Positions 1 through 64,000 of a DNA stretch of 64,000 nucleotides are shown in pieces. The notes below the pieces were generated by a model. It saw nothing but the letters and a program-made list of their open reading frames with translations. It searched no databases and was not told the origin of the DNA. Source of the DNA: Roseivirga thermotolerans (GTDB lineage: Bacteria > Bacteroidota > Bacteroidia > Cytophagales > Cyclobacteriaceae). Within the stretch, counting starts at the first letter, position 1. Each line of letters opens with the position of its first letter. The stretch is taken from positions 496,001 to 560,000 of the forward strand of contig NZ_BNAG01000004.1 of assembly GCF_014653175.1 (NCBI RefSeq), written 5' to 3'. The position numbers and the translations under genes are program-made.

Positions 1-366
1 CCGTTTGATCTGATGGAAGGGGAATTATGTACACTTTGGCACAAGGATGAAGCCGATGTAGAAATGACTACTTACTATTTTGTGCGTTTTGAGCCAAATA
101 AGGATAATGAGAATATTGATGGGGTAAAAACTAATCGTTTTACTGAAAATTTGCTGAAAGAGCTAAAGGGAAAGTACAAAGACAAAGCTGAGTTAGTCGG
201 AGCCATTAATCTCAATACCAACGAGGGTCAGATTATTATATATAAATCAGGTCAGGAGGGAGGAATTGAAGAGCTTTTCGCCAACCATGAATTGGTGAAA
301 AAGGGCTTAATGACCTATTATCACAGACAGATTTATTTCCCGAAGGGTATTTTCTGTGAAGATTAA
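1..366 (+). CDS. 3' part of an unrecognised protein (5' end outside window)
   Basis: The reading frame is open from the first base of the window and ends at a stop at 364-366. The first ATG is at 13, but no stop precedes it, so the gene probably begins upstream. The visible ~120 residues are mixed alpha/beta and rich in charged residues (ELKGKYKDKAELVG near the middle). No signal peptide, membrane segment or catalytic motif is visible. I do not recognise the family. The gene runs toward the minus-strand oxidoreductase that follows, with about 70 bp between them. The protein-coding call itself is fairly safe; the function is unknown. Confidence 0.6.
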   Translation, partial: PFDLMEGELCTLWHKDEADVEMTTYYFVRFEPNKDNENIDGVKTNRFTENLLKELKGKYKDKAELVGAINLNTNEGQIIIYKSGQEGGIEELFANHELVKKGLMTYYHRQIYFPKGIFCED

Positions 367-438
367 GCCCGGTTATTGTCGAGCTGGATTCGGCATAGAT
401 ATGGCTCAGTTGGGGGGGGAGCACGGTATACCTAAACT

Positions 439-1416
439 CTAATCAATAATCACCACATTTTTACCGATTACTTTTCTGTCCATAAGGTCTCGAATAGCTT
501 GAGCGCCTCGCTCTAAGGGATATTCTTTATGGATATGCTGTTTCACTTTTCCTTCTTGAATCCATTGAAGAATCTGCTCGAAGTTCCTCTTGCTTTCTTT
601 GGGTTGCTTTTGAGCAAAAGCCCCCCAGAAAACACCTACAATGGAAGCTCCTTTGAGTAGAGGCAGGTTCATTCTGATGGCAGAAGGAGCACCAGCGGCA
701 AAACCTACCACTAAATACCTTCCACCCCAAGCCAAAGAGCGAACTGCGGGTTCAGCATATTGATCTCCAACAGGGTCGTATATCACGTCAAAGCCATCTC
801 CATTCGTCATGGCTTTGGCTTTTTCCTTGAGATTTTGTTCCGAGTAGTTGAGGGTTTCATCGGCTCCGGCTTGCAGGCAGATTTCTAGCTTTTCTTCAGA
901 ACTTGCAGCGGCCACCACATGCGCGCCCATTTGCTTGCCAATCTGAACTGCGGCTAGTCCAACTCCACCAGAAGCCCCCAAAACCAGCAGCTTTTCGCCC
1001 TTTTTTAATTGTGCTCGCTGTTTTAGAGCGTAAAGCGATGTGCCAAAATTATACATGGTTGTTGCAGCAGTAATCATGTCCATGCCCTCAGGAACAGGCA
1101 TACATTTGTGCGATTCAGCCACCACGTACTCAGCCATGCCTCCCCAGCCGGTGAGAGCAAAAACCAAGTCGCCCTGGCTTAGGTGTTTCACTTCACTACC
1201 CACTTCCACCACCCGACCGGCCACTTCGCCACCGGGAGCAAAAGGGAGCTGAGGTTTGAATTGGTACTTGTTCTGAATAATCAGCGCATCAGGGAAGTTC
1301 ACTCCACAGGCATGCACTTCGATAAGCACCTGTTGCCCATTGGGCACGGGGAGTGGAAGCGTTTTCATAGAAAGGTTTTCCGGTAACCCGAATTGTTCGC
1401 ACACTAATGCTTTCAT
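439..1416 (-). CDS. NADPH:quinone oxidoreductase (MDR/zinc-free family)
   Basis: This is a 325-residue cytoplasmic medium-chain dehydrogenase/reductase. It has an N-terminal GroES-like domain (GVNFPDALI, PGGEVAG) and a Rossmann domain with the nucleotide motif LGASGGVGLAAVQIGK. The zinc ligands of alcohol dehydrogenases are not evident, as expected for quinone reductases that transfer hydride from NADPH to quinones or enones. I place the start at MKALVCEQFG (1416), because the 19 residues of open frame upstream do not resemble the family and this Met-Lys-Ala start is typical. The gene diverges from the lipoprotein gene at 1518, leaving about 100 bp for both promoters. Quinone/enoyl reductase subfamily is likely; the exact substrate cannot be told. 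Confidence 0.88.
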   Translation of the reverse strand: MKALVCEQFGLPENLSMKTLPLPVPNGQQVLIEVHACGVNFPDALIIQNKYQFKPQLPFAPGGEVAGRVVEVGSEVKHLSQGDLVFALTGWGGMAEYVVAESHKCMPVPEGMDMITAATTMYNFGTSLYALKQRAQLKKGEKLLVLGASGGVGLAAVQIGKQMGAHVVAAASSEEKLEICLQAGADETLNYSEQNLKEKAKAMTNGDGFDVIYDPVGDQYAEPAVRSLAWGGRYLVVGFAAGAPSAIRMNLPLLKGASIVGVFWGAFAQKQPKESKRNFEQILQWIQEGKVKQHIHKEYPLERGAQAIRDLMDRKVIGKNVVIID

Positions 1417-1517
1417 GCTTACAAACTCATATCTATCCATTAGAAAAGCAACTCTCTCTGCACTAAATTCCAACCTTTTTTGGTCGAGTATGGTCTAATC
1501 ACACAAACACTAGAATC

Positions 1518-1892
1518 ATGAAGAAATTGAGTATTGCTTTGGCGTTCATTGCTCTGGTAAGTCTTTCATCTTGCGAAAATGAAGGTGAAACCTGTTTGGA
1601 GGTGAAAATAGTAGCCGAACTTTGCGGAAATGCGGTTGTTCAGGTTGTTTCGGGCAATGCGGGCATTCCAGTAACTGAAAGTTGGACAGACCATAACAAC
1701 GTTACGTACGATAATGTCTTCAGTACCTTTCTCGATCCATGCGATAGTTATTTACCGGCCCGGGGAGAAACTGTTTTAATGAAGATTACGAAGGAACGAA
1801 AAGAGACTGATTGTGCAGTTTGCCTGGCCTTACCGGCCAATAGTCCCAAGCAGTTCTACTATACCGAAATAGTTACTGACTGTGGTATGTAG
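1518..1892 (+). CDS. Small Cys-rich lipoprotein, first of a tandem pair
   Basis: The 124-residue product starts with MKKLSIALAFIALVSLSSC, a signal peptide ending in a lipobox (LSSC), so a lipid-anchored envelope protein is likely. Beyond the lipidated Cys it carries further cysteines near residues 26, 36, 75, 99, 102 and 122. The same pattern recurs in the neighbour at 1981, with conserved blocks around CGNA, NVF and a CxxC pair. These may form disulfides in the periplasm or at the surface. I do not recognise the family. The second copy lies 88 bp downstream on the same strand, indicating a tandem duplication followed by divergence. Confidence 0.75.
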   Translation: MKKLSIALAFIALVSLSSCENEGETCLEVKIVAELCGNAVVQVVSGNAGIPVTESWTDHNNVTYDNVFSTFLDPCDSYLPARGETVLMKITKERKETDCAVCLALPANSPKQFYYTEIVTDCGM

Positions 1893-1980
1893 AATCGTTA
1901 CTAAACAATATAAGAGGTGGAATACTAAAAGCTACCATAGCCAATGGAGTTCTTTGGTTCTGTAAACACAAATAATTAAG

Positions 1981-2370
1981 ATGAAAAGACTTAGCATTAT
2001 TCTTTCCTTATTGACTGCATTGGTCATTAGCTCATGTGACAATCAACCTACTGTTGATTGTGTTCAGGTAAAAATTATCGATCAGATATGCGGCAATGCA
2101 ATTTTCCAAGTGATAGGGGGAGCCGTACCTGACGATGTCGCCAATACGTGGACGGATAGTAGCGGTACAACTTATGAGAATGTGTTTACTACTATGGTGA
2201 GTCCATGTGACAGTGGTGTCCAAATTGGCGACATACTGTTTGTGAAAATTGTTGACCAAAGACCTGTCTCCGACTGTTTGGTTTGTACGGCAATGTTGGC
2301 CGATACACCTAAACCGTTCTTACATACGGTAATTTCCAAAGAGTGTGAGGTTGGAGGAGGTGATTTTTAG
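1981..2370 (+). CDS. Small Cys-rich lipoprotein, second of a tandem pair
   Basis: This 129-residue paralogue of the preceding gene begins MKRLSIILSLLTALVISSC, with the lipobox ISSC. The shared blocks are CxQVKIIDQICGNAIFQV, WTDSSGTTYENVF, PCDSG, a DCxxC pair and a final Cys close to the C-terminus. The middle and the tail (GGGDF) differ from its neighbour. The spacing of the six non-lipid cysteines is kept, which suggests a fixed disulfide-stabilised fold. It ends only 3 bp from the stop of modC on the opposite strand, so the two transcripts converge. Function is unknown. Confidence 0.75.
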   Translation: MKRLSIILSLLTALVISSCDNQPTVDCVQVKIIDQICGNAIFQVIGGAVPDDVANTWTDSSGTTYENVFTTMVSPCDSGVQIGDILFVKIVDQRPVSDCLVCTAMLADTPKPFLHTVISKECEVGGGDF

Positions 2371-2373
2371 AAG

Positions 2374-3240
2374 CTAAACTTTCTTAATTATAGGGTTGAA
2401 AGCCTTCGATGCAACGATTACTTCATCACCAATTCGAAGGCTTTTTTGTTCCACATCACTAATCACCACTTTGATCAGTTGATTACCCACTAACACTGAA
2501 GCAATAGCCAGTAATTCTTCCTCCTGAATGTCTATTACCGTTCCGGTAAATTGAAACTTTCCGCTGAGACTCTTATTTCCGAATACCTCAGTGGGTTTGC
2601 CTTCTCGAACAACTTTTCCCTCTTCAATCTCAATAATTCTATCAGCTAGCTTAAGTGCTTCTGAGGGGTCGTGGGTGACCATTATAGTTGTGAGTTCATA
2701 CTTTTTATGAACCTCCTTCAGATACTCCTGGAGCCTGATTCTCATCGGTCGGTCTAAGGCCGAAAGGGGCTCGTCCAGAAGTAATAGCCCTGGCTTTTGC
2801 ACTAGAGTTCTGGCCAAAGCAACCCGTTGTTGCTGCCCGCCCGATAGTATAGCCGGTTTCTGATTTCTCAAACCCTTTATTTCCATAATGTCGAGCAACT
2901 CCTCCATATCAGATTCCGACTGGTCTTCCCTTAAGGCGTATTTTAAATTACCTTCTACCGTCATATTAGGAAAGAGGGAATACTGCTGGAAAACTAGCCC
3001 ACAGTCCCGTTCTTGCGGCTTCAGGTTGATTTTTGGGCCGAACCAAGTTTGATCATTGAACTGAATTTTTCCGTAATCAGGATTCATCAACCCGGCAATC
3101 ATTCGGAGTAATGAGGTCTTTCCGGCTCCTGATTGGCCCGAAATCACTAAAAACTCACCGGGGTGACATTGAAATTCTAAGTCAAGTTCAAGCCTGCCAC
3201 GGGCTGCTTCCAATCGCTTAATCACTTTTACTTCAAGCAT
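2374..3240 (-). CDS. modC: Molybdate ABC transporter ATP-binding protein ModC
   Basis: The 288-residue protein has a Walker A (GQSGAGKT, residues 35-42), Q-loop, signature LSGGQQQRVALA, Walker B LLLLDEPLSALD and a switch histidine in MVTHD. A C-terminal region of about 60 residues (from ~230) looks like a single Mop/TOBE domain, as in ModC. It powers molybdate or tungstate import through ModB at the inner membrane. Its start overlaps the end of modB by 8 bp, so the two are translationally coupled. It is the last gene of the minus-strand mod operon. Strong assignment from both sequence and neighbours. Confidence 0.93.
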   Translation of the reverse strand: MLEVKVIKRLEAARGRLELDLEFQCHPGEFLVISGQSGAGKTSLLRMIAGLMNPDYGKIQFNDQTWFGPKINLKPQERDCGLVFQQYSLFPNMTVEGNLKYALREDQSESDMEELLDIMEIKGLRNQKPAILSGGQQQRVALARTLVQKPGLLLLDEPLSALDRPMRIRLQEYLKEVHKKYELTTIMVTHDPSEALKLADRIIEIEEGKVVREGKPTEVFGNKSLSGKFQFTGTVIDIQEEELLAIASVLVGNQLIKVVISDVEQKSLRIGDEVIVASKAFNPIIKKV

Positions 3241-3907
3241 GCTTTCCGGTAAGGTTAGTTTTCTTGTTCAGGCTGTAAACGGTCACCAAAATACTGAAAC
3301 TGATAAGCAGCAGAACCAGCGCATATTGATGTGCTGCGGCATAGTTCAGCGACTCCACCTCATCGTAAATGGCAATGGAAGCCACTTTAGTAACTCCGGG
3401 TATATTGCCGCCAATCATTAAAACCACTCCAAATTCGCCCATCGTATGGGCAAAGGAAAGTACTATGGCGGTTAGAATAGAGGGTTTGATGTTTGGTAAA
3501 AGAACGTGAAGTAAGGTCTTGAACTTAGATTGACCTAAAACATATGAAGATTCTTTCATGTTTAATGAAAGGCTGGTGAGCCCCGACTGAATGGGCTGTA
3601 CCATAAACGGAAGACTGTAGATCATGGAAGCAAGCACAAGCCCGGGAAAAGAGAAAAGCAGTTGAACACCAATCGTTTCCTGCAACCAGTTGCCAAAGGC
3701 ATTGTTCGGACTGAAGGCCACCAATAGATAAAAGCCAAGTACGGTAGGAGGTAGCACCAATGGCAAGCTGATCATTGATTCAACTACTGGTTTTATCTTC
3801 GATTTAGTTTCAGCCAGCCAATTGGCTAGAGGAACAGAAACCACAAACAACAGTATAGTGGTTACCAAAGCCAACTCTAAGGACAATATGATGGGGGACC
3901 AGTTCAT
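3233..3907 (-). CDS. modB: Molybdate ABC transporter permease ModB
   Basis: This 224-residue integral membrane protein of about five or six segments carries the ModB pattern PLVLPPTVLGFYLL near residue 50. The ABC-coupling EAA-like loop lies near residues 120-150 (ESSYVLGQSKFKTLLHVLLP, then HTMGEFGVVLMIGGNIPG, a hallmark of ModB). It forms the channel for molybdate together with ModC and the binding protein ModA. The ATG overlaps the stop of the upstream Mop-domain gene by 4 bp, and its 3' end overlaps modC by 8 bp, so the three distal genes form a compact operon. Confidence 0.93.
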   Translation of the reverse strand: MNWSPIILSLELALVTTILLFVVSVPLANWLAETKSKIKPVVESMISLPLVLPPTVLGFYLLVAFSPNNAFGNWLQETIGVQLLFSFPGLVLASMIYSLPFMVQPIQSGLTSLSLNMKESSYVLGQSKFKTLLHVLLPNIKPSILTAIVLSFAHTMGEFGVVLMIGGNIPGVTKVASIAIYDEVESLNYAAAHQYALVLLLISFSILVTVYSLNKKTNLTGKHA

Positions 3908-4305
3908 TCCCTGGAAAGCATTAATTCGTTGGTTTTGATTAGGGCAAAAACCTCTTGCCCCACCGTTAGTTCCAGTTCATCAGCCGATACAGCAGTGATG
4001 ATGGAGGTGATTGGGCCAACTTGAGTCTGCAGAGTGATCCGGGCCAAGAGCTCACCTTTTTGAAGAGCAATGATGGAGCCGGGAATCTGATTTTGCAAGC
4101 TGATGGGTAAGTTGGGCGTTGTTGCCACTGAAACCTCAAGTTCTTTAAAAATCACGCTTACTTCCTGATTTATTTGCAGATAATCGGCTGTTTGAGGCGT
4201 ATCAATTACAATACTTTTCAGCTTTAAGCCAATGGCCTCTAAGCTCACTAATGAAAAGCTACCGGAGGTTTTGATGTCTATGATTTTGGCTTTGAAAGAG
4301 TTCAA
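3904..4305 (-). CDS. Di-Mop molybdate-binding protein (molbindin-like)
   Basis: The 133-residue protein consists of two tandem Mop/TOBE-type beta modules (about 1-66 and 73-131), each beginning with N-x-[IF]-x-[AG]-x-I and containing ITxxS-like strands. Such molbindins bind molybdate oligomerically and buffer it in the cytoplasm. The only plausible start in frame is TTG at 4305, since no ATG follows near the N-terminus. It sits between modA and modB, where a ModE-like regulator might be expected, but there is no helix-turn-helix here, so storage or sensing rather than DNA binding is more likely. It overlaps modB by 4 bp. Confidence 0.8.
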   Translation of the reverse strand: MNSFKAKIIDIKTSGSFSLVSLEAIGLKLKSIVIDTPQTADYLQINQEVSVIFKELEVSVATTPNLPISLQNQIPGSIIALQKGELLARITLQTQVGPITSIITAVSADELELTVGQEVFALIKTNELMLSRE

Positions 4306-4340
4306 TTCAGAGTATTATTGATAATTTCAAAAGTTAGACC

Positions 4341-4504
4341 CGTCACCCTGAAACGTGCCTGTGGCAAAGACAGGTTTCAGTGTCTTTTAAATTCTGAATC
4401 AAGTTGCTATCAGATCCTAAAATAAATTCAGCTAGATTCTGAAATAAATTCAACTAGATTCTGAAATGAATTCAACCAGATTCTGAAATGAATTCAGAAT
4501 GACG
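4341..4504. repeat. Palindromic CGTCAC/TTCTGAA...TTCAGAATGACG element inside the mod operon
   Basis: The left end CGTCACCCTGAA (4341-4352) and right end TTCAGAATGACG (4493-4504) are inverted repeats matching at 10 of 12 positions. Just inside the left end is a hairpin, CTGAAAC..CCTGT..ACAGG.TTTCAG. The interior holds a 22-bp tandem repeat. This resembles small non-autonomous palindromic repeats found between genes. It lies between modA and the Mop gene and explains the large 368-bp gap in an otherwise overlapping operon. From about 4505 to 4673 nothing else is recognisable. Confidence 0.6.
4413..4497. repeat. 22-bp tandem repeat, about 3.9 copies
   Basis: Units start at 4413, 4435, 4457 and 4479 with consensus GATTCTGAAATRAATTCAAC followed by two bases; the last copy is truncated after 19 bases and merges with the right end of the palindromic element. 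Each unit contains GAAT..ATTC palindromic bases, so the stretch could fold into a chain of small hairpins. Confidence 0.8.
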
Positions 4505-4673
4505 TTACCTAACTTTTTGAGTTAGTCAGCTTAAATTTGCTAAGAAAATCGATGTATTCTTCATAGAAGGTGGTTTTTCTAAGGTTAGAAGTTGACTGCG
4601 CCTCCAACCCATCTTCCTGGAGGGATATTTGGACACTGCTGGTTTAGAATTAAGCTGTAACAACGAGCAGGCA

Positions 4674-5477
4674 CTAAAGCCTTTCTTCGGTGGGGAAAGG
4701 TTTGGATGGGGGAGTCTTATAACCAAACTTCTGCAATAGGGCTTTACCCTTCTCAGAAAGCACAAATTCCATAAAACGCTGGGCTTCATCAGTCATGCTT
4801 CGTTCATTTCTGAGTATAACCATAGCCTGATTGATAGGGGCGTGTAGGCTATCGGGTATAGTAATCCAATTCCCTTTACTCGACATATTGGGAGAAAGCA
4901 CCACAGGTTTGGCGGTGAAGCCGTATTCTGCTGCGCCTGAAATAACAAATTGATTGACTTGAGAAATGCTTTCACCATAGACCAGTTTGCTATTGACCAT
5001 GTCATATAAATCTAAGTTCCTTAGTACCTGTATGGCAGCCTCCCCATAAGGGGCTGTTTTAGGATTGGCCAAGGCGATATGATTAGTCTCTTTTCTGGTT
5101 ATCTCAATTACTCTATGAAGTGGGGATTTTCGGCTTGTCCAAAGTACCAACTGACCTTGGGCATAGATTATGGGTTCACCAATGGTATTACCGGTAGCCT
5201 TGAGCGCTTCCGGGAATTTCATATCTGCTGAGAAGAAAAGATCGTAAGGTGCACCTTCTTGAATTTGTGCTGTGAGCTTACCGGATGAGCCAAGGATGAT
5301 CTCACATTGAGTTCCTGTTTCGGCTTCATACGCTTCCACCAAGGCATTCATAGCAAACTGCATATTGGCTGCCGTGGCGATTGTTAATGAACGCTTTTCA
5401 GGACTACATGCAGTCAGCATCAATACGGGAAAGAAGTATAAGAAAATATGAGTAGTATTCTCAAGTCTAAATTTCAC
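4674..5477 (-). CDS. modA: Molybdate-binding lipoprotein ModA
   Basis: This 267-residue periplasmic binding protein has a lipobox (LTAC near residue 24), so it is tethered rather than free. The ModA features are ATAANMQFAMNAL, GSSGKLTAQIQEGAPYDLFFSAD, a central YGEAAIQVL block and YGFTAKPVV. It captures molybdate or tungstate and delivers it to ModB/ModC encoded downstream. The start is GTG at 5477 and overlaps the stop of the membrane-protein gene at 5474 (GTGA overlap). The end is separated from the rest of the mod operon by a palindromic repeat element, which could alter expression of the distal genes. Confidence 0.92.
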   Translation of the reverse strand: MKFRLENTTHIFLYFFPVLMLTACSPEKRSLTIATAANMQFAMNALVEAYEAETGTQCEIILGSSGKLTAQIQEGAPYDLFFSADMKFPEALKATGNTIGEPIIYAQGQLVLWTSRKSPLHRVIEITRKETNHIALANPKTAPYGEAAIQVLRNLDLYDMVNSKLVYGESISQVNQFVISGAAEYGFTAKPVVLSPNMSSKGNWITIPDSLHAPINQAMVILRNERSMTDEAQRFMEFVLSEKGKALLQKFGYKTPPSKPFPTEERL

Positions 5478-6196
5478 GTCAGAAAACTCTTAATTCTTTT
5501 GAATCCCTCAACTATAAGACCTCCGATGAAAAAGTTCAATGCGCCTGCAATAAAGGACAAAATTATAGCCAATTGTCTTTCTATTTCAGAAAAGTAAATT
5601 GCTAAGTCAAAAACCAAAAGTGCGAGAATACCTGTAATAACAATTGACCAGCCATATCTACTTTGATCGAAGATTTTATACTCGGATAGTTTAATACCCT
5701 TCTTTTCAATAATCACTTCTACAAAGGGCACTTGAATGAGGGATGAATCCAAAACTAAATCAATAATGATTGAAGATTTTCTATTGAGAACTTTTACGCT
5801 GTACTGAACGAACTTGTCTAGATTAACGGAATTGGACTCCTTTTTTGCAATCAAATACTCTTCTGTTAAGTGCAAGGGCATTTGATTATCCATATTTGTT
5901 CCTTGGCTGGCTAATATCCTTGAATTATTGTCACAGGTAATTAAGAGATTGAAGTTATCAATGTCTCTGTTACTGTCGTTTATAATTTCGACTTTCGTCA
6001 AGCTAACATGAACTGTTTCGAGTTCATTATATAAGACTTTTATATTTCCCCAATAAGTTTGGTGAGAGCTTGCAATGGCTTGATTTGTAATTTTCTTCTT
6101 TAGATAAATCATTCTATCCCTGAATCTTTCTAAAAAATAATTGGCAGCAAATCCGACAAAAGCTGCGACAAGCATAAGGATTAATTCGTTGGTCAT
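5474..6196 (-). CDS. Unrecognised membrane protein, 4-bp overlap with modA
   Basis: The 240-residue protein has one N-terminal hydrophobic segment (about 4-21), a soluble middle of about 150 residues rich in Asn and Ile, and two closely spaced C-terminal segments (about 184-204 and 212-232) followed by a basic tail. The middle region has a beta-sandwich-like look but no motif I know. The stop overlaps the modA GTG start, so the two are probably co-translated, although nothing known links this protein to molybdate. The region is more AT-rich than the flanking genes, so a recent insertion that captured the mod promoter is possible. Function is unknown. Confidence 0.6.
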   Translation of the reverse strand: MTNELILMLVAAFVGFAANYFLERFRDRMIYLKKKITNQAIASSHQTYWGNIKVLYNELETVHVSLTKVEIINDSNRDIDNFNLLITCDNNSRILASQGTNMDNQMPLHLTEEYLIAKKESNSVNLDKFVQYSVKVLNRKSSIIIDLVLDSSLIQVPFVEVIIEKKGIKLSEYKIFDQSRYGWSIVITGILALLVFDLAIYFSEIERQLAIILSFIAGALNFFIGGLIVEGFKRIKSFLT

Positions 6197-6217
6197 ATTA
6201 TTAGTCGGTTTTATAAA

Positions 6218-9136
6218 TCAAATTAGCGATTTAGCCATAATTTCCACCACATGCATTGCCCTTCTTCCCGTTCCATCTTTGATCTGATGACGGCAGCTGG
6301 TGCCTGATGCAGCGATAATAACTGCTTCCGGTTGCTTTCTCACCGTAGGGAAGAGTACCAATTCTCCAATCTTCATGGAGAGTTCATAATGTTCCTTTTC
6401 GTAGCCGAAAGAGCCTGCCATTCCACAGCATCCTGAGGGAATCATATGCACTTCAAAGTTCTTAGGCAGACTCAGGATCTTCTTAGTAGGCGTCATACTG
6501 GAAAGCGACTTCTGGTGACAATGTCCATGCACTTTGATCAGTTTCTGTTCTTCGGTAAACTGTTCCGTTCTGATATGGCCACGATCAATTTCTCTAGCCA
6601 AGAATTCTTCTATAGTGAAAGTATGCTTGGCTAGGTTTCGAGCCTTTCCCTGCAATTCACCACGAGTTAAGCTGATAAACTCATCTCTGAAAGTGAGGAT
6701 AGCGGAAGGCTCTATGCCCACTAAAGGCACTTCTTCCGAGACTATATCCGCAAACAGCTTCACATTGGCTTCGGCCAGTTCTTTGGCTTCGTCCAACAGT
6801 CCTTTGGAGAGTTGAGGCCTGCCACAATCCGGGTGATCTACAAAGGTGACTTCATAGCCGAGTTTATCGAGTAGCAATACGGCCTTCTTACCAATTTCAG
6901 CATCGTTGTAATTGGTGAATTCATCGCAATAGAAGTAAACTCTTTTGTCTTTCTTTTCAGGTCGGAATTCTTTGTTTAGCCAGCTCTTGAGCGGCTTCTT
7001 AGCCAGTTCAGGCATACTGCGTTCCTTGGCAAAACCGGCAATGGACTTGGCCAAATTTCCAGTGAGCTGATTGCTGAAAATCATATCATAAGCCCAGGGT
7101 ACTCTGCTGGCCAACTTCATGCTTTTGGAGAAATGGGCAATGCGTTTGGCTCTTGTAGGAACTCCCTTTTCCTGATAATACTGATACTGCCATTCAGCCT
7201 TGAGTTTAGCCATATCGACATTAGAGGGACATTCAGAAGAACAGCCTTTGCAGCTTAGGCAAAGGTCCATTACTTCTTTAATTTCTTCGTGAGCGAAGGG
7301 ATTGGCCTTGTCTGAACGAGTCAGCATTTCCCTCAAAATATTGGCCCTGGCTCTGGTGGTCTCTTTCTCGTTTCGGGTAGCCATATAGCTGGGACACATG
7401 GTACCACCACTCAGCTCCGATTTGCGGCAGTCACCCGATCCATTGCAAAGCTCAGCACTTCTGAGAATCCCCTGGTTTTCGGAGAAATCGAACATGGTGT
7501 CGAACTCTCTGGTCTCCTGATCTACATCGTAGCGAAGGGAACTGTCCATTGGAGGGGTGTCTACTATTTTGCCCGGGTTGAAGATGTTCTGAGGATCCCA
7601 GATTTGCTTCATCTGCTTGATTAGCTCATAGTTGTGTTCACCCACCATTTGAGGAATAAACTCGCCTCTAAGTCTTCCATCGCCATGTTCTCCTGAAAGT
7701 GAACCTTTATATTTCTTAACCAGCGTAGCAATTTCTTCGGCTATGATTCTGAATTGCTTTTGTCCTTCGGCCGTTTTCAGATTTAGAATTGGCCGCAAGT
7801 GTAATTCACCAGAACCGGCATGGGCATAATGCACAGAGTATAAGCCATGTTTTTCGAGAATTTGATTGAACTCTGCGATATAGGCGGGTAAATCCTGTAC
7901 ATCTACAGCCGTGTCTTCAATAACCGGTGCAGGCTTGGCATCGCCCGGAACGTTAGAGAGCAGCCCGAGTCCGGCTTTTCTGAGGTTCCACACGGATTTG
8001 ATCTGTTCCCCCTGAATGACCGGATAGGCATATCCTCTTCCTTCAGCTTTTAGGTTGGAGATTAGATCAGTGACTTTTTGGTCGGCTTCTTCAGGTGTTT
8101 CGCCATTCAATTCGACCACCAGAATGGCTTGTGGATCACCTTCTACGAAGAATCGCAGTTCGCGATACATTGGGTTGCGTTTGGTGGCTTGCAAAATGTA
8201 ATCGTCCATTAGTTCGCAGGCAGATGGCGCATATTTCAACGCCACCAAATTAGCTTTAAGGCTATCGTCAATAGTTTCTGAGTGGATACATACCAGTCGT
8301 TTGTTGTTGGGCGGAAGAGGAGTGAGCTTAATCTTCGCTTTGGTCACCATACAGAGTGTGCCTTCAGAACCGGCAATAAGGCTACAGAAATTGAATGGAG
8401 TGCCTCCTTCGGTAAATGGTTCATGCCTGAGCAGCATATCTAATGCATAACCGGTATTTCTTCTGGGGATATCGGCTTTAGGAAAGTGCTCTACAATTTC
8501 CTTTTGATTTGCCTCATTGCTCAACATCTCTCTTGTTTTATAGTAGATGTTGTTATGCAATAAACCTGTAGTAGAAAGCCCATTACATCGGCTCAGAAAT
8601 TCACCGGAGTCCATGGGGCCAAACCAGGCTTCTGAACCATCGGACAGAATGGTTTCAACTTCTAGTAAATGTTCACGAGTACTTCCATAAACCACTGAAT
8701 TAGAGCCGCATGAGTTGTTTCCAATCATGCCGCCAATCATGGCTCTGTTAGCTGTTGAAGTTTCCGGAGCAAAGAAGAATCCGTAGTCTGCCAGATGTCT
8801 GTTCAGATCGTCTCTAACAATTCCTGGTTCAACCCAAGCGTAGCCTTCTTCGGCATTGACTTCTATGATTTGGTTATAGTTTTTGGAGAGGTCTACTACA
8901 ATGCCACCGCCCACTACCTGACCGGCCAGAGAGGTTCCTGCTGTTCGGGGAATCAGTGAAGTATTATTCTCTGAAGCGAATTTGACTAATGCAATAAGGT
9001 CTTGTTTGCCCTTTGGAACGGCTACAGCAAGAGGTAATTCTCTGTAGGCCGAGGCATCGGTGGCATAGAGCCTTCTGTGGGTTTCGTCAGTATATAAATC
9101 TCCACTGAGGGAGCTAAGTAATGGCTGCCAATTCAT
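6218..9136 (-). CDS. FAD-linked oxidase/Fe-S fusion dehydrogenase (GlcD-GlpC type, D-lactate/2-hydroxyacid)
   Basis: This 972-residue fusion has an N-terminal PCMH-type FAD-binding domain (about 20-260, RTAGTSLAGQVVGGGIVVD and IGGMIGNNSCGSNS). A FAD-oxidase C-terminal domain with SGEHGDGRLRGEF follows (about 290-530). Next comes a two-cluster ferredoxin-like module (CNGSGDC...CPSY and CLSCKGCSSECP, about 560-660), then a heterodisulfide-reductase-like CCG domain (about 730-960, GCCGMAGSFGYE). The architecture matches Ydi J-like/Dld2-type membrane-associated dehydrogenases that oxidise D-2-hydroxyacids and pass electrons to quinones. Only one complete CCG motif is clear. The gene has its own promoter region (139-bp gap upstream). 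The exact substrate is not decidable. Confidence 0.88.
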   Translation of the reverse strand: MNWQPLLSSLSGDLYTDETHRRLYATDASAYRELPLAVAVPKGKQDLIALVKFASENNTSLIPRTAGTSLAGQVVGGGIVVDLSKNYNQIIEVNAEEGYAWVEPGIVRDDLNRHLADYGFFFAPETSTANRAMIGGMIGNNSCGSNSVVYGSTREHLLEVETILSDGSEAWFGPMDSGEFLSRCNGLSTTGLLHNNIYYKTREMLSNEANQKEIVEHFPKADIPRRNTGYALDMLLRHEPFTEGGTPFNFCSLIAGSEGTLCMVTKAKIKLTPLPPNNKRLVCIHSETIDDSLKANLVALKYAPSACELMDDYILQATKRNPMYRELRFFVEGDPQAILVVELNGETPEEADQKVTDLISNLKAEGRGYAYPVIQGEQIKSVWNLRKAGLGLLSNVPGDAKPAPVIEDTAVDVQDLPAYIAEFNQILEKHGLYSVHYAHAGSGELHLRPILNLKTAEGQKQFRIIAEEIATLVKKYKGSLSGEHGDGRLRGEFIPQMVGEHNYELIKQMKQIWDPQNIFNPGKIVDTPPMDSSLRYDVDQETREFDTMFDFSENQGILRSAELCNGSGDCRKSELSGGTMCPSYMATRNEKETTRARANILREMLTRSDKANPFAHEEIKEVMDLCLSCKGCSSECPSNVDMAKLKAEWQYQYYQEKGVPTRAKRIAHFSKSMKLASRVPWAYDMIFSNQLTGNLAKSIAGFAKERSMPELAKKPLKSWLNKEFRPEKKDKRVYFYCDEFTNYNDAEIGKKAVLLLDKLGYEVTFVDHPDCGRPQLSKGLLDEAKELAEANVKLFADIVSEEVPLVGIEPSAILTFRDEFISLTRGELQGKARNLAKHTFTIEEFLAREIDRGHIRTEQFTEEQKLIKVHGHCHQKSLSSMTPTKKILSLPKNFEVHMIPSGCCGMAGSFGYEKEHYELSMKIGELVLFPTVRKQPEAVIIAASGTSCRHQIKDGTGRRAMHVVEIMAKSLI

Positions 9137-9216
9137 TGATAGGCAAAATAACAGGAGTGAATTTTTAAAGGAAGGGGAAGAGGGGAATTATTTGTGCAAT
9201 CGTGGTAGAGCAGCTT

Positions 9217-9237
9217 GTCTTAGGGTCTCCCTAAGAC
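9217..9237. other. Perfect 9-bp stem hairpin
   Basis: GTCTTAGGG-TCT-CCCTAAGAC is a perfect hairpin between the PIN gene end (9276) and the dehydrogenase start (9136). It has no following T-run on either strand, so a classical terminator is unlikely. On the minus strand it lies downstream of the toxin-antitoxin pair and could stabilise that mRNA end or serve as a protein-binding site. Confidence 0.45.
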
Positions 9238-9275
9238 TTCAAATAGACGGTCAAAGCGAGACAGTACCACTAGTA

Positions 9276-9662
9276 CTACCAAAGAATTTCTAAATTCTTG
9301 TACCCTTTGAAATTTCCGTCTTTTGTAATTACAGAAATATTCTCTGTTTTAGCTGTTGATATGATTATCCGATCGAATGGGTCTCTATGTGCTTCCTCCA
9401 AGTCAAGCAGATTACAAATATGCTCAAATGTAATCGGTAAGATTTCAATATCGTTTTGGTGAAGTAGGTCAGAGAGTTCTTTAAATCTTGTGTCAATTGA
9501 AAGCTTGTCAAGCTTAATCTTAATAGCTATTTCCCATAGTGAAGCGATGCTTATGTAGCATTTGTTCTTTCTATCAAGGATAATGTTTTTCGCCTTTTTG
9601 GAAATTGAGTTGTTACCTGATAGAAACCAGAGAAGTGTGTGCGTGTCTAGTAAAAACCCCAT
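9276..9662 (-). CDS. PIN-domain ribonuclease toxin (VapC-like)
   Basis: The 128-residue PIN domain begins MGFLLDTHTLLWFL. The acidic metal-binding residues are D6, E44 (SLWEIAIK), D94 and D97 (DPFDRIIISTA) and D115 (TKDG), which together form the expected Mg-dependent RNase site. Family members cleave tRNA or rRNA when freed from their antitoxin. The small gene just upstream (5-bp gap) encodes a DUF2281-type partner, giving a standard toxin-antitoxin operon in antitoxin-first order. It belongs to the DUF2281-linked PIN subgroup rather than classical VapB partners. No sign of inactivation. Confidence 0.9.
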   Translation of the reverse strand: MGFLLDTHTLLWFLSGNNSISKKAKNIILDRKNKCYISIASLWEIAIKIKLDKLSIDTRFKELSDLLHQNDIEILPITFEHICNLLDLEEAHRDPFDRIIISTAKTENISVITKDGNFKGYKNLEILW

Positions 9663-9667
9663 AAGGT

Positions 9668-9874
9668 TTACATGTATTTCTTGAAGTCGGTTAGTGGTTC
9701 ATCAAAATCTTTGGACATGGAAATCTTTCCTTTTAACACACCGAATTGGCGATTCTTTGGAGTTTCCTCATCCTTCTTAGTTTTCTTTTTGAGAGACTCC
9801 ACAAAGTCACGAACCTCCTGCTTTACATGGGCTGGGAGATTATTAATTAGAGTGTAAAGACTTAGATTTTCCAT
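9668..9874 (-). CDS. DUF2281-type antitoxin
   Basis: The 68-residue protein starts MENLSLYTLINNLPAHVKQEV, an N-terminal helical pattern (LPxHLxxEVxDFVEFLxxK) typical of DUF2281 antitoxins. The C-terminal half (FGVLKGKISMSKDFDEPL) matches the usual toxin-neutralising tail with G.GKI and DFDAPLEDF-like ends. It precedes the PIN toxin by 5 bp, and both are on the minus strand. Antitoxins of this kind usually bind the toxin active site and repress their own promoter, which would lie in the roughly 100-bp gap above 9874. Confidence 0.85.
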   Translation of the reverse strand: MENLSLYTLINNLPAHVKQEVRDFVESLKKKTKKDEETPKNRQFGVLKGKISMSKDFDEPLTDFKKYM

Positions 9875-9977
9875 AATCGTAATTATTCAAAGATAACGAA
9901 ATGAATTGGGTTTAATTGGAAAATGGCCTAAAGGAAAGAATTAAGTGTAAACTGATTAAACGAAAGAGTTTCTATGT

Positions 9978-10451
9978 TTAGGCTTGTTCAAAATCCTTAA
10001 CGAGTTTTATAAATCCCTTCCAGTCAGAGTCTTCATAGAAGGTTATTTCAATTGGATATCGTTCATGACCCCTAAGAGCTTTATTGAGTTCTTTTATGAA
10101 TTGATCTCTATCTGATATTTGGTAATTGAATTCCTTCAATCCATTTCCTGTACGATTATAAATCCACCTTATGTCGTCAATGGAATAGAAAACCTCTAAA
10201 GCATGTTCAAGCTTTATCATCTTTTTATTGACTTCTTTAAGAGGCATACCATTATTTATATCAGCGTCATATTTCCATGAGATAATGGTGAGCCAAGGTA
10301 GATTTTTCATTGTTTCATCATTAGGTATTTCATTGACAAACTTTACAATGACTGGTTTACCGGATTCATGGAATTTCCCAATAATGCCTTTTTGATCATC
10401 TAAATTGCTAGAAGATGTTTGAGTTCTCCTTTTTTTAAACAAGCTGAACAT
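9978..10451 (-). CDS. DUF695-like hypothetical protein
   Basis: This is a 157-residue soluble protein without signal peptide. The central motifs PVIVKFVNEI, LPWLTIISWKYD, NGMPLKEVNKKM.KLEHAL and the tail IEITFYEDSDWKGF resemble the DUF695 pattern, in which a short two-domain alpha/beta protein ends in FYEDPEW. The biochemical role of that family is not known to me. The N-terminus (FKKRRTQTSSSN) is basic and low complexity. The gene lies in an AT-rich block of small genes following the toxin-antitoxin pair, all on the minus strand with gaps of about 90-100 bp, so it is probably separately transcribed. Confidence 0.65.
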   Translation of the reverse strand: MFSLFKKRRTQTSSSNLDDQKGIIGKFHESGKPVIVKFVNEIPNDETMKNLPWLTIISWKYDADINNGMPLKEVNKKMIKLEHALEVFYSIDDIRWIYNRTGNGLKEFNYQISDRDQFIKELNKALRGHERYPIEITFYEDSDWKGFIKLVKDFEQA

Positions 10452-10540
10452 AAATGAAGTGGGTTATTGAGTTAAGGTTTGAGTTTTAAAATAGAGAATT
10501 CTCATTAAATAGCTCGTTTTGGTCTTTTTTTAGATAGAGA

Positions 10541-10972
10541 CTAAGACGAGTATTTGGGGCTCAAAGCGGCTTCTATAATCTCCATGTCCTTTAGTAGGTC
10601 AATGGTATCCATCCCGGCAATTGAAAGAGTTAAGGGTTCTTCATGTTGTTTTTGGTGGAATGGCATAATTGGCGTTCTGCTAACTATCACATTTGGTATG
10701 GTAGTATCGAATTGATCCGCAGTGATATCAATAATAAAACTATTGTATTCCAACCATGCATGACTCTTGTAATGTACATCAAAATCTCTACGGCAATAGA
10801 CCAACTCTATTGCTCCCATTTTTTTCAGAATTATCCCCACTATTAAACTTGCATCACGACAGCACCCTTGCGGAAAGTCCTTAAAGAGATTGGTTTTACT
10901 TTTATTTAGCTCAATACTTTCTCTTATAGATAGGCAGATGTTTTTTAATTGTGTCAGTGTAAGTCTTTTCAT
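10541..10972 (-). CDS. Hypothetical protein with transglutaminase-like Cys-His-Asp residues
   Basis: The 143-residue protein has FPQGCCRDASLIVGIIL (around residues 34-50) with a Cys at the start of a helix. It is followed by SHAWLEYNSFIIDITADQFD (about 71-90), giving His and Asp on adjacent strands. This order (Cys, then His, then Asp) is that of papain-fold/transglutaminase-like proteins, and HAWLE..G.IIDITADQF is a pattern seen in small bacterial members. It could be a protease, amidase or cross-linker, or an inactive domain; the substrate cannot be predicted. There is no signal peptide, so it likely acts in the cytoplasm. Confidence 0.6.
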   Translation of the reverse strand: MKRLTLTQLKNICLSIRESIELNKSKTNLFKDFPQGCCRDASLIVGIILKKMGAIELVYCRRDFDVHYKSHAWLEYNSFIIDITADQFDTTIPNVIVSRTPIMPFHQKQHEEPLTLSIAGMDTIDLLKDMEIIEAALSPKYSS

Positions 10973-11018
10973 AGGGTGGTAAATGTGTGTTACAAGAAGT
11001 TGTCATTTCACGTTTTCA

Positions 11019-12356
11019 TTAGAAACTCAAAACAAAACATGCTCCTTTTCCAATCTCACTTTCTACTCTTAAATCGCCACCATGGAGCTGCATAATCTGC
11101 TTGGAGAGGCTGAGTCCAATACCCGAACCTCGCTTTTTAGTGGAATAGAAAGGCATAAAAATCTTCTCTTTGGCTTCTTCGGTAATACCCGGTCCATTGT
11201 CCTGAATTGAAACAGTGGTTTTACCATCACGGAAATCAACTTTCACTTCAACTTTTCCATCTGATTGATTTTCAATGGCTTCTCTGGCGTTCTTAATCAG
11301 GTTGATGAGCACTTGTTCAATCAACTGGTCGTCTAAAGAGACGATGATTTCACGCTTGAGGGTTTTCAATGCCAATTGACCTTCGGTAAACTCATTCCTC
11401 ATCAAAGCCACAGAGCTTTCCACCACCTTGTTGATATCGCGCCTCTGTAGGTTTGGCTCAGGAAGGTTAGTGTAATCGCGATAGGCATTGATAAAGTTGA
11501 TGAGCCCATCAGATCGCCCTGAGATGGTGCGCAGACCTTCTTCCAGGTCGTCAAGGCTATCATCGGAAATGAGGTTGGCATTGGGGGAACGTTGCACATC
11601 TTCGGCTATCACTTCCTTCAAGGTAGAGGTGAGGGATGAAATAGGCGCAATGGAGTTCATAATCTCATGCCTTAGCACCTTGGTTAGGTTTTGCCAGGCT
11701 TCCAACTCACGCGATTGAAGTTCGGCTTTAATGTCTTGGAAGGCTAACAATCGAAATGATTCATTACTCAGTTTGTAACGGGTAATAAACACCGCCAGCT
11801 CATTGCCATTCTTGGTTTTATAAATGATTCTCGAATGATTTCCCAGTTCCTTCAATATCTCCCTGATTTCAGGATAAGAACGGTTGATGGAGACATTTCG
11901 GTCATTATTGAGGTTAAGCAGGTTCAGGGCCGAACGGTTGATAAACTTTACTTTGTTTTCTTCATCGATAGACACAATCCCTGAGGCTATATTTTCAACC
12001 ACCACCTGTAATTCCTGAAAGAATTCTTCGCGCTTCTGGCGTTCGAGTAAAATGGCATCAATCACTTCCTTGAAAGCCATATTGAGCTCTTTGAAGGTTT
12101 TACCGAGCTTATTGTCATGGGTAAAACTCATGTTGAAATCGTTGTACTTGATGGCATCGAAAAAGCGCCTGAGCTTCTTGTTGGTGCTTTCTATATAGTT
12201 GAATAGCTCAAATACTTCGAAGATGATCAGGAAGCCGGTTACCACAGTGGTCACGTACTTCTCATCGAAGAATATCAGGTAAACAAAGGCCGATACAGTG
12301 ATGAAAAGGACAATCACCCGAAGCAGCACAAATAAGCGGAAACGGTTAAAGCCCAT
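11019..12356 (-). CDS. NtrY-like sensor histidine kinase
   Basis: This is a 445-residue membrane kinase. Two hydrophobic segments lie at about 7-27 and 32-48, followed by a linker and a PAS-like domain (about 115-215, ENIASGIVSIDEENKVKFIN). The dimerisation box has phospho-acceptor H230 in RHEIMNSIAPIS, and the ATPase domain has LINLIKNAREAI (N-box), DNGPGI (G1) and GSGIGLSLSKQI (G2). The tiny periplasmic loop argues against an extracellular ligand-binding domain, so it probably senses a membrane or cytoplasmic signal. The gene overlaps the upstream regulator gene by 11 bp and should phosphorylate that NtrC-type protein. Confidence 0.93.
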   Translation of the reverse strand: MGFNRFRLFVLLRVIVLFITVSAFVYLIFFDEKYVTTVVTGFLIIFEVFELFNYIESTNKKLRRFFDAIKYNDFNMSFTHDNKLGKTFKELNMAFKEVIDAILLERQKREEFFQELQVVVENIASGIVSIDEENKVKFINRSALNLLNLNNDRNVSINRSYPEIREILKELGNHSRIIYKTKNGNELAVFITRYKLSNESFRLLAFQDIKAELQSRELEAWQNLTKVLRHEIMNSIAPISSLTSTLKEVIAEDVQRSPNANLISDDSLDDLEEGLRTISGRSDGLINFINAYRDYTNLPEPNLQRRDINKVVESSVALMRNEFTEGQLALKTLKREIIVSLDDQLIEQVLINLIKNAREAIENQSDGKVEVKVDFRDGKTTVSIQDNGPGITEEAKEKIFMPFYSTKKRGSGIGLSLSKQIMQLHGGDLRVESEIGKGACFVLSF

Positions 12357-13722
12357 ACTTTTCTAGTCTTCGGTACAAAGATGAACGGGTCAGCCCCAAC
12401 TCCTGAGCGGCATGGGTAATGTTTCCGTTGTGTTTGGCCAAAACCTTACGGATCAGAATTCGCTCTACATCTTCCAGATTATACTGCTCCAGGTTGATTT
12501 CACTCTGGTCTTTTGGCTGATTTGAAGAATTAAAGAAGAAGTCTTCCGGCTGCAGAATGTTGTCTCTGCTCATAATCACAGCTCTTTCCACGGCATGTTG
12601 AAGCTCACGCACATTGCCCGGCCAGTGGTACTTTTCCAGTCGCTTTATTGTGGCCTCCGAGAACTTATAAATGTCCTTGTTGTACTTCTTAGCAAACTGC
12701 TCCAAGTAATGCTCTGCCAGTAGGCGAATATCTTCATGTCGCTCTTTTAGTGATGGCAAGGTTACTTCAATAGTGTTGATTCGGTACAATAAATCTTGCC
12801 TGAACTCTCCCTTTTGCACCATTTCATAAAGCGGCATGTTGGTGGCGCAGATCAAGCGAATGTCTACATCCAGCACCTTATTCGAACCAACTCGTGAAAT
12901 GCGCTTATTCTGCAAGGCTGTCAATAATTTGGCTTGAAGAGCAGGAGAGAGGTTGCCGATTTCATCGAGGAAAAGTGTGCCTCCATTGGCCACTTCAAAG
13001 CGGCCTGCACGATCGGTTTTGGCATCGGTAAAAGCACCACGCACATGACCGAATAGTTCCGACTCAAATAGCGTTTCGGTAATAGCTCCCAAATCCACTG
13101 TGACAAAAGGTTTCTCTGCTCTATTAGAGTTTCGGTGAATAGCGCGGGCTATGAGTTCTTTTCCGGTTCCGTTTTCACCTAAAACAAGTACATTGGCATC
13201 AGTTCCGGCCACACGGTCAATGGTATCAAAGACCTTGATCATAGCCTGAGATTGACCGATTATATCTTTGAACTTATGGTCTAACTCTTCACGCATAAGT
13301 TCCTGTTGGTCTTTGAGTTGCTGAACTTCTGCTTTAGATGACCTAAGTTTAATGGCAGAAAGCATGGTAGCCAACAGCTTCTCATTTTCCCATGGCTTCA
13401 TCACAAAGTCTGTAGCTCCAGCTTTGATAGCCCTAACGGCCATATCTACTGAGCCAAAAGCAGTGATCAATACCACCACAGCAGAGGGATCAATCTCCAG
13501 AATTTTATCCAGCCAATGAAAGCCTTCCTGACCTGAATTTACATCTTGCGTGAAGTTCATATCCAGCAGAATCACATCGTACGATTCATTCTTGAGCAGG
13601 TCAGGAATTAGTGTTGGATCCTTTTCCAGATCAATCTGCCCGAAATGGCGTTTCAGGAAAATCCGAGCTGCTTTGAGCAGGTCTTCGTTGTCGTCTATAA
13701 TGAGTATGCGTCCTGTTTTCAT
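12346..13722 (-). CDS. NtrC-family sigma-54-dependent response regulator
   Basis: The 458-residue protein has a receiver domain (phospho-acceptor D54 in VILLDMNF, acidic pair D10/D11), then an AAA+ domain (Walker A GENGTGKE, Walker B GGTLFLDEIGNL). Its sigma-54 contact loop reads GAFTDA instead of the classical GAFTGA. A Fis-type helix-turn-helix ends the protein (THAAQELGLTRSSLYRRLEK). It activates sigma-54 promoters after phosphorylation by the kinase encoded just downstream (11-bp overlap). A sigma-54-like site precedes the permease array that starts 1.8 kb away, so this array is a candidate target. Confidence 0.93.
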   Translation of the reverse strand: MKTGRILIIDDNEDLLKAARIFLKRHFGQIDLEKDPTLIPDLLKNESYDVILLDMNFTQDVNSGQEGFHWLDKILEIDPSAVVVLITAFGSVDMAVRAIKAGATDFVMKPWENEKLLATMLSAIKLRSSKAEVQQLKDQQELMREELDHKFKDIIGQSQAMIKVFDTIDRVAGTDANVLVLGENGTGKELIARAIHRNSNRAEKPFVTVDLGAITETLFESELFGHVRGAFTDAKTDRAGRFEVANGGTLFLDEIGNLSPALQAKLLTALQNKRISRVGSNKVLDVDIRLICATNMPLYEMVQKGEFRQDLLYRINTIEVTLPSLKERHEDIRLLAEHYLEQFAKKYNKDIYKFSEATIKRLEKYHWPGNVRELQHAVERAVIMSRDNILQPEDFFFNSSNQPKDQSEINLEQYNLEDVERILIRKVLAKHNGNITHAAQELGLTRSSLYRRLEKYGL

Positions 13723-13874
13723 GTTTGAGTTTCTGTGCTTCTAATCCTTATAACTCTCTTTTCAAAAAGGTAAATTACTAGCAGATAAACATCTATGGAA
13801 TTGATCGGAATGATGTTTGCAAGGATAATCCTCCTTGGCGAAGGAGGTTGGGAGGATTGACCTAAAAGTAGTCT

Positions 13875-14240
13875 CTAATCCCCCAGCCCCCTTTTCAAAA
13901 AGGGGGAGTGCTTGTGTTAGAATCGTGTATTTCATCTTTAGCGGCTATTGCGATTCACCATGTTTTTATAATGTCTTTAAATTATGCACTCCCGTTTTTC
14001 CCTTTGACGAAGTCTGCCTGCAAAGGCAAGGGGTGGGGGGATTGGCTTTGAAATAGTTCATTAGGATCTAATCCCCCAGCCCCCTTTTCAAAAAGGGGGA
14101 GTGCTTGTGTTAGAATCGTGTATTTCATCTTTAGCGGCTATTGCGGTTCACCATGTTTTTATAATGTCTTTAAGTTATGTACTCCCGTTTTTCCCTATGG
14201 CGAAGCCTGCCAGCAAAGGCAGGGGGTTAGGGGGATTGGC
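13875..14240. repeat. Two ~190-bp repeats (subtype 1) with CCCCCTTTT/AAAAGGGGG hairpins
   Basis: Copies begin at 13875 and 14068 with CTAATCCCCCAGCCCCCTTT; the second ends at about 14240, right at the stop of the DUF559 gene. Each contains the short palindrome CCCCCTTTTCAAAAAGGGGG and a shared interior (GTGTTAGAATCGTG...), and closes with GGGGGATTGGCT. The two copies are about 95% alike. Upstream, 13723-13874 carries a fragment of the closing arm (GGCGAAGGAGGTTGGGAGG) and nothing else that I can name. Confidence 0.85.
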
Positions 14241-14241
14241 T

Positions 14242-14613
14242 CTATTTGTTTCTATCTAAAATCTCATTTGGCACAAATCTCTTCAGGTAATGATAGACCG
14301 CATTTACATCGTCTATGACCAACTTCTCGGGTATTCTAATCACCTGATATCCAAGTTCCTTCAGTCTATTGTCTCGAATTTCATCTTCTCTTGTAATTTG
14401 ATCGTGATATTTGCCATCTAATTCAATGATCAATTTCAATTCCCGACAGATAAAGTCGACTATATAATTTTCAATGATGAATTGCCTGTTGAATTGAAGT
14501 CCATAAAAACCTTTGCCTCTGAGAACGTATTTCCAGAGTATGGCTTCACCCGGAGTCGACTCATTTCTGAGTTTTCTGGCGTTGTGTTTTAAGTGTTTAT
14601 TGTAGGTGTTCAT
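14242..14613 (-). CDS. DUF559-family PD-(D/E)XK-like endonuclease
   Basis: This 123-residue protein of the very-short-patch-repair-like DUF559 fold has RKLRNESTPGEAILWKYV at the start, then FNRQFIIENYIVDF (D53), ELKLIIELDG (E64 and D66) and LKELGYQVIRIPE near the end. The spacing D...E-x-D matches a PD-(D/E)XK nuclease core. Such proteins are small, stand-alone and of unknown target. It is wholly enclosed by dispersed repeats: two copies of one subtype abut its 3' end and two of another lie above its 5' end. This arrangement suggests that the gene travels with, or acts on, these repeats. Confidence 0.88.
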   Translation of the reverse strand: MNTYNKHLKHNARKLRNESTPGEAILWKYVLRGKGFYGLQFNRQFIIENYIVDFICRELKLIIELDGKYHDQITREDEIRDNRLKELGYQVIRIPEKLVIDDVNAVYHYLKRFVPNEILDRNK

Positions 14614-14629
14614 AATGTGTTTATCATCT

Positions 14630-15050
14630 CTAATCCCCCTGGCCCCCTTTTCAAAAAGGGGGAGGGTTTGTGCTAATTCTAACTGACTACTTCTAAAAAT
14701 ACATTGCTCTTAAGTGTCTATTCCTGATGCCACTTACTCTGACACCTCCTTTTCCCCCTTGGCGAAGGGGGTTAGGGGGATTGGCTTTGAAATAGTCTCA
14801 TTAAGCTCTAATCCCCCAAGCCCCCTTTTCAAAAAGGGGGAGGGTTTGTACTAAATTTTAACTGACTACTTCTAAAAATACATTGCTCTTAAGTGTCTAT
14901 TCATGATGCCGCTTACTCTCACACCTCCTTTTCCCCCTTGGCGAAGGGGGGTAGGGGGATTGGCTTTTGAAATAGTTCATTAGGATCTAATCCCCATGCC
15001 TCCCTTTTCAAAAAAGGGGGAGTGCTTGTGCTAGAATCGTGTATTTCATC
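14630..15050. repeat. Two ~179-bp repeats (subtype 2) plus one partial subtype-1 copy
   Basis: Copies begin at 14630 and 14808 and share an interior (TGACTACTTCTAAAAATACA, CTCTTAAGTGTCTATTC) different from the copies on the other side of the DUF559 gene. Their outer arms are the same: CTAATCCCC..CCCTTTTCAAAAAGGGGGAG at the start and CCCCCTTGGCGAAGGGGG at the end. A truncated copy at 14987-15050 returns to the subtype-1 interior (GTGCTAGAATCGTGTATTTC). Confidence 0.85.
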
Positions 15051-15113
15051 TATTTCGACTTTAGCAGTTCTAAACTTTTTTAAGTTCTGGCCTTTTACCA
15101 TTGCTTGATTAAC

Positions 15114-15190
15114 CGTCATTCCCGTGAAAACGGGAATCCCTATCTGGCCTTTAGGTTTTAATAGAGATTCCCGCCTGCGCGGGAATGACG
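15114..15190. repeat. CGTCATTCCCG...CGGGAATGACG palindromic element
   Basis: The two ends are a perfect 11-bp inverted repeat around 15114-15124 and 15180-15190. Inside, GTGAAAACGGGAATCCC and GATTCCCGCCTGCGCGGGAA form nested hairpins. It belongs to the same loose family as the elements at 4341 and 38251. Confidence 0.8.
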
Positions 15191-15348
15191 TTCTAGTAAA
15201 ATTCTTTCCCCTAAATCCCCTAAAGGGGACTTGGCCTTCGATGAAACTAGTCTTTATCCCTAACTTCTGCCATTACCAGCGGGCAGGCTTTAGGTTTAAG
15301 GTAAAAGCTGGACAAATCAACCCACCTCCAACAATATACACAAATACC

Positions 15349-15368
15349 ACCGTCCGTCAGCGGACGGT
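15349..15368. other. Perfect hairpin ACCGTCCG/CGGACGGT
   Basis: An 8-bp perfect stem (ACCGTCCG and CGGACGGT) with a 4-base loop lies 130 bp before the first permease gene. A second short palindrome (TTCGCTAGCGAA) follows directly. No T-run follows, so this is more likely a repeat remnant or protein site than a terminator. The surrounding 15191-15500 has no ORF that looks genuine. Confidence 0.5.
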
Positions 15369-15437
15369 AAAGTTCGCTAGCGAATAGTGTTGAATAGCTG
15401 AGGTGTATTTATTTACTGAAAATCAATTAGTTAAGTT

Positions 15438-15453
15438 TGGCATATTGCTTGGA
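15438..15453 (+). promoter_or_regulatory. Candidate sigma-54 (-24/-12) promoter
   Basis: TGGCATATTGCTTGGA fits TGGCAC-N5-TTGCA with correct GG-to-GC spacing; the -24 half has one change (C to T) and the -12 half reads TTGGA rather than TTGCA. It sits 48 bp before the first permease start codon. The nearby NtrC-type activator strengthens the case. A single match of this quality could still be chance. Confidence 0.4.
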
Positions 15454-15500
15454 AAGAAGTTGACGGGTATGAGCCCAACGGTCAAAATACTTCAACAATT

Positions 15501-17864
15501 ATGTTTAAAAACTACCTCAAGACGGCCAGCCGCTATCTTCTCAAAAACAAAGGTTATACCTTCATCAATGTATTTGGCTTGTCCATTGGGCTTGCTGCCT
15601 TTATTCTGCTAAGCTTGTTCGTAAAGGTTGAGTTTAGCTACGATGAACACTTGAGTCAAAAAGATCGAATCTTTCAGGTGTATGTAAAAGACACTACCAA
15701 TAACATCCCCGCTTTTGAAATGCAGACCATGGGGCCTATGGGTCCTCTTATGGTAGAGCAGGTTCCGGAAATTATGGCTAGTACTCGTTTTGGCACCATG
15801 CAAAAGAAGGTGCTTAAAATGAACAACCAACGATTTCTGGTTGATGGGGTTCGGTATACAGACCCCGAAACACTTGACTTTTTCGATGTTCAACCTGCCT
15901 TGGGCTCTTCTAATCTAAAGCTTGGGAAGAGCGACATACTTCTCTCGGAAAGTGAGGCTCTGAAGGTCTATGGCTCTGTTCAGGCTGCTATTGGAGAAAC
16001 TATCGAAATTGTTGAGTTAGGCTCTTTTCAGATAAGTGGTGTTTTCCGGGATCTACCCGATAATACTCATGTGGATTTCGATTACCTCATTTCATTTGAG
16101 AATGCCAATGATGCTTTCTTTTCAGGGGTCAATTTTGCCATGAAGAAAACAGTCTTTGACTGGGGGGTGGTTTCGGCATTTCCTCTCTATGTAAAGCTAA
16201 GCGAAGCAAACCTTGATTTGACGGCTATAGAGGCTAAAATGAATACAGCCCTGGAACCGCACTTAAGTAACCGGGTCACTAAGTTACTTCCCGTAGATGA
16301 AATCTATTTTTCCGATTTGAGCCATGGTTATTTTGGAAGAAATGGCGAAAAAGATAAGGCCCAGCTTTATTTGATTATAGCCCTGGTTATTCTAGGTGTG
16401 GCCATTATCAACTATATGAATTTAGCCACAGCTCGGTATTCCAAAAGGTCGCGCGAAGTTGGCATCCGGAAAACGGTTGGAGGCCATAAAACTCAATTGG
16501 CAAGGCAGTTTTTAACCGAGTCGTTCATTATCACATTCATCGGTTTGGTCTTTGCCATTTGTTTGGTAGAGCTCTGTTCACCCGTACTTAGCAATTTTGT
16601 TGGGAAGTCTGTGGGTGTTGACTACGGTGCACTGGAAAGCTACGTGATCCTGTCTTCCATTGTGGTGGGGGTAAGCTTCTTAGCCGGTATATATCCTGCT
16701 TCATTTTTGTCCAGATTTAGTGCTATTGAAGTGCTTTCAGGAAGGGCGACAAGTGGCAAGAAAGGCGCGAAGTTCAGAGCTGCTCTGGTTGGTTTTCAGG
16801 TATTTATCTGTTTAGGTCTTATTTCTGTGACTATGATTGTTCTGCAGCAGTTCAACCACATGTCTAACCTGGATCTTGGTTTTGACCATGATCAAATAGT
16901 GGGCGTTTCTTTGGCCGATAAGGGTGTTGCCGAGAATTACGAAACGTTCAAAAATGAACTCAGCAGAAATGCATCGATCGAATCGGTCACCGGAGCGTCT
17001 TTTTCGGTTTTCGATGGTAGTGCAAGTTTATACATGGAACCGGAGGGACTGGAAGAACCCGTGCCCATCACCTTTATGAATGTTGAAACAAGTTTTGTAG
17101 AGCGATTGGGCCTTACTATTAAAGAAGGGGATGATTTTTCTTCTGAAGGAGAGCTGAATCGGAAAGGCATTATCATTAATGAGACCGCACAGGAAGAGTT
17201 TGGATGGGATACGCCAATTGGTAAAACCATTGGTGGCTATAAAGTGATAGGACAAGTGGAAGACTTCATTTATGGCTCGGCCAGGGAAACCATTAAACCC
17301 TTAATGATTGTGCCTTCTAAAAGTGGCTTTACCTATGCTTATGTGAAGATTTCTGGTGGAAATGTGAGGGCGGCTATGAATCATCTGCAAGCCACCTTTG
17401 AAAGCATGGCTAGTGACTATCCTTTTGATTATAACTTTCTGGACGATGTTTTTGCAAAGAAGTACGAGCAGGAGGAGAAGCTTTCCAGAGTGTTTTCAAC
17501 CTTCACCATACTGGCCATAATTGTTGCCGGGCTGGGAATTTTGGGACTGTCTATTTTCATTGCCGAATCGCGCATCAAAGAAGTGGGCATCAGGAAAATA
17601 CTTGGAGCCAACATCGGCCAGCTCATTTGGCTATTGAACAGTGGCATTACCAAACTAATTCTCCTTGTAGCCTTAATCACTCTGCCTTTGGTTTATCATT
17701 TTATGTCTGAATGGCTCGATGGTTTTGTCTACAATATTTCCATTAGTGTATTTACTATGCTCACTCCGCTAATCGCTTTGATTGCAGTGGTGTGGACTAT
17801 ACTCATATTTCAGTCACTAAAATCGGCAAACGCAAACCCGGTAAACGCACTGAGAACGGAATAA
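15501..17864 (+). CDS. FtsX/MacB-like ABC permease 1 of 7
   Basis: The 787-residue inner-membrane permease follows the Bacteroidota MacB-duplicate plan. It has TM1 at about 19-41, a MacB periplasmic core domain, an FtsX domain with three segments and a cytoplasmic coupling motif (REVGIRKTVGG, residue 318), then TM5, a second periplasmic domain, and a final FtsX domain with KEVGIRKILGA (residue 693). Such proteins need an MacB/LolD-type ATPase for lipoprotein export, peptide export or envelope mechanotransmission, and none is encoded nearby. It is the most divergent in the array at its first coupling motif (VGG instead of LGA). A sigma-54-like site precedes it. The start at MFKNYLKTA matches its paralogues. 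Confidence 0.92.
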   Translation: MFKNYLKTASRYLLKNKGYTFINVFGLSIGLAAFILLSLFVKVEFSYDEHLSQKDRIFQVYVKDTTNNIPAFEMQTMGPMGPLMVEQVPEIMASTRFGTMQKKVLKMNNQRFLVDGVRYTDPETLDFFDVQPALGSSNLKLGKSDILLSESEALKVYGSVQAAIGETIEIVELGSFQISGVFRDLPDNTHVDFDYLISFENANDAFFSGVNFAMKKTVFDWGVVSAFPLYVKLSEANLDLTAIEAKMNTALEPHLSNRVTKLLPVDEIYFSDLSHGYFGRNGEKDKAQLYLIIALVILGVAIINYMNLATARYSKRSREVGIRKTVGGHKTQLARQFLTESFIITFIGLVFAICLVELCSPVLSNFVGKSVGVDYGALESYVILSSIVVGVSFLAGIYPASFLSRFSAIEVLSGRATSGKKGAKFRAALVGFQVFICLGLISVTMIVLQQFNHMSNLDLGFDHDQIVGVSLADKGVAENYETFKNELSRNASIESVTGASFSVFDGSASLYMEPEGLEEPVPITFMNVETSFVERLGLTIKEGDDFSSEGELNRKGIIINETAQEEFGWDTPIGKTIGGYKVIGQVEDFIYGSARETIKPLMIVPSKSGFTYAYVKISGGNVRAAMNHLQATFESMASDYPFDYNFLDDVFAKKYEQEEKLSRVFSTFTILAIIVAGLGILGLSIFIAESRIKEVGIRKILGANIGQLIWLLNSGITKLILLVALITLPLVYHFMSEWLDGFVYNISISVFTMLTPLIALIAVVWTILIFQSLKSANANPVNALRTE

Positions 17865-17943
17865 AAGGGTCGGTTCAAAGTGCTAAGTTCCAAGTTCAAT
17901 GCGGCTTGACTTAAGCTTTGAACATTAAAAATAAAACTGAAAA

Positions 17944-20334
17944 ATGCTCAAAAACTATATCAACATAGCACTTAGGTCGCTCAAAAGGCAAAAGAGCTAC
18001 TCCATCATCAACATTGCAGGACTCTCTGTAGGCGTAATGGCCTGTATTATCATTATGCTTTATGTGAAGGCCGAAGCTTCTTATGAACGCTTCTATCCTG
18101 AATCTGAGAAAATATACAGGCTGAGCAGCGTGTTTACTACCAACGGAAACAGAGAAGATTTGGCGGTTACTCCGGCCAGAATTACAGCTATTTCAGACCA
18201 AAATTTTCCTGAAATCGAAGAAATCACTTTCGTTTATGATTGGTCAATTGGCCGTGAGCTGTTAGTGGAACATGGTGAAAATCGGTTCATTGAGTCGGAG
18301 GTATACTTTGCCGATACCAGTTATTTCAAAGTGTTTCAACATAAGTTTTTAGAGGGCAATGCGGCTACCGCTCTAGACGATCCTAATGCTTTGGTAATGA
18401 CAGAGTCTACCGCCTTGAAGTATTTTGGCCGAACAACCGATGTGGTTGGCACCACTCTAAAAATCAATAATCAAGACGCTATGATCACAGGGGTTATCCA
18501 GGATTTTCAAGGCAATACCTCACTGCATTTCGACCTGGTCATGTCTATGTCTACCGTGGGCGAACCGCCCTCTAACCGATGGTTTCCCATGAACTACTTC
18601 ACCTATGTGAAAGTAGCTGATGAAAGTGCAGCACAAGCCTATTTGAATAAATTGAATACATATATCGATGATGAAGTAGGGGAGTCATTCAGGGCGGCAG
18701 GTATTGAAATGGCCTTTGACATTCAGCCCATTACAGAAATGCACTTTGATACTGCCAAAGGGAGCGACTACCCGGAAAAAATTTCTAGAAACCTACTGTA
18801 CTCATTGGTGGCTATAGCCTTGTTCATTTTGCTGATCGCCTGTATCAACTATATCAATCTTAGCACTGCTAAATCGGAAAAAAGGGCCAAAGAAGTAGGG
18901 GTAAGAAAAGTTTTGGGTGCCTATAGAGCACAACTTATTTGGCAGTTTTATGGCGAAACCTTTCTGATTACCCTTTTTGCTGTGATTATTGGTGTGGTAA
19001 TGGCCGAGTTACTCTTGCCTTTTTTCAACACCATGGCGGGCACCAGTCTGAGTATTGATTTACTAGGCGATAATTACTTCATCCCAAGTCTTTTGGCCAT
19101 TGTTCTGTTGGTTAGCCTTATTTCAGGAAGTTACCCGGCCAGTTTTCTCTCTTCGTTTCAGCCTTCCAAAGTATTGAAAAGCACTTTCAGCCAGAAAGGG
19201 GGCAATACCTTTAGAAGGGTGCTGGTCACTATTCAGTTTTGCGTCAGTGTGTTTCTCATTACCGGAACGTTGATTATCTACAATCAACTTCAATTTGTTC
19301 AGAGCAAAGAGATAGGCTACGACCAGAGTCAGTTGGTTTACATGCAGCTTTCCGATACTCCTGCGCGCAATGCCTACAATTCGCTTAAAAATGGTTTTAA
19401 AGCCATTACAGGAGTAGAAAATGTATCGGGCTCTAATAACCTTATTACCAATGTGGTTTCCGGATGGGGTGCTGTACTGGAAGGCAGACCAGCCGATTTT
19501 CAGGTTTCCTTTAGAGGCATGAATGGTGACCTTGACTTTTTAGAAACTTTTGGTCTAAAGCTTTTGAGTGGTGAATCATTTCAGTCCAGGTCTGATTGGG
19601 ATTCTACCGTATACTACCTAGTCAATAAAACGGGTATAGATGCCCTGGGACTGACTCCGGAAAATGCCATAGGTAAGAAGTTTGGACTTGATGAAAGTAT
19701 GATGGGCACCATAGTAGGGGTGGTCGAAGATTTTCACCTGGCCAGCTTACATCAGAAAATAGAGCCACTAGCTGTTTTTACCGGGCCTCAACGATTTAAG
19801 AGCCTTATGTATGCCCGTGTAAACATGGAGCGTATAGAGCAGGTAAAAGCAGAAATGGCCGAGGTTTGGTCTGAGCTTGTACCACACCGCCCCTTCGACC
19901 TGAAGTTTGTAGATGATTCTGTGCGATCACTGTATGAGAAGGATAAACAGCTGGGGGAAATAGTATTGTCCTTTACTTCTCTAGCCATTGTAATAGGCTG
20001 TTTGGGGCTGTTTGGGCTGGCTTCATATCTGGCTGAAAAGCGCACTAAAGAAATTGGTATAAGAAAAGTATTGGGAGCAGATGTGAGCAAGATTGTTATG
20101 CTTCTTTCACAGGAATACCTAAAGATAGTACTGATCGCCAATGTTATAGGCTGGCCTTTGGCTTACTATTTCATGGATAAATGGCTGAATGGATTTGCCT
20201 ATAGAATTGATATTGGCTGGTATTTCTTTGCCATTTCAGGTCTGGCAACCGTTATGGTGGCTTTAATTACTGTGTCCTACCAGTCTATTAAAGCGGCTAT
20301 TTCCAATCCTATTAAGGCTTTGAGGTATGAGTAG
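17944..20334 (+). CDS. FtsX/MacB-like ABC permease 2 of 7
   Basis: This 796-residue paralogue begins MLKNYINIALRSLKRQKSYS, with TM1 at about 19-40. The coupling motifs KEVGVRKVLGA (K316) and KEIGIRKVLGA (K702) are intact in both FtsX domains, and both periplasmic domains are present. The C-terminus IKALRYE is the usual ending ([NP]xxLRxE). It lies 79 bp after permease 1, and the gap contains a degenerate GTTCAAAG..AAGTTCCAAGTTC repeat. Both coupling helices are of consensus quality, so it should be competent to dock with an ATPase. Substrate unknown. Confidence 0.92.
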   Translation: MLKNYINIALRSLKRQKSYSIINIAGLSVGVMACIIIMLYVKAEASYERFYPESEKIYRLSSVFTTNGNREDLAVTPARITAISDQNFPEIEEITFVYDWSIGRELLVEHGENRFIESEVYFADTSYFKVFQHKFLEGNAATALDDPNALVMTESTALKYFGRTTDVVGTTLKINNQDAMITGVIQDFQGNTSLHFDLVMSMSTVGEPPSNRWFPMNYFTYVKVADESAAQAYLNKLNTYIDDEVGESFRAAGIEMAFDIQPITEMHFDTAKGSDYPEKISRNLLYSLVAIALFILLIACINYINLSTAKSEKRAKEVGVRKVLGAYRAQLIWQFYGETFLITLFAVIIGVVMAELLLPFFNTMAGTSLSIDLLGDNYFIPSLLAIVLLVSLISGSYPASFLSSFQPSKVLKSTFSQKGGNTFRRVLVTIQFCVSVFLITGTLIIYNQLQFVQSKEIGYDQSQLVYMQLSDTPARNAYNSLKNGFKAITGVENVSGSNNLITNVVSGWGAVLEGRPADFQVSFRGMNGDLDFLETFGLKLLSGESFQSRSDWDSTVYYLVNKTGIDALGLTPENAIGKKFGLDESMMGTIVGVVEDFHLASLHQKIEPLAVFTGPQRFKSLMYARVNMERIEQVKAEMAEVWSELVPHRPFDLKFVDDSVRSLYEKDKQLGEIVLSFTSLAIVIGCLGLFGLASYLAEKRTKEIGIRKVLGADVSKIVMLLSQEYLKIVLIANVIGWPLAYYFMDKWLNGFAYRIDIGWYFFAISGLATVMVALITVSYQSIKAAISNPIKALRYE

Positions 20335-20520
20335 TTTGGTTTATGGTTTCAAGTTCATAGTTCATAGTTTGAGCCTGAAATTGGCTTGATCACAGGAGCA
20401 TAGAGCTGATGTGGTGCTGCCCCTTTAGGGGTTCGAAGTTGAAGCAGCATGGAACATAAAACACTTCATGCATTCAAGAGCAAACGGAAAATGTATCAAT
20501 GAAGACTAACAACAGAGGTA

Positions 20521-22887
20521 ATGAATAAACTTACACAATTCCTTAAAAGTGGCATCAAGTCGTTGAAAAGAGAGCGGTACTATGCACTGCTCAACATTCT
20601 TGGGCTTGGTTTAGGTATTTTCTGTTTTCTGCTCACTTCGCTTTATGTAAAAGATGAGTTGACCCACGATAAGTGGCATAAGAATGCAGAGAATATCTAT
20701 AAGCCGCAAAGAACTCTCGAAACCCCAACCGGTTCTATGACTCTGCAGCCTGCTTTTCCCTTGGGAGAGGCTTTGGTTAAAGAAAGTCCAGGCGTTAAGG
20801 AGGCTGTTAACATAAGCTATTCACAGATTGCAAAGTATACTGTAAAGGGAGAGGAGTTTGATACAAAACTGCTACATAACACCACCGGCTCTTTGTTCAA
20901 AATATTTGATTTTGATTTAGCGATTGGCGATCCTCAAAAAGCACTTTCTGTGCCCGATGGAGTCGTTATTTCTCATGAATTAGCTGAAAGGCATTTTAGA
21001 AATGAAAACCCAATGGGTGAAATCATCGAAATTGAGAATCATGGAAATTACCGTGTCACTGGAGTACTTAAGCCAATACCGGGAAACTCACATCTTCAGT
21101 TTGACCTCCTTATTCCAATCGATTTTACTAAGGGTCATTATGTGAATATCGAAGGTAATTGGCGCTTTGGTATGGGGGTGCAATATTTATTGGTTGAAGA
21201 AGGGTATGACCTGGAAAAACTCGAGGAAGATGCCAGTGAAATTATGAGAAAAAATACTGGGGATGATGTGGCATTAACTTTTTCGTTTGGCAAATTCAGT
21301 GAGCTTTATCTATCTGGGGAAACCTCCAGACCAATAGGAGGAATGTTTGGTGGTCAGGAAAAATACATCGTAATCTTCAGTGTGGTTGGAACCCTTATGT
21401 TGTTGGTAGCTTCATTCAATTACATCAACCTCACAACTTCCAGGTCGTTTGCCAGGGCCAAGGATTTTGCCATCAGAAAGGTTGTTGGTGCTTCCAGAAG
21501 CAGATTGGTTGCCAATCAATTAGGAGAAACTTTTTTCGTTGCACTATTGGCTCTCACAGTGGCAATTATAGGCATTGAACTCGTTTTGCCCGGATTTAAT
21601 GAGCTAATTGATAAAAGACTTTCATTAGATATTGTTTCAGACCCTTCGGCTTTAGCACTTCTCATTGGGGTTCTTCTTCTAGTAGTTGTCATTTCTGGCT
21701 TATACCCAGCACTGATAGGTAGTCGGTTTCATCTTTCCAGAATTCTTAAGGGTAACCTCCCTAATTCAAAGGGATCGATAGTGAGAAAAGCCTTGATTGT
21801 TATTCAATTTACCATTTGCACTGGAGTATTGGCGAGCGCACTAATCATTCGTTTTCAGGCCCATCACATGATCAATATGGATTTAGGGTATAATTCTCAA
21901 AACATTCTCAGTATTGAAATGAGGACAGGTGGGATGTATAATAACCGAGAGGTATTTCGAAATGAGCTAGCCAGATCTACAGCAATTGAAATGGTTTCTG
22001 CAGGACCAATTCCCAAGACTAGCAGCGTAATGATTATAGAGCTTGGCGAAGGAGAAAACAGAAGAAACGAAATTTTTACAATTGGGAATGCGGAAAAGAA
22101 CTTTCTAGAAATAGCAGGACTTGAGCTGTTGGCTGGTGATACCTTTTCATCCCTTCCGGAAGCTAGTTTGAATAATGGTGTGATAATTAATAAAACTGCA
22201 GTAGAGGCTCTCGGATTCTCCCCGAAAGGAGCCATTGGAGAGAAAATTAAAGGTACAGATTTAAGGATTGTGGGAGTGGTTAAAGACTTTCACATCAGTG
22301 CTACCAAGTCTAAAATAAAGCCATTGATGATAAGTTATAAGCCTGATCAGGTATTTAATACTTTGCTGAGGTATAAGGCTGGAAATCAAGACGAGGTTAT
22401 CGCCTATGCAGAATCTGTTTGGAAGGATTTAGGAGCGAGTGAACCAATGGGTTATGATATCATAGAAAACTACTTTGATGATGCTTTCAAAAGTGAAGAA
22501 GCTCTGATTTCTATTTTCAATGGATTGACCATTATGCTGATTACTGTTGCCGGACTCGGGCTTTTTGCTCTGGCGGTCTTCGAGAGTCAGATTCGGGAGA
22601 AAGAGCTGTGTATCCGCAAGGTGCTGGGAGCCGGCTTATGGGATTTGTTAAAGAACCTAAATCTACGCTTTGTATTGCTTATTGCATTGGCCATGGTTAT
22701 TGCCGTTCCGGTAACGCAATATCTGATTAAAGGCTGGCTCGAGGGCTTCCCATATCGCATTAATTCAACCAATCTTTACTTTGTTCTATCCTCTGGTGTT
22801 GTACTGCTGTTGGCTATAGCCATGCTTACCCTTCAGGGAGTGAATAGTGTGAGAAAAAACCCGGCTGAAGTACTTAGAAATGAATAA
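20521..22887 (+). CDS. FtsX/MacB-like ABC permease 3 of 7
   Basis: The 788-residue paralogue begins MNKLTQFLKSGIKSLKRERY. The first coupling motif is altered (KDFAIRKVVGA, K314) and the second is KELCIRKVLGA (K694), so the usual EVG/EIG acidic-hydrophobic-glycine triplet is lost in both halves. It also differs in gene spacing: the gap before it is 186 bp, the longest in the array, and holds a small GC hairpin (CCCCTTTAGGGG). This suggests that it may be read from its own promoter and may use a different partner ATPase from its neighbours. Confidence 0.91.
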   Translation: MNKLTQFLKSGIKSLKRERYYALLNILGLGLGIFCFLLTSLYVKDELTHDKWHKNAENIYKPQRTLETPTGSMTLQPAFPLGEALVKESPGVKEAVNISYSQIAKYTVKGEEFDTKLLHNTTGSLFKIFDFDLAIGDPQKALSVPDGVVISHELAERHFRNENPMGEIIEIENHGNYRVTGVLKPIPGNSHLQFDLLIPIDFTKGHYVNIEGNWRFGMGVQYLLVEEGYDLEKLEEDASEIMRKNTGDDVALTFSFGKFSELYLSGETSRPIGGMFGGQEKYIVIFSVVGTLMLLVASFNYINLTTSRSFARAKDFAIRKVVGASRSRLVANQLGETFFVALLALTVAIIGIELVLPGFNELIDKRLSLDIVSDPSALALLIGVLLLVVVISGLYPALIGSRFHLSRILKGNLPNSKGSIVRKALIVIQFTICTGVLASALIIRFQAHHMINMDLGYNSQNILSIEMRTGGMYNNREVFRNELARSTAIEMVSAGPIPKTSSVMIIELGEGENRRNEIFTIGNAEKNFLEIAGLELLAGDTFSSLPEASLNNGVIINKTAVEALGFSPKGAIGEKIKGTDLRIVGVVKDFHISATKSKIKPLMISYKPDQVFNTLLRYKAGNQDEVIAYAESVWKDLGASEPMGYDIIENYFDDAFKSEEALISIFNGLTIMLITVAGLGLFALAVFESQIREKELCIRKVLGAGLWDLLKNLNLRFVLLIALAMVIAVPVTQYLIKGWLEGFPYRINSTNLYFVLSSGVVLLLAIAMLTLQGVNSVRKNPAEVLRNE

Positions 22888-22969
22888 AAACCAGTTCAAA
22901 GTTCCATGTTTTAAGTTCCAAGTTGGGGCATCTAACCATGAGCTATGAACCTTAAACAATGAACGAGTT
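22888..22969. repeat. Intergenic AGTTCAAAGTTCCATG / ATGAACCTTAAACAATGAAC repeat
   Basis: This 82-bp spacer between permeases 3 and 4 contains the left part AGTTCAAAGTTCCATGTTTT and the right part CTATGAACC..AAACAATGAAC, which are partial inverted complements. Near-relatives occur in the later spacers at 25385, 27851 and 30316 and, more worn, in the two earlier spacers. Confidence 0.7.
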
Positions 22970-25384
22970 ATGCTAAAAAACTACCTGAAAATCGCTATCA
23001 GAAACCTCAGTAAGCACAAAGGGTACTCTTTCATAAACATTTTTGGCCTGGCTGTGGGCATTTGTTGCTGCCTGCTCATTTTTCTCTATGTGAAAGATGA
23101 ACTGACTTACGATAGATTTCAATCAAAGGCCAACCGTATTTACCGAATAAACTCTGTGATCGACTGGTTCGGCAATAAAGATACCATGGGGGCCACTAAC
23201 AGGGTAGAAGCCTTCGAGTATACCCAGCGCATACCGGAAATAGTAGACTTTACGAGGTTTTCTTCCGCCACCATTGTGGTTCAGAAAAATGAGGAATGGG
23301 TGCAAGAATATGGCTCGTTTTATACAGACCCCGGTACATTCCGCATATTCGACTTTAGGGTGTTGGATGGCTCTTTAGAAGAGGCACTCTCCAACATCAA
23401 CTCTGTGGTGATTAATCGGACTATGGCCGAGAAGTATTTTGGCTCGGTAAAGGTGGCTGGCAGACAACTAAACATTAAACTGGAAGGAAATGTAGAGAAG
23501 TACGTGATTGATGCCGTTTTTGAAGACTTACCTCACAATAGTTCTTTATATGGACAGGCCTATTTTTCATGGCAGAAGTTTGAGCGAGTTCGTCCACTCA
23601 GAAACCCGACAAGGGCATGGTCAAATATTGGCTATACTTCGGTGGTCCTATTAGATAAGGAAAATGTCGACATTCAGCTTCTTGAGCAAAAACTAAAAGA
23701 AGTTCGGCTTACACTAAACCCCGATGAAAAAGAAGGTGAATGGGCAAGAAACATAGATAGTAAGCTTCAGGCTTTTACCTCCATTCATCTCGATAAGGAA
23801 ATCTCCAGCTCGGCAGGATTGAGAAGTTCCAGCAACCCCACCTATTCTTACATACTATCAGGCATTGGTTTTCTAATTTTGTTACTGGCCTGCATCAATT
23901 TTGCCAACCTATCAGTAGCACGTTCAATACCACGCGCCAAAGAAATTGGTATTCGAAAAGTACTGGGCGCGCGCAAAAAGCAAGTGGCCTGGCAATTTTT
24001 AGGAGAGGCCTTGTACATATCTATCATAGCCTTTGTTCTGGGGCTCATTCTGGCCGAACTTTTCTTACCCACCTTTAGCCAATTGACCAATAAATCATTC
24101 TCCTCAGGCATTATTCAAGATGCCTATCTTGTATTGGCCTGCCTGGGAGTAGTTGCATTAAGTGCTTTGTTGGCAGGGGCTTATCCAGCCTTTGTGGTGG
24201 CACGTTTTCAGATACTTAAAAGCCTGAGTGGAAAAGTTAAGCTGCAAGGGCGTCAATACCTTACCAAAGGACTTGTGCTCTTTCAGTTTGCTATAGCAGC
24301 TATTCTGGTTATTGGTACCCTGGCCATGAATAGGCAGATTTCCTTTCTGCTGAATACGGATTTGGGCTATGAAGATAAAAATATGGCTGTAATGCAGTTG
24401 GGTGGTAATCGGTCGCAGGCCGGTGTGATAATGTCCGAGCTTTTAAAGAACCCAAATATTTCTATGACCTCATATTCTGATGGCTTTGGATCGGCCACTT
24501 CGTTGGGTTATAACAATAAAGAATTTTTCTCGGCCTACACAGAAGTGGATACCAATTTCATTCATCTGATGGACCTTGATCTGGTAGCTGGAAGAAACCT
24601 GAAACCCTTGCGCGATGTGTACCTTAAAGGGACAGATACATTGACCAACCTAATTGTGACCGAAAACTTTATTGAAAAAGCAGGAATAGAAGGTGACGCT
24701 GTAGGCACATTTTTAACTGGGGGCGGGGGTGATAATGCCAAAGATCAGTACAGGATTGTTGGAGTGGTAAAGGACTTCATTTATTCTTCTGCCAAGAATG
24801 GAGTATCTCCTGTAGTAATGATTGCCGGCAACCCCGACAATGGAGACTTTGGGTCTATTAGCATGCGCTACCAACCGGAATACAGTACTCAATTAGAGGC
24901 AACACTAAACGAAATATGGAGAAAGGTTGATCCTTACACCCCTTTGCAATTCTTCTTTCAGGAAGAAATTAACCGAAATAGTTATGGAGAAGAAAAGCGT
25001 TGGAAATCTATAATTACAACAGCATCAGTAATTGCCATCATTATTTCTTGTCTTGGCCTTTTCGGAATGGCCCATCTTTCTGCTCAACAACGACAAAAAG
25101 AAATAGGGGTACGAAAAGTACTAGGAGCTACTGTAGGTCAGCTAGTCTACATGCTTAACCTCAGTTTTACCAAACTGGTGCTTTTGGCTTCACTCGTGGC
25201 CATACCTGTAGCTTATTATTTTCTGGATGATTGGTTGTCGAATTTTGCGTTTCGAATAAACCTGGGGGCTTTGTTGTTTTTAGCGCCTACACTGCTTACT
25301 CTGTCCATAGCCTTACTAACGGTAACGGTGCAATCGTTCAGGACAGCTAGTGCCAATCCTGTAGACTCATTGAGAGATGAATAG
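22970..25384 (+). CDS. FtsX/MacB-like ABC permease 4 of 7
   Basis: At 804 residues this is the longest of the array. It begins MLKNYLKIAIRNLSKHKGYS with a Cys-rich first membrane segment (AVGICCCLLIFLYV). The coupling motifs are consensus in both halves (KEIGIRKVLGA at K324 and KEIGVRKVLGA at K710). The C-terminus ANPVDSLRDE is the same as that of permease 6, which hints at a shared origin or at conversion between them. It follows permease 3 after 82 bp and precedes permease 5 after 108 bp. Confidence 0.92.
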   Translation: MLKNYLKIAIRNLSKHKGYSFINIFGLAVGICCCLLIFLYVKDELTYDRFQSKANRIYRINSVIDWFGNKDTMGATNRVEAFEYTQRIPEIVDFTRFSSATIVVQKNEEWVQEYGSFYTDPGTFRIFDFRVLDGSLEEALSNINSVVINRTMAEKYFGSVKVAGRQLNIKLEGNVEKYVIDAVFEDLPHNSSLYGQAYFSWQKFERVRPLRNPTRAWSNIGYTSVVLLDKENVDIQLLEQKLKEVRLTLNPDEKEGEWARNIDSKLQAFTSIHLDKEISSSAGLRSSSNPTYSYILSGIGFLILLLACINFANLSVARSIPRAKEIGIRKVLGARKKQVAWQFLGEALYISIIAFVLGLILAELFLPTFSQLTNKSFSSGIIQDAYLVLACLGVVALSALLAGAYPAFVVARFQILKSLSGKVKLQGRQYLTKGLVLFQFAIAAILVIGTLAMNRQISFLLNTDLGYEDKNMAVMQLGGNRSQAGVIMSELLKNPNISMTSYSDGFGSATSLGYNNKEFFSAYTEVDTNFIHLMDLDLVAGRNLKPLRDVYLKGTDTLTNLIVTENFIEKAGIEGDAVGTFLTGGGGDNAKDQYRIVGVVKDFIYSSAKNGVSPVVMIAGNPDNGDFGSISMRYQPEYSTQLEATLNEIWRKVDPYTPLQFFFQEEINRNSYGEEKRWKSIITTASVIAIIISCLGLFGMAHLSAQQRQKEIGVRKVLGATVGQLVYMLNLSFTKLVLLASLVAIPVAYYFLDDWLSNFAFRINLGALLFLAPTLLTLSIALLTVTVQSFRTASANPVDSLRDE

Positions 25385-25492
25385 AATAGATCAGTTCAAA
25401 GTTCCATGTTTTAGTTCATAGAATACCGTACCATCATGAACTATGAACCATAAACCATAAACAATGAACCACTCCACTTAAACTAAAAACAC
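25385..25492. repeat. Near-identical intergenic spacer, copy A
   Basis: The 108-bp spacer runs CAGTTCAAAGTTCCATG...AACAATGAACCACTCCACTTAA..ACAC. It is nearly identical to the spacer at 30316-30416 and to a 25-bp-shorter version at 27851-27933. Left and right parts are imperfect inverted repeats and could form a long hairpin. Each copy ends immediately before an ATGATTAAGAATTACCTCAA start. Confidence 0.9.
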
Positions 25493-27850
25493 ATGATTAA
25501 GAATTACCTCAAAACTGCCATTAGAAATATTAGAAGAAACAAGCTTTATGCAGGACTCAATATTCTAGGGTTGAGCATTGGCTTGGGTTCATTCTTTATC
25601 ATTTATCTGTTTTTGCAAAATGAGCTGGCTTATGATCAGTTCCATGAAAAAAAGGACAGGATTTATCGGGTTGTTCATGCTCTCAACAATGTGGGTTCAC
25701 ATAAATATGGTGCGGGAATTACACCTGCTTTAGGGCCTGCAATCAGAGAAGAAGTACCTGAGATAGAGGCTTACAGTAGATTAGATAATTGGAATAAATC
25801 AGTGATTATTCCAGGCATAGCCGATTCTACAGATAATGTGCAAACCGCTTCAGTTGACCCTGAATTCCTCGACTTCTTTCACTTGGAAATACTGGCTGGA
25901 AGCAAAGAAAATGCCTTGGATAACGATGCCGGAGTACTGCTGAATGAGTCGAAAGCTATTCGGTATTTTGGGTCACCACAAGCAGCCTTGGGGCAAACAC
26001 TTAAGGTAAGCCGTTCTAAACCGCTTCTGGTAAAGGGAGTGTTTAAGGATTTACCGAAAACCACTTCCATTAAAGCAGAATTGATTGCTCCCATTATGGC
26101 GGTTAATTCCTACCGGGGAGACAATATGACTAAGTGGAACCTTAGTTATGGTGATCAATTATATGTTCTGTTGGCCTTTGGAGTAGATCCAAATTTGGTA
26201 TCTGAAAAGATACTTAAGGTAGGGAAGGAAAAGAGTAAAGGTAAGGGAGTTGAGTTTAAAGACGTTCAACTTCAGCCTTTGAGAGATGTTCATTTTTCCT
26301 TAACCACTGCTGGCCCTGTACAGGAGAAAACCGACAAGCAGTACATATTCATTTTCACCCTAGTGGCCATATTCATATTGGTTTGTGCAGTATTCAACTA
26401 TATCAGTTTGGCACTTTCGCAATCTGTTGAGCGAACCAAGGAGATTGGCATTAGAAAAGTGGCCGGAGCAGTTCGGTTTCAACTCTTCAGACAGTTCATC
26501 ACTGAGTCCTTTTTGCATGTGATACTCAGCTTTCTGGTGGCCATTATTTTAGTTGAATTACTAACGCCTGAATTGGAAAACCTGATTGGAAGGGATTTAG
26601 AGTTTAGTGTATTAGACGAACCCGTTTTGTTGATTGAGAGCATCGTTTTCTCAATGGTAGTGGCTGTGCTTTGTGCGCTTTACCCAGCCTATTTGAGTAC
26701 AAGATTGAGTGTGGTTCAAATATTCAGGAGTGGAAGAGGAAGCTTTTCTACTAAGAGACTCATTAACGCGGTAAGCGTCTTCCAGATAGTAGTCTTTGTG
26801 GTGCTGATCTGTGTGGCGGTTACGGCCAATAAACAGATGTACTTTATGAGAAATGAGAACCTTGGTTTCGATAAAGAGACTCAAGTGGTCATCTCCAGGT
26901 TTTCTCGTGAAGCAAGTACCAAGGTTGAGCTTATTAAAAATGAATTACTTGCCGTTCCCGGAGTTGTGAGTGCCTCATTTGCCTCCTCGGTCCCTTCTCG
27001 GGTAATGGGGTCAATGGCTTATTCTGAATACCCATTTACATGGCATGCTTTCGAGATTGATGAAAACTATCTGGATGTATTGGGTATCAAACTGAAAGAG
27101 GGAAGAAACTTTCTACCTGAAGATTCAGATTCTGCCAATGTGGTCTTGATCAATGAAACAGCGGCCAAAAACCTTGATTTTGAAGGTGGAGCCATTGGGA
27201 AGACCTTGCACTTGGGAAAAGATATGCGAATTATTGGTATTGTTGAAGACTTTCATTTCAACTCAAAGAAGGAACCCATTGAGGCAACACTTTTTAAACC
27301 TATTCAAGGCCCGTTCTATAGGTTGGTGCTAAAACTAGCTCCACAGAAAATAGGCACCACGATGGATGCTATAAAGGCTAAATACAGATCGGTTACCGGA
27401 GGAGATGAAATGAATTTTTTCTTTTTGGAAGACCAGATTAATTCACAGTACAAACAAGAAAACGTAATGATCACCTTGATCAATACTTTTGTAGTGGTGG
27501 CAGGAGTAGTGGCTTTCATAGGTCTCTTTGGGATTTCCGGCTATTCGGCCCGAAGAAGACTCAAAGAAATGAGTATCAGAAAAGTGTTGGGAGCGAGTTT
27601 TATGGCTATACAGAAAACCCTTAATTGGAGTGGTTTCATGAGGCTGGCTTTAGCTACTTTAATCGCCATTCCTGTGGTGTATTACTGGATGGACTCCTGG
27701 CTTTCTTCATTTGCTTACCGCATTGAACTGCCCATTGGTCTTATTATTCTGGCCATACTAATAGCCTCTGTAATTGTGCTCAGTACTGCTATACTCCATA
27801 GTATCAGGGCTTATTTGATTAACCCGGTAGATGTGCTCAAGGAAGAATAG
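25493..27850 (+). CDS. FtsX/MacB-like ABC permease 5 of 7 (mosaic partner of permease 7)
   Basis: The first 60 residues of this 785-residue paralogue (MIKNYLKTAIRNIRRNKLYA onward) and the last ~105 residues (GYSARRRLKEMSIRKVLGAS onward) are identical, or nearly so, to those of permease 7, down to nucleotide level. The middle is clearly diverged. The coupling motifs are KEIGIRKVAGA (K316) and KEMSIRKVLGA (K691). The second has MS in place of IG, as in permease 7. The ends plus the shared spacer look like the product of gene conversion or a duplication whose centre has been replaced. Confidence 0.92.
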   Translation: MIKNYLKTAIRNIRRNKLYAGLNILGLSIGLGSFFIIYLFLQNELAYDQFHEKKDRIYRVVHALNNVGSHKYGAGITPALGPAIREEVPEIEAYSRLDNWNKSVIIPGIADSTDNVQTASVDPEFLDFFHLEILAGSKENALDNDAGVLLNESKAIRYFGSPQAALGQTLKVSRSKPLLVKGVFKDLPKTTSIKAELIAPIMAVNSYRGDNMTKWNLSYGDQLYVLLAFGVDPNLVSEKILKVGKEKSKGKGVEFKDVQLQPLRDVHFSLTTAGPVQEKTDKQYIFIFTLVAIFILVCAVFNYISLALSQSVERTKEIGIRKVAGAVRFQLFRQFITESFLHVILSFLVAIILVELLTPELENLIGRDLEFSVLDEPVLLIESIVFSMVVAVLCALYPAYLSTRLSVVQIFRSGRGSFSTKRLINAVSVFQIVVFVVLICVAVTANKQMYFMRNENLGFDKETQVVISRFSREASTKVELIKNELLAVPGVVSASFASSVPSRVMGSMAYSEYPFTWHAFEIDENYLDVLGIKLKEGRNFLPEDSDSANVVLINETAAKNLDFEGGAIGKTLHLGKDMRIIGIVEDFHFNSKKEPIEATLFKPIQGPFYRLVLKLAPQKIGTTMDAIKAKYRSVTGGDEMNFFFLEDQINSQYKQENVMITLINTFVVVAGVVAFIGLFGISGYSARRRLKEMSIRKVLGASFMAIQKTLNWSGFMRLALATLIAIPVVYYWMDSWLSSFAYRIELPIGLIILAILIASVIVLSTAILHSIRAYLINPVDVLKEE

Positions 27851-27933
27851 ATCAGTTCAAAGCTCCATGTTTTAGGTTCATAGAGCACCGTACCACCATG
27901 AACTATGAACCACTCCACTTAAACTAAAAACAC
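27851..27933. repeat. Near-identical intergenic spacer, copy B (short)
   Basis: This 83-bp version of the spacer at 25385 lacks one AACCATAAAC-type segment, otherwise matching it at most positions and ending in the same ACTCCACTTAAACTAAAAAC before the next start codon. Confidence 0.9.
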
Positions 27934-30315
27934 ATGATTAAGAATTACCTCAAAACCGGGTTTAGGAATCTCTTGAGAAACAAGCGGTTTGCTCTTATTA
28001 ACATATTCGGTTTGGCTGTTGGAGTAGCCAGTTGCTTGCTCATCAGTTTGTTTGTTAAAGATGAACTAACCTTTGATAATTGGCATTCCAACGGGGACAA
28101 TATTTATAGAATTACTACAATCTCTGAAAGACAAGGAGAAGAGTCAACAATATTAGCTGTTGGTTACCCGGTTGCTGAAGCCTTTGCCAATGAAATTCCA
28201 GAAATACAAGCCTTTGCCCGACTGAGAAAAGAAGGGGCAACAGTTAAGTCGGGCAATAACTACATCGATGAAAAAAGTCTTGTATATACCGACCACGACT
28301 TATTTAAAATATTCGATTTCGAGGTGGTGGATGGTGCTTTGGATGAGAGGATGAGTGATTTGGAGTATATAGTGATCACTGAGAGTACAGCTATCAAGTA
28401 TTTTGGTTCGACACAAGTAGCAGGAGAGTCGCTTACCATCAAGTTGAGAGATCATTTTGAAGATTTTGTGGTGGTTTCCGTTATCAAAGATCATCCGTCT
28501 AACTCTACCTTTAATTTTAGCATGGCTATCTCCTGGAGTAAGTTCAAAACCATTATGGATGATTTTTCCTTAAATATGTGGTCTATAACTCCGGCCAATG
28601 CCTATGTACTCTTAAATCCAGAGGCCAATTTAGACTCGGTACTGAGAAAAATGGCTGCTTCCAGGGCGTTGCATAATGAGGGAGAGGAATCATTCAAGGC
28701 CTTTGCAAGAGAGCAGGAAAATGGACTGCTTCCTTTGTCAGACCTACATTTTTTCGATGGGTATGGTGGTGCAGATATCAATCAGGTTTATATTCTTTCC
28801 AGTATTGCTATGCTCATTCTAATCATCGCTTGCTTCAATTTTGCCAACCTTTCTTTGGTTAACTCAATGAGCAGATATAAAGAGGTTGGAGTGAGAAAAA
28901 CCATAGGTGCAAGCAAAAAGCATCTGGTTACTCAATTTCTCATAGAGGCCTGTATTATATGTGTTATAGCTTTTGTATTAGGGGTTATTATAGCAGAGGT
29001 TTCACTTCCCACTTTCGAAGGTTTCATGCAAAAGGACTTCAATAGAAACTTACTACATGAGGTCGATTTGTTGTTAGTTTGTCTTGCCGGAGTGGTTGGT
29101 GCTTCCATGGTTTCCATTATCTATCCTTCCCTGTTTTTATCGGCCATAAAGGTGAGCAATGTGCTTAAAGGATTCACGGGATCAGGTGGTAAAAAGTGGC
29201 TTACAAAAGCTATTGTTGGCTTTCAGTTCTTGCTGGCATTAGTTCTTATCACTGTTACAGTTACACTTAATAAACAGCACCACTTTTTAATCAATAAAGA
29301 CAAAGGCTATAACGATCAGAACCTCATTCGGTTGGAAATTCCTAATGATGATACCGAGGCCATGGCAAAAAGAATTGGCAATAGTTTGAGTCAATCTCCA
29401 AATATCGTTGCCATAGGAGCCTCTAGTAGTATGAATGAAGCCATAAGCCTGAAAAGAGCCGATGGTTCTAACCTTCTTGTTATTCAGTCAGACATTGATG
29501 AAGGTTATATTGAAACTCTTGGAATTGAATTACTTGAAGGGAGAAACATTACTGAGGCCGATAAAATTGACATTGAAGAAGAACGACTTACCTCCAATGT
29601 TTTAATCAATAAGGCAACGGTTAAGGCTCTGGGTATTGTTGATCCGGTAGGAAAGATCATAGGCGATGGAGCTTTCCGAATTGTTGGAGTTATTGACGAT
29701 TATCAGCTCTTTTCTGCAACTTCGCCAATGAATTCAGTAATGCTCATGGCTAATAACTGGCCAAGAGCTACAGCGAATACAAACCAAATTTATCTGCGTT
29801 ATAAACCCTCTAAACTTTCTGAGGTTATTAGCTCTGTTGAAAAGGTTTGGAAAGAGGTTCTGCCTTATGAACCCATTAATATGACCTTTGTAGATGAGTA
29901 TAATTCCAACCTATACACCAAGGAAGCCCGCTGGTCTAAAACCTTAAACTACGCTTCAATTTTGGCCATTTCTGTGTCTTTGGTAGGTCTGTTTGGTTTG
30001 GTGGGACTATCGGTGCATAAAAGAAAAAAAGAGGTTAGTGTAAGAAAGGTATTGGGTGCTTCTGTGGCCAATTTGTTATTGCTTTTAAATCAAGGTTTTA
30101 CAAAAATATTGCTCCTGTCGGCCCTTATATCGATCACTGTTGCCTACTATGTCATTAGTGAAATCTTGCAAGGCTATATTAACAGAATAGATATTACGCC
30201 AATGCTCCTAATACTGCCATTACTAGCCACGATTGTAGTGGCTTGGCTAACTGTATCATCGATCACCCTTCAATCTGCCCATGCCAACCCTGTAGACTCA
30301 TTGAGAGATGAATAG
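27934..30315 (+). CDS. FtsX/MacB-like ABC permease 6 of 7
   Basis: The 793-residue paralogue shares the first codons ATGATTAAGAATTACCTCAA with permeases 5 and 7, but diverges after residue 8 (MIKNYLKTGFRNLLRNKRFA). The coupling motifs are KEVGVRKTIGA (K316) and KEVSVRKVLGA (K699). The C-terminus PVDSLRDE and the bases after the stop (AATAGA..CAGTTCAAAG) match permease 4 instead, so its two ends resemble two different neighbours. The protein is complete with both periplasmic and both FtsX domains. Confidence 0.92.
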   Translation: MIKNYLKTGFRNLLRNKRFALINIFGLAVGVASCLLISLFVKDELTFDNWHSNGDNIYRITTISERQGEESTILAVGYPVAEAFANEIPEIQAFARLRKEGATVKSGNNYIDEKSLVYTDHDLFKIFDFEVVDGALDERMSDLEYIVITESTAIKYFGSTQVAGESLTIKLRDHFEDFVVVSVIKDHPSNSTFNFSMAISWSKFKTIMDDFSLNMWSITPANAYVLLNPEANLDSVLRKMAASRALHNEGEESFKAFAREQENGLLPLSDLHFFDGYGGADINQVYILSSIAMLILIIACFNFANLSLVNSMSRYKEVGVRKTIGASKKHLVTQFLIEACIICVIAFVLGVIIAEVSLPTFEGFMQKDFNRNLLHEVDLLLVCLAGVVGASMVSIIYPSLFLSAIKVSNVLKGFTGSGGKKWLTKAIVGFQFLLALVLITVTVTLNKQHHFLINKDKGYNDQNLIRLEIPNDDTEAMAKRIGNSLSQSPNIVAIGASSSMNEAISLKRADGSNLLVIQSDIDEGYIETLGIELLEGRNITEADKIDIEEERLTSNVLINKATVKALGIVDPVGKIIGDGAFRIVGVIDDYQLFSATSPMNSVMLMANNWPRATANTNQIYLRYKPSKLSEVISSVEKVWKEVLPYEPINMTFVDEYNSNLYTKEARWSKTLNYASILAISVSLVGLFGLVGLSVHKRKKEVSVRKVLGASVANLLLLLNQGFTKILLLSALISITVAYYVISEILQGYINRIDITPMLLILPLLATIVVAWLTVSSITLQSAHANPVDSLRDE

Positions 30316-30416
30316 AATAGACCAGTTCAAAGTTCCATGTTTTAGTTCATAGAGCACCGTACCATCATGAACTATGAACCATAAACAATGAACCACTCCA
30401 CTTAAACTAAAAACAC
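30316..30416. repeat. Near-identical intergenic spacer, copy C
   Basis: This 101-bp spacer differs from the one at 25385 mainly by loss of one CCATAA repeat and a few substitutions, and precedes permease 7. The inverted arms (GTTTTAGTTCATAG and CTATGAACCATAAAC) could pair in RNA or single-stranded DNA. Confidence 0.9.
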
Positions 30417-32762
30417 ATGATTAAGAATTACCTCAAAACTGCCATTAGAAATATTAGAAGAAACAAGCTTTATGCAGGACTCAATATTCTAGGGTTGAGC
30501 ATTGGCTTGGGTTCATTCTTTATCATTTATCTGTTTTTGCAAAATGAGCTGGCTTATGATCAGTTCCATGAAAAAAAGGACAGGATTTACCGGGTGATTC
30601 AGAATTATGAAAGTGACTTTGGTTCCGAAAAACAAGCGAGTTTTAGCGATGCCTTTTCCCCAAAATTAGTGGAGTCAGTCCCGGGAATTGAAGCTTTTAG
30701 CAGGGTACATAGTAATTCTATTGGCTTTGGTTTCAATAAGGAAGAGCAGGGTAGGTCCAACATTGCAACCATATTAGTAGATCGTGGTTTTCTCGACATT
30801 TTTTCTATTGAAATAATCAATGGTTCAACGGTTAATCCGTTGGAGTCTCCCAGTGCTATGCTTATTAGTGAATCTGCTGCTATAAAGAACTATGGAACCA
30901 TAGATGTAATTGGCAAAGAGGTAGATTACTACGGAAGGGACACTTATCTGATATCAGCAGTCTTCAAGGATTTGCCTAATAATTCTTCCATTAAAGCAGA
31001 CGCTATTGCCTTGTATGAGAAGATGTATGCCTACAAGGGAGATGGTAATTGGAATGTCACTATGAATTCTTTGCAGACATTTCTCCTATTGAATGCCAAC
31101 ACAGCAATTAGTGATGTTGAAGGTAAGCTCACAAATATTTATGGAGAAGAGAACCCTTGGGGAGCTGAAAAGACATTAAGTCTACAGCCATTAAGCAATG
31201 TACATTACTCTCTGGATGTGAGAGATGAGGTAACGGAAAAGACCGACCGTCAATATGTGACTATTTTCTATCTGGTGTCTTTTTTCATTTTGGCCTGCTC
31301 TGTTATAAACTACATCAGCTTGGCAGTTTCTCAGTCAATTGAAAGAGGGAAAGAGATTGGTGTAAGAAAGGTGGCTGGAGCAAGTAAAGGGGAACTCTAC
31401 AGGCAGTTTATGGTAGAATCGGTTATCCATGTTTCGGCCAGTTTTGTACTCTCTATGATATTGGTAGAGTTGCTAATTCCTCAATTAGAAACTTTGGTTG
31501 AAAGAGATTTGGGAATCAGTACCTTGAATCAACCTACACTTATTTTAAAAGGGGCGATTTTCTCTGTTTTCATTGCCATCGTTTGTTCACTTTATCCAGC
31601 TTATTTAAGTACTAGGCTTAGGGTGGTCAGTATCTTCAAGCATACCAATCAGGCACTTTCACCACAGAGCTTAATAGGGGCTATCAGCCTCCTTCAAATA
31701 GCTGTTTTTATTGTCCTTATCTGTGTTTCAGCTACCGCCAATAGACAAATGCATTTCATGCGAAATGAGAATCTTGGTTTTAATAAAGATCATCAGTTGG
31801 TCTTGGAAAACATGCCTTGGACAACAAGGCATGCCAAAAAGAATGAATTATTAAAAATACCTGGTGTAAATGCTGTCAGCGGGGGAGGCCAACTTCCAAA
31901 CGATGTTACCGCTTCAATGAGCTTTTCCGGTCACGATTTTAAGTTTCGCTTTTTTGAAATAGAGAAGGATTACTTTAAAACCCTTGAAATAGATTTTTTG
32001 GCAGGGAGAAACTTCTTGCCCGAAGACCCTGACTCTTCCAAACTGGTAGTGATTAATGCCACTGCAGCTCAGAAGCTGGGCTATGATGCCGAGTCTGCTG
32101 TAGGCAAAACGCTTGGCTCAGGCCGTTCCACACATAAGATAGTTGGGGTGGTCAATGACTTTCACTTTGCGTCCAAGAAGGAAGTTATTGAACCTGTATT
32201 ATTTAAGCGCTTTATAAAGGGCTCAAATGGTGAATTCCTGATTAACATTGATGGTGCCAATTGGGCTGAAACCGCTCAGGCTGTTTTAGACTATTACCAC
32301 GACATTCCTGATGTATATGAGTACTCCTACTATTTCTTAGAAGACCGTATTGGTGCACAGTACAAACAAGAAAATGTGATGATTACCATGCTCAATACCT
32401 TTACAGGAGTTGCCGCGGTGGTTGCCTTTATCGGCTTATTTGGAATTACCGGCTATTCGGCCCGAAGAAGACTCAAAGAAATGAGTATCAGAAAAGTGTT
32501 GGGAGCGAGTTTTATGGCTATACAGAAAACCCTTAATTGGAGTGGTTTCATGAGGCTGGCTTTAGCTACTTTAATCGCCATTCCTGTGGTGTATTACTGG
32601 ATGGACTCCTGGCTTTCTTCATTTGCTTACCGCATTGAACTGCCCATTGGCCTTATTATTCTGGCCATACTAATAGCCTCTGTAATTGTGCTCAGTACTG
32701 CTATGCTCCATAGTATCAGGGCTTATTTGATTAACCCGGTAGATGTGCTCAAGGAAGAATAG
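30417..32762 (+). CDS. FtsX/MacB-like ABC permease 7 of 7 (mosaic partner of permease 5)
   Basis: At 781 residues this last paralogue has N-terminal 60 and C-terminal ~105 residues shared with permease 5. Over about 315 bases at the 3' end I count only two differences, and one over the first ~175 bases. The intervening ~610 residues are a distinct allele with its own periplasmic domains. The coupling motifs are KEIGVRKVAGA (K312) and KEMSIRKVLGA (K687). It closes the array; the next gene is an unrelated transferase 101 bp away, after a short relic of the spacer repeat (GTCAGTTCACTCAG). Confidence 0.92.
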   Translation: MIKNYLKTAIRNIRRNKLYAGLNILGLSIGLGSFFIIYLFLQNELAYDQFHEKKDRIYRVIQNYESDFGSEKQASFSDAFSPKLVESVPGIEAFSRVHSNSIGFGFNKEEQGRSNIATILVDRGFLDIFSIEIINGSTVNPLESPSAMLISESAAIKNYGTIDVIGKEVDYYGRDTYLISAVFKDLPNNSSIKADAIALYEKMYAYKGDGNWNVTMNSLQTFLLLNANTAISDVEGKLTNIYGEENPWGAEKTLSLQPLSNVHYSLDVRDEVTEKTDRQYVTIFYLVSFFILACSVINYISLAVSQSIERGKEIGVRKVAGASKGELYRQFMVESVIHVSASFVLSMILVELLIPQLETLVERDLGISTLNQPTLILKGAIFSVFIAIVCSLYPAYLSTRLRVVSIFKHTNQALSPQSLIGAISLLQIAVFIVLICVSATANRQMHFMRNENLGFNKDHQLVLENMPWTTRHAKKNELLKIPGVNAVSGGGQLPNDVTASMSFSGHDFKFRFFEIEKDYFKTLEIDFLAGRNFLPEDPDSSKLVVINATAAQKLGYDAESAVGKTLGSGRSTHKIVGVVNDFHFASKKEVIEPVLFKRFIKGSNGEFLINIDGANWAETAQAVLDYYHDIPDVYEYSYYFLEDRIGAQYKQENVMITMLNTFTGVAAVVAFIGLFGITGYSARRRLKEMSIRKVLGASFMAIQKTLNWSGFMRLALATLIAIPVVYYWMDSWLSSFAYRIELPIGLIILAILIASVIVLSTAMLHSIRAYLINPVDVLKEE

Positions 32763-32863
32763 GTCAGTTCACTCAGTACTTTTGACCGCCAGATTACACA
32801 TTAGAGGATAAATCCAAAACATAGTGGGGTTACGTAGGTTAGTGATGTAACTTGACCCCGCCA

Positions 32864-33538
32864 ATGGAAACTTCTTCACCGACAACGGCCATTATCTTCT
32901 TTGCTTTTTCAGCATCTCGAGAAACGAGTCGTAAAAAGCTGATGAATGAAAGCAAAGCTAACACTGCTCTGCTGGAGGCTCTTCGTGCTCAAAGCCTGCA
33001 AAAAGCCATGGCTACTCAGTTTCCTGTTTTTGAGTTCAACGAACACAATCAAAGAGGCGCTAATTTTGGAGAAAGGCTCCAATCAGCTTTTGACAGTGTT
33101 TTTAGCCAAAACTTTGAGAGGGTTATTTGTATTGGTGCCGATTGCCCCGAGCTAACCTCTGAAGATTTGACCACAGCGGCCAATGCCCTTAGCAAAACAG
33201 ATATTGTTATTGGCCCCGATTTGAGAAAAGGAATGTTTTTACTGGCCATGAATCGTTATGGCTATGAGCAGCTTTCATTCGAAGCTTTAGCCTGGCAAAG
33301 CCCACAATTAATCGAGAGCCTCCACACTCATTGCCAACAGCTATCCATTTTCTTTCTCAACCCTAAGTTCGATCTGAATAAAGCCTTCGATCTCTGTGCT
33401 CAAAGTAACTCAACCGTTCTTAAAAAACTGCTCAAGGTCATTCGGTCAACTCTTAACACAGCCACCTACCATTTCAATTTTCTTTGCAGTATTCTCATCA
33501 ACTCACAACTTCCCCAGCGTGCTCCGCCCATGCAGTAA
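32864..33538 (+). CDS. DUF2064 (TIGR04282-like) nucleotidyl/glycosyl-transferase, degenerate N-terminus
   Basis: The 224-residue protein has the GT-A-like core of DUF2064: QRGANFGERLQSAFD, ICIGADCPELTSEDL (D-x-D-like metal site) and DIVIGPDLRKGMFLLAMNR. Members of this family are annotated as glycosyltransferases linked to arsenosugar pathways. The usual first motif (FAKNPxxGxVKTRL) is replaced by FAFSASRETSRKKLM, so nucleotide binding may be weakened. I use the ATG at 32864; an in-frame TTG lies 12 bases upstream. The C-terminal ~35 residues (INSQLPQRAPPMQ) are unusual. It precedes susC by 48 bp and may be in that operon. Confidence 0.7.
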   Translation: METSSPTTAIIFFAFSASRETSRKKLMNESKANTALLEALRAQSLQKAMATQFPVFEFNEHNQRGANFGERLQSAFDSVFSQNFERVICIGADCPELTSEDLTTAANALSKTDIVIGPDLRKGMFLLAMNRYGYEQLSFEALAWQSPQLIESLHTHCQQLSIFFLNPKFDLNKAFDLCAQSNSTVLKKLLKVIRSTLNTATYHFNFLCSILINSQLPQRAPPMQ

Positions 33539-33586
33539 TCGGTTCATGCACACATAAACATTCATCTACCACCTTATAAATTACAT

Positions 33587-36500
33587 ATGAAAACGCTTCT
33601 TTTAGGGCTGTTCGGGCAGTTCCTTTTTCTGTCTGTTATGGCACAGTCGTCTGTGACCGGTGTTGTGACCGACATAGGCAAAAATCCATTGCCTGGAGTA
33701 ACCATTGCCATAGAAGGCACCACAAAAGGCACCATTACGAATGCTCAGGGTCAATTTCAGATAAACACTGAAAGCGGTGAAGTACTGGTGTTCTCATCGG
33801 TTGGCTTTCAAACCCTCAAAATTATAGTGGACGGACAAACACCACTGAATATAACTATGCAAGAAAGCTTAGGCTCTCTGGGAGATTTTGTGGTCACAGC
33901 CCTTGGTATAGAGCGGCAAACCCAAGATCTTGGCTATAATATTCAACGACTTGAGCCTAAAGCCATAGGAGAGGTAAAAGCTGCCAACTTTGTAGATAAT
34001 CTGGCCGGTAAACTAGCCGGTGTTACTGTAACCCAGGGGGCTACAGGCGTTGGATCTACTTCTAAAATCACTATTAGGGGAGAAGCTTCATTTACCAACA
34101 ATAATCCTTTGTTTGTGGTAGATGGCACTCCAGTAAATAATAATTCGGTAGTAAACTTTACCAACGATGCAGCTGCCGGTTTTCAGGAAGTAGATTTTGG
34201 CAACGGAGCCATGGAAATCAACGCTGACGATGTAGCATCGGTTTCTGTGTTGAAAGGCCCCGCAGCCTCGGCTCTATATGGCACCCGGGCGTCTAACGGA
34301 GTTATAATCATTACCACCAAAGACGGCCGTAGTGCACAAGGAATGGGACTCAGCTTCAACAGTAGCACCTTTTTCGATCGAGCCTTTCAACTGCCCCGGT
34401 TTCAAAACAGCTATGGTCAAGGCAACTCCGGTCAGTTTGAGTTTGTAGACGGCCTGGGTGGGGGGATTAATGACAATATCTCTTACAGTTGGGGGCCAAG
34501 ACTAGATGCCGGGCTTCTTATACCTCAATACGATAGTCCTGTAACTTTGCCCGATGGAAGGGTGGTAAGGGGAGGCGATGTGGCCGTACATGGCGGTAGC
34601 CCCATTACACCTACTCCCTTTGTTTCTCATCCTGATAACCTTAAAAACTTCTACCAAACGGGAATTACAGCCATTAATAATCTTGCCGTAGCCTCAGGCA
34701 CTGAAAAAGGCGATGTAAGAATCTCCTTTACCGATCTTAGAAGCAAGTCTATTATACCGGGAGTTAATCTGGATCGTACCACTCTTTCGGCCAGGCTGAA
34801 TCTCAGGCCTAACCCAAAGCTTAAAATTTCAAGCTTTATCACTTATTCCAATGCTCAATCAGACAATCGGCCTTCCAGTGGCTATGGATCGGAAAACGTC
34901 AACTATGCTTTGGTAGCCTGGGGGCCACGATCTTTAAACATTGCCCCTATGAAAAACTACTGGCAACCCGGACTGGAAAACACGCAGCAATACTCTTTTA
35001 ACTATACTTTTTTTGACAATCCCTACTTCACTTTGTTGGAGAATCGCAACTCATTGAACCGGGACAGACTCTTTGGCAACCTGATGGCCCGCTACATTTT
35101 GTCGGACTATTGGAGTGCGAGTTTGCGCAGTGGCATGGATTATTCCTCCGAACAACGCCAATTTAGGAGAGCATTTAGTTCTAACCGGTTTAGGAATGGT
35201 GCCTATGCCGTGCACGATGTATTGTTTAGGGAACACAATACCGATGTTCTCATCAATTATGTAAGGGAATTCGGGTCTTTCAGCTTTGAAGGTTCTGCCG
35301 GAGCCAATCGAATGGATCAGCGGGCATCTACCCTGCAATCACAAGCACTTTCACTGGCTCAGCCGGGAGTGTTTAGACTCTCCAATGCGGCCTCACCTCT
35401 GGAGGTTTTTGAGTTTTTATCTAAAAAACGAATTAACAGTGTCTATGCTTGGGCAAAATTGGGTTATCATGATTTTCTCTTTCTTGAACTTACGGGCCGA
35501 AATGACTGGTCCAGTGCCCTGGCAAGCCCTACGTCTACCGAAAACGTGAGCTTCTTTTATCCATCCGTTTCAGGATCGTTCGTAGCCTCAAACCTATGGA
35601 GAATGCCCACTTCCGTAGACTTTCTAAAACTAAGAGCTTCTTATGCGCAGGTGGGCAACGATACCGATCCCTACCAGACTGCCGGTGTTTTTAATGCACA
35701 AACACCCTATAGAGGCCAGCCCACATTCAGTGAGCAATCTACCATTGCCAATCCCAATCTGCTTCCGGAAAGAACCCGGTCTTTTGAAATTGGGAGCGAG
35801 GCCCGAATGCTCAACAGTCGCATACATGTGGACCTCACATACTACAATGCCATTACCAGCAACCAGATAATTTCGCTTCCTGTCTCCATCACTTCGGGCT
35901 ATACAGAACGAGTAGTGAATGGTGGCCGCGTGAGATCGGAAGGAGTAGAGGCTATTGTTGGAGTTAACTGGATGTCGCGAGGCCAAATGAGCTGGACAGG
36001 TACCTTTAATTTTAGCCGTAACATAACCACCGTACTCGATCTTCCCAATGGTGTAGACCGACTTACGCTGGCTTATAGCCGTATTTATGATAACGTAAAT
36101 CAAACTGTATTCTTTCAGGTGGAAGAAGGCGGAAGAGTTGGTGATATGTATGGAACAGGTTACCTGAAAACCGAAGATGGGAGATTTATAGTGGGTGAAA
36201 ATGGCTTGTACATTCCTGACAATCGCTTACAAAAACTGGGCAACTATAACCCCGATTTTATACTGGGTTATACTAATGAAATTCGCTTTAACAATTGGAA
36301 TTTCAATTTTGTATTTGACTGGCGTCAGGGTGGAGAATTGGTATCCCGAACACTGGCCCTGGCCGCAGTAGGAGGTCAGTTAGAAGAAACCGCTTATCGA
36401 CCAGAGGCAGGTATTGTGGCTAATGGTGTAGTCAACACCGGCTCTGCCGACAACCCTGTGTATGTAGAAAATACCAAAGCAGTATCTGCTGAAGCCTACT

Positions 36501-36787
36501 ATCGCAATTTTTACGATAGAAACCATGAAGAAAACAATACTTACAATGCCAGCTTTCTCAAACTACGTCAGCTATCCGTTGGCTATCGTTTTAGTGGTTC
36601 CTTCTTTCAAAATGGTAAAAGTTTAGATGTAGCCCTTGTTGGCAGAAATCTTTTTGCAATCTCTGAAATACCTCATTTCGATCCGGAACAACTGGCCGTA
36701 CAAGGACAACAGTTTGTAAGTGGTGTTGAAGATATGTCTTATGCCACCACCAGAAGCATAGGGTTTAAACTAGGTTTCAATTTTTAA
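33587..36787 (+). CDS. SusC/RagA-family TonB-dependent outer-membrane transporter
   Basis: The 1066-residue protein has a signal peptide (to about residue 19, VMAQ), a CarboxypepD-regulatory-like beta domain (about 22-95, GVVTDIGKNPLPGVTIAIEG), a plug domain (about 110-250, FVVDGTPVNNN and SVLKGPAASALYGTRASNG) and a 22-strand barrel ending in an aromatic residue (FKLGFNF). There is no N-terminal STN domain, so it is unlikely to signal to an anti-sigma factor. It transports a bulky ligand captured with the SusD-like lipoprotein encoded 10 bp downstream. The ligand is unknown; no glycoside hydrolase gene lies beside it, so a glycan substrate is not assured. Confidence 0.94.
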   Translation: MKTLLLGLFGQFLFLSVMAQSSVTGVVTDIGKNPLPGVTIAIEGTTKGTITNAQGQFQINTESGEVLVFSSVGFQTLKIIVDGQTPLNITMQESLGSLGDFVVTALGIERQTQDLGYNIQRLEPKAIGEVKAANFVDNLAGKLAGVTVTQGATGVGSTSKITIRGEASFTNNNPLFVVDGTPVNNNSVVNFTNDAAAGFQEVDFGNGAMEINADDVASVSVLKGPAASALYGTRASNGVIIITTKDGRSAQGMGLSFNSSTFFDRAFQLPRFQNSYGQGNSGQFEFVDGLGGGINDNISYSWGPRLDAGLLIPQYDSPVTLPDGRVVRGGDVAVHGGSPITPTPFVSHPDNLKNFYQTGITAINNLAVASGTEKGDVRISFTDLRSKSIIPGVNLDRTTLSARLNLRPNPKLKISSFITYSNAQSDNRPSSGYGSENVNYALVAWGPRSLNIAPMKNYWQPGLENTQQYSFNYTFFDNPYFTLLENRNSLNRDRLFGNLMARYILSDYWSASLRSGMDYSSEQRQFRRAFSSNRFRNGAYAVHDVLFREHNTDVLINYVREFGSFSFEGSAGANRMDQRASTLQSQALSLAQPGVFRLSNAASPLEVFEFLSKKRINSVYAWAKLGYHDFLFLELTGRNDWSSALASPTSTENVSFFYPSVSGSFVASNLWRMPTSVDFLKLRASYAQVGNDTDPYQTAGVFNAQTPYRGQPTFSEQSTIANPNLLPERTRSFEIGSEARMLNSRIHVDLTYYNAITSNQIISLPVSITSGYTERVVNGGRVRSEGVEAIVGVNWMSRGQMSWTGTFNFSRNITTVLDLPNGVDRLTLAYSRIYDNVNQTVFFQVEEGGRVGDMYGTGYLKTEDGRFIVGENGLYIPDNRLQKLGNYNPDFILGYTNEIRFNNWNFNFVFDWRQGGELVSRTLALAAVGGQLEETAYRPEAGIVANGVVNTGSADNPVYVENTKAVSAEAYYRNFYDRNHEENNTYNASFLKLRQLSVGYRFSGSFFQNGKSLDVALVGRNLFAISEIPHFDPEQLAVQGQQFVSGVEDMSYATTRSIGFKLGFNF

Positions 36788-36797
36788 AAGAAGTCAG

Positions 36798-38240
36798 ATG
36801 AATACTTTATATAAGAACTATATACTTCTGTTAATCAGTATGTTATTCGTATCTTGTTCGGATGGTTTTGAAGAAATCAATACCAATCCGAATGCGCCCA
36901 TAGAGGTGCAGCCAGAGTTGCTTTTCCGTCAGGTAATTTATGACTATGGAGAACAAATGTCGTACGAAGGTTTCGTGGCGGGTAATCTACTGAGTCAGCA
37001 TTTTGCCATGGTCGATTTCAATCTGTTCGATCGGCACGACCTAAGCTCACCACAGTTGGGCGGCAATCCATGGCCCATTATTTATCGCAATTTGCGAGAT
37101 AATGAACTGGTATTAGAGGCAGCCGGAAAGAGCCCAGTTTATGAGGTATTCGAAGGGCCTGCTCTTATTCTGAAGGCCTATATGGCTGCTGCCCTCACTG
37201 ATATTTATGGAGATGTACCCTATTTCAATGCTTTAAACGGTAAGCAAGGCCACATTACCCCGGCATATGATGCTCAAGAAGATATCTATCTGGCTTCCGG
37301 AGGCATTTTAGACAATCTGGAAAAGGCCGTTGTCGCCATTAAAAATTATTCCGGGTCGCAAACATTAAAGGGAGACCTCCTGTACAACGGTAGGCTTCAG
37401 GCCTGGATAAATTTAGCCAACTCGCTGAGGATTAAGTATCTCATGAGAATTTCTGATTGGGTTGATGTAGCCCCGGCACTTCAGGCCATAGTCAATGAAG
37501 GTGAGTATATTCAAAACAATGCAGACAACGCCACGTTCGATTTTACCAACTCTCAGCCCAATACATTCAGAATGGCCGTATTGCGCTCTGGTGATTTTAA
37601 TCTTTTTGTTCAATCAGAAACCTTAGAAGAGGTTTTGGAAAACCTTAACGATCCCCGGCAGCGGGTTTTCTTCAGACCTTCTGAAGCCACAGGAAATTAT
37701 GAAGGACTAAGAAATGGACCTGATGCTTCGAACACTTCCATTTCTGTAGCCAATTACTCGCTCACCGGCACCATTTTCAGAGAGAATACGGGGGCCCTTG
37801 ATGCCAATTTTATGACGGCCTGGGAAACGTACTTTTTATTGGCAGAAGCTGCGGAAAAAGGTCTTATTTCACAAAATGCTCAAGCTTATTATGAAATGGG
37901 GGTGCAACTGGCTTTTGAATACTGGCAAAGCGAAATGCCTTCAAGCTACCTGACAACAGGAAATGCGGCTTATGGAGCGAATGGAGCGAACCCACTGGAG
38001 CAGATCATTACTCAAAAGTGGATTGCAAACACCATCAATGGCTACGAGGGATGGATTGAATTCAGAAGGACTGGATTTCCTCAACTGAAAAATGTAGCTG
38101 CCAGCCTGAACAATGGTCTCATTCCGGTAAGAATGCCATATCCTGCCGATGAAGCTGCATTAAACGCTGTGAACTACCAGGCCGCAACAGCCAACAATAA
38201 AAATAGTGTGAATAGTAAGGTTTGGTGGGATGCGAATTAA
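36798..38240 (+). CDS. SusD/RagB-family surface lipoprotein
   Basis: The 480-residue lipoprotein has a signal peptide and lipobox LFVSC, followed by the SusD hallmark DGFEEINTNPNAP. The helical TPR-like pattern includes an LKAYMAAALTDIYGDVPYFN segment and a C-terminal EGWIEFRRTGFPQL, both typical of the SusD-like group. It caps the SusC barrel in the outer membrane and helps select the ligand. Its start is 10 bp beyond the susC stop, so the two are co-transcribed. The following 250 bp hold several hairpins, which probably end or attenuate the transcript before the symporter gene. Confidence 0.93.
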   Translation: MNTLYKNYILLLISMLFVSCSDGFEEINTNPNAPIEVQPELLFRQVIYDYGEQMSYEGFVAGNLLSQHFAMVDFNLFDRHDLSSPQLGGNPWPIIYRNLRDNELVLEAAGKSPVYEVFEGPALILKAYMAAALTDIYGDVPYFNALNGKQGHITPAYDAQEDIYLASGGILDNLEKAVVAIKNYSGSQTLKGDLLYNGRLQAWINLANSLRIKYLMRISDWVDVAPALQAIVNEGEYIQNNADNATFDFTNSQPNTFRMAVLRSGDFNLFVQSETLEEVLENLNDPRQRVFFRPSEATGNYEGLRNGPDASNTSISVANYSLTGTIFRENTGALDANFMTAWETYFLLAEAAEKGLISQNAQAYYEMGVQLAFEYWQSEMPSSYLTTGNAAYGANGANPLEQIITQKWIANTINGYEGWIEFRRTGFPQLKNVAASLNNGLIPVRMPYPADEAALNAVNYQAATANNKNSVNSKVWWDAN

Positions 38241-38250
38241 ATCCGTCTTT

Positions 38251-38351
38251 GTCATTCCCTCGCAGGCGGGAACCTCCGTATTTAATGATCAAATGAGATT
38301 CCGGACATTTTTCTTCATTTTGAAACTTATGAAGAAAAATTCCGGAATGAC
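38251..38351. repeat. GTCATTCC...GGAATGAC palindromic element with long inner hairpin
   Basis: The ends GTCATTCC and GGAATGAC are inverted repeats. The inner arms TCCGGACATTTTTCTTCAT and ATGAAGAAAAATTCCGGA pair over 18 bases with a single extra base, around an 11-base loop. It lies directly after susD and could act as a transcript end or mRNA stabiliser. Same loose family as 15114. Confidence 0.8.
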
Positions 38352-38433
38352 GATAGTATGGAGTGCAGCAAACATAAGAAATGCAAAATAGCCCCCATCC
38401 AAACCTTCCGTTTGTGCGGAAAAATTTCACAAT

Positions 38434-38475
38434 GGCAGGCTGCCATGTCCCCCGCTGGCGGGGGTTAGGGGGTGG
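38434..38475. repeat. Short GC hairpins related to the CCCCC/GGGGG repeats
   Basis: GGCAGGCTGCC and CCCCCGCTGGCGGGGG are adjacent hairpins followed by TTAGGGGGT, the closing motif of the repeats around 13.9-15 kb. They lie in front of the symporter gene and look like a worn repeat copy. Confidence 0.6.
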
Positions 38476-38490
38476 AAAAGTAATCAGGAA

Positions 38491-39849
38491 ATGACCACGC
38501 AAAACATAACCCTCTGGCAATGGATACTAGTCATCGCATCTAGTTTGGTGCTGATTGCCATTTCCCCATGGGCAAAAACCAAGAGTGACTTTTTCCAAGC
38601 CACCAGAAAAAATAACAAAAAGCCCGGCTTATGGCTGTTAACGAGCAGCTTGGTCATTAGCTGGATTTTTGCCAAAAGTATTACCAATGCGGCTAATCTA
38701 GGCCTTTCTTATGGCATTGTGGGAGGCGTGGCTTATGCCACCTATTACCTATCGTTCCTTTTTGCCGGCATCATCATTTTCAAGCTGCGCGTTAAGGGAG
38801 GTTTTCAGAGCATTCATCAGTTTCTTAGTTCCAAATACGGAAGGGGAGCCGTGATTCTCTTCTCTCTTCTCATTGCTTTCAGGCTCTTTAATGAAGTCTG
38901 GTCTAACACCATAGTGATTGGCAGTTACTTCGGTGAAGTGGGCTCCAAGCCTTATTATTTGGCTATTCTGGTCTTTACCTTGCTCACTTTGCTCTATTCC
39001 CTCAAAGGAGGGCTCAGCAGCTCTATGCTGACTGATGCCATTCAGATGGTGCTGTTTGCCGTACTGTTATGCGTAATTCTTGGGGTAATACTTCCTGATT
39101 CCGATGGTATTTCAAGCTATCTCGGCTCTGGTGACTGGAGCCTTTCTGGTGGAGTAGATTTGCTACTGGTTGCTCTGATTCAGTCCATTAGCTACCCATT
39201 TCATGATCCTGTGATGACGGATAGGGGTTTTATTACTGATCCGCAGACCATGAAGAAGGCCTTCTATTGGGCGGTTCCTATCGGCTTTATCTGTATTGTG
39301 CTCTTCAGTTTTATAGGCGTCTATGCTGCTCAAAAGGGCATGGAAGGTGAAGCTGCGGTTGAAGTAGCACAATCACTTGGAATCATTAGCATGTTGGTAA
39401 TCAACTTGATCATGATTACATCAGCCTCGTCTACGCTGGACTCTGCCTTTGCTTCCTTTTCCAAGCTGATGGCGGTTGACCTGAAAATCGGACAGGCCAG
39501 TGTCAGTTCTGGCCGCTTGATTATGGTGTTGATTGCTGTTCTCGGTACCATTCCAGTGTTTTTCAATCCCACGGTGTTGTCGGCTACCACCATTTCCGGT
39601 ACCATGGTTATTGGTTTGGCGCCTGTTTTTGTTTTCTGGCAATGGCGCGTTCATCGCTTGGCATTTGTGTTGACGGTGTTAACAGGAACGGCCTTCGGTA
39701 TCTGGTTTGCCACAGGAGCTTATCCCAAAGAATGGGTGTTCTTTCCGGGAAGTTATGGCGATTTACTTAGTGTAAACCTATTGGGTACAGCGGCCTGTTT
39801 TTTAGTATTTATCTTCATGAAAAGAAAAGGAAATGCATTGGTTGGATAA
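38491..39849 (+). CDS. Sodium:solute symporter (SSS family)
   Basis: The 452-residue inner-membrane protein has about 12-13 hydrophobic segments. It shows an SSS-type N-terminal half (ASSLVLIAISPWAKTKSDFF, IYGxxGG-like turn LSYGIVGGVAY) and the conserved pattern LLYSLKGGLSSSMLTDAIQM, in which Ser/Thr-rich helices line the sodium site. It would take a solute from the periplasm, probably the one delivered by SusC/SusD just upstream. It overlaps the metallophosphoesterase gene by 17 bp. The sequence does not reveal the solute; it is shorter than classical sugar or proline symporters (~500-550). Confidence 0.87.
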   Translation: MTTQNITLWQWILVIASSLVLIAISPWAKTKSDFFQATRKNNKKPGLWLLTSSLVISWIFAKSITNAANLGLSYGIVGGVAYATYYLSFLFAGIIIFKLRVKGGFQSIHQFLSSKYGRGAVILFSLLIAFRLFNEVWSNTIVIGSYFGEVGSKPYYLAILVFTLLTLLYSLKGGLSSSMLTDAIQMVLFAVLLCVILGVILPDSDGISSYLGSGDWSLSGGVDLLLVALIQSISYPFHDPVMTDRGFITDPQTMKKAFYWAVPIGFICIVLFSFIGVYAAQKGMEGEAAVEVAQSLGIISMLVINLIMITSASSTLDSAFASFSKLMAVDLKIGQASVSSGRLIMVLIAVLGTIPVFFNPTVLSATTISGTMVIGLAPVFVFWQWRVHRLAFVLTVLTGTAFGIWFATGAYPKEWVFFPGSYGDLLSVNLLGTAACFLVFIFMKRKGNALVG

Positions 39850-40666
39850 GGTGAAGGACATAGGGACACTCTGTGGCGAAGTGATGATATTTGGTGGTGT
39901 GTACAGTAATCTTCAGGCACTGGAAGCTTTGCATGAGATAGCCGGGGAGAAGGAAATTCCGGCATCCAATATCATCTGTACGGGTGATATGGTGGGCTAT
40001 TGTGCTCAGCCGGTGGAAGTGCTGGACTTCATCAGAAACTGGGGCATTCATGCCATTCTGGGCAATGTGGAGATACAGCTCAAAGAAGGGGAAGGGGACT
40101 GCGGTTGTAACTTCAATGACGGCTCCCGCTGTGATCTGTTTTCCAGGCAATGGTATCCTTTTGCGCAATCGCAAGTAAGGTCTGAACAAATTGAATGGCT
40201 ACGGGAATTACCGGAGTTTATCCGCTTTCAATTTGCCGGAAAAAGCTGCTTTGTATTGCATGGGGGCCTTGAAAACATCTCAGAATATATTTTTGAGTCT
40301 ACCCCAGACGAACGCAAGCGTGCCATTTTAGATCAGACGCAGTCAGACATTATCCTGGCCGGACATTGCGGTTTGCCCTTTAATAGCCCTGTAGAAGATA
40401 AACTTTGGCTCAATCCCGGAGTCATCGGCATGCCCGCCAATGACGGCACTCCACGCGTCTGGTATATGTTGTTGAACGACCGAAACGGATTCTCCTTTCA
40501 ACACCAGTCCTTTACCTACAACCACGACCTCGCCAACCAGTTGATGTTGGAAAAAGGCCTACCTAAAACCTATGCCGCCACCCTTAAAACAGGCATCTGG
40601 GATAATTGTGAGATTTTGCCGGAGGTAGAGGCTGGGAGGCAGGGGAAGAGGATTAGGCTTGATTAG
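39833..40666 (+). CDS. Calcineurin-like metallophosphoesterase, non-standard metal ligands
   Basis: This 277-residue protein has the calcineurin-like order of blocks but altered ligands. Motif I reads FGGVYSNLQALEA instead of xDxHxNxxALxA, motif II is GDMVGYC, motif III is GNVE rather than GNHD, then LHGG, and the last is GHCGLPF rather than GHTHxPF. A Cys-rich stretch DCGCNFNDGSRC follows motif III. The fold is still recognisable, so it may bind a different metal, bind another ligand, or be inactive. The start is 17 bp inside the symporter gene; an alternative ATG at 39884 lies next to the first conserved block. Probably cytoplasmic. Confidence 0.75.
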   Translation: MHWLDKVKDIGTLCGEVMIFGGVYSNLQALEALHEIAGEKEIPASNIICTGDMVGYCAQPVEVLDFIRNWGIHAILGNVEIQLKEGEGDCGCNFNDGSRCDLFSRQWYPFAQSQVRSEQIEWLRELPEFIRFQFAGKSCFVLHGGLENISEYIFESTPDERKRAILDQTQSDIILAGHCGLPFNSPVEDKLWLNPGVIGMPANDGTPRVWYMLLNDRNGFSFQHQSFTYNHDLANQLMLEKGLPKTYAATLKTGIWDNCEILPEVEAGRQGKRIRLD

Positions 40667-40733
40667 TGCGCTTACAATCTGCGTATTGCTCCCTGTTTTG
40701 ATTCCTCCCGATTTAAAGTAAGCAACGTGTCGG

Positions 40734-42836
40734 CTAATTACTATCACCTACCGTTTCGAATAGTAGATTGTCACATTCTTGGATAATGTATTCCGGAATA
40801 ATATCGTATTCCATAGGGTTGAGTTGTGCTATAAATTCATTTTCTATATGATAGGTTTCATTGATAAACTTTTTGAGCACAGAGTTCTCAATGTTCAATT
40901 CAAAGAATCGAAACACCTGCAATTTCTCATACCCATTCTGACAACTACTATATAGGGTCATTAACTCACTATCATTTTGAAGAATATTCAACAGTGAATT
41001 GTAATCGAATTGGGGTATGTGTTCTTTAATGTCATTGCAGCCATTAAGAAGTTTATGAGGTTCCAATTCTGGATATTCCCTATTATCGCCTAGTTCTCTG
41101 GTATCAATTAGAGTAGGTCTTTTATGAAATAAATTTGAAAGCACTTGATATGCATCGCAGGAATCATCCAAGATTTCGAAGTGTCTACGTAGATATATTA
41201 ATTTAATAAGGTCTGGTAACTGGGTTTGTATTACTGACTTACAAATATTAGAGAAAGTCTGGATATTATCTTTTCTAATTTCCTTCTCAGTAATTACTCC
41301 TTCTCTGAGCTGTAAAAATGATGCCCTTGTAATCCCTTGGAAATTTCTCGACAATGACTTGACGGTGTCAATAATTGGTTCTACATCATGAGTTAGCATT
41401 AATACTGTTTTGCTTTTTAGGCAGAGCTCCGAGTCGCGTCTGAATAACATTTCCAATATTGCATACTTTTTGTTTTTGTCAAAGGATGAAATTGGGTCGT
41501 CAAGAATTATAATATCAGGCCTTTTAGCAAGACACTCATACATGAAGAGGACAATTGCGAAGGCATTTTTTTCACCAAAGCTTAAATGTTGGGTTCCACC
41601 ACTCAAATGCTCTGGATAATCGATATGATACAATTTTAATCGAGCCTGCTCTCTACTACCTGCAATCTTGACCTGATATTTATACCCTGCACTTGCAAGG
41701 AAGTTATTAATATCCAACTGATGTTTTTGAATTATTTGTCGTAGATGATTACGTTGATGGTTAATTTTTCCCTTTAATACTCCAGCTCTACTAATTATTT
41801 CGTCTATTGAATTATTGATTGGTTCGATTGCCAGTCGAGTATGATCGGAGTTCAAATGATCATAGAAATCTAAGCCAAGCCTAAATCCATTTAGTTTTTC
41901 TGTCACATCCTCTTCCTCAGTAAAGTCAAATCCAGAGAGTGTACGGAGCTGCTGAAGTTTTTTAGTCAGGTTGTCAATTTGCCTGCTAATGCTAATTAGA
42001 TAATCAATATGTTCCTGTTCTAAACCACTGTTTAGGGTTGTAATTGTTGTAAGTTTTGTTTTTGCATCCTCGGAAAGAAACTGACCCAAATTTCTAGTCA
42101 CCTCGATAATACTGACTAAATGCTTTATGGTATTCTTGTCGTATTCCTGTGCCACTTTTTGAATCTGTTCGGTCTTTTCAGCTGTTTCTGATGTACAATA
42201 AGGACAACTTGTCGAAAGTTCATTGAATGAATTGCCTTTAGTCTGCCAATCAACCCATTCTATACTCTTGTTACTTTGAATAAAAGGTTGATATAGCTCA
42301 AGTCCTGCTGGAATGTTTTTTATTTTGTTTCCCGAAGAAAGTGCTTTGATTCCGGTAGAAGCCTTTGAAATACCGGAGTTTGTGAGCTTAAACGCTTTTC
42401 CTAACTCTACCAAAGTATTGATTAGATAGTCTAAGTCTTGATTGTTTGTAAAAACCTGTTTTACATCAGACACCAACGATTCTATTTGACTTTCTAACTC
42501 CTTGTATTGATCGTTTCTTATTAGAATGTCGAAACTATTAGACAAAAGTTCATCTTGCTGAAAGACAAATTGACCTATATACTCTTCATTGAAGCATAAT
42601 ACGCTACTTATTCCTTCAAGTCCTTTAATGCTGGGAATATTGTCGGGTTCATTACTTCCACGATACTTAAAAGGTGTTAATTCGTTAAGTGTTGATCCCT
42701 TTGATTCTAATAATATTGCTTTTGAAATAGTACTTTTCCCTGTTCCATTTGGAGCTAATTTTATGTTCAACTTGTTTTCGACAATGTTGATTTCGGCTGA
42801 TTGAATATTGTTGCAGTTGTTAATAGAGACAATCAT
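40734..42836 (-). CDS. SMC/RloC-like AAA ATPase with zinc-hook-type CxxC and C-terminal effector-like region
   Basis: The 700-residue protein carries an ABC-type ATPase split by a coiled coil. Walker A is PNGTGKST (29-36), CPYC (C211 and C214) sits in the middle of the helical part like a zinc hook, then come signature HLSFGEKNAF, Walker B IIILDDPISSFD (D446/D447) and MLTHD. After the ATPase, from about residue 500, lies a further ~200 residues not typical of SMC proteins. There I see R550-x3-E554 and H571 (LRRHFE and NLFHKR), an order reminiscent of the Arg-Glu-His set of PrrC/RloC anticodon nucleases but with shorter spacing. It stands alone with no HNH or methylase partner. Function is uncertain; a defence role is plausible. 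Confidence 0.7.
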   Translation of the reverse strand: MIVSINNCNNIQSAEINIVENKLNIKLAPNGTGKSTISKAILLESKGSTLNELTPFKYRGSNEPDNIPSIKGLEGISSVLCFNEEYIGQFVFQQDELLSNSFDILIRNDQYKELESQIESLVSDVKQVFTNNQDLDYLINTLVELGKAFKLTNSGISKASTGIKALSSGNKIKNIPAGLELYQPFIQSNKSIEWVDWQTKGNSFNELSTSCPYCTSETAEKTEQIQKVAQEYDKNTIKHLVSIIEVTRNLGQFLSEDAKTKLTTITTLNSGLEQEHIDYLISISRQIDNLTKKLQQLRTLSGFDFTEEEDVTEKLNGFRLGLDFYDHLNSDHTRLAIEPINNSIDEIISRAGVLKGKINHQRNHLRQIIQKHQLDINNFLASAGYKYQVKIAGSREQARLKLYHIDYPEHLSGGTQHLSFGEKNAFAIVLFMYECLAKRPDIIILDDPISSFDKNKKYAILEMLFRRDSELCLKSKTVLMLTHDVEPIIDTVKSLSRNFQGITRASFLQLREGVITEKEIRKDNIQTFSNICKSVIQTQLPDLIKLIYLRRHFEILDDSCDAYQVLSNLFHKRPTLIDTRELGDNREYPELEPHKLLNGCNDIKEHIPQFDYNSLLNILQNDSELMTLYSSCQNGYEKLQVFRFFELNIENSVLKKFINETYHIENEFIAQLNPMEYDIIPEYIIQECDNLLFETVGDSN

Positions 42837-43181
42837 ACGCTTTAAAGGGATTTACTTTTTGCTGGAAAGTTCTTTTCATGAAAATCTAATCCAAGCAATT
42901 CTTTAGGTTGGAAAATAACTTAACAGAAAAGCACAGAGAGTGAAAGGATGTTGTGTGTTTTCTAGATTGAAGAAAGGCATTTTGGGGAAAATTTACAAGT
43001 GAAGCGATATGGTGCTAAACTCTAGGAGATTCTTCGGTCGTATCTTCTTTGATATTCATCAAGATGTTTCATTCCTCTGAATGACGCTTACCGAGGCATT
43101 TGAGGTTCATTAATGCATCAATGACTATTGAATAATGACCAGTCTACCAACTGACTGATTCCCCGATTTCCGTTCAACCGA
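42837..43181. other. 345-bp spacer with no recognised content
   Basis: This lies upstream of the ATPase gene and downstream of hrpB, both on the minus strand, so it should contain the ATPase promoter. I see no convincing ORF, tRNA or terminator. The part nearest hrpB is rich in short ACTGATTC/TGACTATTG-like words without clear repeat structure. Confidence 0.5.
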
Positions 43182-45668
43182 TCACTGATTCCTCCTCTTA
43201 ACTCCCCGAATAGCCGGTTCATTCCACGGATCATCAGGCCAGACATGTTTGGGATAGCGTCTTTTCAGTTCCTTTCTCACTTCGAAATAGGCGTCTGACC
43301 AAAAGCTTTTCAGGTCGGAGGTAATTTGAACGGGTTTGAAACCGGGAGAGAGCAGGTGCATCAGCACGCTTTGTTTTCCGGCATTGATCTTAGGGGTTTC
43401 GGCCATACCAAAGACTTCCTGTATGCGGACGGCTAAAATAGGGGCTTCAGCATTGTCTCGATAAGCGAGGCGAATTTGTGAACCACTCGGCACTTCAATT
43501 TTTTCCGGGGCCAGGTCATTCAGTTTGCTTTGCTGGTCAAAACTCAAACTGTGGTGTAAAATGTCTTTAAGCTTAAGCTTTTTGAGGTCTTCCGGCTTGC
43601 GGATGTTATTGAGATAAGGGGCCAGCCAGTCACCACAGGTTTGGAGTAGGGAAGAAGTACTTACTTCCGGCCATAGTTCTTCAGGGTTCCATTTCCTGAG
43701 CGATAACACACGGCTTTGCCATTGGTTTACCTCCTCATTAAAGTCGAGCAAACGTTCGCCTTCTTTCTTTATGGCATCTACTATGGCATTCACTAAATGG
43801 GCTGGATCCGGATCGGGCAAGGGAGTGCTTCTTAGCACAATGCTACCGATGCACAGGTTTTTGGAAGCAATAAGCCCTCCATCTTCTGTATCCCAGGTAA
43901 TTACTTCTTTCTCTTTTACTAAAGGAGCCAGATCTCTGGGGTTGAGAGGGGAGGCCATATGAATTTTACCCATACCGTCTCGAGCATCGATATGGCAAAC
44001 GGCCAACCAAGGCTCAGCAGCCAAATCATCTCGATGACCGGCCATGGCATAGCGACCGTTAGACAATTGGAATTGGGCATTATTACCAGGACGAGCACAG
44101 GCAATGCGTTCCGGATAGGCGTGGGTGAGCAAAACACCAGTTTCATATGGATCGACAAAGTCGTTTTCTGCCTCAATCTGAAACAGTTTGCGGTATTGCT
44201 CGGCTATTTTTTCTATCCGTTGCAGCTTTTTACCATCGCGATTTTCCCTTCGGTGAGTTCTCAAGGCTTCTATGCGCGTATTAATGTCTATTCCTGCCTC
44301 TTTGCCGAGCGGATCGCGCTCTTCAAGCAAGGCTGCAATATCTGTAGCCAAAGCCAATTGATCGTGCTCCTCTGCCAACAAGAGCATATGAGCTATTCGC
44401 GGATGGCAAGGTAGCCTGAGCATCTTTTTGCCATGCTCTGTTATCTTTCCATTTTCCAAAGCCTCCAGTTGGTGTAAAAGGTCTCTGGCTTGCGCTAATG
44501 GGCCGGCAGGAGGGGGCGTAAGCCATGTCATTTGTTGTGGGTCTATGATACCCCATTGGGCCATATCGAGTACTAGTGAAGCCAGGTCGGCTTCCATAAT
44601 CTCCGGTACAATGTGCTCAGTCATTCTTTGGTGCGTAACTGGGCTCCACATGCGATAGCAATGGCCTGCACTTAAACGCCCTGCCCGGCCGGCTCGCTGA
44701 TCTGCTGAATCTCTGGAAATACGGACTGTTTCTAAACGAGACAGGCCGGAGTTCGGGTCGAACTTAGAAGTGCGTCCAAAACCACTATCAATAACCACTT
44801 TAATCCCTTCAATGGTCAAGCTGGTTTCGGCAATATTGGTAGCCAGAACTACTTTTCGTTTACCGCTACGATCGGGCATAATGGCGGCCTGTTGCTTATG
44901 AGGCGGTAAACTTCCATAGAGCTGATGAATGGCCATTCCTTTTAAGCTTCCTCTCAACAGGTCGGCCGTTTTCTGAATTTCTCTTTGACCGGGAAGAAAC
45001 ACCAGAATATCTCCATCGTGAAGCCTGGCCGCTTTGCTGATGGTCTTGGAGATTAGCTCAGGAATTAAAAATTCATCGATATCTCCTTCATAAATTATTT
45101 CTACGGGGTATTGCCGGCCTTCACTGACTACCGCAGGAGCTTTTAAGAGGCTGGTCAACTGCGGCATATTTAAGGTAGCAGACATAATCATAATGCGCAG
45201 GTCGGGCCGAAGCACTTGTTGAGCTTCTCTACAAAGTGCCAGAGCTACATCTGCATGGATGCTACGCTCATGAAATTCATCGAAAATGACCATTCCAATA
45301 CCGGAAAGCTCATTGTCTGACTGAATCATACGGGTGAGTATGCCCTCAGTAACTACTTCAATCTTGGTTTTATCTGAAACCCGATTGTCAAACCGAATAC
45401 GGTAGCCAACAGTCTCGCCAACCTTTTCCTCAAGGAAGTAAGCCATGCGCTCCGCAATGGTACGAGCAGCCAGCCTGCGTGGTTCCAGCATGATGATCTT
45501 CTGACCCTTGAGCCAAGGCTCATCCATCAAAGTAAGTGGTAAAAGCGTACTTTTTCCTGCGCCCGGAGGTGCATTAACGATTAGCGTATTCTTTTCAGCA
45601 AGGTGCTTTCTGGTATCGGGAACAACTTCCTTTACAGGGAGGTCTATATGTTGGTATTGAAAACTCAT
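43182..45668 (-). CDS. hrpB: ATP-dependent RNA helicase HrpB
   Basis: The 828-residue DEAH-type helicase has Walker A APPGAGKST (33-41), EPRRLAART motif Ia, DEFHERS (130-136, an F-for-A variant of DEAH that is usual in HrpB), SATLN motif III and a second RecA domain with TNIAETSLTIEG and QRAGRAGR. The HA2/OB-fold region and HrpB-specific C-terminus (about 680-828, SVLMHLLSPGFKPVQITSDL) complete it. HrpB is a cytoplasmic 3'-5' RNA helicase of uncertain physiological target. Length matches the family. A short spacer leads into the tandem repeat array above 45.8 kb, from which it is divergently read. Confidence 0.95.
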   Translation of the reverse strand: MSFQYQHIDLPVKEVVPDTRKHLAEKNTLIVNAPPGAGKSTLLPLTLMDEPWLKGQKIIMLEPRRLAARTIAERMAYFLEEKVGETVGYRIRFDNRVSDKTKIEVVTEGILTRMIQSDNELSGIGMVIFDEFHERSIHADVALALCREAQQVLRPDLRIMIMSATLNMPQLTSLLKAPAVVSEGRQYPVEIIYEGDIDEFLIPELISKTISKAARLHDGDILVFLPGQREIQKTADLLRGSLKGMAIHQLYGSLPPHKQQAAIMPDRSGKRKVVLATNIAETSLTIEGIKVVIDSGFGRTSKFDPNSGLSRLETVRISRDSADQRAGRAGRLSAGHCYRMWSPVTHQRMTEHIVPEIMEADLASLVLDMAQWGIIDPQQMTWLTPPPAGPLAQARDLLHQLEALENGKITEHGKKMLRLPCHPRIAHMLLLAEEHDQLALATDIAALLEERDPLGKEAGIDINTRIEALRTHRRENRDGKKLQRIEKIAEQYRKLFQIEAENDFVDPYETGVLLTHAYPERIACARPGNNAQFQLSNGRYAMAGHRDDLAAEPWLAVCHIDARDGMGKIHMASPLNPRDLAPLVKEKEVITWDTEDGGLIASKNLCIGSIVLRSTPLPDPDPAHLVNAIVDAIKKEGERLLDFNEEVNQWQSRVLSLRKWNPEELWPEVSTSSLLQTCGDWLAPYLNNIRKPEDLKKLKLKDILHHSLSFDQQSKLNDLAPEKIEVPSGSQIRLAYRDNAEAPILAVRIQEVFGMAETPKINAGKQSVLMHLLSPGFKPVQITSDLKSFWSDAYFEVRKELKRRYPKHVWPDDPWNEPAIRGVKRRNQ

Positions 45669-45804
45669 AGGGTAATTGAGCTGCGAAGGTAAGGACTAAA
45701 GTATTGCGATGTGAGATATACTTAGTGCGAAATGGGTTTTAGAACTGAAGAGACTATGGTCTACTCGGGGTTGAGAGGAATAAAATAATTACTCTGAACA
45801 AAAA

Positions 45805-46632
45805 TAATTCAGACTTGAAGTCTTTTGGGTCGCATTTGTTAGGTCCGGTATACTAGCCAAAAACTGTGTCCTCACAGCGTCTTTTAACAGCCATTTGTGA
45901 AGACACACTTAGAGGCAAGGTTTAGATATATACTGCTTGCGACTTAAGTAAGTAACCCTAAAAAGTAATTCGGACTTGAAGTCTTTTGGGTCGCATTTGT
46001 TATATCCGGTATACTAGCCACAAGCTGTGTCCTCACAGCGTCTTTTAGCAGCCATTTGTGAAGACACAAATGGAGGCAAGGTTCAGAAATATACTGCTTG
46101 CGACTTAAGTAAGTAACCCTAAAAAATAATTCAGACTTGAAGTCTTTTAGGTCGCATTTGTTAGGTCCAGTATACTAGCCAAAAACTGTGTCCTCACAGC
46201 GTCTTTTAACAGCCATTTGTGAAGACACACTTAGAGGCAAGGTTTAGAAATATACTGCTTGCGACTTAAGTAAGTAACCCTAAAAAATAATTCAGACATG
46301 AAGTCTTTTGGGTCGCATTTGTTATATCCGGTATACTAGCCACAAGCTGTGTCCTCACAGCGTCTTTTAACAGCCATTTGTGAGGACACAAATGGAGGCA
46401 AGGTTCAGAAATATACTTCTTGCGACTTAAGTAAGTAACCCTAAAAAATAATTCAGACTTGAAGTCTTTTGGGTCGCATTTGTTAGGTCCGGTATACTAG
46501 CCACAAGCTGTGTCTTCACAGCGTCTTTTAACAGCCATTTGTGAAGACACAAATGGAGGCAAGGTTCAGAAATATACTTCTTGCGACTTAAGTAAGTAAC
46601 CCTAAAAAATAATTCGGACTTGAAGTCTTTGG
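45805..46632. repeat. 161-bp tandem repeat array, five full units plus a partial sixth
   Basis: Units begin at 45805, 45966, 46127, 46288 and 46449, each exactly 161 bp; a sixth starts at 46610 and loses similarity after ~22 bases. Nested inverted repeats recur in every unit: outer GTCGCA/TGCGAC (first unit 45829-45834 and 45938-45943) and inner TGTGTCCTCACA/TGTGAAGACACA (45865-45876 and 45896-45907). Unit 4 (C with G) and unit 5 (T with A) carry matched changes in the two arms, which restores perfect pairing. Units 1 and 3 share one variant interior (CCAAAAACTG, CACTTAGAGG) and 2, 4 and 5 another (CCACAAGCTG, CAAATGGAGG). No ORF of note spans it. It sits between hrpB and a secreted-protein gene. 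Confidence 0.95.
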
Positions 46633-46678
46633 GCTAGTTTTGTTATGTTCAAACAAATTTTTTAAAACTAAAAACATA

Positions 46679-47335
46679 ATGACAAAATTTAAAGCATTAA
46701 TCACACTCGTTATTTTCATTTTTATTATCAATGTTAGTTACGCTCAAAATAGGTTATATGAACACCCAAATTTCCCTCAGATAGCTGCTAAACATCAGAT
46801 GATAGCTATTCTCCCTTTTAAGGCAACTGTCAACTTAAGGCCAAAGCAGATGGAGCAAATGACCTCCGAACAACTGGCGGATATGGCAAAACTTGAGGGT
46901 TATAATATTCAAGAATCAATGTATTCATGGTTTTTAACTAGAAAAGGAAGGGGCGAAATGGTAGTAAATGTTCAAAATACCGTAGAAACTAATGCAATCC
47001 TTGAAAAAAATGGTTTTGAGTACAACTCGATATCTAAATATACACCAAAGGAATTAGCAGGATTACTAGGAGTTGATGCGGTTATTATGGGTAGCTTTGA
47101 AACGTCAAAGCCAATGTCTGAAGGAGCTTCAATTGCGCTTGGTTTGCTCATTGGCTTTTGGGGTAGCACAGACAAAGCAGTATTGAATATGTTTATCTAC
47201 AATGGGGAAGATGGAGAAACCTTGTTCAACTACAATAGAGCAGTCAATGGCTCATTAGGCACTAATACCGATAATCTTATCAATAGATTAATGAGAAAGT
47301 CTTCAAGAAAGATCGCATACACTAATAAAAAATAG
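46679..47335 (+). CDS. Secreted protein, possibly CsgG/GNA1162-like
   Basis: The 218-residue product begins MTKFKALITLVIFIFIINVS and has a signal peptide ending near YAQ, so it is exported. The part IAILPFKATVNLRP, then GVDAVIMGSFETSKPM and a Gly-rich hydrophobic stretch (ASIALGLLIGFWG) with a final amphipathic region, recalls the nucleoside-binding-like fold of CsgG/GNA1162 lipoproteins, but no Cys lipobox is present. I choose the ATG at 46679 because the earlier in-frame start at 46640 adds 13 residues without signal-peptide character. The gene starts 47 bp after the last traces of the 161-bp array, whose final partial unit borders its promoter. Confidence 0.65.
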   Translation: MTKFKALITLVIFIFIINVSYAQNRLYEHPNFPQIAAKHQMIAILPFKATVNLRPKQMEQMTSEQLADMAKLEGYNIQESMYSWFLTRKGRGEMVVNVQNTVETNAILEKNGFEYNSISKYTPKELAGLLGVDAVIMGSFETSKPMSEGASIALGLLIGFWGSTDKAVLNMFIYNGEDGETLFNYNRAVNGSLGTNTDNLINRLMRKSSRKIAYTNKK

Positions 47336-47354
47336 AGTAAAAGTTAATGTGTAG

Positions 47355-47386
47355 AAAACCGGAAGTCAATAAAGGCTTTCGGTTTT
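47355..47386 (+). terminator. Weak hairpin after the secreted-protein gene
   Basis: AAAACCGGAAG...CTTTCGGTTTT is an imperfect stem 20 bp after the stop at 47335, with a short T-containing tail. It is a probable intrinsic terminator, weaker than average. Confidence 0.45.
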
Positions 47387-47559
47387 ACATTTCTAATCAT
47401 TTGGTTTAGTAGAAATAAGTAACTGAAATAGGTGCTTAGGTATACATGACTGAGAAATTTTAGGCATTCTTATAGTCACGCCTAGGCTTTCTCCCAAAGG
47501 TCGAAATGACTTTCCATTGAGGTACTCTCTCAGGACTCACACTATGCTGTTACTGAAGG

Positions 47560-47612
47560 GGCAAATCCCCCGGCCTAAAGGCCACCCCCTTTGTTTCAAA
47601 GGGGGATTGGTT
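47560..47612. repeat. Stray copy of the CCCCCTTT/AAAGGGGG repeat
   Basis: GCAAATCCCCCGGCCTAAAGGCC is followed by CCCCCTTTGTTTCAAAGGGGG and GATTGG, the same architecture as the repeat arms at 13.9-15 kb. The rest of the 47336-47807 gap (about 470 bp) shows no real ORF. Confidence 0.65.
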
Positions 47613-47780
47613 CGTGCCAGAGTTAAGGACTGCGGTCTGAACTGGCAGAATGTACTGTCCCTCGCCTCGAGGAGAGATAAAAGCGTGTGGCTCATTCCAG
47701 TCTCAAAACTCACTACATGCATCGCAATACAATATTAACATTAGCTATAACTCCTTCGAACATTTTAGCGGCTCACTTTG

Positions 47781-47788
47781 TATGTTTG
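47781..47788 (+). promoter_or_regulatory. Bacteroidota-type -7 element (TATGTTTG) before yaaA
   Basis: TATGTTTG matches the Bacteroidota sigma-A -7 consensus TAnnTTTG exactly and lies 20 bp before the yaaA start codon. I do not find an equally clear TTG at -33, so this is a partial match only. Confidence 0.5.
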
Positions 47789-47807
47789 CACAAAGAGTAA
47801 AAACGAT

Positions 47808-48572
47808 ATGCTATTAGTACTTTCCCCAGCCAAGACCCTCGATTTTGAAACCCCATGCGACAAGGAAAAAACCTATCCGAAATTCCAGAAAGAAGCACTG
47901 GAGCTTATTGGAGTGCTGAAGGAGAAAAGTCCGGAAGAAATTCAGGAGTTAATGGATTTGAGTGAAAACCTGGCAGAGCTTAACGCTGACCGGTACAGGA
48001 AATTTACCAAGAGCAAAAATCCTAAAACAGCCAAGCAGGCGGTTTATGCTTTTAAAGGAGATGTGTATGTAGGGCTTGAAGCTGAAGAGCTGAGCCATGA
48101 CGATATTCTCTACGCTCAGGAGCATTTGCGCATACTCTCAGGCTTGTACGGTCTGTTGCGTCCGCTCGACCTTATTCAACCCTATCGATTAGAAATGGGC
48201 ACCCGACTGGCTTTTGATGACCATACCACACTCTATAACTATTGGGCCGATAAGATTGTAGCTCAGGTAATGCGCGACCTCAAAAAGCAAGGCGACAAAG
48301 TACTAATCAACCTGGCCTCTCAGGAGTACTTCAAAGCTATTGACAGGCCAAGCCTAAAGGCCAGAGTGGTCAATGTTGAGTTTAAGGATATGAAGAATGG
48401 TGAGTATAAGATCATCTCATTCTTTGCTAAAAAGGCCAGAGGTTTAATGGCTCAGTATATCATCAAGAATCGTATCAATGAGGTGGAAGGACTTAAAGGC
48501 TTTGATTATGAGGGTTATTGGTTCGATGCAGAGGGTTCGGATGAGAATAATTTGTTGTTTAAGAGAGGGTAG
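47808..48572 (+). CDS. yaaA: Peroxide stress protein YaaA
   Basis: The 254-residue cytoplasmic protein of the UPF0246/DUF328 family starts MLLVLSPAKTLDFE. It continues with FTKSKNPKTAKQAVYAFKGDVYVGL, then HLRILSGLYGLLRPLDLIQPYRLEMGTRL and VLINLASQEYFKAI, and ends in YWFDAEGSDENNLLFKR. Members bind DNA and lower free iron during hydrogen-peroxide stress. I use the ATG at 47808, since the upstream 10 codons do not resemble the family. It converges with the phosphodiesterase-like gene at 48656 across an 80-bp gap. The molecular mechanism of this family remains partly unclear. Confidence 0.94.
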   Translation: MLLVLSPAKTLDFETPCDKEKTYPKFQKEALELIGVLKEKSPEEIQELMDLSENLAELNADRYRKFTKSKNPKTAKQAVYAFKGDVYVGLEAEELSHDDILYAQEHLRILSGLYGLLRPLDLIQPYRLEMGTRLAFDDHTTLYNYWADKIVAQVMRDLKKQGDKVLINLASQEYFKAIDRPSLKARVVNVEFKDMKNGEYKIISFFAKKARGLMAQYIIKNRINEVEGLKGFDYEGYWFDAEGSDENNLLFKRG

Positions 48573-48655
48573 ATATTCTCTGAAGGCTGAGAAAGCAAAG
48601 TACCAACGGCCTGTCTTCTCACGGTTATTGGCCATCGACTTTCGTAAATGAAGAA

Positions 48656-49477
48656 TTAATGTGTAAGCTGCACAGTAGCTACCAAAGGCCTATGATCAGA
48701 AACAAGCGGCTCATCCAGTAAATCGATAAACGTTACCTGCAGTTGTGACTTTGGGGTATTCCTATACACTACATGGTCAATTTCTACCTTTGTGTTCCCC
48801 TGAAAGCTAAGGTTATCGGGGCCTTTAGGAACAAAGACAAAACCGGCCTCATAGAATAACCGCATGGTTGGTGAATCCGGCTCACAATTAAAGTCTCCGG
48901 TAATAATTGTCGGTAAATCAAATTGGTTTAAGTATTCAATTAGCGTAGCTGCCTGTGCCAGGCGTGTTTCTTGACCTTCCAGGCCCGCTATCCAGTCTAA
49001 ATGTACATTGGCAAATAGGATAGAGGTACCTTGAGCCACTTCTATCTCTTGAACAATGGATATTCTTGGTTCATAAACACCATCCGGTAAAGGGAGTATT
49101 TTCGTTAAACTGACAGGCTTTGCTGAAAGGGTAGACATACCATAGCCCCCTCCCTGAAAGGTCATAAACTGCCCAAAAGTGCCAGTCATGTGGAGTTCAC
49201 TAGCCAAAAAGTGGGTTTGGTCTACACTGTCTGATCGCTCTGCGAAATGATCAATTTCCTGAAGGGCAACCAGATCAGGTGACTGGGCTTTAATAACCTC
49301 TAAAGCACGCGATAGGTCCAACTGCTGGTCGTTTCCAACACCATGTTTGATGTTGTAAGACATGATCTTGAACTCTGTGATTTGCGTCTGAGAGCAAGAG
49401 CTAATGATAAGGAACACTAAAGTTAGTCTAAGGACTATAAGCGCAGACTTCTTAAAGTGTTCCTTGCAATTATTCAA
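48656..49477 (-). CDS. Endonuclease/exonuclease/phosphatase-family lipoprotein
   Basis: The EEP domain shows FKIMSYNIKHGVG (N and H), LVALQEIDHF (catalytic E), FANVHLDW, TIITGDFNCEPDSPTM (GDFN) and VSDHRPLVATV (SDHRP), the full set of Mg-dependent phosphodiesterase motifs. It is preceded by a hydrophobic segment ending in the lipobox ISSC, so it is envelope-anchored. The longest frame starts at ATG 49564, but that would overlap the upstream gene by 80 bp. A TTG at 49477 lies just 7 bases past that gene's stop and suits a coupled start, so I use it, though this is uncertain. Substrate may be a nucleic acid, phospholipid or inositol phosphate. Confidence 0.83.
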   Translation of the reverse strand: MNNCKEHFKKSALIVLRLTLVFLIISSCSQTQITEFKIMSYNIKHGVGNDQQLDLSRALEVIKAQSPDLVALQEIDHFAERSDSVDQTHFLASELHMTGTFGQFMTFQGGGYGMSTLSAKPVSLTKILPLPDGVYEPRISIVQEIEVAQGTSILFANVHLDWIAGLEGQETRLAQAATLIEYLNQFDLPTIITGDFNCEPDSPTMRLFYEAGFVFVPKGPDNLSFQGNTKVEIDHVVYRNTPKSQLQVTFIDLLDEPLVSDHRPLVATVQLTH

Positions 49478-49484
49478 TACGGCT

Positions 49485-52400
49485 TTACTTTCCACCCGAT
49501 TTCTCAATTTCAATTGTTCTGTTCTTTCTCTCCAGAGCTTTGTTGAACTTCGGTATGTCTTCATTAATAATCTGATCGAACTGCTTTATTGCGGCCTGAA
49601 GCCTCTCATTCAGTACTTCGTACACTTCGCCTTGCTGATTGGTGGGGCGGAAGTCAATACCGCTGCCGTTAATATCACTGGCCAGTGCACTCAATCTGCC
49701 GTAAAGCTTAATGGGGCTTCTGAAGGCATCCTCACGGGCTCCGGTTAGGTGAATATCGTAGAGTTTACCGGCAATATCTTCGGCTATACCCAAAAGCCTC
49801 ATGGCCTCTTTTTGGGTTCTTTTATCAGATTCTTCGTCAATAATTTCTTCCAATTCTTTGCGCAACATTTCTACTGCATTGATATTACTTACAGCCACGT
49901 TAATGGCATCTCTTAATTGTAGAGAGAAGTAGACTTGCGCCTCAATGTCTTCCTGGGTTCCTTCAGAATATGGGTCTTTCAGTACATTGAGATCTTTGGT
50001 AACCTCACGGATAGTCTGGCCGCTTTCATCTTCTACTTTCAGCCTCACTTTATAGGTGCCTGGAGCCACTCTGGGACCGTACTGTCCGGCCATGAGGTCT
50101 AAATCCCATTGCACCAGGGGTCTCCAACCTTCGCCATTGAGCTGAACCCAAGGACGGCCCGGTGGTTGTGTTAAAAGTCTGGCCTGAATAATTGGTTCAT
50201 ACCTTAAATCCCAGGTTGTTCTGTTTATACCGGCTCTTGATCTTGGCGTTAAAGTACGAATAACATCGCCCTGTCGGCTAACAATTTCCACTTTTACATT
50301 GCCTTTTACACTTTCCGGTAAGTAGTAATTAATGATCGCTCCATTGGGCGGGTTCTGACCTGAATTGAAGCTACCTCCATCTGTTTTAATGCTTTCGCGA
50401 TTGTTGAAGCGGTAAGTATCCCTTACATCCAGTAAAACCAAATCGGTGTCCAGTTGGTCGGCTTTTCTGAGTGCAGCCAAATCGTCCAGTATGTAATAAC
50501 CGCGTCCGTAAGTACCCACCACCATATCGTCAAACCGCTCTTGAATCTCAATCCAATACACCGGAGCAGGAGGTAAGTTTAGTCTCAAACGATCCCAACT
50601 GGCTCCATCGTCATAGCTTACATAGATACCTTTATCGATACCCGCGTAGAGCATGCCCTGGCGTTTAGGGTCTTCCTTAATTACATGCACAAAGCTCGAT
50701 TCAGAGGAAGGGATTCCATCAGAAATTTTCTTCCAGCTTTGGCCGTAGTCGGTGGTTTTGTAAATGTAAGGGGCAAAATCACCCATCTGATGTAGGTCTA
50801 CAGAGATGTAAACCGTACCTTTCTGATAACGCGATATTTCGATATTGGCTATAGTGCCCCATTCGGGAAGCCCCTTAATATTCGATGTAACGTTGGTCCA
50901 GTTCTCGCCTCCGTTTCGGGTTACCTGCACCTGGCCATCATTGGTTCCAACCCAGATCAAGCCTTTTTCTAAAGGCGACTCTTCAATGGCGAAAAGCGTA
51001 GAACCATCGAAGGTCATCAGGTTATCGATGGCTACTCCACCTGAGCTTTGCTGATGCGATTTGAGGTTGAGGGTAAGATCGGGAGAGATGATTTGCCAGC
51101 TTTGGCCACCATCGTCCGACATGTGCACGTATTGACTACCTACATATACTCTTCCCTTGTGATGGGGCGAAAAACTTAAAGGAAAGTTCCAGTGCCAGCG
51201 ATATTTCATATCGGCCGGAGCCCATCCATAGCCTGCTTCAGGCCAAACTCTCACTTCCCTGGAATGCCCTGTTCGAATGTCGTGCCTTTCGAGGCCTCCA
51301 TCATAACAGCCAGACCAGATGATGTTGTTATCGTTCGGATCGGGTTGAGCGAAACCGCTTTCGCAACCTCCAACGCCTTTCCACAAACCAAGTGGAATAT
51401 AGCCCTGAAGTGAGTTGCTTGGCCCCATGTAGGACCAGCCATCCTGACGATTTCCAAAGACGTTGTAAGGAATTTTGTCATCTACGGCTACGTGGTACAT
51501 TTGGGCGATTGGAAGCACCACTCTTTGAAAGCTTCTTCCATGGTTGAGGGTCATGCTCACCCCACCATCATGGGCTACCAGGTAGCGATCGGGGTTTTGA
51601 GGATCTATCCAAATGTCGTGATTGTCGCCACCACCACGGGGCGGCCTGGGGTTTCTGGTCTTTCCACCATCTAGCGAATGAACAAATCGCACGGACATGG
51701 AATAAATTTCGTTAGGGTCTCCGGTATTTACCCGAATTCTGGTGTAATAGGGGGCTCTTTCGTTCCAATCGTGCTCACGGCTCATCAAAGTCCAGCTCAT
51801 GCCTTTGTCTTCCGACCTCCAAACTTCAGGGCTTTCTGCCTCGAACAGAGCATAGACCACATTGGGGTCGCTATGTGAAACAGCTACAGATGTTTTTCCT
51901 ACTATTCGCTCGGCCCCAAATTTCAACCCATACTTATTCAATGGCTCCCAGCTATCTCCGCCATCGGTCGACTTATATATACCACTGCCGGGGCCACCGC
52001 TGTTTAGCCCCCAGGTATTGATGTGTATAGACCACATGGCTGCGTATATGATGTTCGGGTTTTCCGGATCTATGGCTAGGTCTGAAGCGCCTGTGCCTTC
52101 ATCGATAAACAGCACTCTTTCCCATGTATTTCCTCCGTCTTTGGTTCTGTAAACTCCGCGTTCTTGTTGTGGGCCATAAGTGTGACCCAGGGCTGCGGCA
52201 TAAACAATCTTGGGGTTGGTGGGGTGTACGAGAATATGGCCAATTCTTCCGGTGTTTTCTAAACCCTTGTGTTCCCAGGTTTGACCTGCATCGGGCGAAA
52301 AGTAAATGCCGTTACCCATGGCATGTGCCGGCCGAATGAGGAAGGTTTCTCCTGTGCCCACCCATACCTGATCAGGATTGGAGGGAGCCAGTGCTACCGA

Positions 52401-52661
52401 GCCTATAGAAGAAATGTCCTGATCGTCAAAAATGGGGCGCCAGTTAATGCCTCCGTCATCGGTTTTCCAAAGTCCGCCCGAAGCGGCACCAATGTAATTA
52501 ATCATAGGGTCGCCCGGAACACCAGCTACCGCAATGGCCCGATTACCCTCCGGACCAATGAACCGAAAGCGGTGATTGCCTAGCTTCTGGTCTAAATTGC
52601 TCTGAGCATGAGCAAGTAGTGAAAGCAACAAAAGGGGGAGTAGGGTGAGTTGTTTGAGCAT
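49485..52661 (-). CDS. Secreted BNR/VPS10-sortilin-like repeat protein
   Basis: The 1058-residue protein has a signal peptide (to about LAHAQ, residue 20) and a long series of Asp-box/BNR blades (for example GGLWKTDDGGINWRP, GVYRTKDGGNTWERV, GIYKSTDGGDSWEP, HMSDDGGQSW, QVTRNGGENW and IYVSYDDGASWDR). These form two beta-propellers across residues ~40-730. A beta-sandwich-like region and a helical tail (EEIIDEESDKRTQKEAMRLL onward, about 930-1058) follow. Such proteins are often named glycosyl hydrolases, but no sialidase or xyloglucanase catalytic residues are confirmed here. It is likely a periplasmic or outer-membrane folding or binding protein. The downstream EEP gene begins near its stop, so the two may be co-expressed. 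Confidence 0.88.
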   Translation of the reverse strand: MLKQLTLLPLLLLSLLAHAQSNLDQKLGNHRFRFIGPEGNRAIAVAGVPGDPMINYIGAASGGLWKTDDGGINWRPIFDDQDISSIGSVALAPSNPDQVWVGTGETFLIRPAHAMGNGIYFSPDAGQTWEHKGLENTGRIGHILVHPTNPKIVYAAALGHTYGPQQERGVYRTKDGGNTWERVLFIDEGTGASDLAIDPENPNIIYAAMWSIHINTWGLNSGGPGSGIYKSTDGGDSWEPLNKYGLKFGAERIVGKTSVAVSHSDPNVVYALFEAESPEVWRSEDKGMSWTLMSREHDWNERAPYYTRIRVNTGDPNEIYSMSVRFVHSLDGGKTRNPRPPRGGGDNHDIWIDPQNPDRYLVAHDGGVSMTLNHGRSFQRVVLPIAQMYHVAVDDKIPYNVFGNRQDGWSYMGPSNSLQGYIPLGLWKGVGGCESGFAQPDPNDNNIIWSGCYDGGLERHDIRTGHSREVRVWPEAGYGWAPADMKYRWHWNFPLSFSPHHKGRVYVGSQYVHMSDDGGQSWQIISPDLTLNLKSHQQSSGGVAIDNLMTFDGSTLFAIEESPLEKGLIWVGTNDGQVQVTRNGGENWTNVTSNIKGLPEWGTIANIEISRYQKGTVYISVDLHQMGDFAPYIYKTTDYGQSWKKISDGIPSSESSFVHVIKEDPKRQGMLYAGIDKGIYVSYDDGASWDRLRLNLPPAPVYWIEIQERFDDMVVGTYGRGYYILDDLAALRKADQLDTDLVLLDVRDTYRFNNRESIKTDGGSFNSGQNPPNGAIINYYLPESVKGNVKVEIVSRQGDVIRTLTPRSRAGINRTTWDLRYEPIIQARLLTQPPGRPWVQLNGEGWRPLVQWDLDLMAGQYGPRVAPGTYKVRLKVEDESGQTIREVTKDLNVLKDPYSEGTQEDIEAQVYFSLQLRDAINVAVSNINAVEMLRKELEEIIDEESDKRTQKEAMRLLGIAEDIAGKLYDIHLTGAREDAFRSPIKLYGRLSALASDINGSGIDFRPTNQQGEVYEVLNERLQAAIKQFDQIINEDIPKFNKALERKNRTIEIEKSGGK

Positions 52662-52688
52662 AATTCTTATGGTTACAAAAAGTGAATG

Positions 52689-52723
52689 AAAAAGGAGATT
52701 AGTACGCGACCAATCTCCTTTTT
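52689..52723. terminator. Strong bidirectional-looking intrinsic terminator
   Basis: AAAAAGGAGATT and AATCTCCTTTTT form a perfect 12-bp stem around an 11-base loop, with U-tracts on both strands. It lies just after the Gfo/Idh/MocA stop (52745) on the minus strand and upstream of the BNR gene, so it ends the oxidoreductase transcript. Confidence 0.88.
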
Positions 52724-52744
52724 ATATCGTATTTATTAGGCTGA

Positions 52745-54163
52745 TTACCAGCCTGTTCTGTATTCTCTCTTCACAAATTGGTTGGCCTCATCGAAGTTGG
52801 TCACCTTCATGTTTGGTCCATCCCAAAGTAGTTTTATGTATCGGCCCGGGTAAACGGTTCTGTTGCCTTCTTTCTTTTGAATATCGAAGCTTCTTAAAGC
52901 CAGGTTACCCATCAGGATGCTTTCTGTCAAAGGCCCGGCAATATCGAAGTCGGAACTACACTCTTTTTGCTTATAACCAGCCATAGCTGCATTTACCCAT
53001 TGCACGTAGTGTCCTTCCGGCACTCTTGGAATAGTTTCCTTTACATTGAGCGCATCATTCAGTTCCAGCGGAATGAGTTTAGGGTTCATACCATAAGTTC
53101 CGCACATCATGGTGCCTCGGGTTCCTTTTATAATTACTCCGTTGCCTCCATCGCCCATTTGTTCATTGGCACCCAGTTCCTCAGGTCGTGGTGGCTGAAT
53201 ACCTCCGTCCATCCAATGAAGTTTTAAAGCCGGCTGATCTCCTCTTTCGGGAAAGTCTAGGGTAATGTGCGAAGAAGGAGGGCAGCTTTCCGGGAAGTAA
53301 CCTCTTCTAAATTCACCCACATACACAGAGCCTACGGAAGCCTCAACTCCTGTAGGATAACCCAGTTTCAAGGTTTTAAAGGCCGGTTCTATAATGTGGC
53401 AGGCCATATCACCCAGAGCTCCTGTACCATAGTCCCACCAGCCACGCCAGTTGAAAGGCACCAGGTTATCGATATAGTCTTTCTTTGGGGCGGTTCCTAG
53501 CCATAAGTCCCAATCCAGCTCTTTTGGCACCTGTGCTTTGCGTTCAGCTGGCCAGGCAATTCCCTGTGGCCACACCGGACGGTCGGTCCAGCACCACACC
53601 TCTGTGGCATCGCCTATAAGGCCGGCTTGATACCACTCTTGCATTTTTCTTACACCATCTCCAGAGGCTCCCTGATTTCCCATTTGGGTTACCACTTTGT
53701 ATTTGTGGGCTGCTTCAGTAAGTTCCCGAGCTTCGGCAATGTCGTGGGTAAGTGGTTTCTGCACATATACGTGTTTACCACGTTGCATAGCAGCCATGGT
53801 TTGAATGGCGTGCATATGGTCAGGACTGGCAATGGTTACACCGTCTATGCCGGTTTCTTTTTCCAGCATTACCCGGTAATCTTTGTAATAAATGGCATCA
53901 GCAAAAGTTTTGCGGGCATTGGCCGCTCTTCTGTCGTCAACATCACACAAAGCAACCACTTTTACTGCAGGGCTTTTAGCACATTCGGTCAGGTCTGAAT
54001 AACCCTTTCCGCCTACACCAATACCAGCCAGATAGAATGTATCTGACGGGGCCTTATAGCCTTTGCCTAACACATGGCGTGGCACAATGGTAAATGCAGC
54101 CGTTCCTAGTCCTAGTGTTTTAATAAAGTCTCTCCTGGAGGTGTTCTTTTTTGGTTGTTCCAT
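52745..54163 (-). CDS. Tat-exported Gfo/Idh/MocA-family oxidoreductase
   Basis: The 472-residue protein opens with a Tat signal (SRRDFIKTLGLGTAAFTIV), so it should fold in the cytoplasm with NAD(P) and be exported. The Rossmann domain has GIGVGGKGYSDL and VALCDVDDRRA. The family motif EKP is replaced by YVQKPLTH (K in QKP), followed by the GxxxDMACHIIEPAF-like helix that places the substrate. These Tat-borne members in Bacteroidota and Planctomycetes act on sugars or inositols in the periplasm. It is preceded by a ~450-bp gap that should hold its promoter. The substrate is unknown. Confidence 0.93.
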   Translation of the reverse strand: MEQPKKNTSRRDFIKTLGLGTAAFTIVPRHVLGKGYKAPSDTFYLAGIGVGGKGYSDLTECAKSPAVKVVALCDVDDRRAANARKTFADAIYYKDYRVMLEKETGIDGVTIASPDHMHAIQTMAAMQRGKHVYVQKPLTHDIAEARELTEAAHKYKVVTQMGNQGASGDGVRKMQEWYQAGLIGDATEVWCWTDRPVWPQGIAWPAERKAQVPKELDWDLWLGTAPKKDYIDNLVPFNWRGWWDYGTGALGDMACHIIEPAFKTLKLGYPTGVEASVGSVYVGEFRRGYFPESCPPSSHITLDFPERGDQPALKLHWMDGGIQPPRPEELGANEQMGDGGNGVIIKGTRGTMMCGTYGMNPKLIPLELNDALNVKETIPRVPEGHYVQWVNAAMAGYKQKECSSDFDIAGPLTESILMGNLALRSFDIQKKEGNRTVYPGRYIKLLWDGPNMKVTNFDEANQFVKREYRTGW

Positions 54164-54612
54164 AGTTTCAAATGGTTTGAGCCAGCGCGCTCAGGTTTCA
54201 TACAATCGTTTAAAAAATTTGATAATTTCTGTGAGGATCGAAGCAGAAAATGGAGTGTTTCAGTGGTTGTTGTATTTCCTGCAACAATCGACCGATAAAT
54301 TAATAAGAAAAGCCTGAACGGGAAACGCTTTTTTATTATTGTGGCTTGATGGGTGTTTGGGCAAATTTAATTTTACAGAAACAGATCATTGCCAATTAAA
54401 ATTACAGACCTGTATTTTTAAGTTCTCTCTGGCAGGTTTTCATAATTACCTCCATTCAAATCTTTACCAATGGTCGGCTTTAGGCATAGTAGAAACATGG
54501 TCCGTAACAAAGCATGGGGTCTTTATTCAGACCAGCTAAAAAGAGATTTAATAAAGACAGTCGCCTATACAAAGGTAGTTCTAGAGTATAGTTGTTATGA
54601 ACAGGTATCGGA
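54164..54612. other. Promoter-containing spacer, ~450 bp, little else visible
   Basis: The part nearest 54163 should carry the promoter of the Tat oxidoreductase. AAAAGC..GCTTTTTT at 54308-54334 is a short 6-bp hairpin with a T-run, possibly a terminator for an unseen short plus-strand transcript. I see no convincing ORF or RNA gene. Confidence 0.4.
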
Positions 54613-55302
54613 CTACCTGTTGTCCTCGTCCCGGACTTTGGTGTCTGCCAACTGCTCAAGGGCCTCGGCAATGACTAATAGGTTTTCTCCCGGCTGTTCT
54701 TTTCGAATATTGTCGGCACACTGCAGCATATAGTTGGCCGACCAATGCTCAACGCCTTCTTCCAGTATGGTATATTCTCCGTTGCCATTTCCATCAGGCC
54801 CCATATTTTCTCTAATAAAGCTCTGCCGAACCAAAAGGGCTATGGTTTGCTCGGTAGAAAGGCTGGAAATAAGATGGTCTATGGCTTCTGAAATAATTTG
54901 TTGTTCAGGATTGTTAAGCTCAAAATTGATGGCCGTAACAATGTCGGTAGCAAACCAGGGAATTTTATCAGTCCACTGGGTTATAAACAGTTCTCGCTCT
55001 TTTTCATTAGGTAGAGTAGCTCCGGCCACTTCAAGATAAAAGACCAAGGCCGGTTCTTTGTTAGGAGCCAGGGTGGTAATGAGTCCCAGAAGATCTTCAG
55101 CCGATTCCTTGTGCAGTGCTTTCGGGTTGTAGCCGCGTTGTCCTTTCGGGGCATCTGTCATAAATCCGGCATCGAGAAGAAACTCATAGGCCTCTTCCAC
55201 AGTAAAAGTGGTGGGTGTAAAGACCTGGTCTTTCCGATTTTCACAAGCTACTAGAAGCATTGTTAAAACCAGGGTGTGTATCCATTTGGTGAAGGTTTTC
55301 AT
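54613..55302 (-). CDS. Unrecognised lipoprotein
   Basis: The 229-residue protein starts MKTFTKWIHTLVLTMLLVAC with a clear lipobox (LVAC), so it is an envelope lipoprotein. The mature part is largely helical and acidic, with repeated LL/EEA patterns (VEEAYEFLLDAG, ALEQLADTK) and a long central amphipathic helix. No catalytic motif is seen. It lies between the Tat oxidoreductase (about 450 bp away) and the methyltransferase (45 bp away), all on the minus strand; the short upstream gap suggests co-transcription with the methyltransferase. Family unknown. Confidence 0.7.
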   Translation of the reverse strand: MKTFTKWIHTLVLTMLLVACENRKDQVFTPTTFTVEEAYEFLLDAGFMTDAPKGQRGYNPKALHKESAEDLLGLITTLAPNKEPALVFYLEVAGATLPNEKERELFITQWTDKIPWFATDIVTAINFELNNPEQQIISEAIDHLISSLSTEQTIALLVRQSFIRENMGPDGNGNGEYTILEEGVEHWSANYMLQCADNIRKEQPGENLLVIAEALEQLADTKVRDEDNR

Positions 55303-55347
55303 GCCGCGAAAATAGTTTGGTCCAGCCTTTCAGGCAAGTGCTGTTAC

Positions 55348-56508
55348 TTATAGTACCTCCAGAATAAGGCCCTTCAGGTATTCACCCTCCGGGTGGGTAA
55401 GGCTTACGGGGTGATCGCCTGGTTGCGATAACCGCTCCAGCACTTTTACTTTTCTCCTGGCCTGAATAGCTGCTGCGACCACTGCATTATAGAAAAGATT
55501 CTTATCGACCACCTGAGAGCAACTAAATGTGAAAAGAATTCCTCCTGGTTTTATTTGCTCTAAGGCCATAGCATTGAGACGCTGGTAGCCTTTGAGGGCA
55601 TTATGACGAGCACTTAAGTGCTTAGCAAATGCAGGTGGATCGAGTACAATAACATCGAAATCTTTGCTGTTCTGCTGCAGGTATTCAAAGGTATCAATGG
55701 CCAGACACGGGTGTTGTTCTGGCGAGTAGCCGTTATTCAGTAAGTTGACTTTAGTTAACTCAATGGCTGGCTTGGAAACATCTACTGACACTACACGTTC
55801 GGCTCCGGCCGCCAAGGCACACAGGGAAAATCCTCCGTTATAGCAAAAGGTATTCAACACTTTCTTGCCTGAGCTGTATTGAGCCAGCTTCTTTCGGTTT
55901 TCCCGCTGATCGACAAAAAAGCCTGTTTTTTGACCGTTCAATAGATCGAGGCTATAAGAAAGCCCCCATTCTTTGGCCGTATACACTGTGCTTGCTTCAC
56001 CATAAAGAACTTCGGCTTGTGTAGAATTGGTGGCACTGGGGTGCTTCAAAATAATACATTCCAATTCGTTACCCAACACTTCTTTCAATGCCGTGGCTAT
56101 ATTTTTGGCCTGCAGGAACATACCATGGGAATGAGGTTGTATAACAGCTGTTTTAGCATATACATCAATCACCAAGCCTGTGAGTAAGTCGCCTTCTCCA
56201 TGCACCAGTCTATACATATTGGTATCGGCATTGGGCAATCCCAAGCGCTGACGGGTCTCCAGAGCTGATTGCAGCGATTTTTGCCAAAAAGCCTCATCAA
56301 TTGGCTGGTCTTCGAAAGAAATGATGCGTATGGCTATGGAAGCATTCTGATAATGGCCAATCCCAAGAAACTGGCCTTTGTGAGACTGCACACGAACCAA
56401 TTCTCCGTTGTGCAGACTTTCTTTCAGGTTTAATGCCCCACTAAACACCCAAGGGTGTCCGCGAAACAATGATTTTTCTTTACCGGGCTTTAAGGCTATG
56501 GTCTTCAA
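55348..56508 (-). CDS. rlmI: RlmI-like 23S rRNA (cytosine-C5) methyltransferase
   Basis: The 386-residue protein has an N-terminal PUA domain (LKPGKEKSLFRGHPWVFSGAL), a central domain with GLVIDVYAKTAVIQPHSHG, and a SAM-binding domain (VLNTFCYNGGFSLCALAAGAERVVSVD). The catalytic-loop block DVIVLDPPAFAK and FTFSCSQ complete the RlmI signature. RlmI methylates cytosine 1962 of 23S rRNA in E. coli; the precise position in this organism is inferred. The start appears to be TTG at 56508, since the family motif LKPGKEK begins within a few codons and no nearby ATG is in frame. Confidence 0.88.
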   Translation of the reverse strand: MKTIALKPGKEKSLFRGHPWVFSGALNLKESLHNGELVRVQSHKGQFLGIGHYQNASIAIRIISFEDQPIDEAFWQKSLQSALETRQRLGLPNADTNMYRLVHGEGDLLTGLVIDVYAKTAVIQPHSHGMFLQAKNIATALKEVLGNELECIILKHPSATNSTQAEVLYGEASTVYTAKEWGLSYSLDLLNGQKTGFFVDQRENRKKLAQYSSGKKVLNTFCYNGGFSLCALAAGAERVVSVDVSKPAIELTKVNLLNNGYSPEQHPCLAIDTFEYLQQNSKDFDVIVLDPPAFAKHLSARHNALKGYQRLNAMALEQIKPGGILFTFSCSQVVDKNLFYNAVVAAAIQARRKVKVLERLSQPGDHPVSLTHPEGEYLKGLILEVL

Positions 56509-56695
56509 TTTTTTGGCTTTTCACTAACTGCCCGCAAGTTTACATATTCTTGCAACAACCTGTAGGCAATTGACTGCCGATCTACTACTTTAAAAAGATG
56601 GGGGAGCCGGGTACACTAGCTTTTCTATGGTTATATTTTCTTTTGGCAGGTAAGGCAAATCATCATATAAAGCATCGGTTTCGTTACTTTTGATT

Positions 56696-57850
56696 ATGCT
56701 TGGCTTGAATTTCCATGAAACCTTTCTGGTGCTCACTTCGGTGCTGGCCTGCGCGGTGCTGTTCAACCTAACGCTCTATTTTGGCTATAGAAGACAAATC
56801 ACCTATTTGTTTTTTGCGGCTTATTGCGCCTTTCATATGCTTAAAGTGGGGTTGAAGACTTTACCACCGGAAGAACTGTTGATTCTTGGGTTAAAAGCCT
56901 CAGACTGCATTTACATAAGTGTCATATTAGGTCTCTTTAGCTTAAACTTGTTCTTAGGCTATTATCATAGGCTAAGTAACCTTAGGTGGTGGGCATTGGG
57001 TTTTCTGTCCTTTTCGGCCATAGCTTATGGTTGGTTGAGCGAGGACTTATTTCTTGTGGCCGGTATTGTTATTGCCATTTTGCAAACAGCCCGGTACACG
57101 AAGAAAGAACCTTCATCTATACTTTTTCTACTCGGACTCATAATGCTTTTGGCCTTTACCTTACTGGCGTTGGCCAACCTTGTGCCTTTTGGCTACTTTA
57201 TTGGTACTATAGTAATGGTGTTAATGATGATGGCCGCCAGCGGAATGCGACTTTCCAAACAGACGCTCGATTATCAAATGGCGCAGCGTAAATCGGTCGA
57301 GTTGGAAAACCATCTGTTGCGAAAAAGTATTCAGCCACATTTTATTCTCAATTCCCTTACCTCATTGCAGGAGCTGATCGAAAGTCATCCTCAGAAAGCC
57401 GGTGAATTCGTTCAACATTTATCGGAAGAATTCAGCTTCTTTTCAAAGCTAAGTCAACAGCGCATGGTGAGTGTACAGGAAGAGCTGCAACTTATTGAGG
57501 CTCATTTGGGCATTATGTCTACACGCCTCAACAAAGTGTTTCGCACACGCATTGAAAACATTTCAGTAGAAGATGAATTGCCTCCGGGCATACTACTTAC
57601 TCTGGTAGAAAATGGAATTACACATGGCTATAGCAGTAAGCAGGAGGGACTTTTCGTAATTCGAAAAGAAGAAAATGAGGGCTCTATTGACTTTGTGGTA
57701 CATAATGACGGAGAGGCTCCTGAGAGCGTGAGAGAAGGTCTGGGCCTGCAGTATGTGCGATCAAGGCTCGCAGAGGTATATAAGCGATTTGAGCTCAAAC
57801 ACGAGTGGAACAATTTTGGATTTTCAACCCGAATAAGCCTGCCTAAATGA
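56696..57850 (+). CDS. LytS/AlgZ-type sensor histidine kinase
   Basis: The 384-residue integral-membrane kinase has about seven hydrophobic segments in residues 1-190. A His-kinase domain (PF06580-like) follows, with phospho-acceptor H215 in SIQPHFILNSLTSL and an ATPase part with LVENGITHG and GLGLQYVRSRL. I use ATG 56696 rather than the TTG two codons earlier. It probably senses a membrane-proximal signal and passes phosphate to the LytTR protein encoded with a 4-bp overlap. The extracellular loops are small, so a large ligand domain is absent. Confidence 0.92.
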   Translation: MLGLNFHETFLVLTSVLACAVLFNLTLYFGYRRQITYLFFAAYCAFHMLKVGLKTLPPEELLILGLKASDCIYISVILGLFSLNLFLGYYHRLSNLRWWALGFLSFSAIAYGWLSEDLFLVAGIVIAILQTARYTKKEPSSILFLLGLIMLLAFTLLALANLVPFGYFIGTIVMVLMMMAASGMRLSKQTLDYQMAQRKSVELENHLLRKSIQPHFILNSLTSLQELIESHPQKAGEFVQHLSEEFSFFSKLSQQRMVSVQEELQLIEAHLGIMSTRLNKVFRTRIENISVEDELPPGILLTLVENGITHGYSSKQEGLFVIRKEENEGSIDFVVHNDGEAPESVREGLGLQYVRSRLAEVYKRFELKHEWNNFGFSTRISLPK

Positions 57851-58542
57851 CGGAAGTACTGATTATAGAAGATGAACACCTGGTCTTTCAGCGGCTGGCA
57901 CGCTTCGTTCGCCTGGCTTTTTGCGACCGGTTGGTATTGCACCATGCCGATTCGCTTGAAACCGCCCACGAGCTATTGGAAGAACACCCGATTGAACTTA
58001 CATTTTTAGACCTGAGCCTGCATGGAAAAGATGGATTTAAGGTATTGGATTTCTTTTTAGCACAACCTTTTAAAACCATTGTTGTATCGGCCTACACCGA
58101 CAGGGCCATTGAAGCCTTCGAACATGGAGTGCTCGATTTTGTGGGCAAACCATTTACCCAAGACCGTATTGCCAAGGCAGTAGAGCGGTTTCGCCTATCT
58201 AAGGGCACTGATACTCATTTGCAACGGTTGGCGGTAAAAATGAGGGGAGATATCACCCTGGTGCCCATAAGCGACATTCAATTTATTCAGGCTTCAGGTA
58301 TTTACTCGGAATTACATACTTCTAACAAAACCTATGTCTACGACAAACCGCTCAACCACTTACTCAAACTGCTTCCTAATCAGTTTATGAGAGTGCATCG
58401 GTCGTTTGCAGTAAATTTTTCTCTGGTTACGGATATAGTGCGGGTAAAACATAACCTCTATCATTTGCAGCTAAGTACCGGTAAAACCGTTCCTGTGAGC
58501 CGCCAAATGCGGCAACAGATCAGGCAACGGCTAATGGCATAG
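57847..58542 (+). CDS. LytTR-family response regulator
   Basis: This 231-residue protein has an N-terminal receiver (EDE at 8-10, phospho-acceptor D55 in LTFLDLSLHGKDG, K near FVGKPF) and a C-terminal LytTR DNA-binding domain with the typical start FIQASGIYSELHT and the end LPNQFMRVHRSFAVN. It binds paired imperfect direct repeats at target promoters. Its start overlaps the kinase stop by 4 bp. The nearest candidate target is the Tat-aminotransferase/oxidase block downstream, but I did not locate binding sites. Confidence 0.94.
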   Translation: MTEVLIIEDEHLVFQRLARFVRLAFCDRLVLHHADSLETAHELLEEHPIELTFLDLSLHGKDGFKVLDFFLAQPFKTIVVSAYTDRAIEAFEHGVLDFVGKPFTQDRIAKAVERFRLSKGTDTHLQRLAVKMRGDITLVPISDIQFIQASGIYSELHTSNKTYVYDKPLNHLLKLLPNQFMRVHRSFAVNFSLVTDIVRVKHNLYHLQLSTGKTVPVSRQMRQQIRQRLMA

Positions 58543-58617
58543 AACCCTCTGAAAGTAAATAGTACTGACGAGAAAGATAAACGAATACGCTTCGCAGGAA
58601 TTAGTCAACTTAAGTCC

Positions 58618-59724
58618 ATGACGCGTATTCAACAATCAATTAACCGTAGAGACTGGCTTGGAACGGCCCTTACAATGGGAGGGAGTCTGTTGCTATCTCC
58701 GTACCTCTCCAAAGAATTTTTAAGGCAAAATGATGCGGAAACAGTCATTAAACTTAATGCCAACGAAAACCCCTATGGACCACCGAAAAGCGTCTTAGAT
58801 TCCATCCGTCATTTTGATGGTGAGCTATTTCGTTATCAGGGAATATATGCCAATAATCTACGTGAGCAACTGGCATCTTTTCATGGGCTGGAAAGTCAAA
58901 TGATAATGCTTGGGGCCGGTAGTTCGGTTTTACTGCAACTGCTGGGACATTATGTGCAGCAGAAAAGCGCTACCCTGCATTATTGCAGCCCAACCTTCAA
59001 CATCTTGCCTGACACGCTAAAGAAAGCAGGAGGGAAGCCAAACTCCTTACCACTCACTAAGGACTATAAGTTCGACCTTGCTGCATTGAAAGAAGCAGAT
59101 GAAACCCCGGGAGCCATTTATCTGGTGAACCCGAACAACCCCACAGGTACCTTTTATGAACGGACTGAAATGGAGCTTTTTTGTAAAAGCATTAACTCAA
59201 AAACCCTGATTATACTCGATGAAGCATACATTGAGTATGCCGGTGACGGGCAGTCTTTGGTGGGGCTTCTCAAGCAAATGCCCAACCTTATTATAGTGAG
59301 AACTTTTAGTAAAATCTATGGTATGGCCGGGCTTAGAATGGGGTATTTAATGGCTTCAGCTGCCATTATCAGGCAATTGCAACAACTTGTTCCCTGGCCC
59401 AACCACGACTTGAGTACTCTTTCCCTTGTGGCAGCCGGTAATGCACTACAGTCTAGCAGCTTTGTACAAACCACGCGAACCACAAATGCCCGGGTTATGC
59501 AATCCACCATAAAAGCACTGGAATCGCTTGGCTACCGTTGTAGCCCTTCGGTAGCCAACTTTGTCTACTTCAATACAAAGGGCAGGAATTTGCGTGCAGC
59601 GTTAGAAGGCTATGGGGTGCAAATAGGCCAGCTCGATTATGAAAACCAAACCTATGCAAGGGTCACGGTTGGTAAAGAACAAGAGATGGAAAGGTTTGTT
59701 CAATGTCTCCAAAAGCTCAATTAA
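58618..59724 (+). CDS. Tat-signal PLP-dependent aminotransferase (HisC-like)
   Basis: The 368-residue fold-type I aminotransferase carries an N-terminal Tat-like signal (NRRDWLGTALTMGGSLLLSP). The enzyme motifs are IKLNANENPYGPP near the start, LVNPNNPTGTFY, LDEAYIEYAG (PLP-binding D/Y) and RTFSKIYGMAGLRMG with the PLP lysine K232, ending in a small C-terminal domain. Histidinol-phosphate aminotransferases have this architecture but are cytoplasmic, so the export signal implies a periplasmic amine or amino-acid transaminase. It is followed by a secreted NTF2-like protein 26 bp on. No his genes are near, so a biosynthetic role is unlikely. Confidence 0.88.
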   Translation: MTRIQQSINRRDWLGTALTMGGSLLLSPYLSKEFLRQNDAETVIKLNANENPYGPPKSVLDSIRHFDGELFRYQGIYANNLREQLASFHGLESQMIMLGAGSSVLLQLLGHYVQQKSATLHYCSPTFNILPDTLKKAGGKPNSLPLTKDYKFDLAALKEADETPGAIYLVNPNNPTGTFYERTEMELFCKSINSKTLIILDEAYIEYAGDGQSLVGLLKQMPNLIIVRTFSKIYGMAGLRMGYLMASAAIIRQLQQLVPWPNHDLSTLSLVAAGNALQSSSFVQTTRTTNARVMQSTIKALESLGYRCSPSVANFVYFNTKGRNLRAALEGYGVQIGQLDYENQTYARVTVGKEQEMERFVQCLQKLN

Positions 59725-59750
59725 TAACACTTAATTAAAAATCAAAAATC

Positions 59751-60179
59751 ATGAACATTAGTAAAATTCTGGTTTGCCTTATTGGGCTTACCATCAGTAG
59801 CTTATCGACACAGGCTCAATCGCAAAAGCAGGAAGTAGACCAGATTACCACCACGCTTAATTATTACCTGGAAGGTGGCACAAACAACGACTACGCTACT
59901 TTGGCCAAAGCTTTTCATCCGGAGGCCATGATGCAGTCAGTTGGGGGCAACGGACACCAAAATGTAAATGTGCTGGAGTTCTTTAAGAAAGGCATGAAGC
60001 CGGGCCCCAGGCAAAACCGAACAACCCGCATTGTTTCTGTCGATGTGCAAGGCAATGCTGCGCAGGCAAAGCTTACCATTACTTATGAAGGCTTTCGCTT
60101 TATCGACTACATGACTTTGTTGAAGGTAGACGGGAAATGGCTGATTGTAAGCAAGGTTTTCTATAAAGAAGATCTATAA
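59751..60179 (+). CDS. Secreted NTF2-like (putative lumazine-binding) protein
   Basis: The 142-residue protein has a signal peptide to about residue 23 (STQAQ) and an NTF2/SnoaL-like alpha+beta domain: ITTTLNYYLEGGTNNDYATL, HPEAMMQSVGG and AKLTITYEGFRFIDYMTLLKV, ending WLIVSKVFYKED. Family members include small isomerases, hydrolases and non-catalytic binding domains, so the activity is unknown. It lies 26 bp behind the Tat aminotransferase and is probably co-transcribed with it. Periplasmic or secreted location is predicted by the signal. Confidence 0.8.
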   Translation: MNISKILVCLIGLTISSLSTQAQSQKQEVDQITTTLNYYLEGGTNNDYATLAKAFHPEAMMQSVGGNGHQNVNVLEFFKKGMKPGPRQNRTTRIVSVDVQGNAAQAKLTITYEGFRFIDYMTLLKVDGKWLIVSKVFYKEDL

Positions 60180-60422
60180 ACAATACTTATATTCAAGTAT
60201 AACGGGTCAAGAGTCAGGTTGATTTTTGGCCAAAAGAGATGGGAAGAAATCCCTTTCACCTAAGGTTAACTACCCACTAAAAGCCTGTGTGGCTGTGCGT
60301 TTTTCTGCAAATTCTGTGTAGATTTCAGAAATAATAAACACCACATCATGATCTCCACATACAAGCTCTTTTGCTTTAAAGCATTAATCAGCACAGCTTT
60401 ATTAAATAAGTGCAATCTAAAG

Positions 60423-60457
60423 AACGGTTCCCTGTTTTATGGTCGAACCGTTTTTTT
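60423..60457 (+). terminator. Hairpin with T7 run between the aminotransferase operon and solA-like gene
   Basis: AACGGTTC and GAACCGTT form an 8-bp perfect stem with a 14-base loop followed by seven T. It sits 244 bp after the NTF2-like gene and 135 bp before the oxidase gene. An in-frame 37-codon ORF (ATG 60348 to TAG 60461) runs through it, a layout that could also act as an attenuator. The rest of 60180-60591 shows no gene. Confidence 0.8.
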
Positions 60458-60591
60458 ATAGCTGTTTGTCTGTGCCTATGGTCTGTTCATTTAGGCAAGA
60501 AAGCACGTCTATCAGATCTTATATTGCATATTATAATCAATTGACTTACTGATACTTAAAAACACACACATAAACAAACACCACACACATT

Positions 60592-61782
60592 ATGAGCATT
60601 GAAAAATACGAAGTTATTGTAATTGGAGGCGGGGCTATGGGCCTGGCTTCAGCCTATTACCTTGGCAAACGCAAGGTGAAGTCGCTTGTCTTAGAACAGT
60701 ATGAATTTCTAAACCAGCAAGGAAGTTCGGCTGGGGTATCCCGGCAATTCAGAATTCCATATCCTCAAGAATATATGGTGCAAATGGCTCTGGATTCCAT
60801 GCCTTATTGGGATGAGCTACAATCACATGCCCAATCGGTATTACTGGATAAGGTAGGAACCCTGTGGTTTGGGGACCCAACCGTACAATCGACCGAGGGC
60901 AATATCAACGAAGCGAAAAAGGCGATGGACGCTCTTAATGTACCGTATGAATCGCTTACAAGCAGTCAGATTGAATCGCAATATCAGTTTAAGAACTTGC
61001 CTGATTCTTACGAGGGTATATTTCAGGCCGATGGTGCCAGCATAGATTTTAGAGCAACTATCGAAACTTTATTGGAGCAGTGCCACAATAACTCATACAT
61101 AAGCCTGAAACAGCAATCGCCAGTAATTCATATTCAACCGGAGGGAAGCGGCTTTATGGTTTCTACCCCAACGGCTAAGTTTTTGACCGAAAAACTGATA
61201 CTAACTCCAGGTCCGTTTGTGAACGATGTCATTAACCTGCTCAATTTTAGCATAGAAGCCACTTATTGGAATATGGCCTCGGCCTACTTTAAAAAAACCG
61301 AAAACAGTATACAGTATCCTACCTGGTTTGTTTTTCAGAACCCCGAAGGCACTAATGGCAATCAGTTTTACGGGTTTCCGGAAGTATACTGGGATAACCC
61401 CGAATACATACGAGTAGCTCCTGATTTTGTAATGCAACCCCTGGACGACCCTTCCCAACGCACATTTATACCCAATCCACAAGAGTTGGCCTATACTTCT
61501 CAATGGGTGAAAGACCATATGACCGGTCTGGCTCCTGAACCGCTTTTTACTTCTACTTGTCTGGTGGCCCTGAGCAAAATACCGAACAAGGAACTCATTA
61601 TAGATTTTGCACCAAATTATGTAGATAACTATAAGAATGTGGTGATTTATGCCACCGGCTGGGCGGCAAAGTTTACGCCATACTTAGGAAAAATTCTGGT
61701 AGACCTAAGTCTCGATGGCCATACTTCAATCGATTTAAGTCCTTTTAAAATGGGCGACCAATTCTTCAAAGCATTAAAGTAA
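60592..61782 (+). CDS. Sarcosine/N-methyl-amino-acid oxidase-like flavoenzyme (SolA family)
   Basis: The 396-residue FAD-dependent DAO-family protein has a GGGAMGLASAYYLGKRKV dinucleotide fold at 12-30 and SSAGVSRQFRIPYP, an Arg/Tyr block that lines the SolA active site. C323 in the TSTCLVALSKIPNKELIIDF region aligns with the covalent FAD cysteine of monomeric sarcosine oxidases, and the block ATGWAAKFTPYLGKIL is near the end. It oxidises N-methyl amino acids such as sarcosine or N-methyl-tryptophan, yielding formaldehyde, the amino acid and H2O2. There is no signal peptide, so it is cytoplasmic. The next gene starts 21 bp downstream and is probably in the same operon. Confidence 0.87.
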   Translation: MSIEKYEVIVIGGGAMGLASAYYLGKRKVKSLVLEQYEFLNQQGSSAGVSRQFRIPYPQEYMVQMALDSMPYWDELQSHAQSVLLDKVGTLWFGDPTVQSTEGNINEAKKAMDALNVPYESLTSSQIESQYQFKNLPDSYEGIFQADGASIDFRATIETLLEQCHNNSYISLKQQSPVIHIQPEGSGFMVSTPTAKFLTEKLILTPGPFVNDVINLLNFSIEATYWNMASAYFKKTENSIQYPTWFVFQNPEGTNGNQFYGFPEVYWDNPEYIRVAPDFVMQPLDDPSQRTFIPNPQELAYTSQWVKDHMTGLAPEPLFTSTCLVALSKIPNKELIIDFAPNYVDNYKNVVIYATGWAAKFTPYLGKILVDLSLDGHTSIDLSPFKMGDQFFKALK

Positions 61783-61803
61783 CATACAAAACAACTTTAC
61801 ATT

Positions 61804-63555
61804 ATGAACAAAAACACACCACTCAACTCCGGTTTTAAAGACGGACTTCAGGTTGAAGTTGCCATAGTAGGAGCCGGAACCTCAGGCCTCTACAGTGCCT
61901 ACCGTCTGTTGGACGAAAAGAAATACAACGGAAGCCAGGTACAAATATTCGACATGAACACCAAGCTGGGAGGAAGGCTGGAGTCGGTTATTATGCCGGG
62001 TATGAATTTTTGGGGCGAACTAGGAGGCATGAGATACCTTACTTCGCAAGAAATAGTGACTACACTCATAGAAGGTTACCCACTCTCTGAGCCGGATCTG
62101 AACAAACGAACTTCGGTACTTAAGGATAAAATGACACCGGTGCCGTTTCCTATGGGCAATACTTCCAAGCTACTTATGTATTTACGAAAAGAGCATTTTA
62201 AGCAAGATGCATGGGAGGTGGCCCAAAAGCAGAATAAAAAACTTACTACCCGTTACTTCCTTAACCAGGACGATATTGGCTACAGTGCCGATCAGCTCTT
62301 TAATAAAATCATTTACGATGTATTAATGGCCGACCCGTGGTTCAAAACCAACTATGGAAGTAAAGTAAGTCATGAGGCCGGCAGCTACGACTACACATTT
62401 ATGCTTACCAGTCGGGATTGGGACGAGGTAAAACCCATGCTCACCTATAACTTCCCGGGCTCGCCTTATCATGCCCGAAAAGTAAACGACATAGGTTTTT
62501 GGAACCTCATTAAAGACCAGGTATCACAAGAAGGATATCTGTTTTTGGCCAATGCCGGAGGCTACTATTCCAACACCATCAACTGGAACTCTGCCGAGGC
62601 ATTTCCCTATATGGTTGGAGATTTTTCGCAAAACCCAACCTATAAAACCATTGAAGAGGGTTACGACAGTATTGCCTACGCCCTGGCCAATCAGTATATG
62701 GAATACTCCGGAGCCTGCATTTGGAGCGAAAACCAACTTCTTGACTTTGGTAAAAACGATGAGCAGTCCAAGGGCAGGTACCAGCTGACCTTCCTGAATT
62801 TAAAGAGTAATGAAAAATGGCAGGTATATGCCAACTCCATTATTCTGGCTATGCCCAGAAAGTCGTTGGAGCTGCTCAATCAGCAAAACTTCTTCTTTAG
62901 CGATGACAGTGTAAACAACAACATGCGATCGGTGATTAAAGAGCCTTCTTTTAAGATTCTAATGGGCTTTGAACGGCCCTGGTGGAAGGAGTTGGGTATC
63001 GATTCGGGGCATTCCATTACCGATCTGCCAATGCGACAGTGTTACTACTTCGGTACCGATCCCAACAACCAGCACTCTATGCTATTGGGAAGCTATGGCG
63101 ACATGGAAACCGAAACTTTCTGGAAGGCCCTTTCAGACGATGAGCTGTTGTTTGAAGTAAAATCTACCCAGTCGGTTGGAGCCGAAGAAGTAAAGAGTCT
63201 CAACGATGTACAGGCCAGCCAGTTTATGGTGAACGAGCTAATGAATCAGCTGAGAGAGTTGCACGGTGACAGCGTAGAAATTCCCGATCCGTACATTACC
63301 TATTTCAAAGACTGGACAGACGATCCCTTCGGGGCGGGCTACCACGCCTGGAAAGCCGGTTTTAAAGTGAACCGTGTAATGCCCTACATGCGCAAACCCA
63401 TTTCGGGCGAAAACATTCATATTTGCGGAGAAGCATACTCCGATCAGCAAGGTTGGGTAGAAGGTGCATTTTGCGTGGCCGAAAATATGCTGCAAGAACA
63501 CTTTGGATTAGGCTGGCCATACTGGCTCGACAAAGACTATTATTTGGGCTGGTAG
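61804..63555 (+). CDS. Flavin amine oxidase / L-amino-acid oxidase-like protein
   Basis: The 583-residue amine-oxidase-family flavoprotein has an N-terminal Rossmann FAD site (IVGAGTSGLYSAYRLL, about 20-36), then the Arg-Gly motif LGGRLESV and ELGGMRYL. The C-terminal FAD motif IHICGEAYSDQQGWVEGAF places the isoalloxazine. It is longer than plant or mammalian MAO (~500) by a large middle insertion (about 150-330). There is no signal peptide. It follows the SolA-like oxidase with a 21-bp gap, so both may act on related amines or N-methyl amino acids. Substrate not predictable. Confidence 0.86.
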   Translation: MNKNTPLNSGFKDGLQVEVAIVGAGTSGLYSAYRLLDEKKYNGSQVQIFDMNTKLGGRLESVIMPGMNFWGELGGMRYLTSQEIVTTLIEGYPLSEPDLNKRTSVLKDKMTPVPFPMGNTSKLLMYLRKEHFKQDAWEVAQKQNKKLTTRYFLNQDDIGYSADQLFNKIIYDVLMADPWFKTNYGSKVSHEAGSYDYTFMLTSRDWDEVKPMLTYNFPGSPYHARKVNDIGFWNLIKDQVSQEGYLFLANAGGYYSNTINWNSAEAFPYMVGDFSQNPTYKTIEEGYDSIAYALANQYMEYSGACIWSENQLLDFGKNDEQSKGRYQLTFLNLKSNEKWQVYANSIILAMPRKSLELLNQQNFFFSDDSVNNNMRSVIKEPSFKILMGFERPWWKELGIDSGHSITDLPMRQCYYFGTDPNNQHSMLLGSYGDMETETFWKALSDDELLFEVKSTQSVGAEEVKSLNDVQASQFMVNELMNQLRELHGDSVEIPDPYITYFKDWTDDPFGAGYHAWKAGFKVNRVMPYMRKPISGENIHICGEAYSDQQGWVEGAFCVAENMLQEHFGLGWPYWLDKDYYLGW

Positions 63556-63851
63556 AACAATCAGACCGGGGTTGCCTGTGCAAATCTTGCCTGTGGGGCA
63601 GTTTGCATGGGCGGCCTTCAGTTAAATTATCTTGTATTTTGATGGCAGAATAGGAAATGCCATTAATTAACCCCACCTTTGCCATAAGAAATAGCAGGAG
63701 TAGCTTTTCTTTATTTAATCCCACCTGATTCAATAAAAATTTTGCCCCACTTATTTCTTGATTAAAATGCCTGAAAGGGCAAGCCTTGGGTTGTACGTCT
63801 AAACCATTTAGTACAGCTCCGGGAAATAGTAATTCATTAATGTTTAATACA

Positions 63852-64000
63852 ATGCAAAAAGGAACAGTTAAATTTTTCAACTTCTCTAAAGGTTTTGGCT
63901 TTATTGTGCCTGCCGATGGAGGAAACGACATTTTCGTTCACCAGTCAGGTCTTACTGAAGACATCCGTGAGAATGACGAGGTAGAATTCGAAACTGAGCG
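63852..64000 (+). CDS. Cold-shock domain protein, 3' end outside window
   Basis: Translation from ATG 63852 reads [20 protein letters not shown] and continues to the window end with DIFVHQSGL. This covers the two RNA-binding motifs of the cold-shock domain: RNP1 (KGFGFIV) and RNP2 (DIFVHQ). The product is a small RNA/ssDNA chaperone of CspA type (about 65 residues expected, about 50 visible). It was absent from long-ORF predictions because it is cut by the window edge. The preceding 63556-63851 (296 bp) holds no other gene and probably contains a long 5' leader, as is usual for cold-shock genes. Confidence 0.92.

Follow-up and report, generated by a model that had tools for sequence, protein, structure and literature searches.

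Probable origin of a 161-bp tandem array of Roseivirga thermotolerans from an expanded IS1595-type MITE that carries a REPIN-like core

Transposable elements with short terminal repeats and small intergenic hairpins provide the closest described counterparts of the array presented here. A target duplication of 8 bp is given for the IS1016 group of the IS1595 family and for Merlin in the part of PMC10045372 that was available. In the BrickBuilt MITE of Porphyromonas gingivalis, as described in the accessible portion of PMC4596501, 23-nt repeats are found inside the element. The accessible sections of PMC6006769 describe TnpA-Y1 subclass 2.6, which is mostly present in Bacteroidetes, as having atypical flanking structures that lack a GT[AG]G foot and are weaker. 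In the same sections the region contacting GTAG is not conserved in this subclass, and its REP-like structures are reported to have been found by manual inspection.

The array lies in a window of 64,000 nucleotides, the whole stretch of DNA that was analysed, from contig NZ_BNAG01000004.1 of R. thermotolerans (assembly GCF_014653175.1, positions 496,001 to 560,000). It is an ordinary, known kind of repeat expansion, and very probably resulted from recombinational tandem expansion of a MITE with IS1595-type ends and a REPIN-like core. The part of interest is the hairpin family of the order to which this core belongs, whose members share an apex and have varying but complementary stems, and which is perhaps a REP family read by its loop.

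The tandem array and the dispersed MITE family

Tandem Repeats Finder places the array at 45800-46630 with a period of 161 bp, 5.2 copies, 93% matches and no indels; it is the sole array of that period in the program's output for the window. Unit comparison gives the same picture, and both agree with the sequence-only reading, which had described five 161-bp units and a truncated sixth. Units 1 to 5 span 45800..45960, 45961..46121, 46122..46282, 46283..46443 and 46444..46604 on the + strand, all of exactly the same length, while the sixth copy is a 26-bp start (46605-46630, 25 of 26 positions matching) followed by unrelated sequence. Any two units are identical at 148-158 of 161 positions. The unit types alternate, a feature on which the earlier reading was silent: unit 1 is nearest to unit 3 (158/161) and unit 2 to unit 4 (155/161), and unit 5 is a mosaic of both types at the variable sites. 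The nested inverted repeats that had been pointed out, GTCGCA/TGCGAC outside and TGTGTCYTCACA/TGTGARGACACA inside, are both present, and the absence of coding sequence also stands, no ORF of 80 or more amino acids being found inside the array.

Every unit opens with the 26-mer AAAAATAATTCAGACTTGAAGTCTTT or a near variant, and a copy is present after the last unit too. The first copy of this direct repeat, delimited by unit comparison, is at 45800..45825 (+); the others, with 24-26 of 26 positions matching, start at 45961, 46122, 46283, 46444 and 46605. Its first letters are AAAAATAA, a candidate 8-bp target duplication. The 26-mer leads into the left-truncated body of a MITE (45821..45960 in unit 1, +; repeated at +161, +322, +483 and +644), whose left border can be placed only to within some bases and which overlaps the 26-mer: depending on the aligner the body starts at element position 8 or 10, within the 26-mer, and identity is clear from TCGCATTTG. 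The body carries the right terminal inverted repeat GGTTACTTACTTAAGTCGCA on the - strand at 45938..45957, and again at 46099-46118, 46260-46279, 46421-46440 and 46582-46601. Its centre is formed by hairpin H1, which in unit 2 occupies 46024..46039 (+) with apex GTGTCCTCAC at 46027 (other apices at 45866, 46188, 46349 and 46510), and by its inverted partner H2, at 46052..46073 (+) in the same unit with apex GTGAAGACAC at 46058 (other apices at 45897, 46219, 46380 and 46541).

The array is flanked by two divergent genes. One is hrpB (43182..45668, -), coding the ATP-dependent helicase HrpB, a protein 94% identical to that of Roseivirga spongicola and 75-81% identical to seven other Roseivirga records. 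The other (46679..47335, +) codes a 218-aa protein without a Pfam family over the cut-off; a relative of it is present in four of the 19 genomes of the genus, source genome included, and none was found in the named genomes of the synteny search. The window contains no tRNA or tmRNA. Its segment 40734-42836 (-) codes a 700-aa ATPase-like protein, nearly all of which is covered by a match to the PADLOC candidate defence model PDC-S06 (E 1.6e-285). Two short arrays at 13874-14241 (193 bp x1.9) and 14628-15033 (179 bp x2.3) contain a CCCCCTTTTCAAAAAGGGGG palindrome; they are other palindromic repeats of the source genome, likewise duplicated in tandem.

Each array unit consists of host flank and a copy, truncated at the left, of a dispersed MITE of about 149 bp. 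Full copies of the element, about 149 bp long, have inverted ends TAGGGTTACTYAYTTARRTCGCA, start with TAGGGTTACTYAYTTA and finish with TAACCCTA. The comparison of the unit with other genomes that the sequence-only reading had proposed was carried out with two units against 59 genomes, and disclosed the dispersed copies in the source genome (4.2 Mb in 12 contigs). With 12 of 59 candidates scored, 140 bp of the unit recurred at least 11 more times at 90-94%, spread over six contigs. A sequence model returned at least 95 rows in this genome, corresponding to at least 67 distinct places, and at least 48 matched over 120 bp or more; five of the 67 are the array units and four belong to a second array. 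The 67 places are a lower bound since 150 of 1353 candidates were scored. Among relatives, the model gave five rows in G018 and a single row in G013 and in G016; the 15 remaining genomes of the genus had none.

At dispersed copies the end pattern is found in both orientations, as terminal inverted repeats, while the array keeps the right end only. Target duplications of 8 bp were assessed at the 16 two-ended copies among 20 dispersed aligned ones (L025, L026, L032 and L039 were omitted, their ends being lost or diverged, and copies L273, L275, L276 and L280 stand outside the counts). The two flanks match at 107 of 128 positions, compared with a mean of 54.6 and a maximum of 87 in 2000 shuffled controls. 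Nine of the 16 copies match at seven or more of 8 flank bases (shuffled mean 0.5, maximum 6), and the remaining seven at 4 to 6 of 8. By eye, an exact 8-bp duplication is present at L273 and none at L275. In none of 19 copies tested did an ORF of 120 or more amino acids overlap the copy by more than 30 bp. The element has the properties of a MITE: it has no coding capacity, is multicopy and, in the 19 copies tested for position, is intergenic. Elements of 143-145 bp with similar ends and other interiors occur in G013, G006 and G032 (L110, L112 and L102, respectively), which suggests that the length of the MITE is constrained.

Element ends, mobilisation and formation of the array

The same ends were found in related bacteria. 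In the congener G007 each of the two ends stands at five contig borders, ten in all, and in one case is followed by ATGAAGTTACTAAAA; the interior of this element was not found in its assembly. G185, from another genus, has 31 matches to the ends. Among ten of these that were read, those long enough run on, with small differences, as MKLLKE(L/W)DREAFKTKFGTKASCYEYLANQKWAEGYSCKKC, a sequence with a weak match to the IS1595 zinc ribbon (16.1 bits, cut-off 25.4, E 0.011). In G021 a decayed gene for an IS1595 transposase scores 55.9 bits for PF12762, over the cut-off, and has its stop codon within the right end TAGTGTTACTCATTTAAGTCGC. The left end of this copy is degenerate, and the amino terminus of the transposase, MTLLKFDRNTFDEHFG, is by eye similar to that of G185. 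From these matching ends on IS1595-type elements of relatives, the MITE ends are identified, at the level of sequence, as IS1595-type ends, the fitting IS copies being incomplete or decayed. Among the genomes examined, no autonomous IS1595 element was recovered whole, with both of its ends intact, and the sole congeneric PF12762 element (L143) is without such an end pair.

The presence of an autonomous IS in the source genome was considered and rejected. Among 81 places with the end pattern there is no inverted pair of ends 300-3000 bp apart; two inverted pairs, 3.1 and 4.4 kb apart, are each situated between known short copies. PF12762 has no match in the source genome and is present in 10 of 59 genomes. 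An IS1595-family transposase acting on the ends would presumably be the enzyme that moved the MITE and, since no such transposase was found in the source genome, the MITE copies are probably immobile now.

Formation of the array would have started with insertion of a non-coding element of about 149 bp with IS1595-type ends between hrpB and the next gene, a founding event that may have made an 8-bp duplication of the target AAAAATAA. The letters after the right MITE end are AAAAATAA (for unit 1, AAAAGTAA), and AAAAATAA is also what the left flank of the array leads into; its occurrence at both sides would fit the target duplication of the founding insertion. The MITE minus its left end, together with 26 bp of right-hand flank, would then have been copied in head-to-tail order, through recombination or through slippage during replication; the 26-mer at the start of each unit is presumed to be host flank that was co-duplicated. 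A single unit would have been duplicated first, and duplication of a two-unit block probably came later, as units 1-2 resemble units 3-4. The intact founding copy may have been lost subsequently, for example by recombination between the AAAAATAA repeats, which would leave the left flank that is observed. R. spongicola has, at the same place, a different gene between hrpB and the next shared gene, and the end pattern (up to 3 substitutions) is absent from 11 named loci. The order of events is a reconstruction because no orthologous empty site was found. A satellite-like expansion had been one of the options considered by the sequence-only reading, and it is the one borne out, in the form of a tandem expansion of a MITE plus 26 bp of its flank.

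The hairpin core and its relatives in the order

The centre of the MITE reads GCCACAAGC-TGTGTCCTCACA-GC...GCCATTT-GTGAAGACAC-AAATGG. It consists of two inverted hairpins with apex GTG-TCYT-CAC and can be regarded, with moderate confidence, as a separate module, a REPIN-like core made of an inverted REP pair. Short inverted hairpin pairs in intergenic position, as in REP and REPIN sequences, were indeed found. The core recurs in other tandem clusters. The second array of the source genome (169 bp x3.9; G000:C4:459751-460405, L278:2252-2906) has the same hairpin core with other flanks, which include a CCCTGAACTTGTTTCAGGG palindrome, and is located directly after an ilvA-like gene and before an aspartokinase-like gene (names given by eye). 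A third array of this genome (268 bp x3.8; G000:C1:740833-741864, L322:4834-5865) carries GTG-TCCT-CAC hairpin pairs outside the MITE family, as does a separate pair of copies (L323:8458-8769). In G079, a member of another genus, the core is part of a 103-bp x3.7 array.

When the spacer was left free, the apex pair was present in 11 of 147 genomes of the genus, family and order. The source genome has 31 pairs, G088 and G094 have four each, G044 and G082 two each, and single pairs are found in G012, G018, G034, G068, G079 and G097; a reversed control pattern gave one match, in one genome (G033), among the 147. This search depends on spacing and missed pairs of G018 that flank a RAYT-like gene (gap 47). 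A search with wider spacing in 395 genomes of the phylum, a sample that besides the source includes 13 genomes of the same order with G088 among them, retrieved pairs in the source genome (24) and G088 (14) only, and none in the 381 genomes outside the order. In a literature search for the apex 10-mers the matches listed have unrelated titles.

Stem pairing was analysed in 47 distinct hairpins; 21 loci had been scanned, and 20 of them contributed. Eight of the hairpins are from the source genome outside the MITE family and two from a MITE relative in G018; near-duplicates within a genome were removed only when they agreed at all of 30 bases. Of the 235 pairs at the five stem positions outside the apex, 196 are Watson-Crick, compared with 94 +-7 (maximum 123) when arms were exchanged between hairpins 2000 times. 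Pairing continues at the sixth position in 44 of 47 hairpins, at the seventh in 24 and at the eighth in 3. The loci were found by the apex pattern, so that apex constancy is partly by construction, but the search made no use of the outer stems, whose complementarity is thus an independent sign of hairpin structure. Hairpins with a 4-base loop and a stem of at least 8 around exact apices have the exact apex in 33 of 42 cases, and three of the other nine look by eye like apex variants. The hairpins lie between ORFs of 100 or more amino acids in all 11 stretches read and, in eight of these, within about 150 bp after a stop codon (distances by eye). Near a hairpin pair of G044, a 66-bp x8.3 repeat (L331:2631-3177) is found within a 997-aa ORF that looks leucine-rich by eye.

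A connection with RAYT genes was sought through the Y1-transposase family PF01797, which has 46 matches in nine of the 11 genomes, 30 of them with loci that were scanned. The apex was found at one of these 30 loci, L363 of the congener G018. The 171-aa protein coded there scores 79.5 bits against the NCBIfam REP-associated tyrosine transposase NF047646 (cut-off 80, E 2.3e-22) and just over the cut-off against Pfam Y1_Tnp; its motifs NHFH and YIHHNP are close to, though not identical with, those listed for subclass 2.6 in the consulted part of PMC6006769. Downstream of the gene are two inverted pairs with 9-bp stems, of which the nearer is separated from the stop codon by about 50 bp. On the other side, with another gene in between, a single hairpin lies about 1.3 kb from the start. 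Hairpins of any sequence were also sought at 12 RAYT-like loci, and repeated ones were found at several others, L356 (G088), L367 (G034), L355 (G082) and L368 (G079). They have a similar build and other sequences, for example GTGTCGGGTTCTCAAACCCGACAC, and may represent further REP families within the order. The letters before several hairpins are, by eye, GCC(A) or CCRYGG-like.

One tentative reading of the core is that it derives from a REP family read by its loop, and not by a foot tag, that was captured in an IS1595 MITE and is prone to tandem duplication. As parts of this same tentative reading, a Bacteroidetes-type RAYT would recognise the apex GTG-TCYT-CAC, the outer stem being any sequence that pairs; the substrate of one enzyme would have ridden on the transposon of another; and REP pairs would render their surroundings prone to tandem expansion, as might be illustrated by the three arrays with differing units of a single genome. 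The core may instead, although this is also doubtful, be an independent hairpin that is bound by an unknown host factor and has no relation to REP, its neighbourhood to a RAYT in the congener being coincidental. The occurrence of the apex at a single Y1 locus speaks for such a hairpin, as does the absence of PF01797 matches from the source genome, which has the most pairs and in which a RAYT was accordingly rejected, and from G097, which has several clustered hairpins. Both Y1 loci of G088 are without the apex, and these absences together weaken the RAYT link. The structures of subclass 2.6 are moreover described as weaker than typical REPs in the available text of PMC6006769, while the stems observed here are strong. 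Against a coincidence stands the clustering in G018: a stretch of 2.1 kb around the RAYT-like gene contains four exact apices and one variant, on 9-bp stems, whereas 400 kb sampled from this genome, which holds further apices beyond the sample (e.g. at L300), contained one exact apex with an outer stem of 4 and none with an outer stem of 5 or more. The repeated hairpins of similar build that flank some other RAYT-like genes also argue against independence. Whatever its relation to REP, a hairpin family that combines a shared apex with complementary varying stems provides a defined motif for searches, and a rule of recognition that can be put to the test, where REP-like structures of Bacteroidetes are concerned.

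Apparent covariation, remaining alternatives and comparison with known systems

The sequence-only reading had noted that one inner pair is C:G in unit 4 and T:A in unit 5, and took these matched arm changes as an argument for a selected structure. The letters are as stated, but units 1-3 have C.A at this position, unpaired on the + strand. The alignment of 25 copies (20 dispersed and 5 array units, with three divergent copies, two of L031 and one of L032, and all copies found later omitted) has C.A in 17, C:G in six and T:A in two. As the majority is mismatched, the two paired states look, from the aligned letters, like separate one-sided departures from it. RNAalifold predicts 18 pairs for the 25 copies, none of which has both sides changed. 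Each 12-mer arm is also a small hairpin of its own, GTG-TCYT-CAC or GTG-ARGA-CAC, which had gone unmentioned, and this brings the position in question into a loop, off the long stem, in three of six folded strands (both strands of unit 2 and the + strand of unit 5); the long stem forms in three of six (unit 4 + and both strands of one dispersed copy). Complementary variation of stems occurs in the wider hairpin family at other loci and in other genomes, and is absent from the array. An apparent case of covariation is thus removed, and a palindromic MITE is shown to be able to imitate covariation.

It is accordingly very improbable that the units are structured RNA genes in tandem, or that the array acts in cis as an RNA whose fold is under selection. 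Its intergenic position between divergent genes would suit such RNAs, and units 2, 4 and 5 fold better than shuffled sequences on the + strand (z of -3.8, -3.5 and -3.6, respectively), as does unit 2 on the - strand (z of -2.3). However, an element of palindromic origin is expected to fold well, a dispersed MITE copy reaching z of -6.4 and -7.2 on its two strands, and the folding and covariation check that had been recommended left the case unsupported with no compensatory change in 25 copies. The outer stem of H2 is broken in units 1 and 3, and the array is absent from R. spongicola at the same place. No Rfam family matches in the window at the gathering score (three matches near the array are far below it, with E up to 5), and the proposed tandem small-RNA gene set thus finds no support at the sequence level. 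Least probable of all, and hardly to be expected, is an array that binds proteins of replication, segregation or recombination in the manner of iterons or attachment sites. The exact period, the inverted repeats and a hairpin apex recurring in the order would suit it, but the array unit exists also as single copies on six contigs, 19 of 19 tested being intergenic, and no partition, replication or integrase gene is found among the neighbouring ORFs read (by eye; Pfam for two). The suggestion of protein-binding or recombination sites holds indirectly, in that each unit is the relic of a transposable element with an inverted-repeat end and with inner hairpins similar to RAYT-associated REPs. No result points to a present function of the array, which would probably have none.

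The array is best understood, then, as an expanded MITE, and its components can be compared with those of described systems. It shares with IS1595-family MITEs a non-coding element of about 149 bp, ends as in the IS1595-type elements of relatives, and 8-bp target duplications; it differs by the REPIN-like hairpin pair in the centre, the left truncation and the tandem amplification. BrickBuilt is likewise a Bacteroidetes MITE associated with tandem repetition, but there, according to the accessible portion of PMC4596501, 23-nt repeats are found within the MITE, while here the repeated unit is the MITE itself.

With REP, BIME and REPIN sequences and their RAYTs, the hairpin family has in common short inverted hairpin pairs that are intergenic in the loci read and are present several times in some genomes, with a RAYT-like gene adjoining in one genome. 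It departs from them in that the apex GTG-TCYT-CAC is common, partly by construction of the search, and the stem sequence varies, and in that the cognate gene is found in one genome only. The strong stems also set it apart from subclass 2.6, whose stems are weak in the description available from PMC6006769. A REPIN-like core in an IS1595 MITE that was amplified in tandem would be a mobile repeat carried by another. The organisation is that of known reiterated hairpin dimers with flanking DNA, in units of 103, 161, 169 and 268 bp, with the difference that the flanking DNA is here a MITE of another transposon family.
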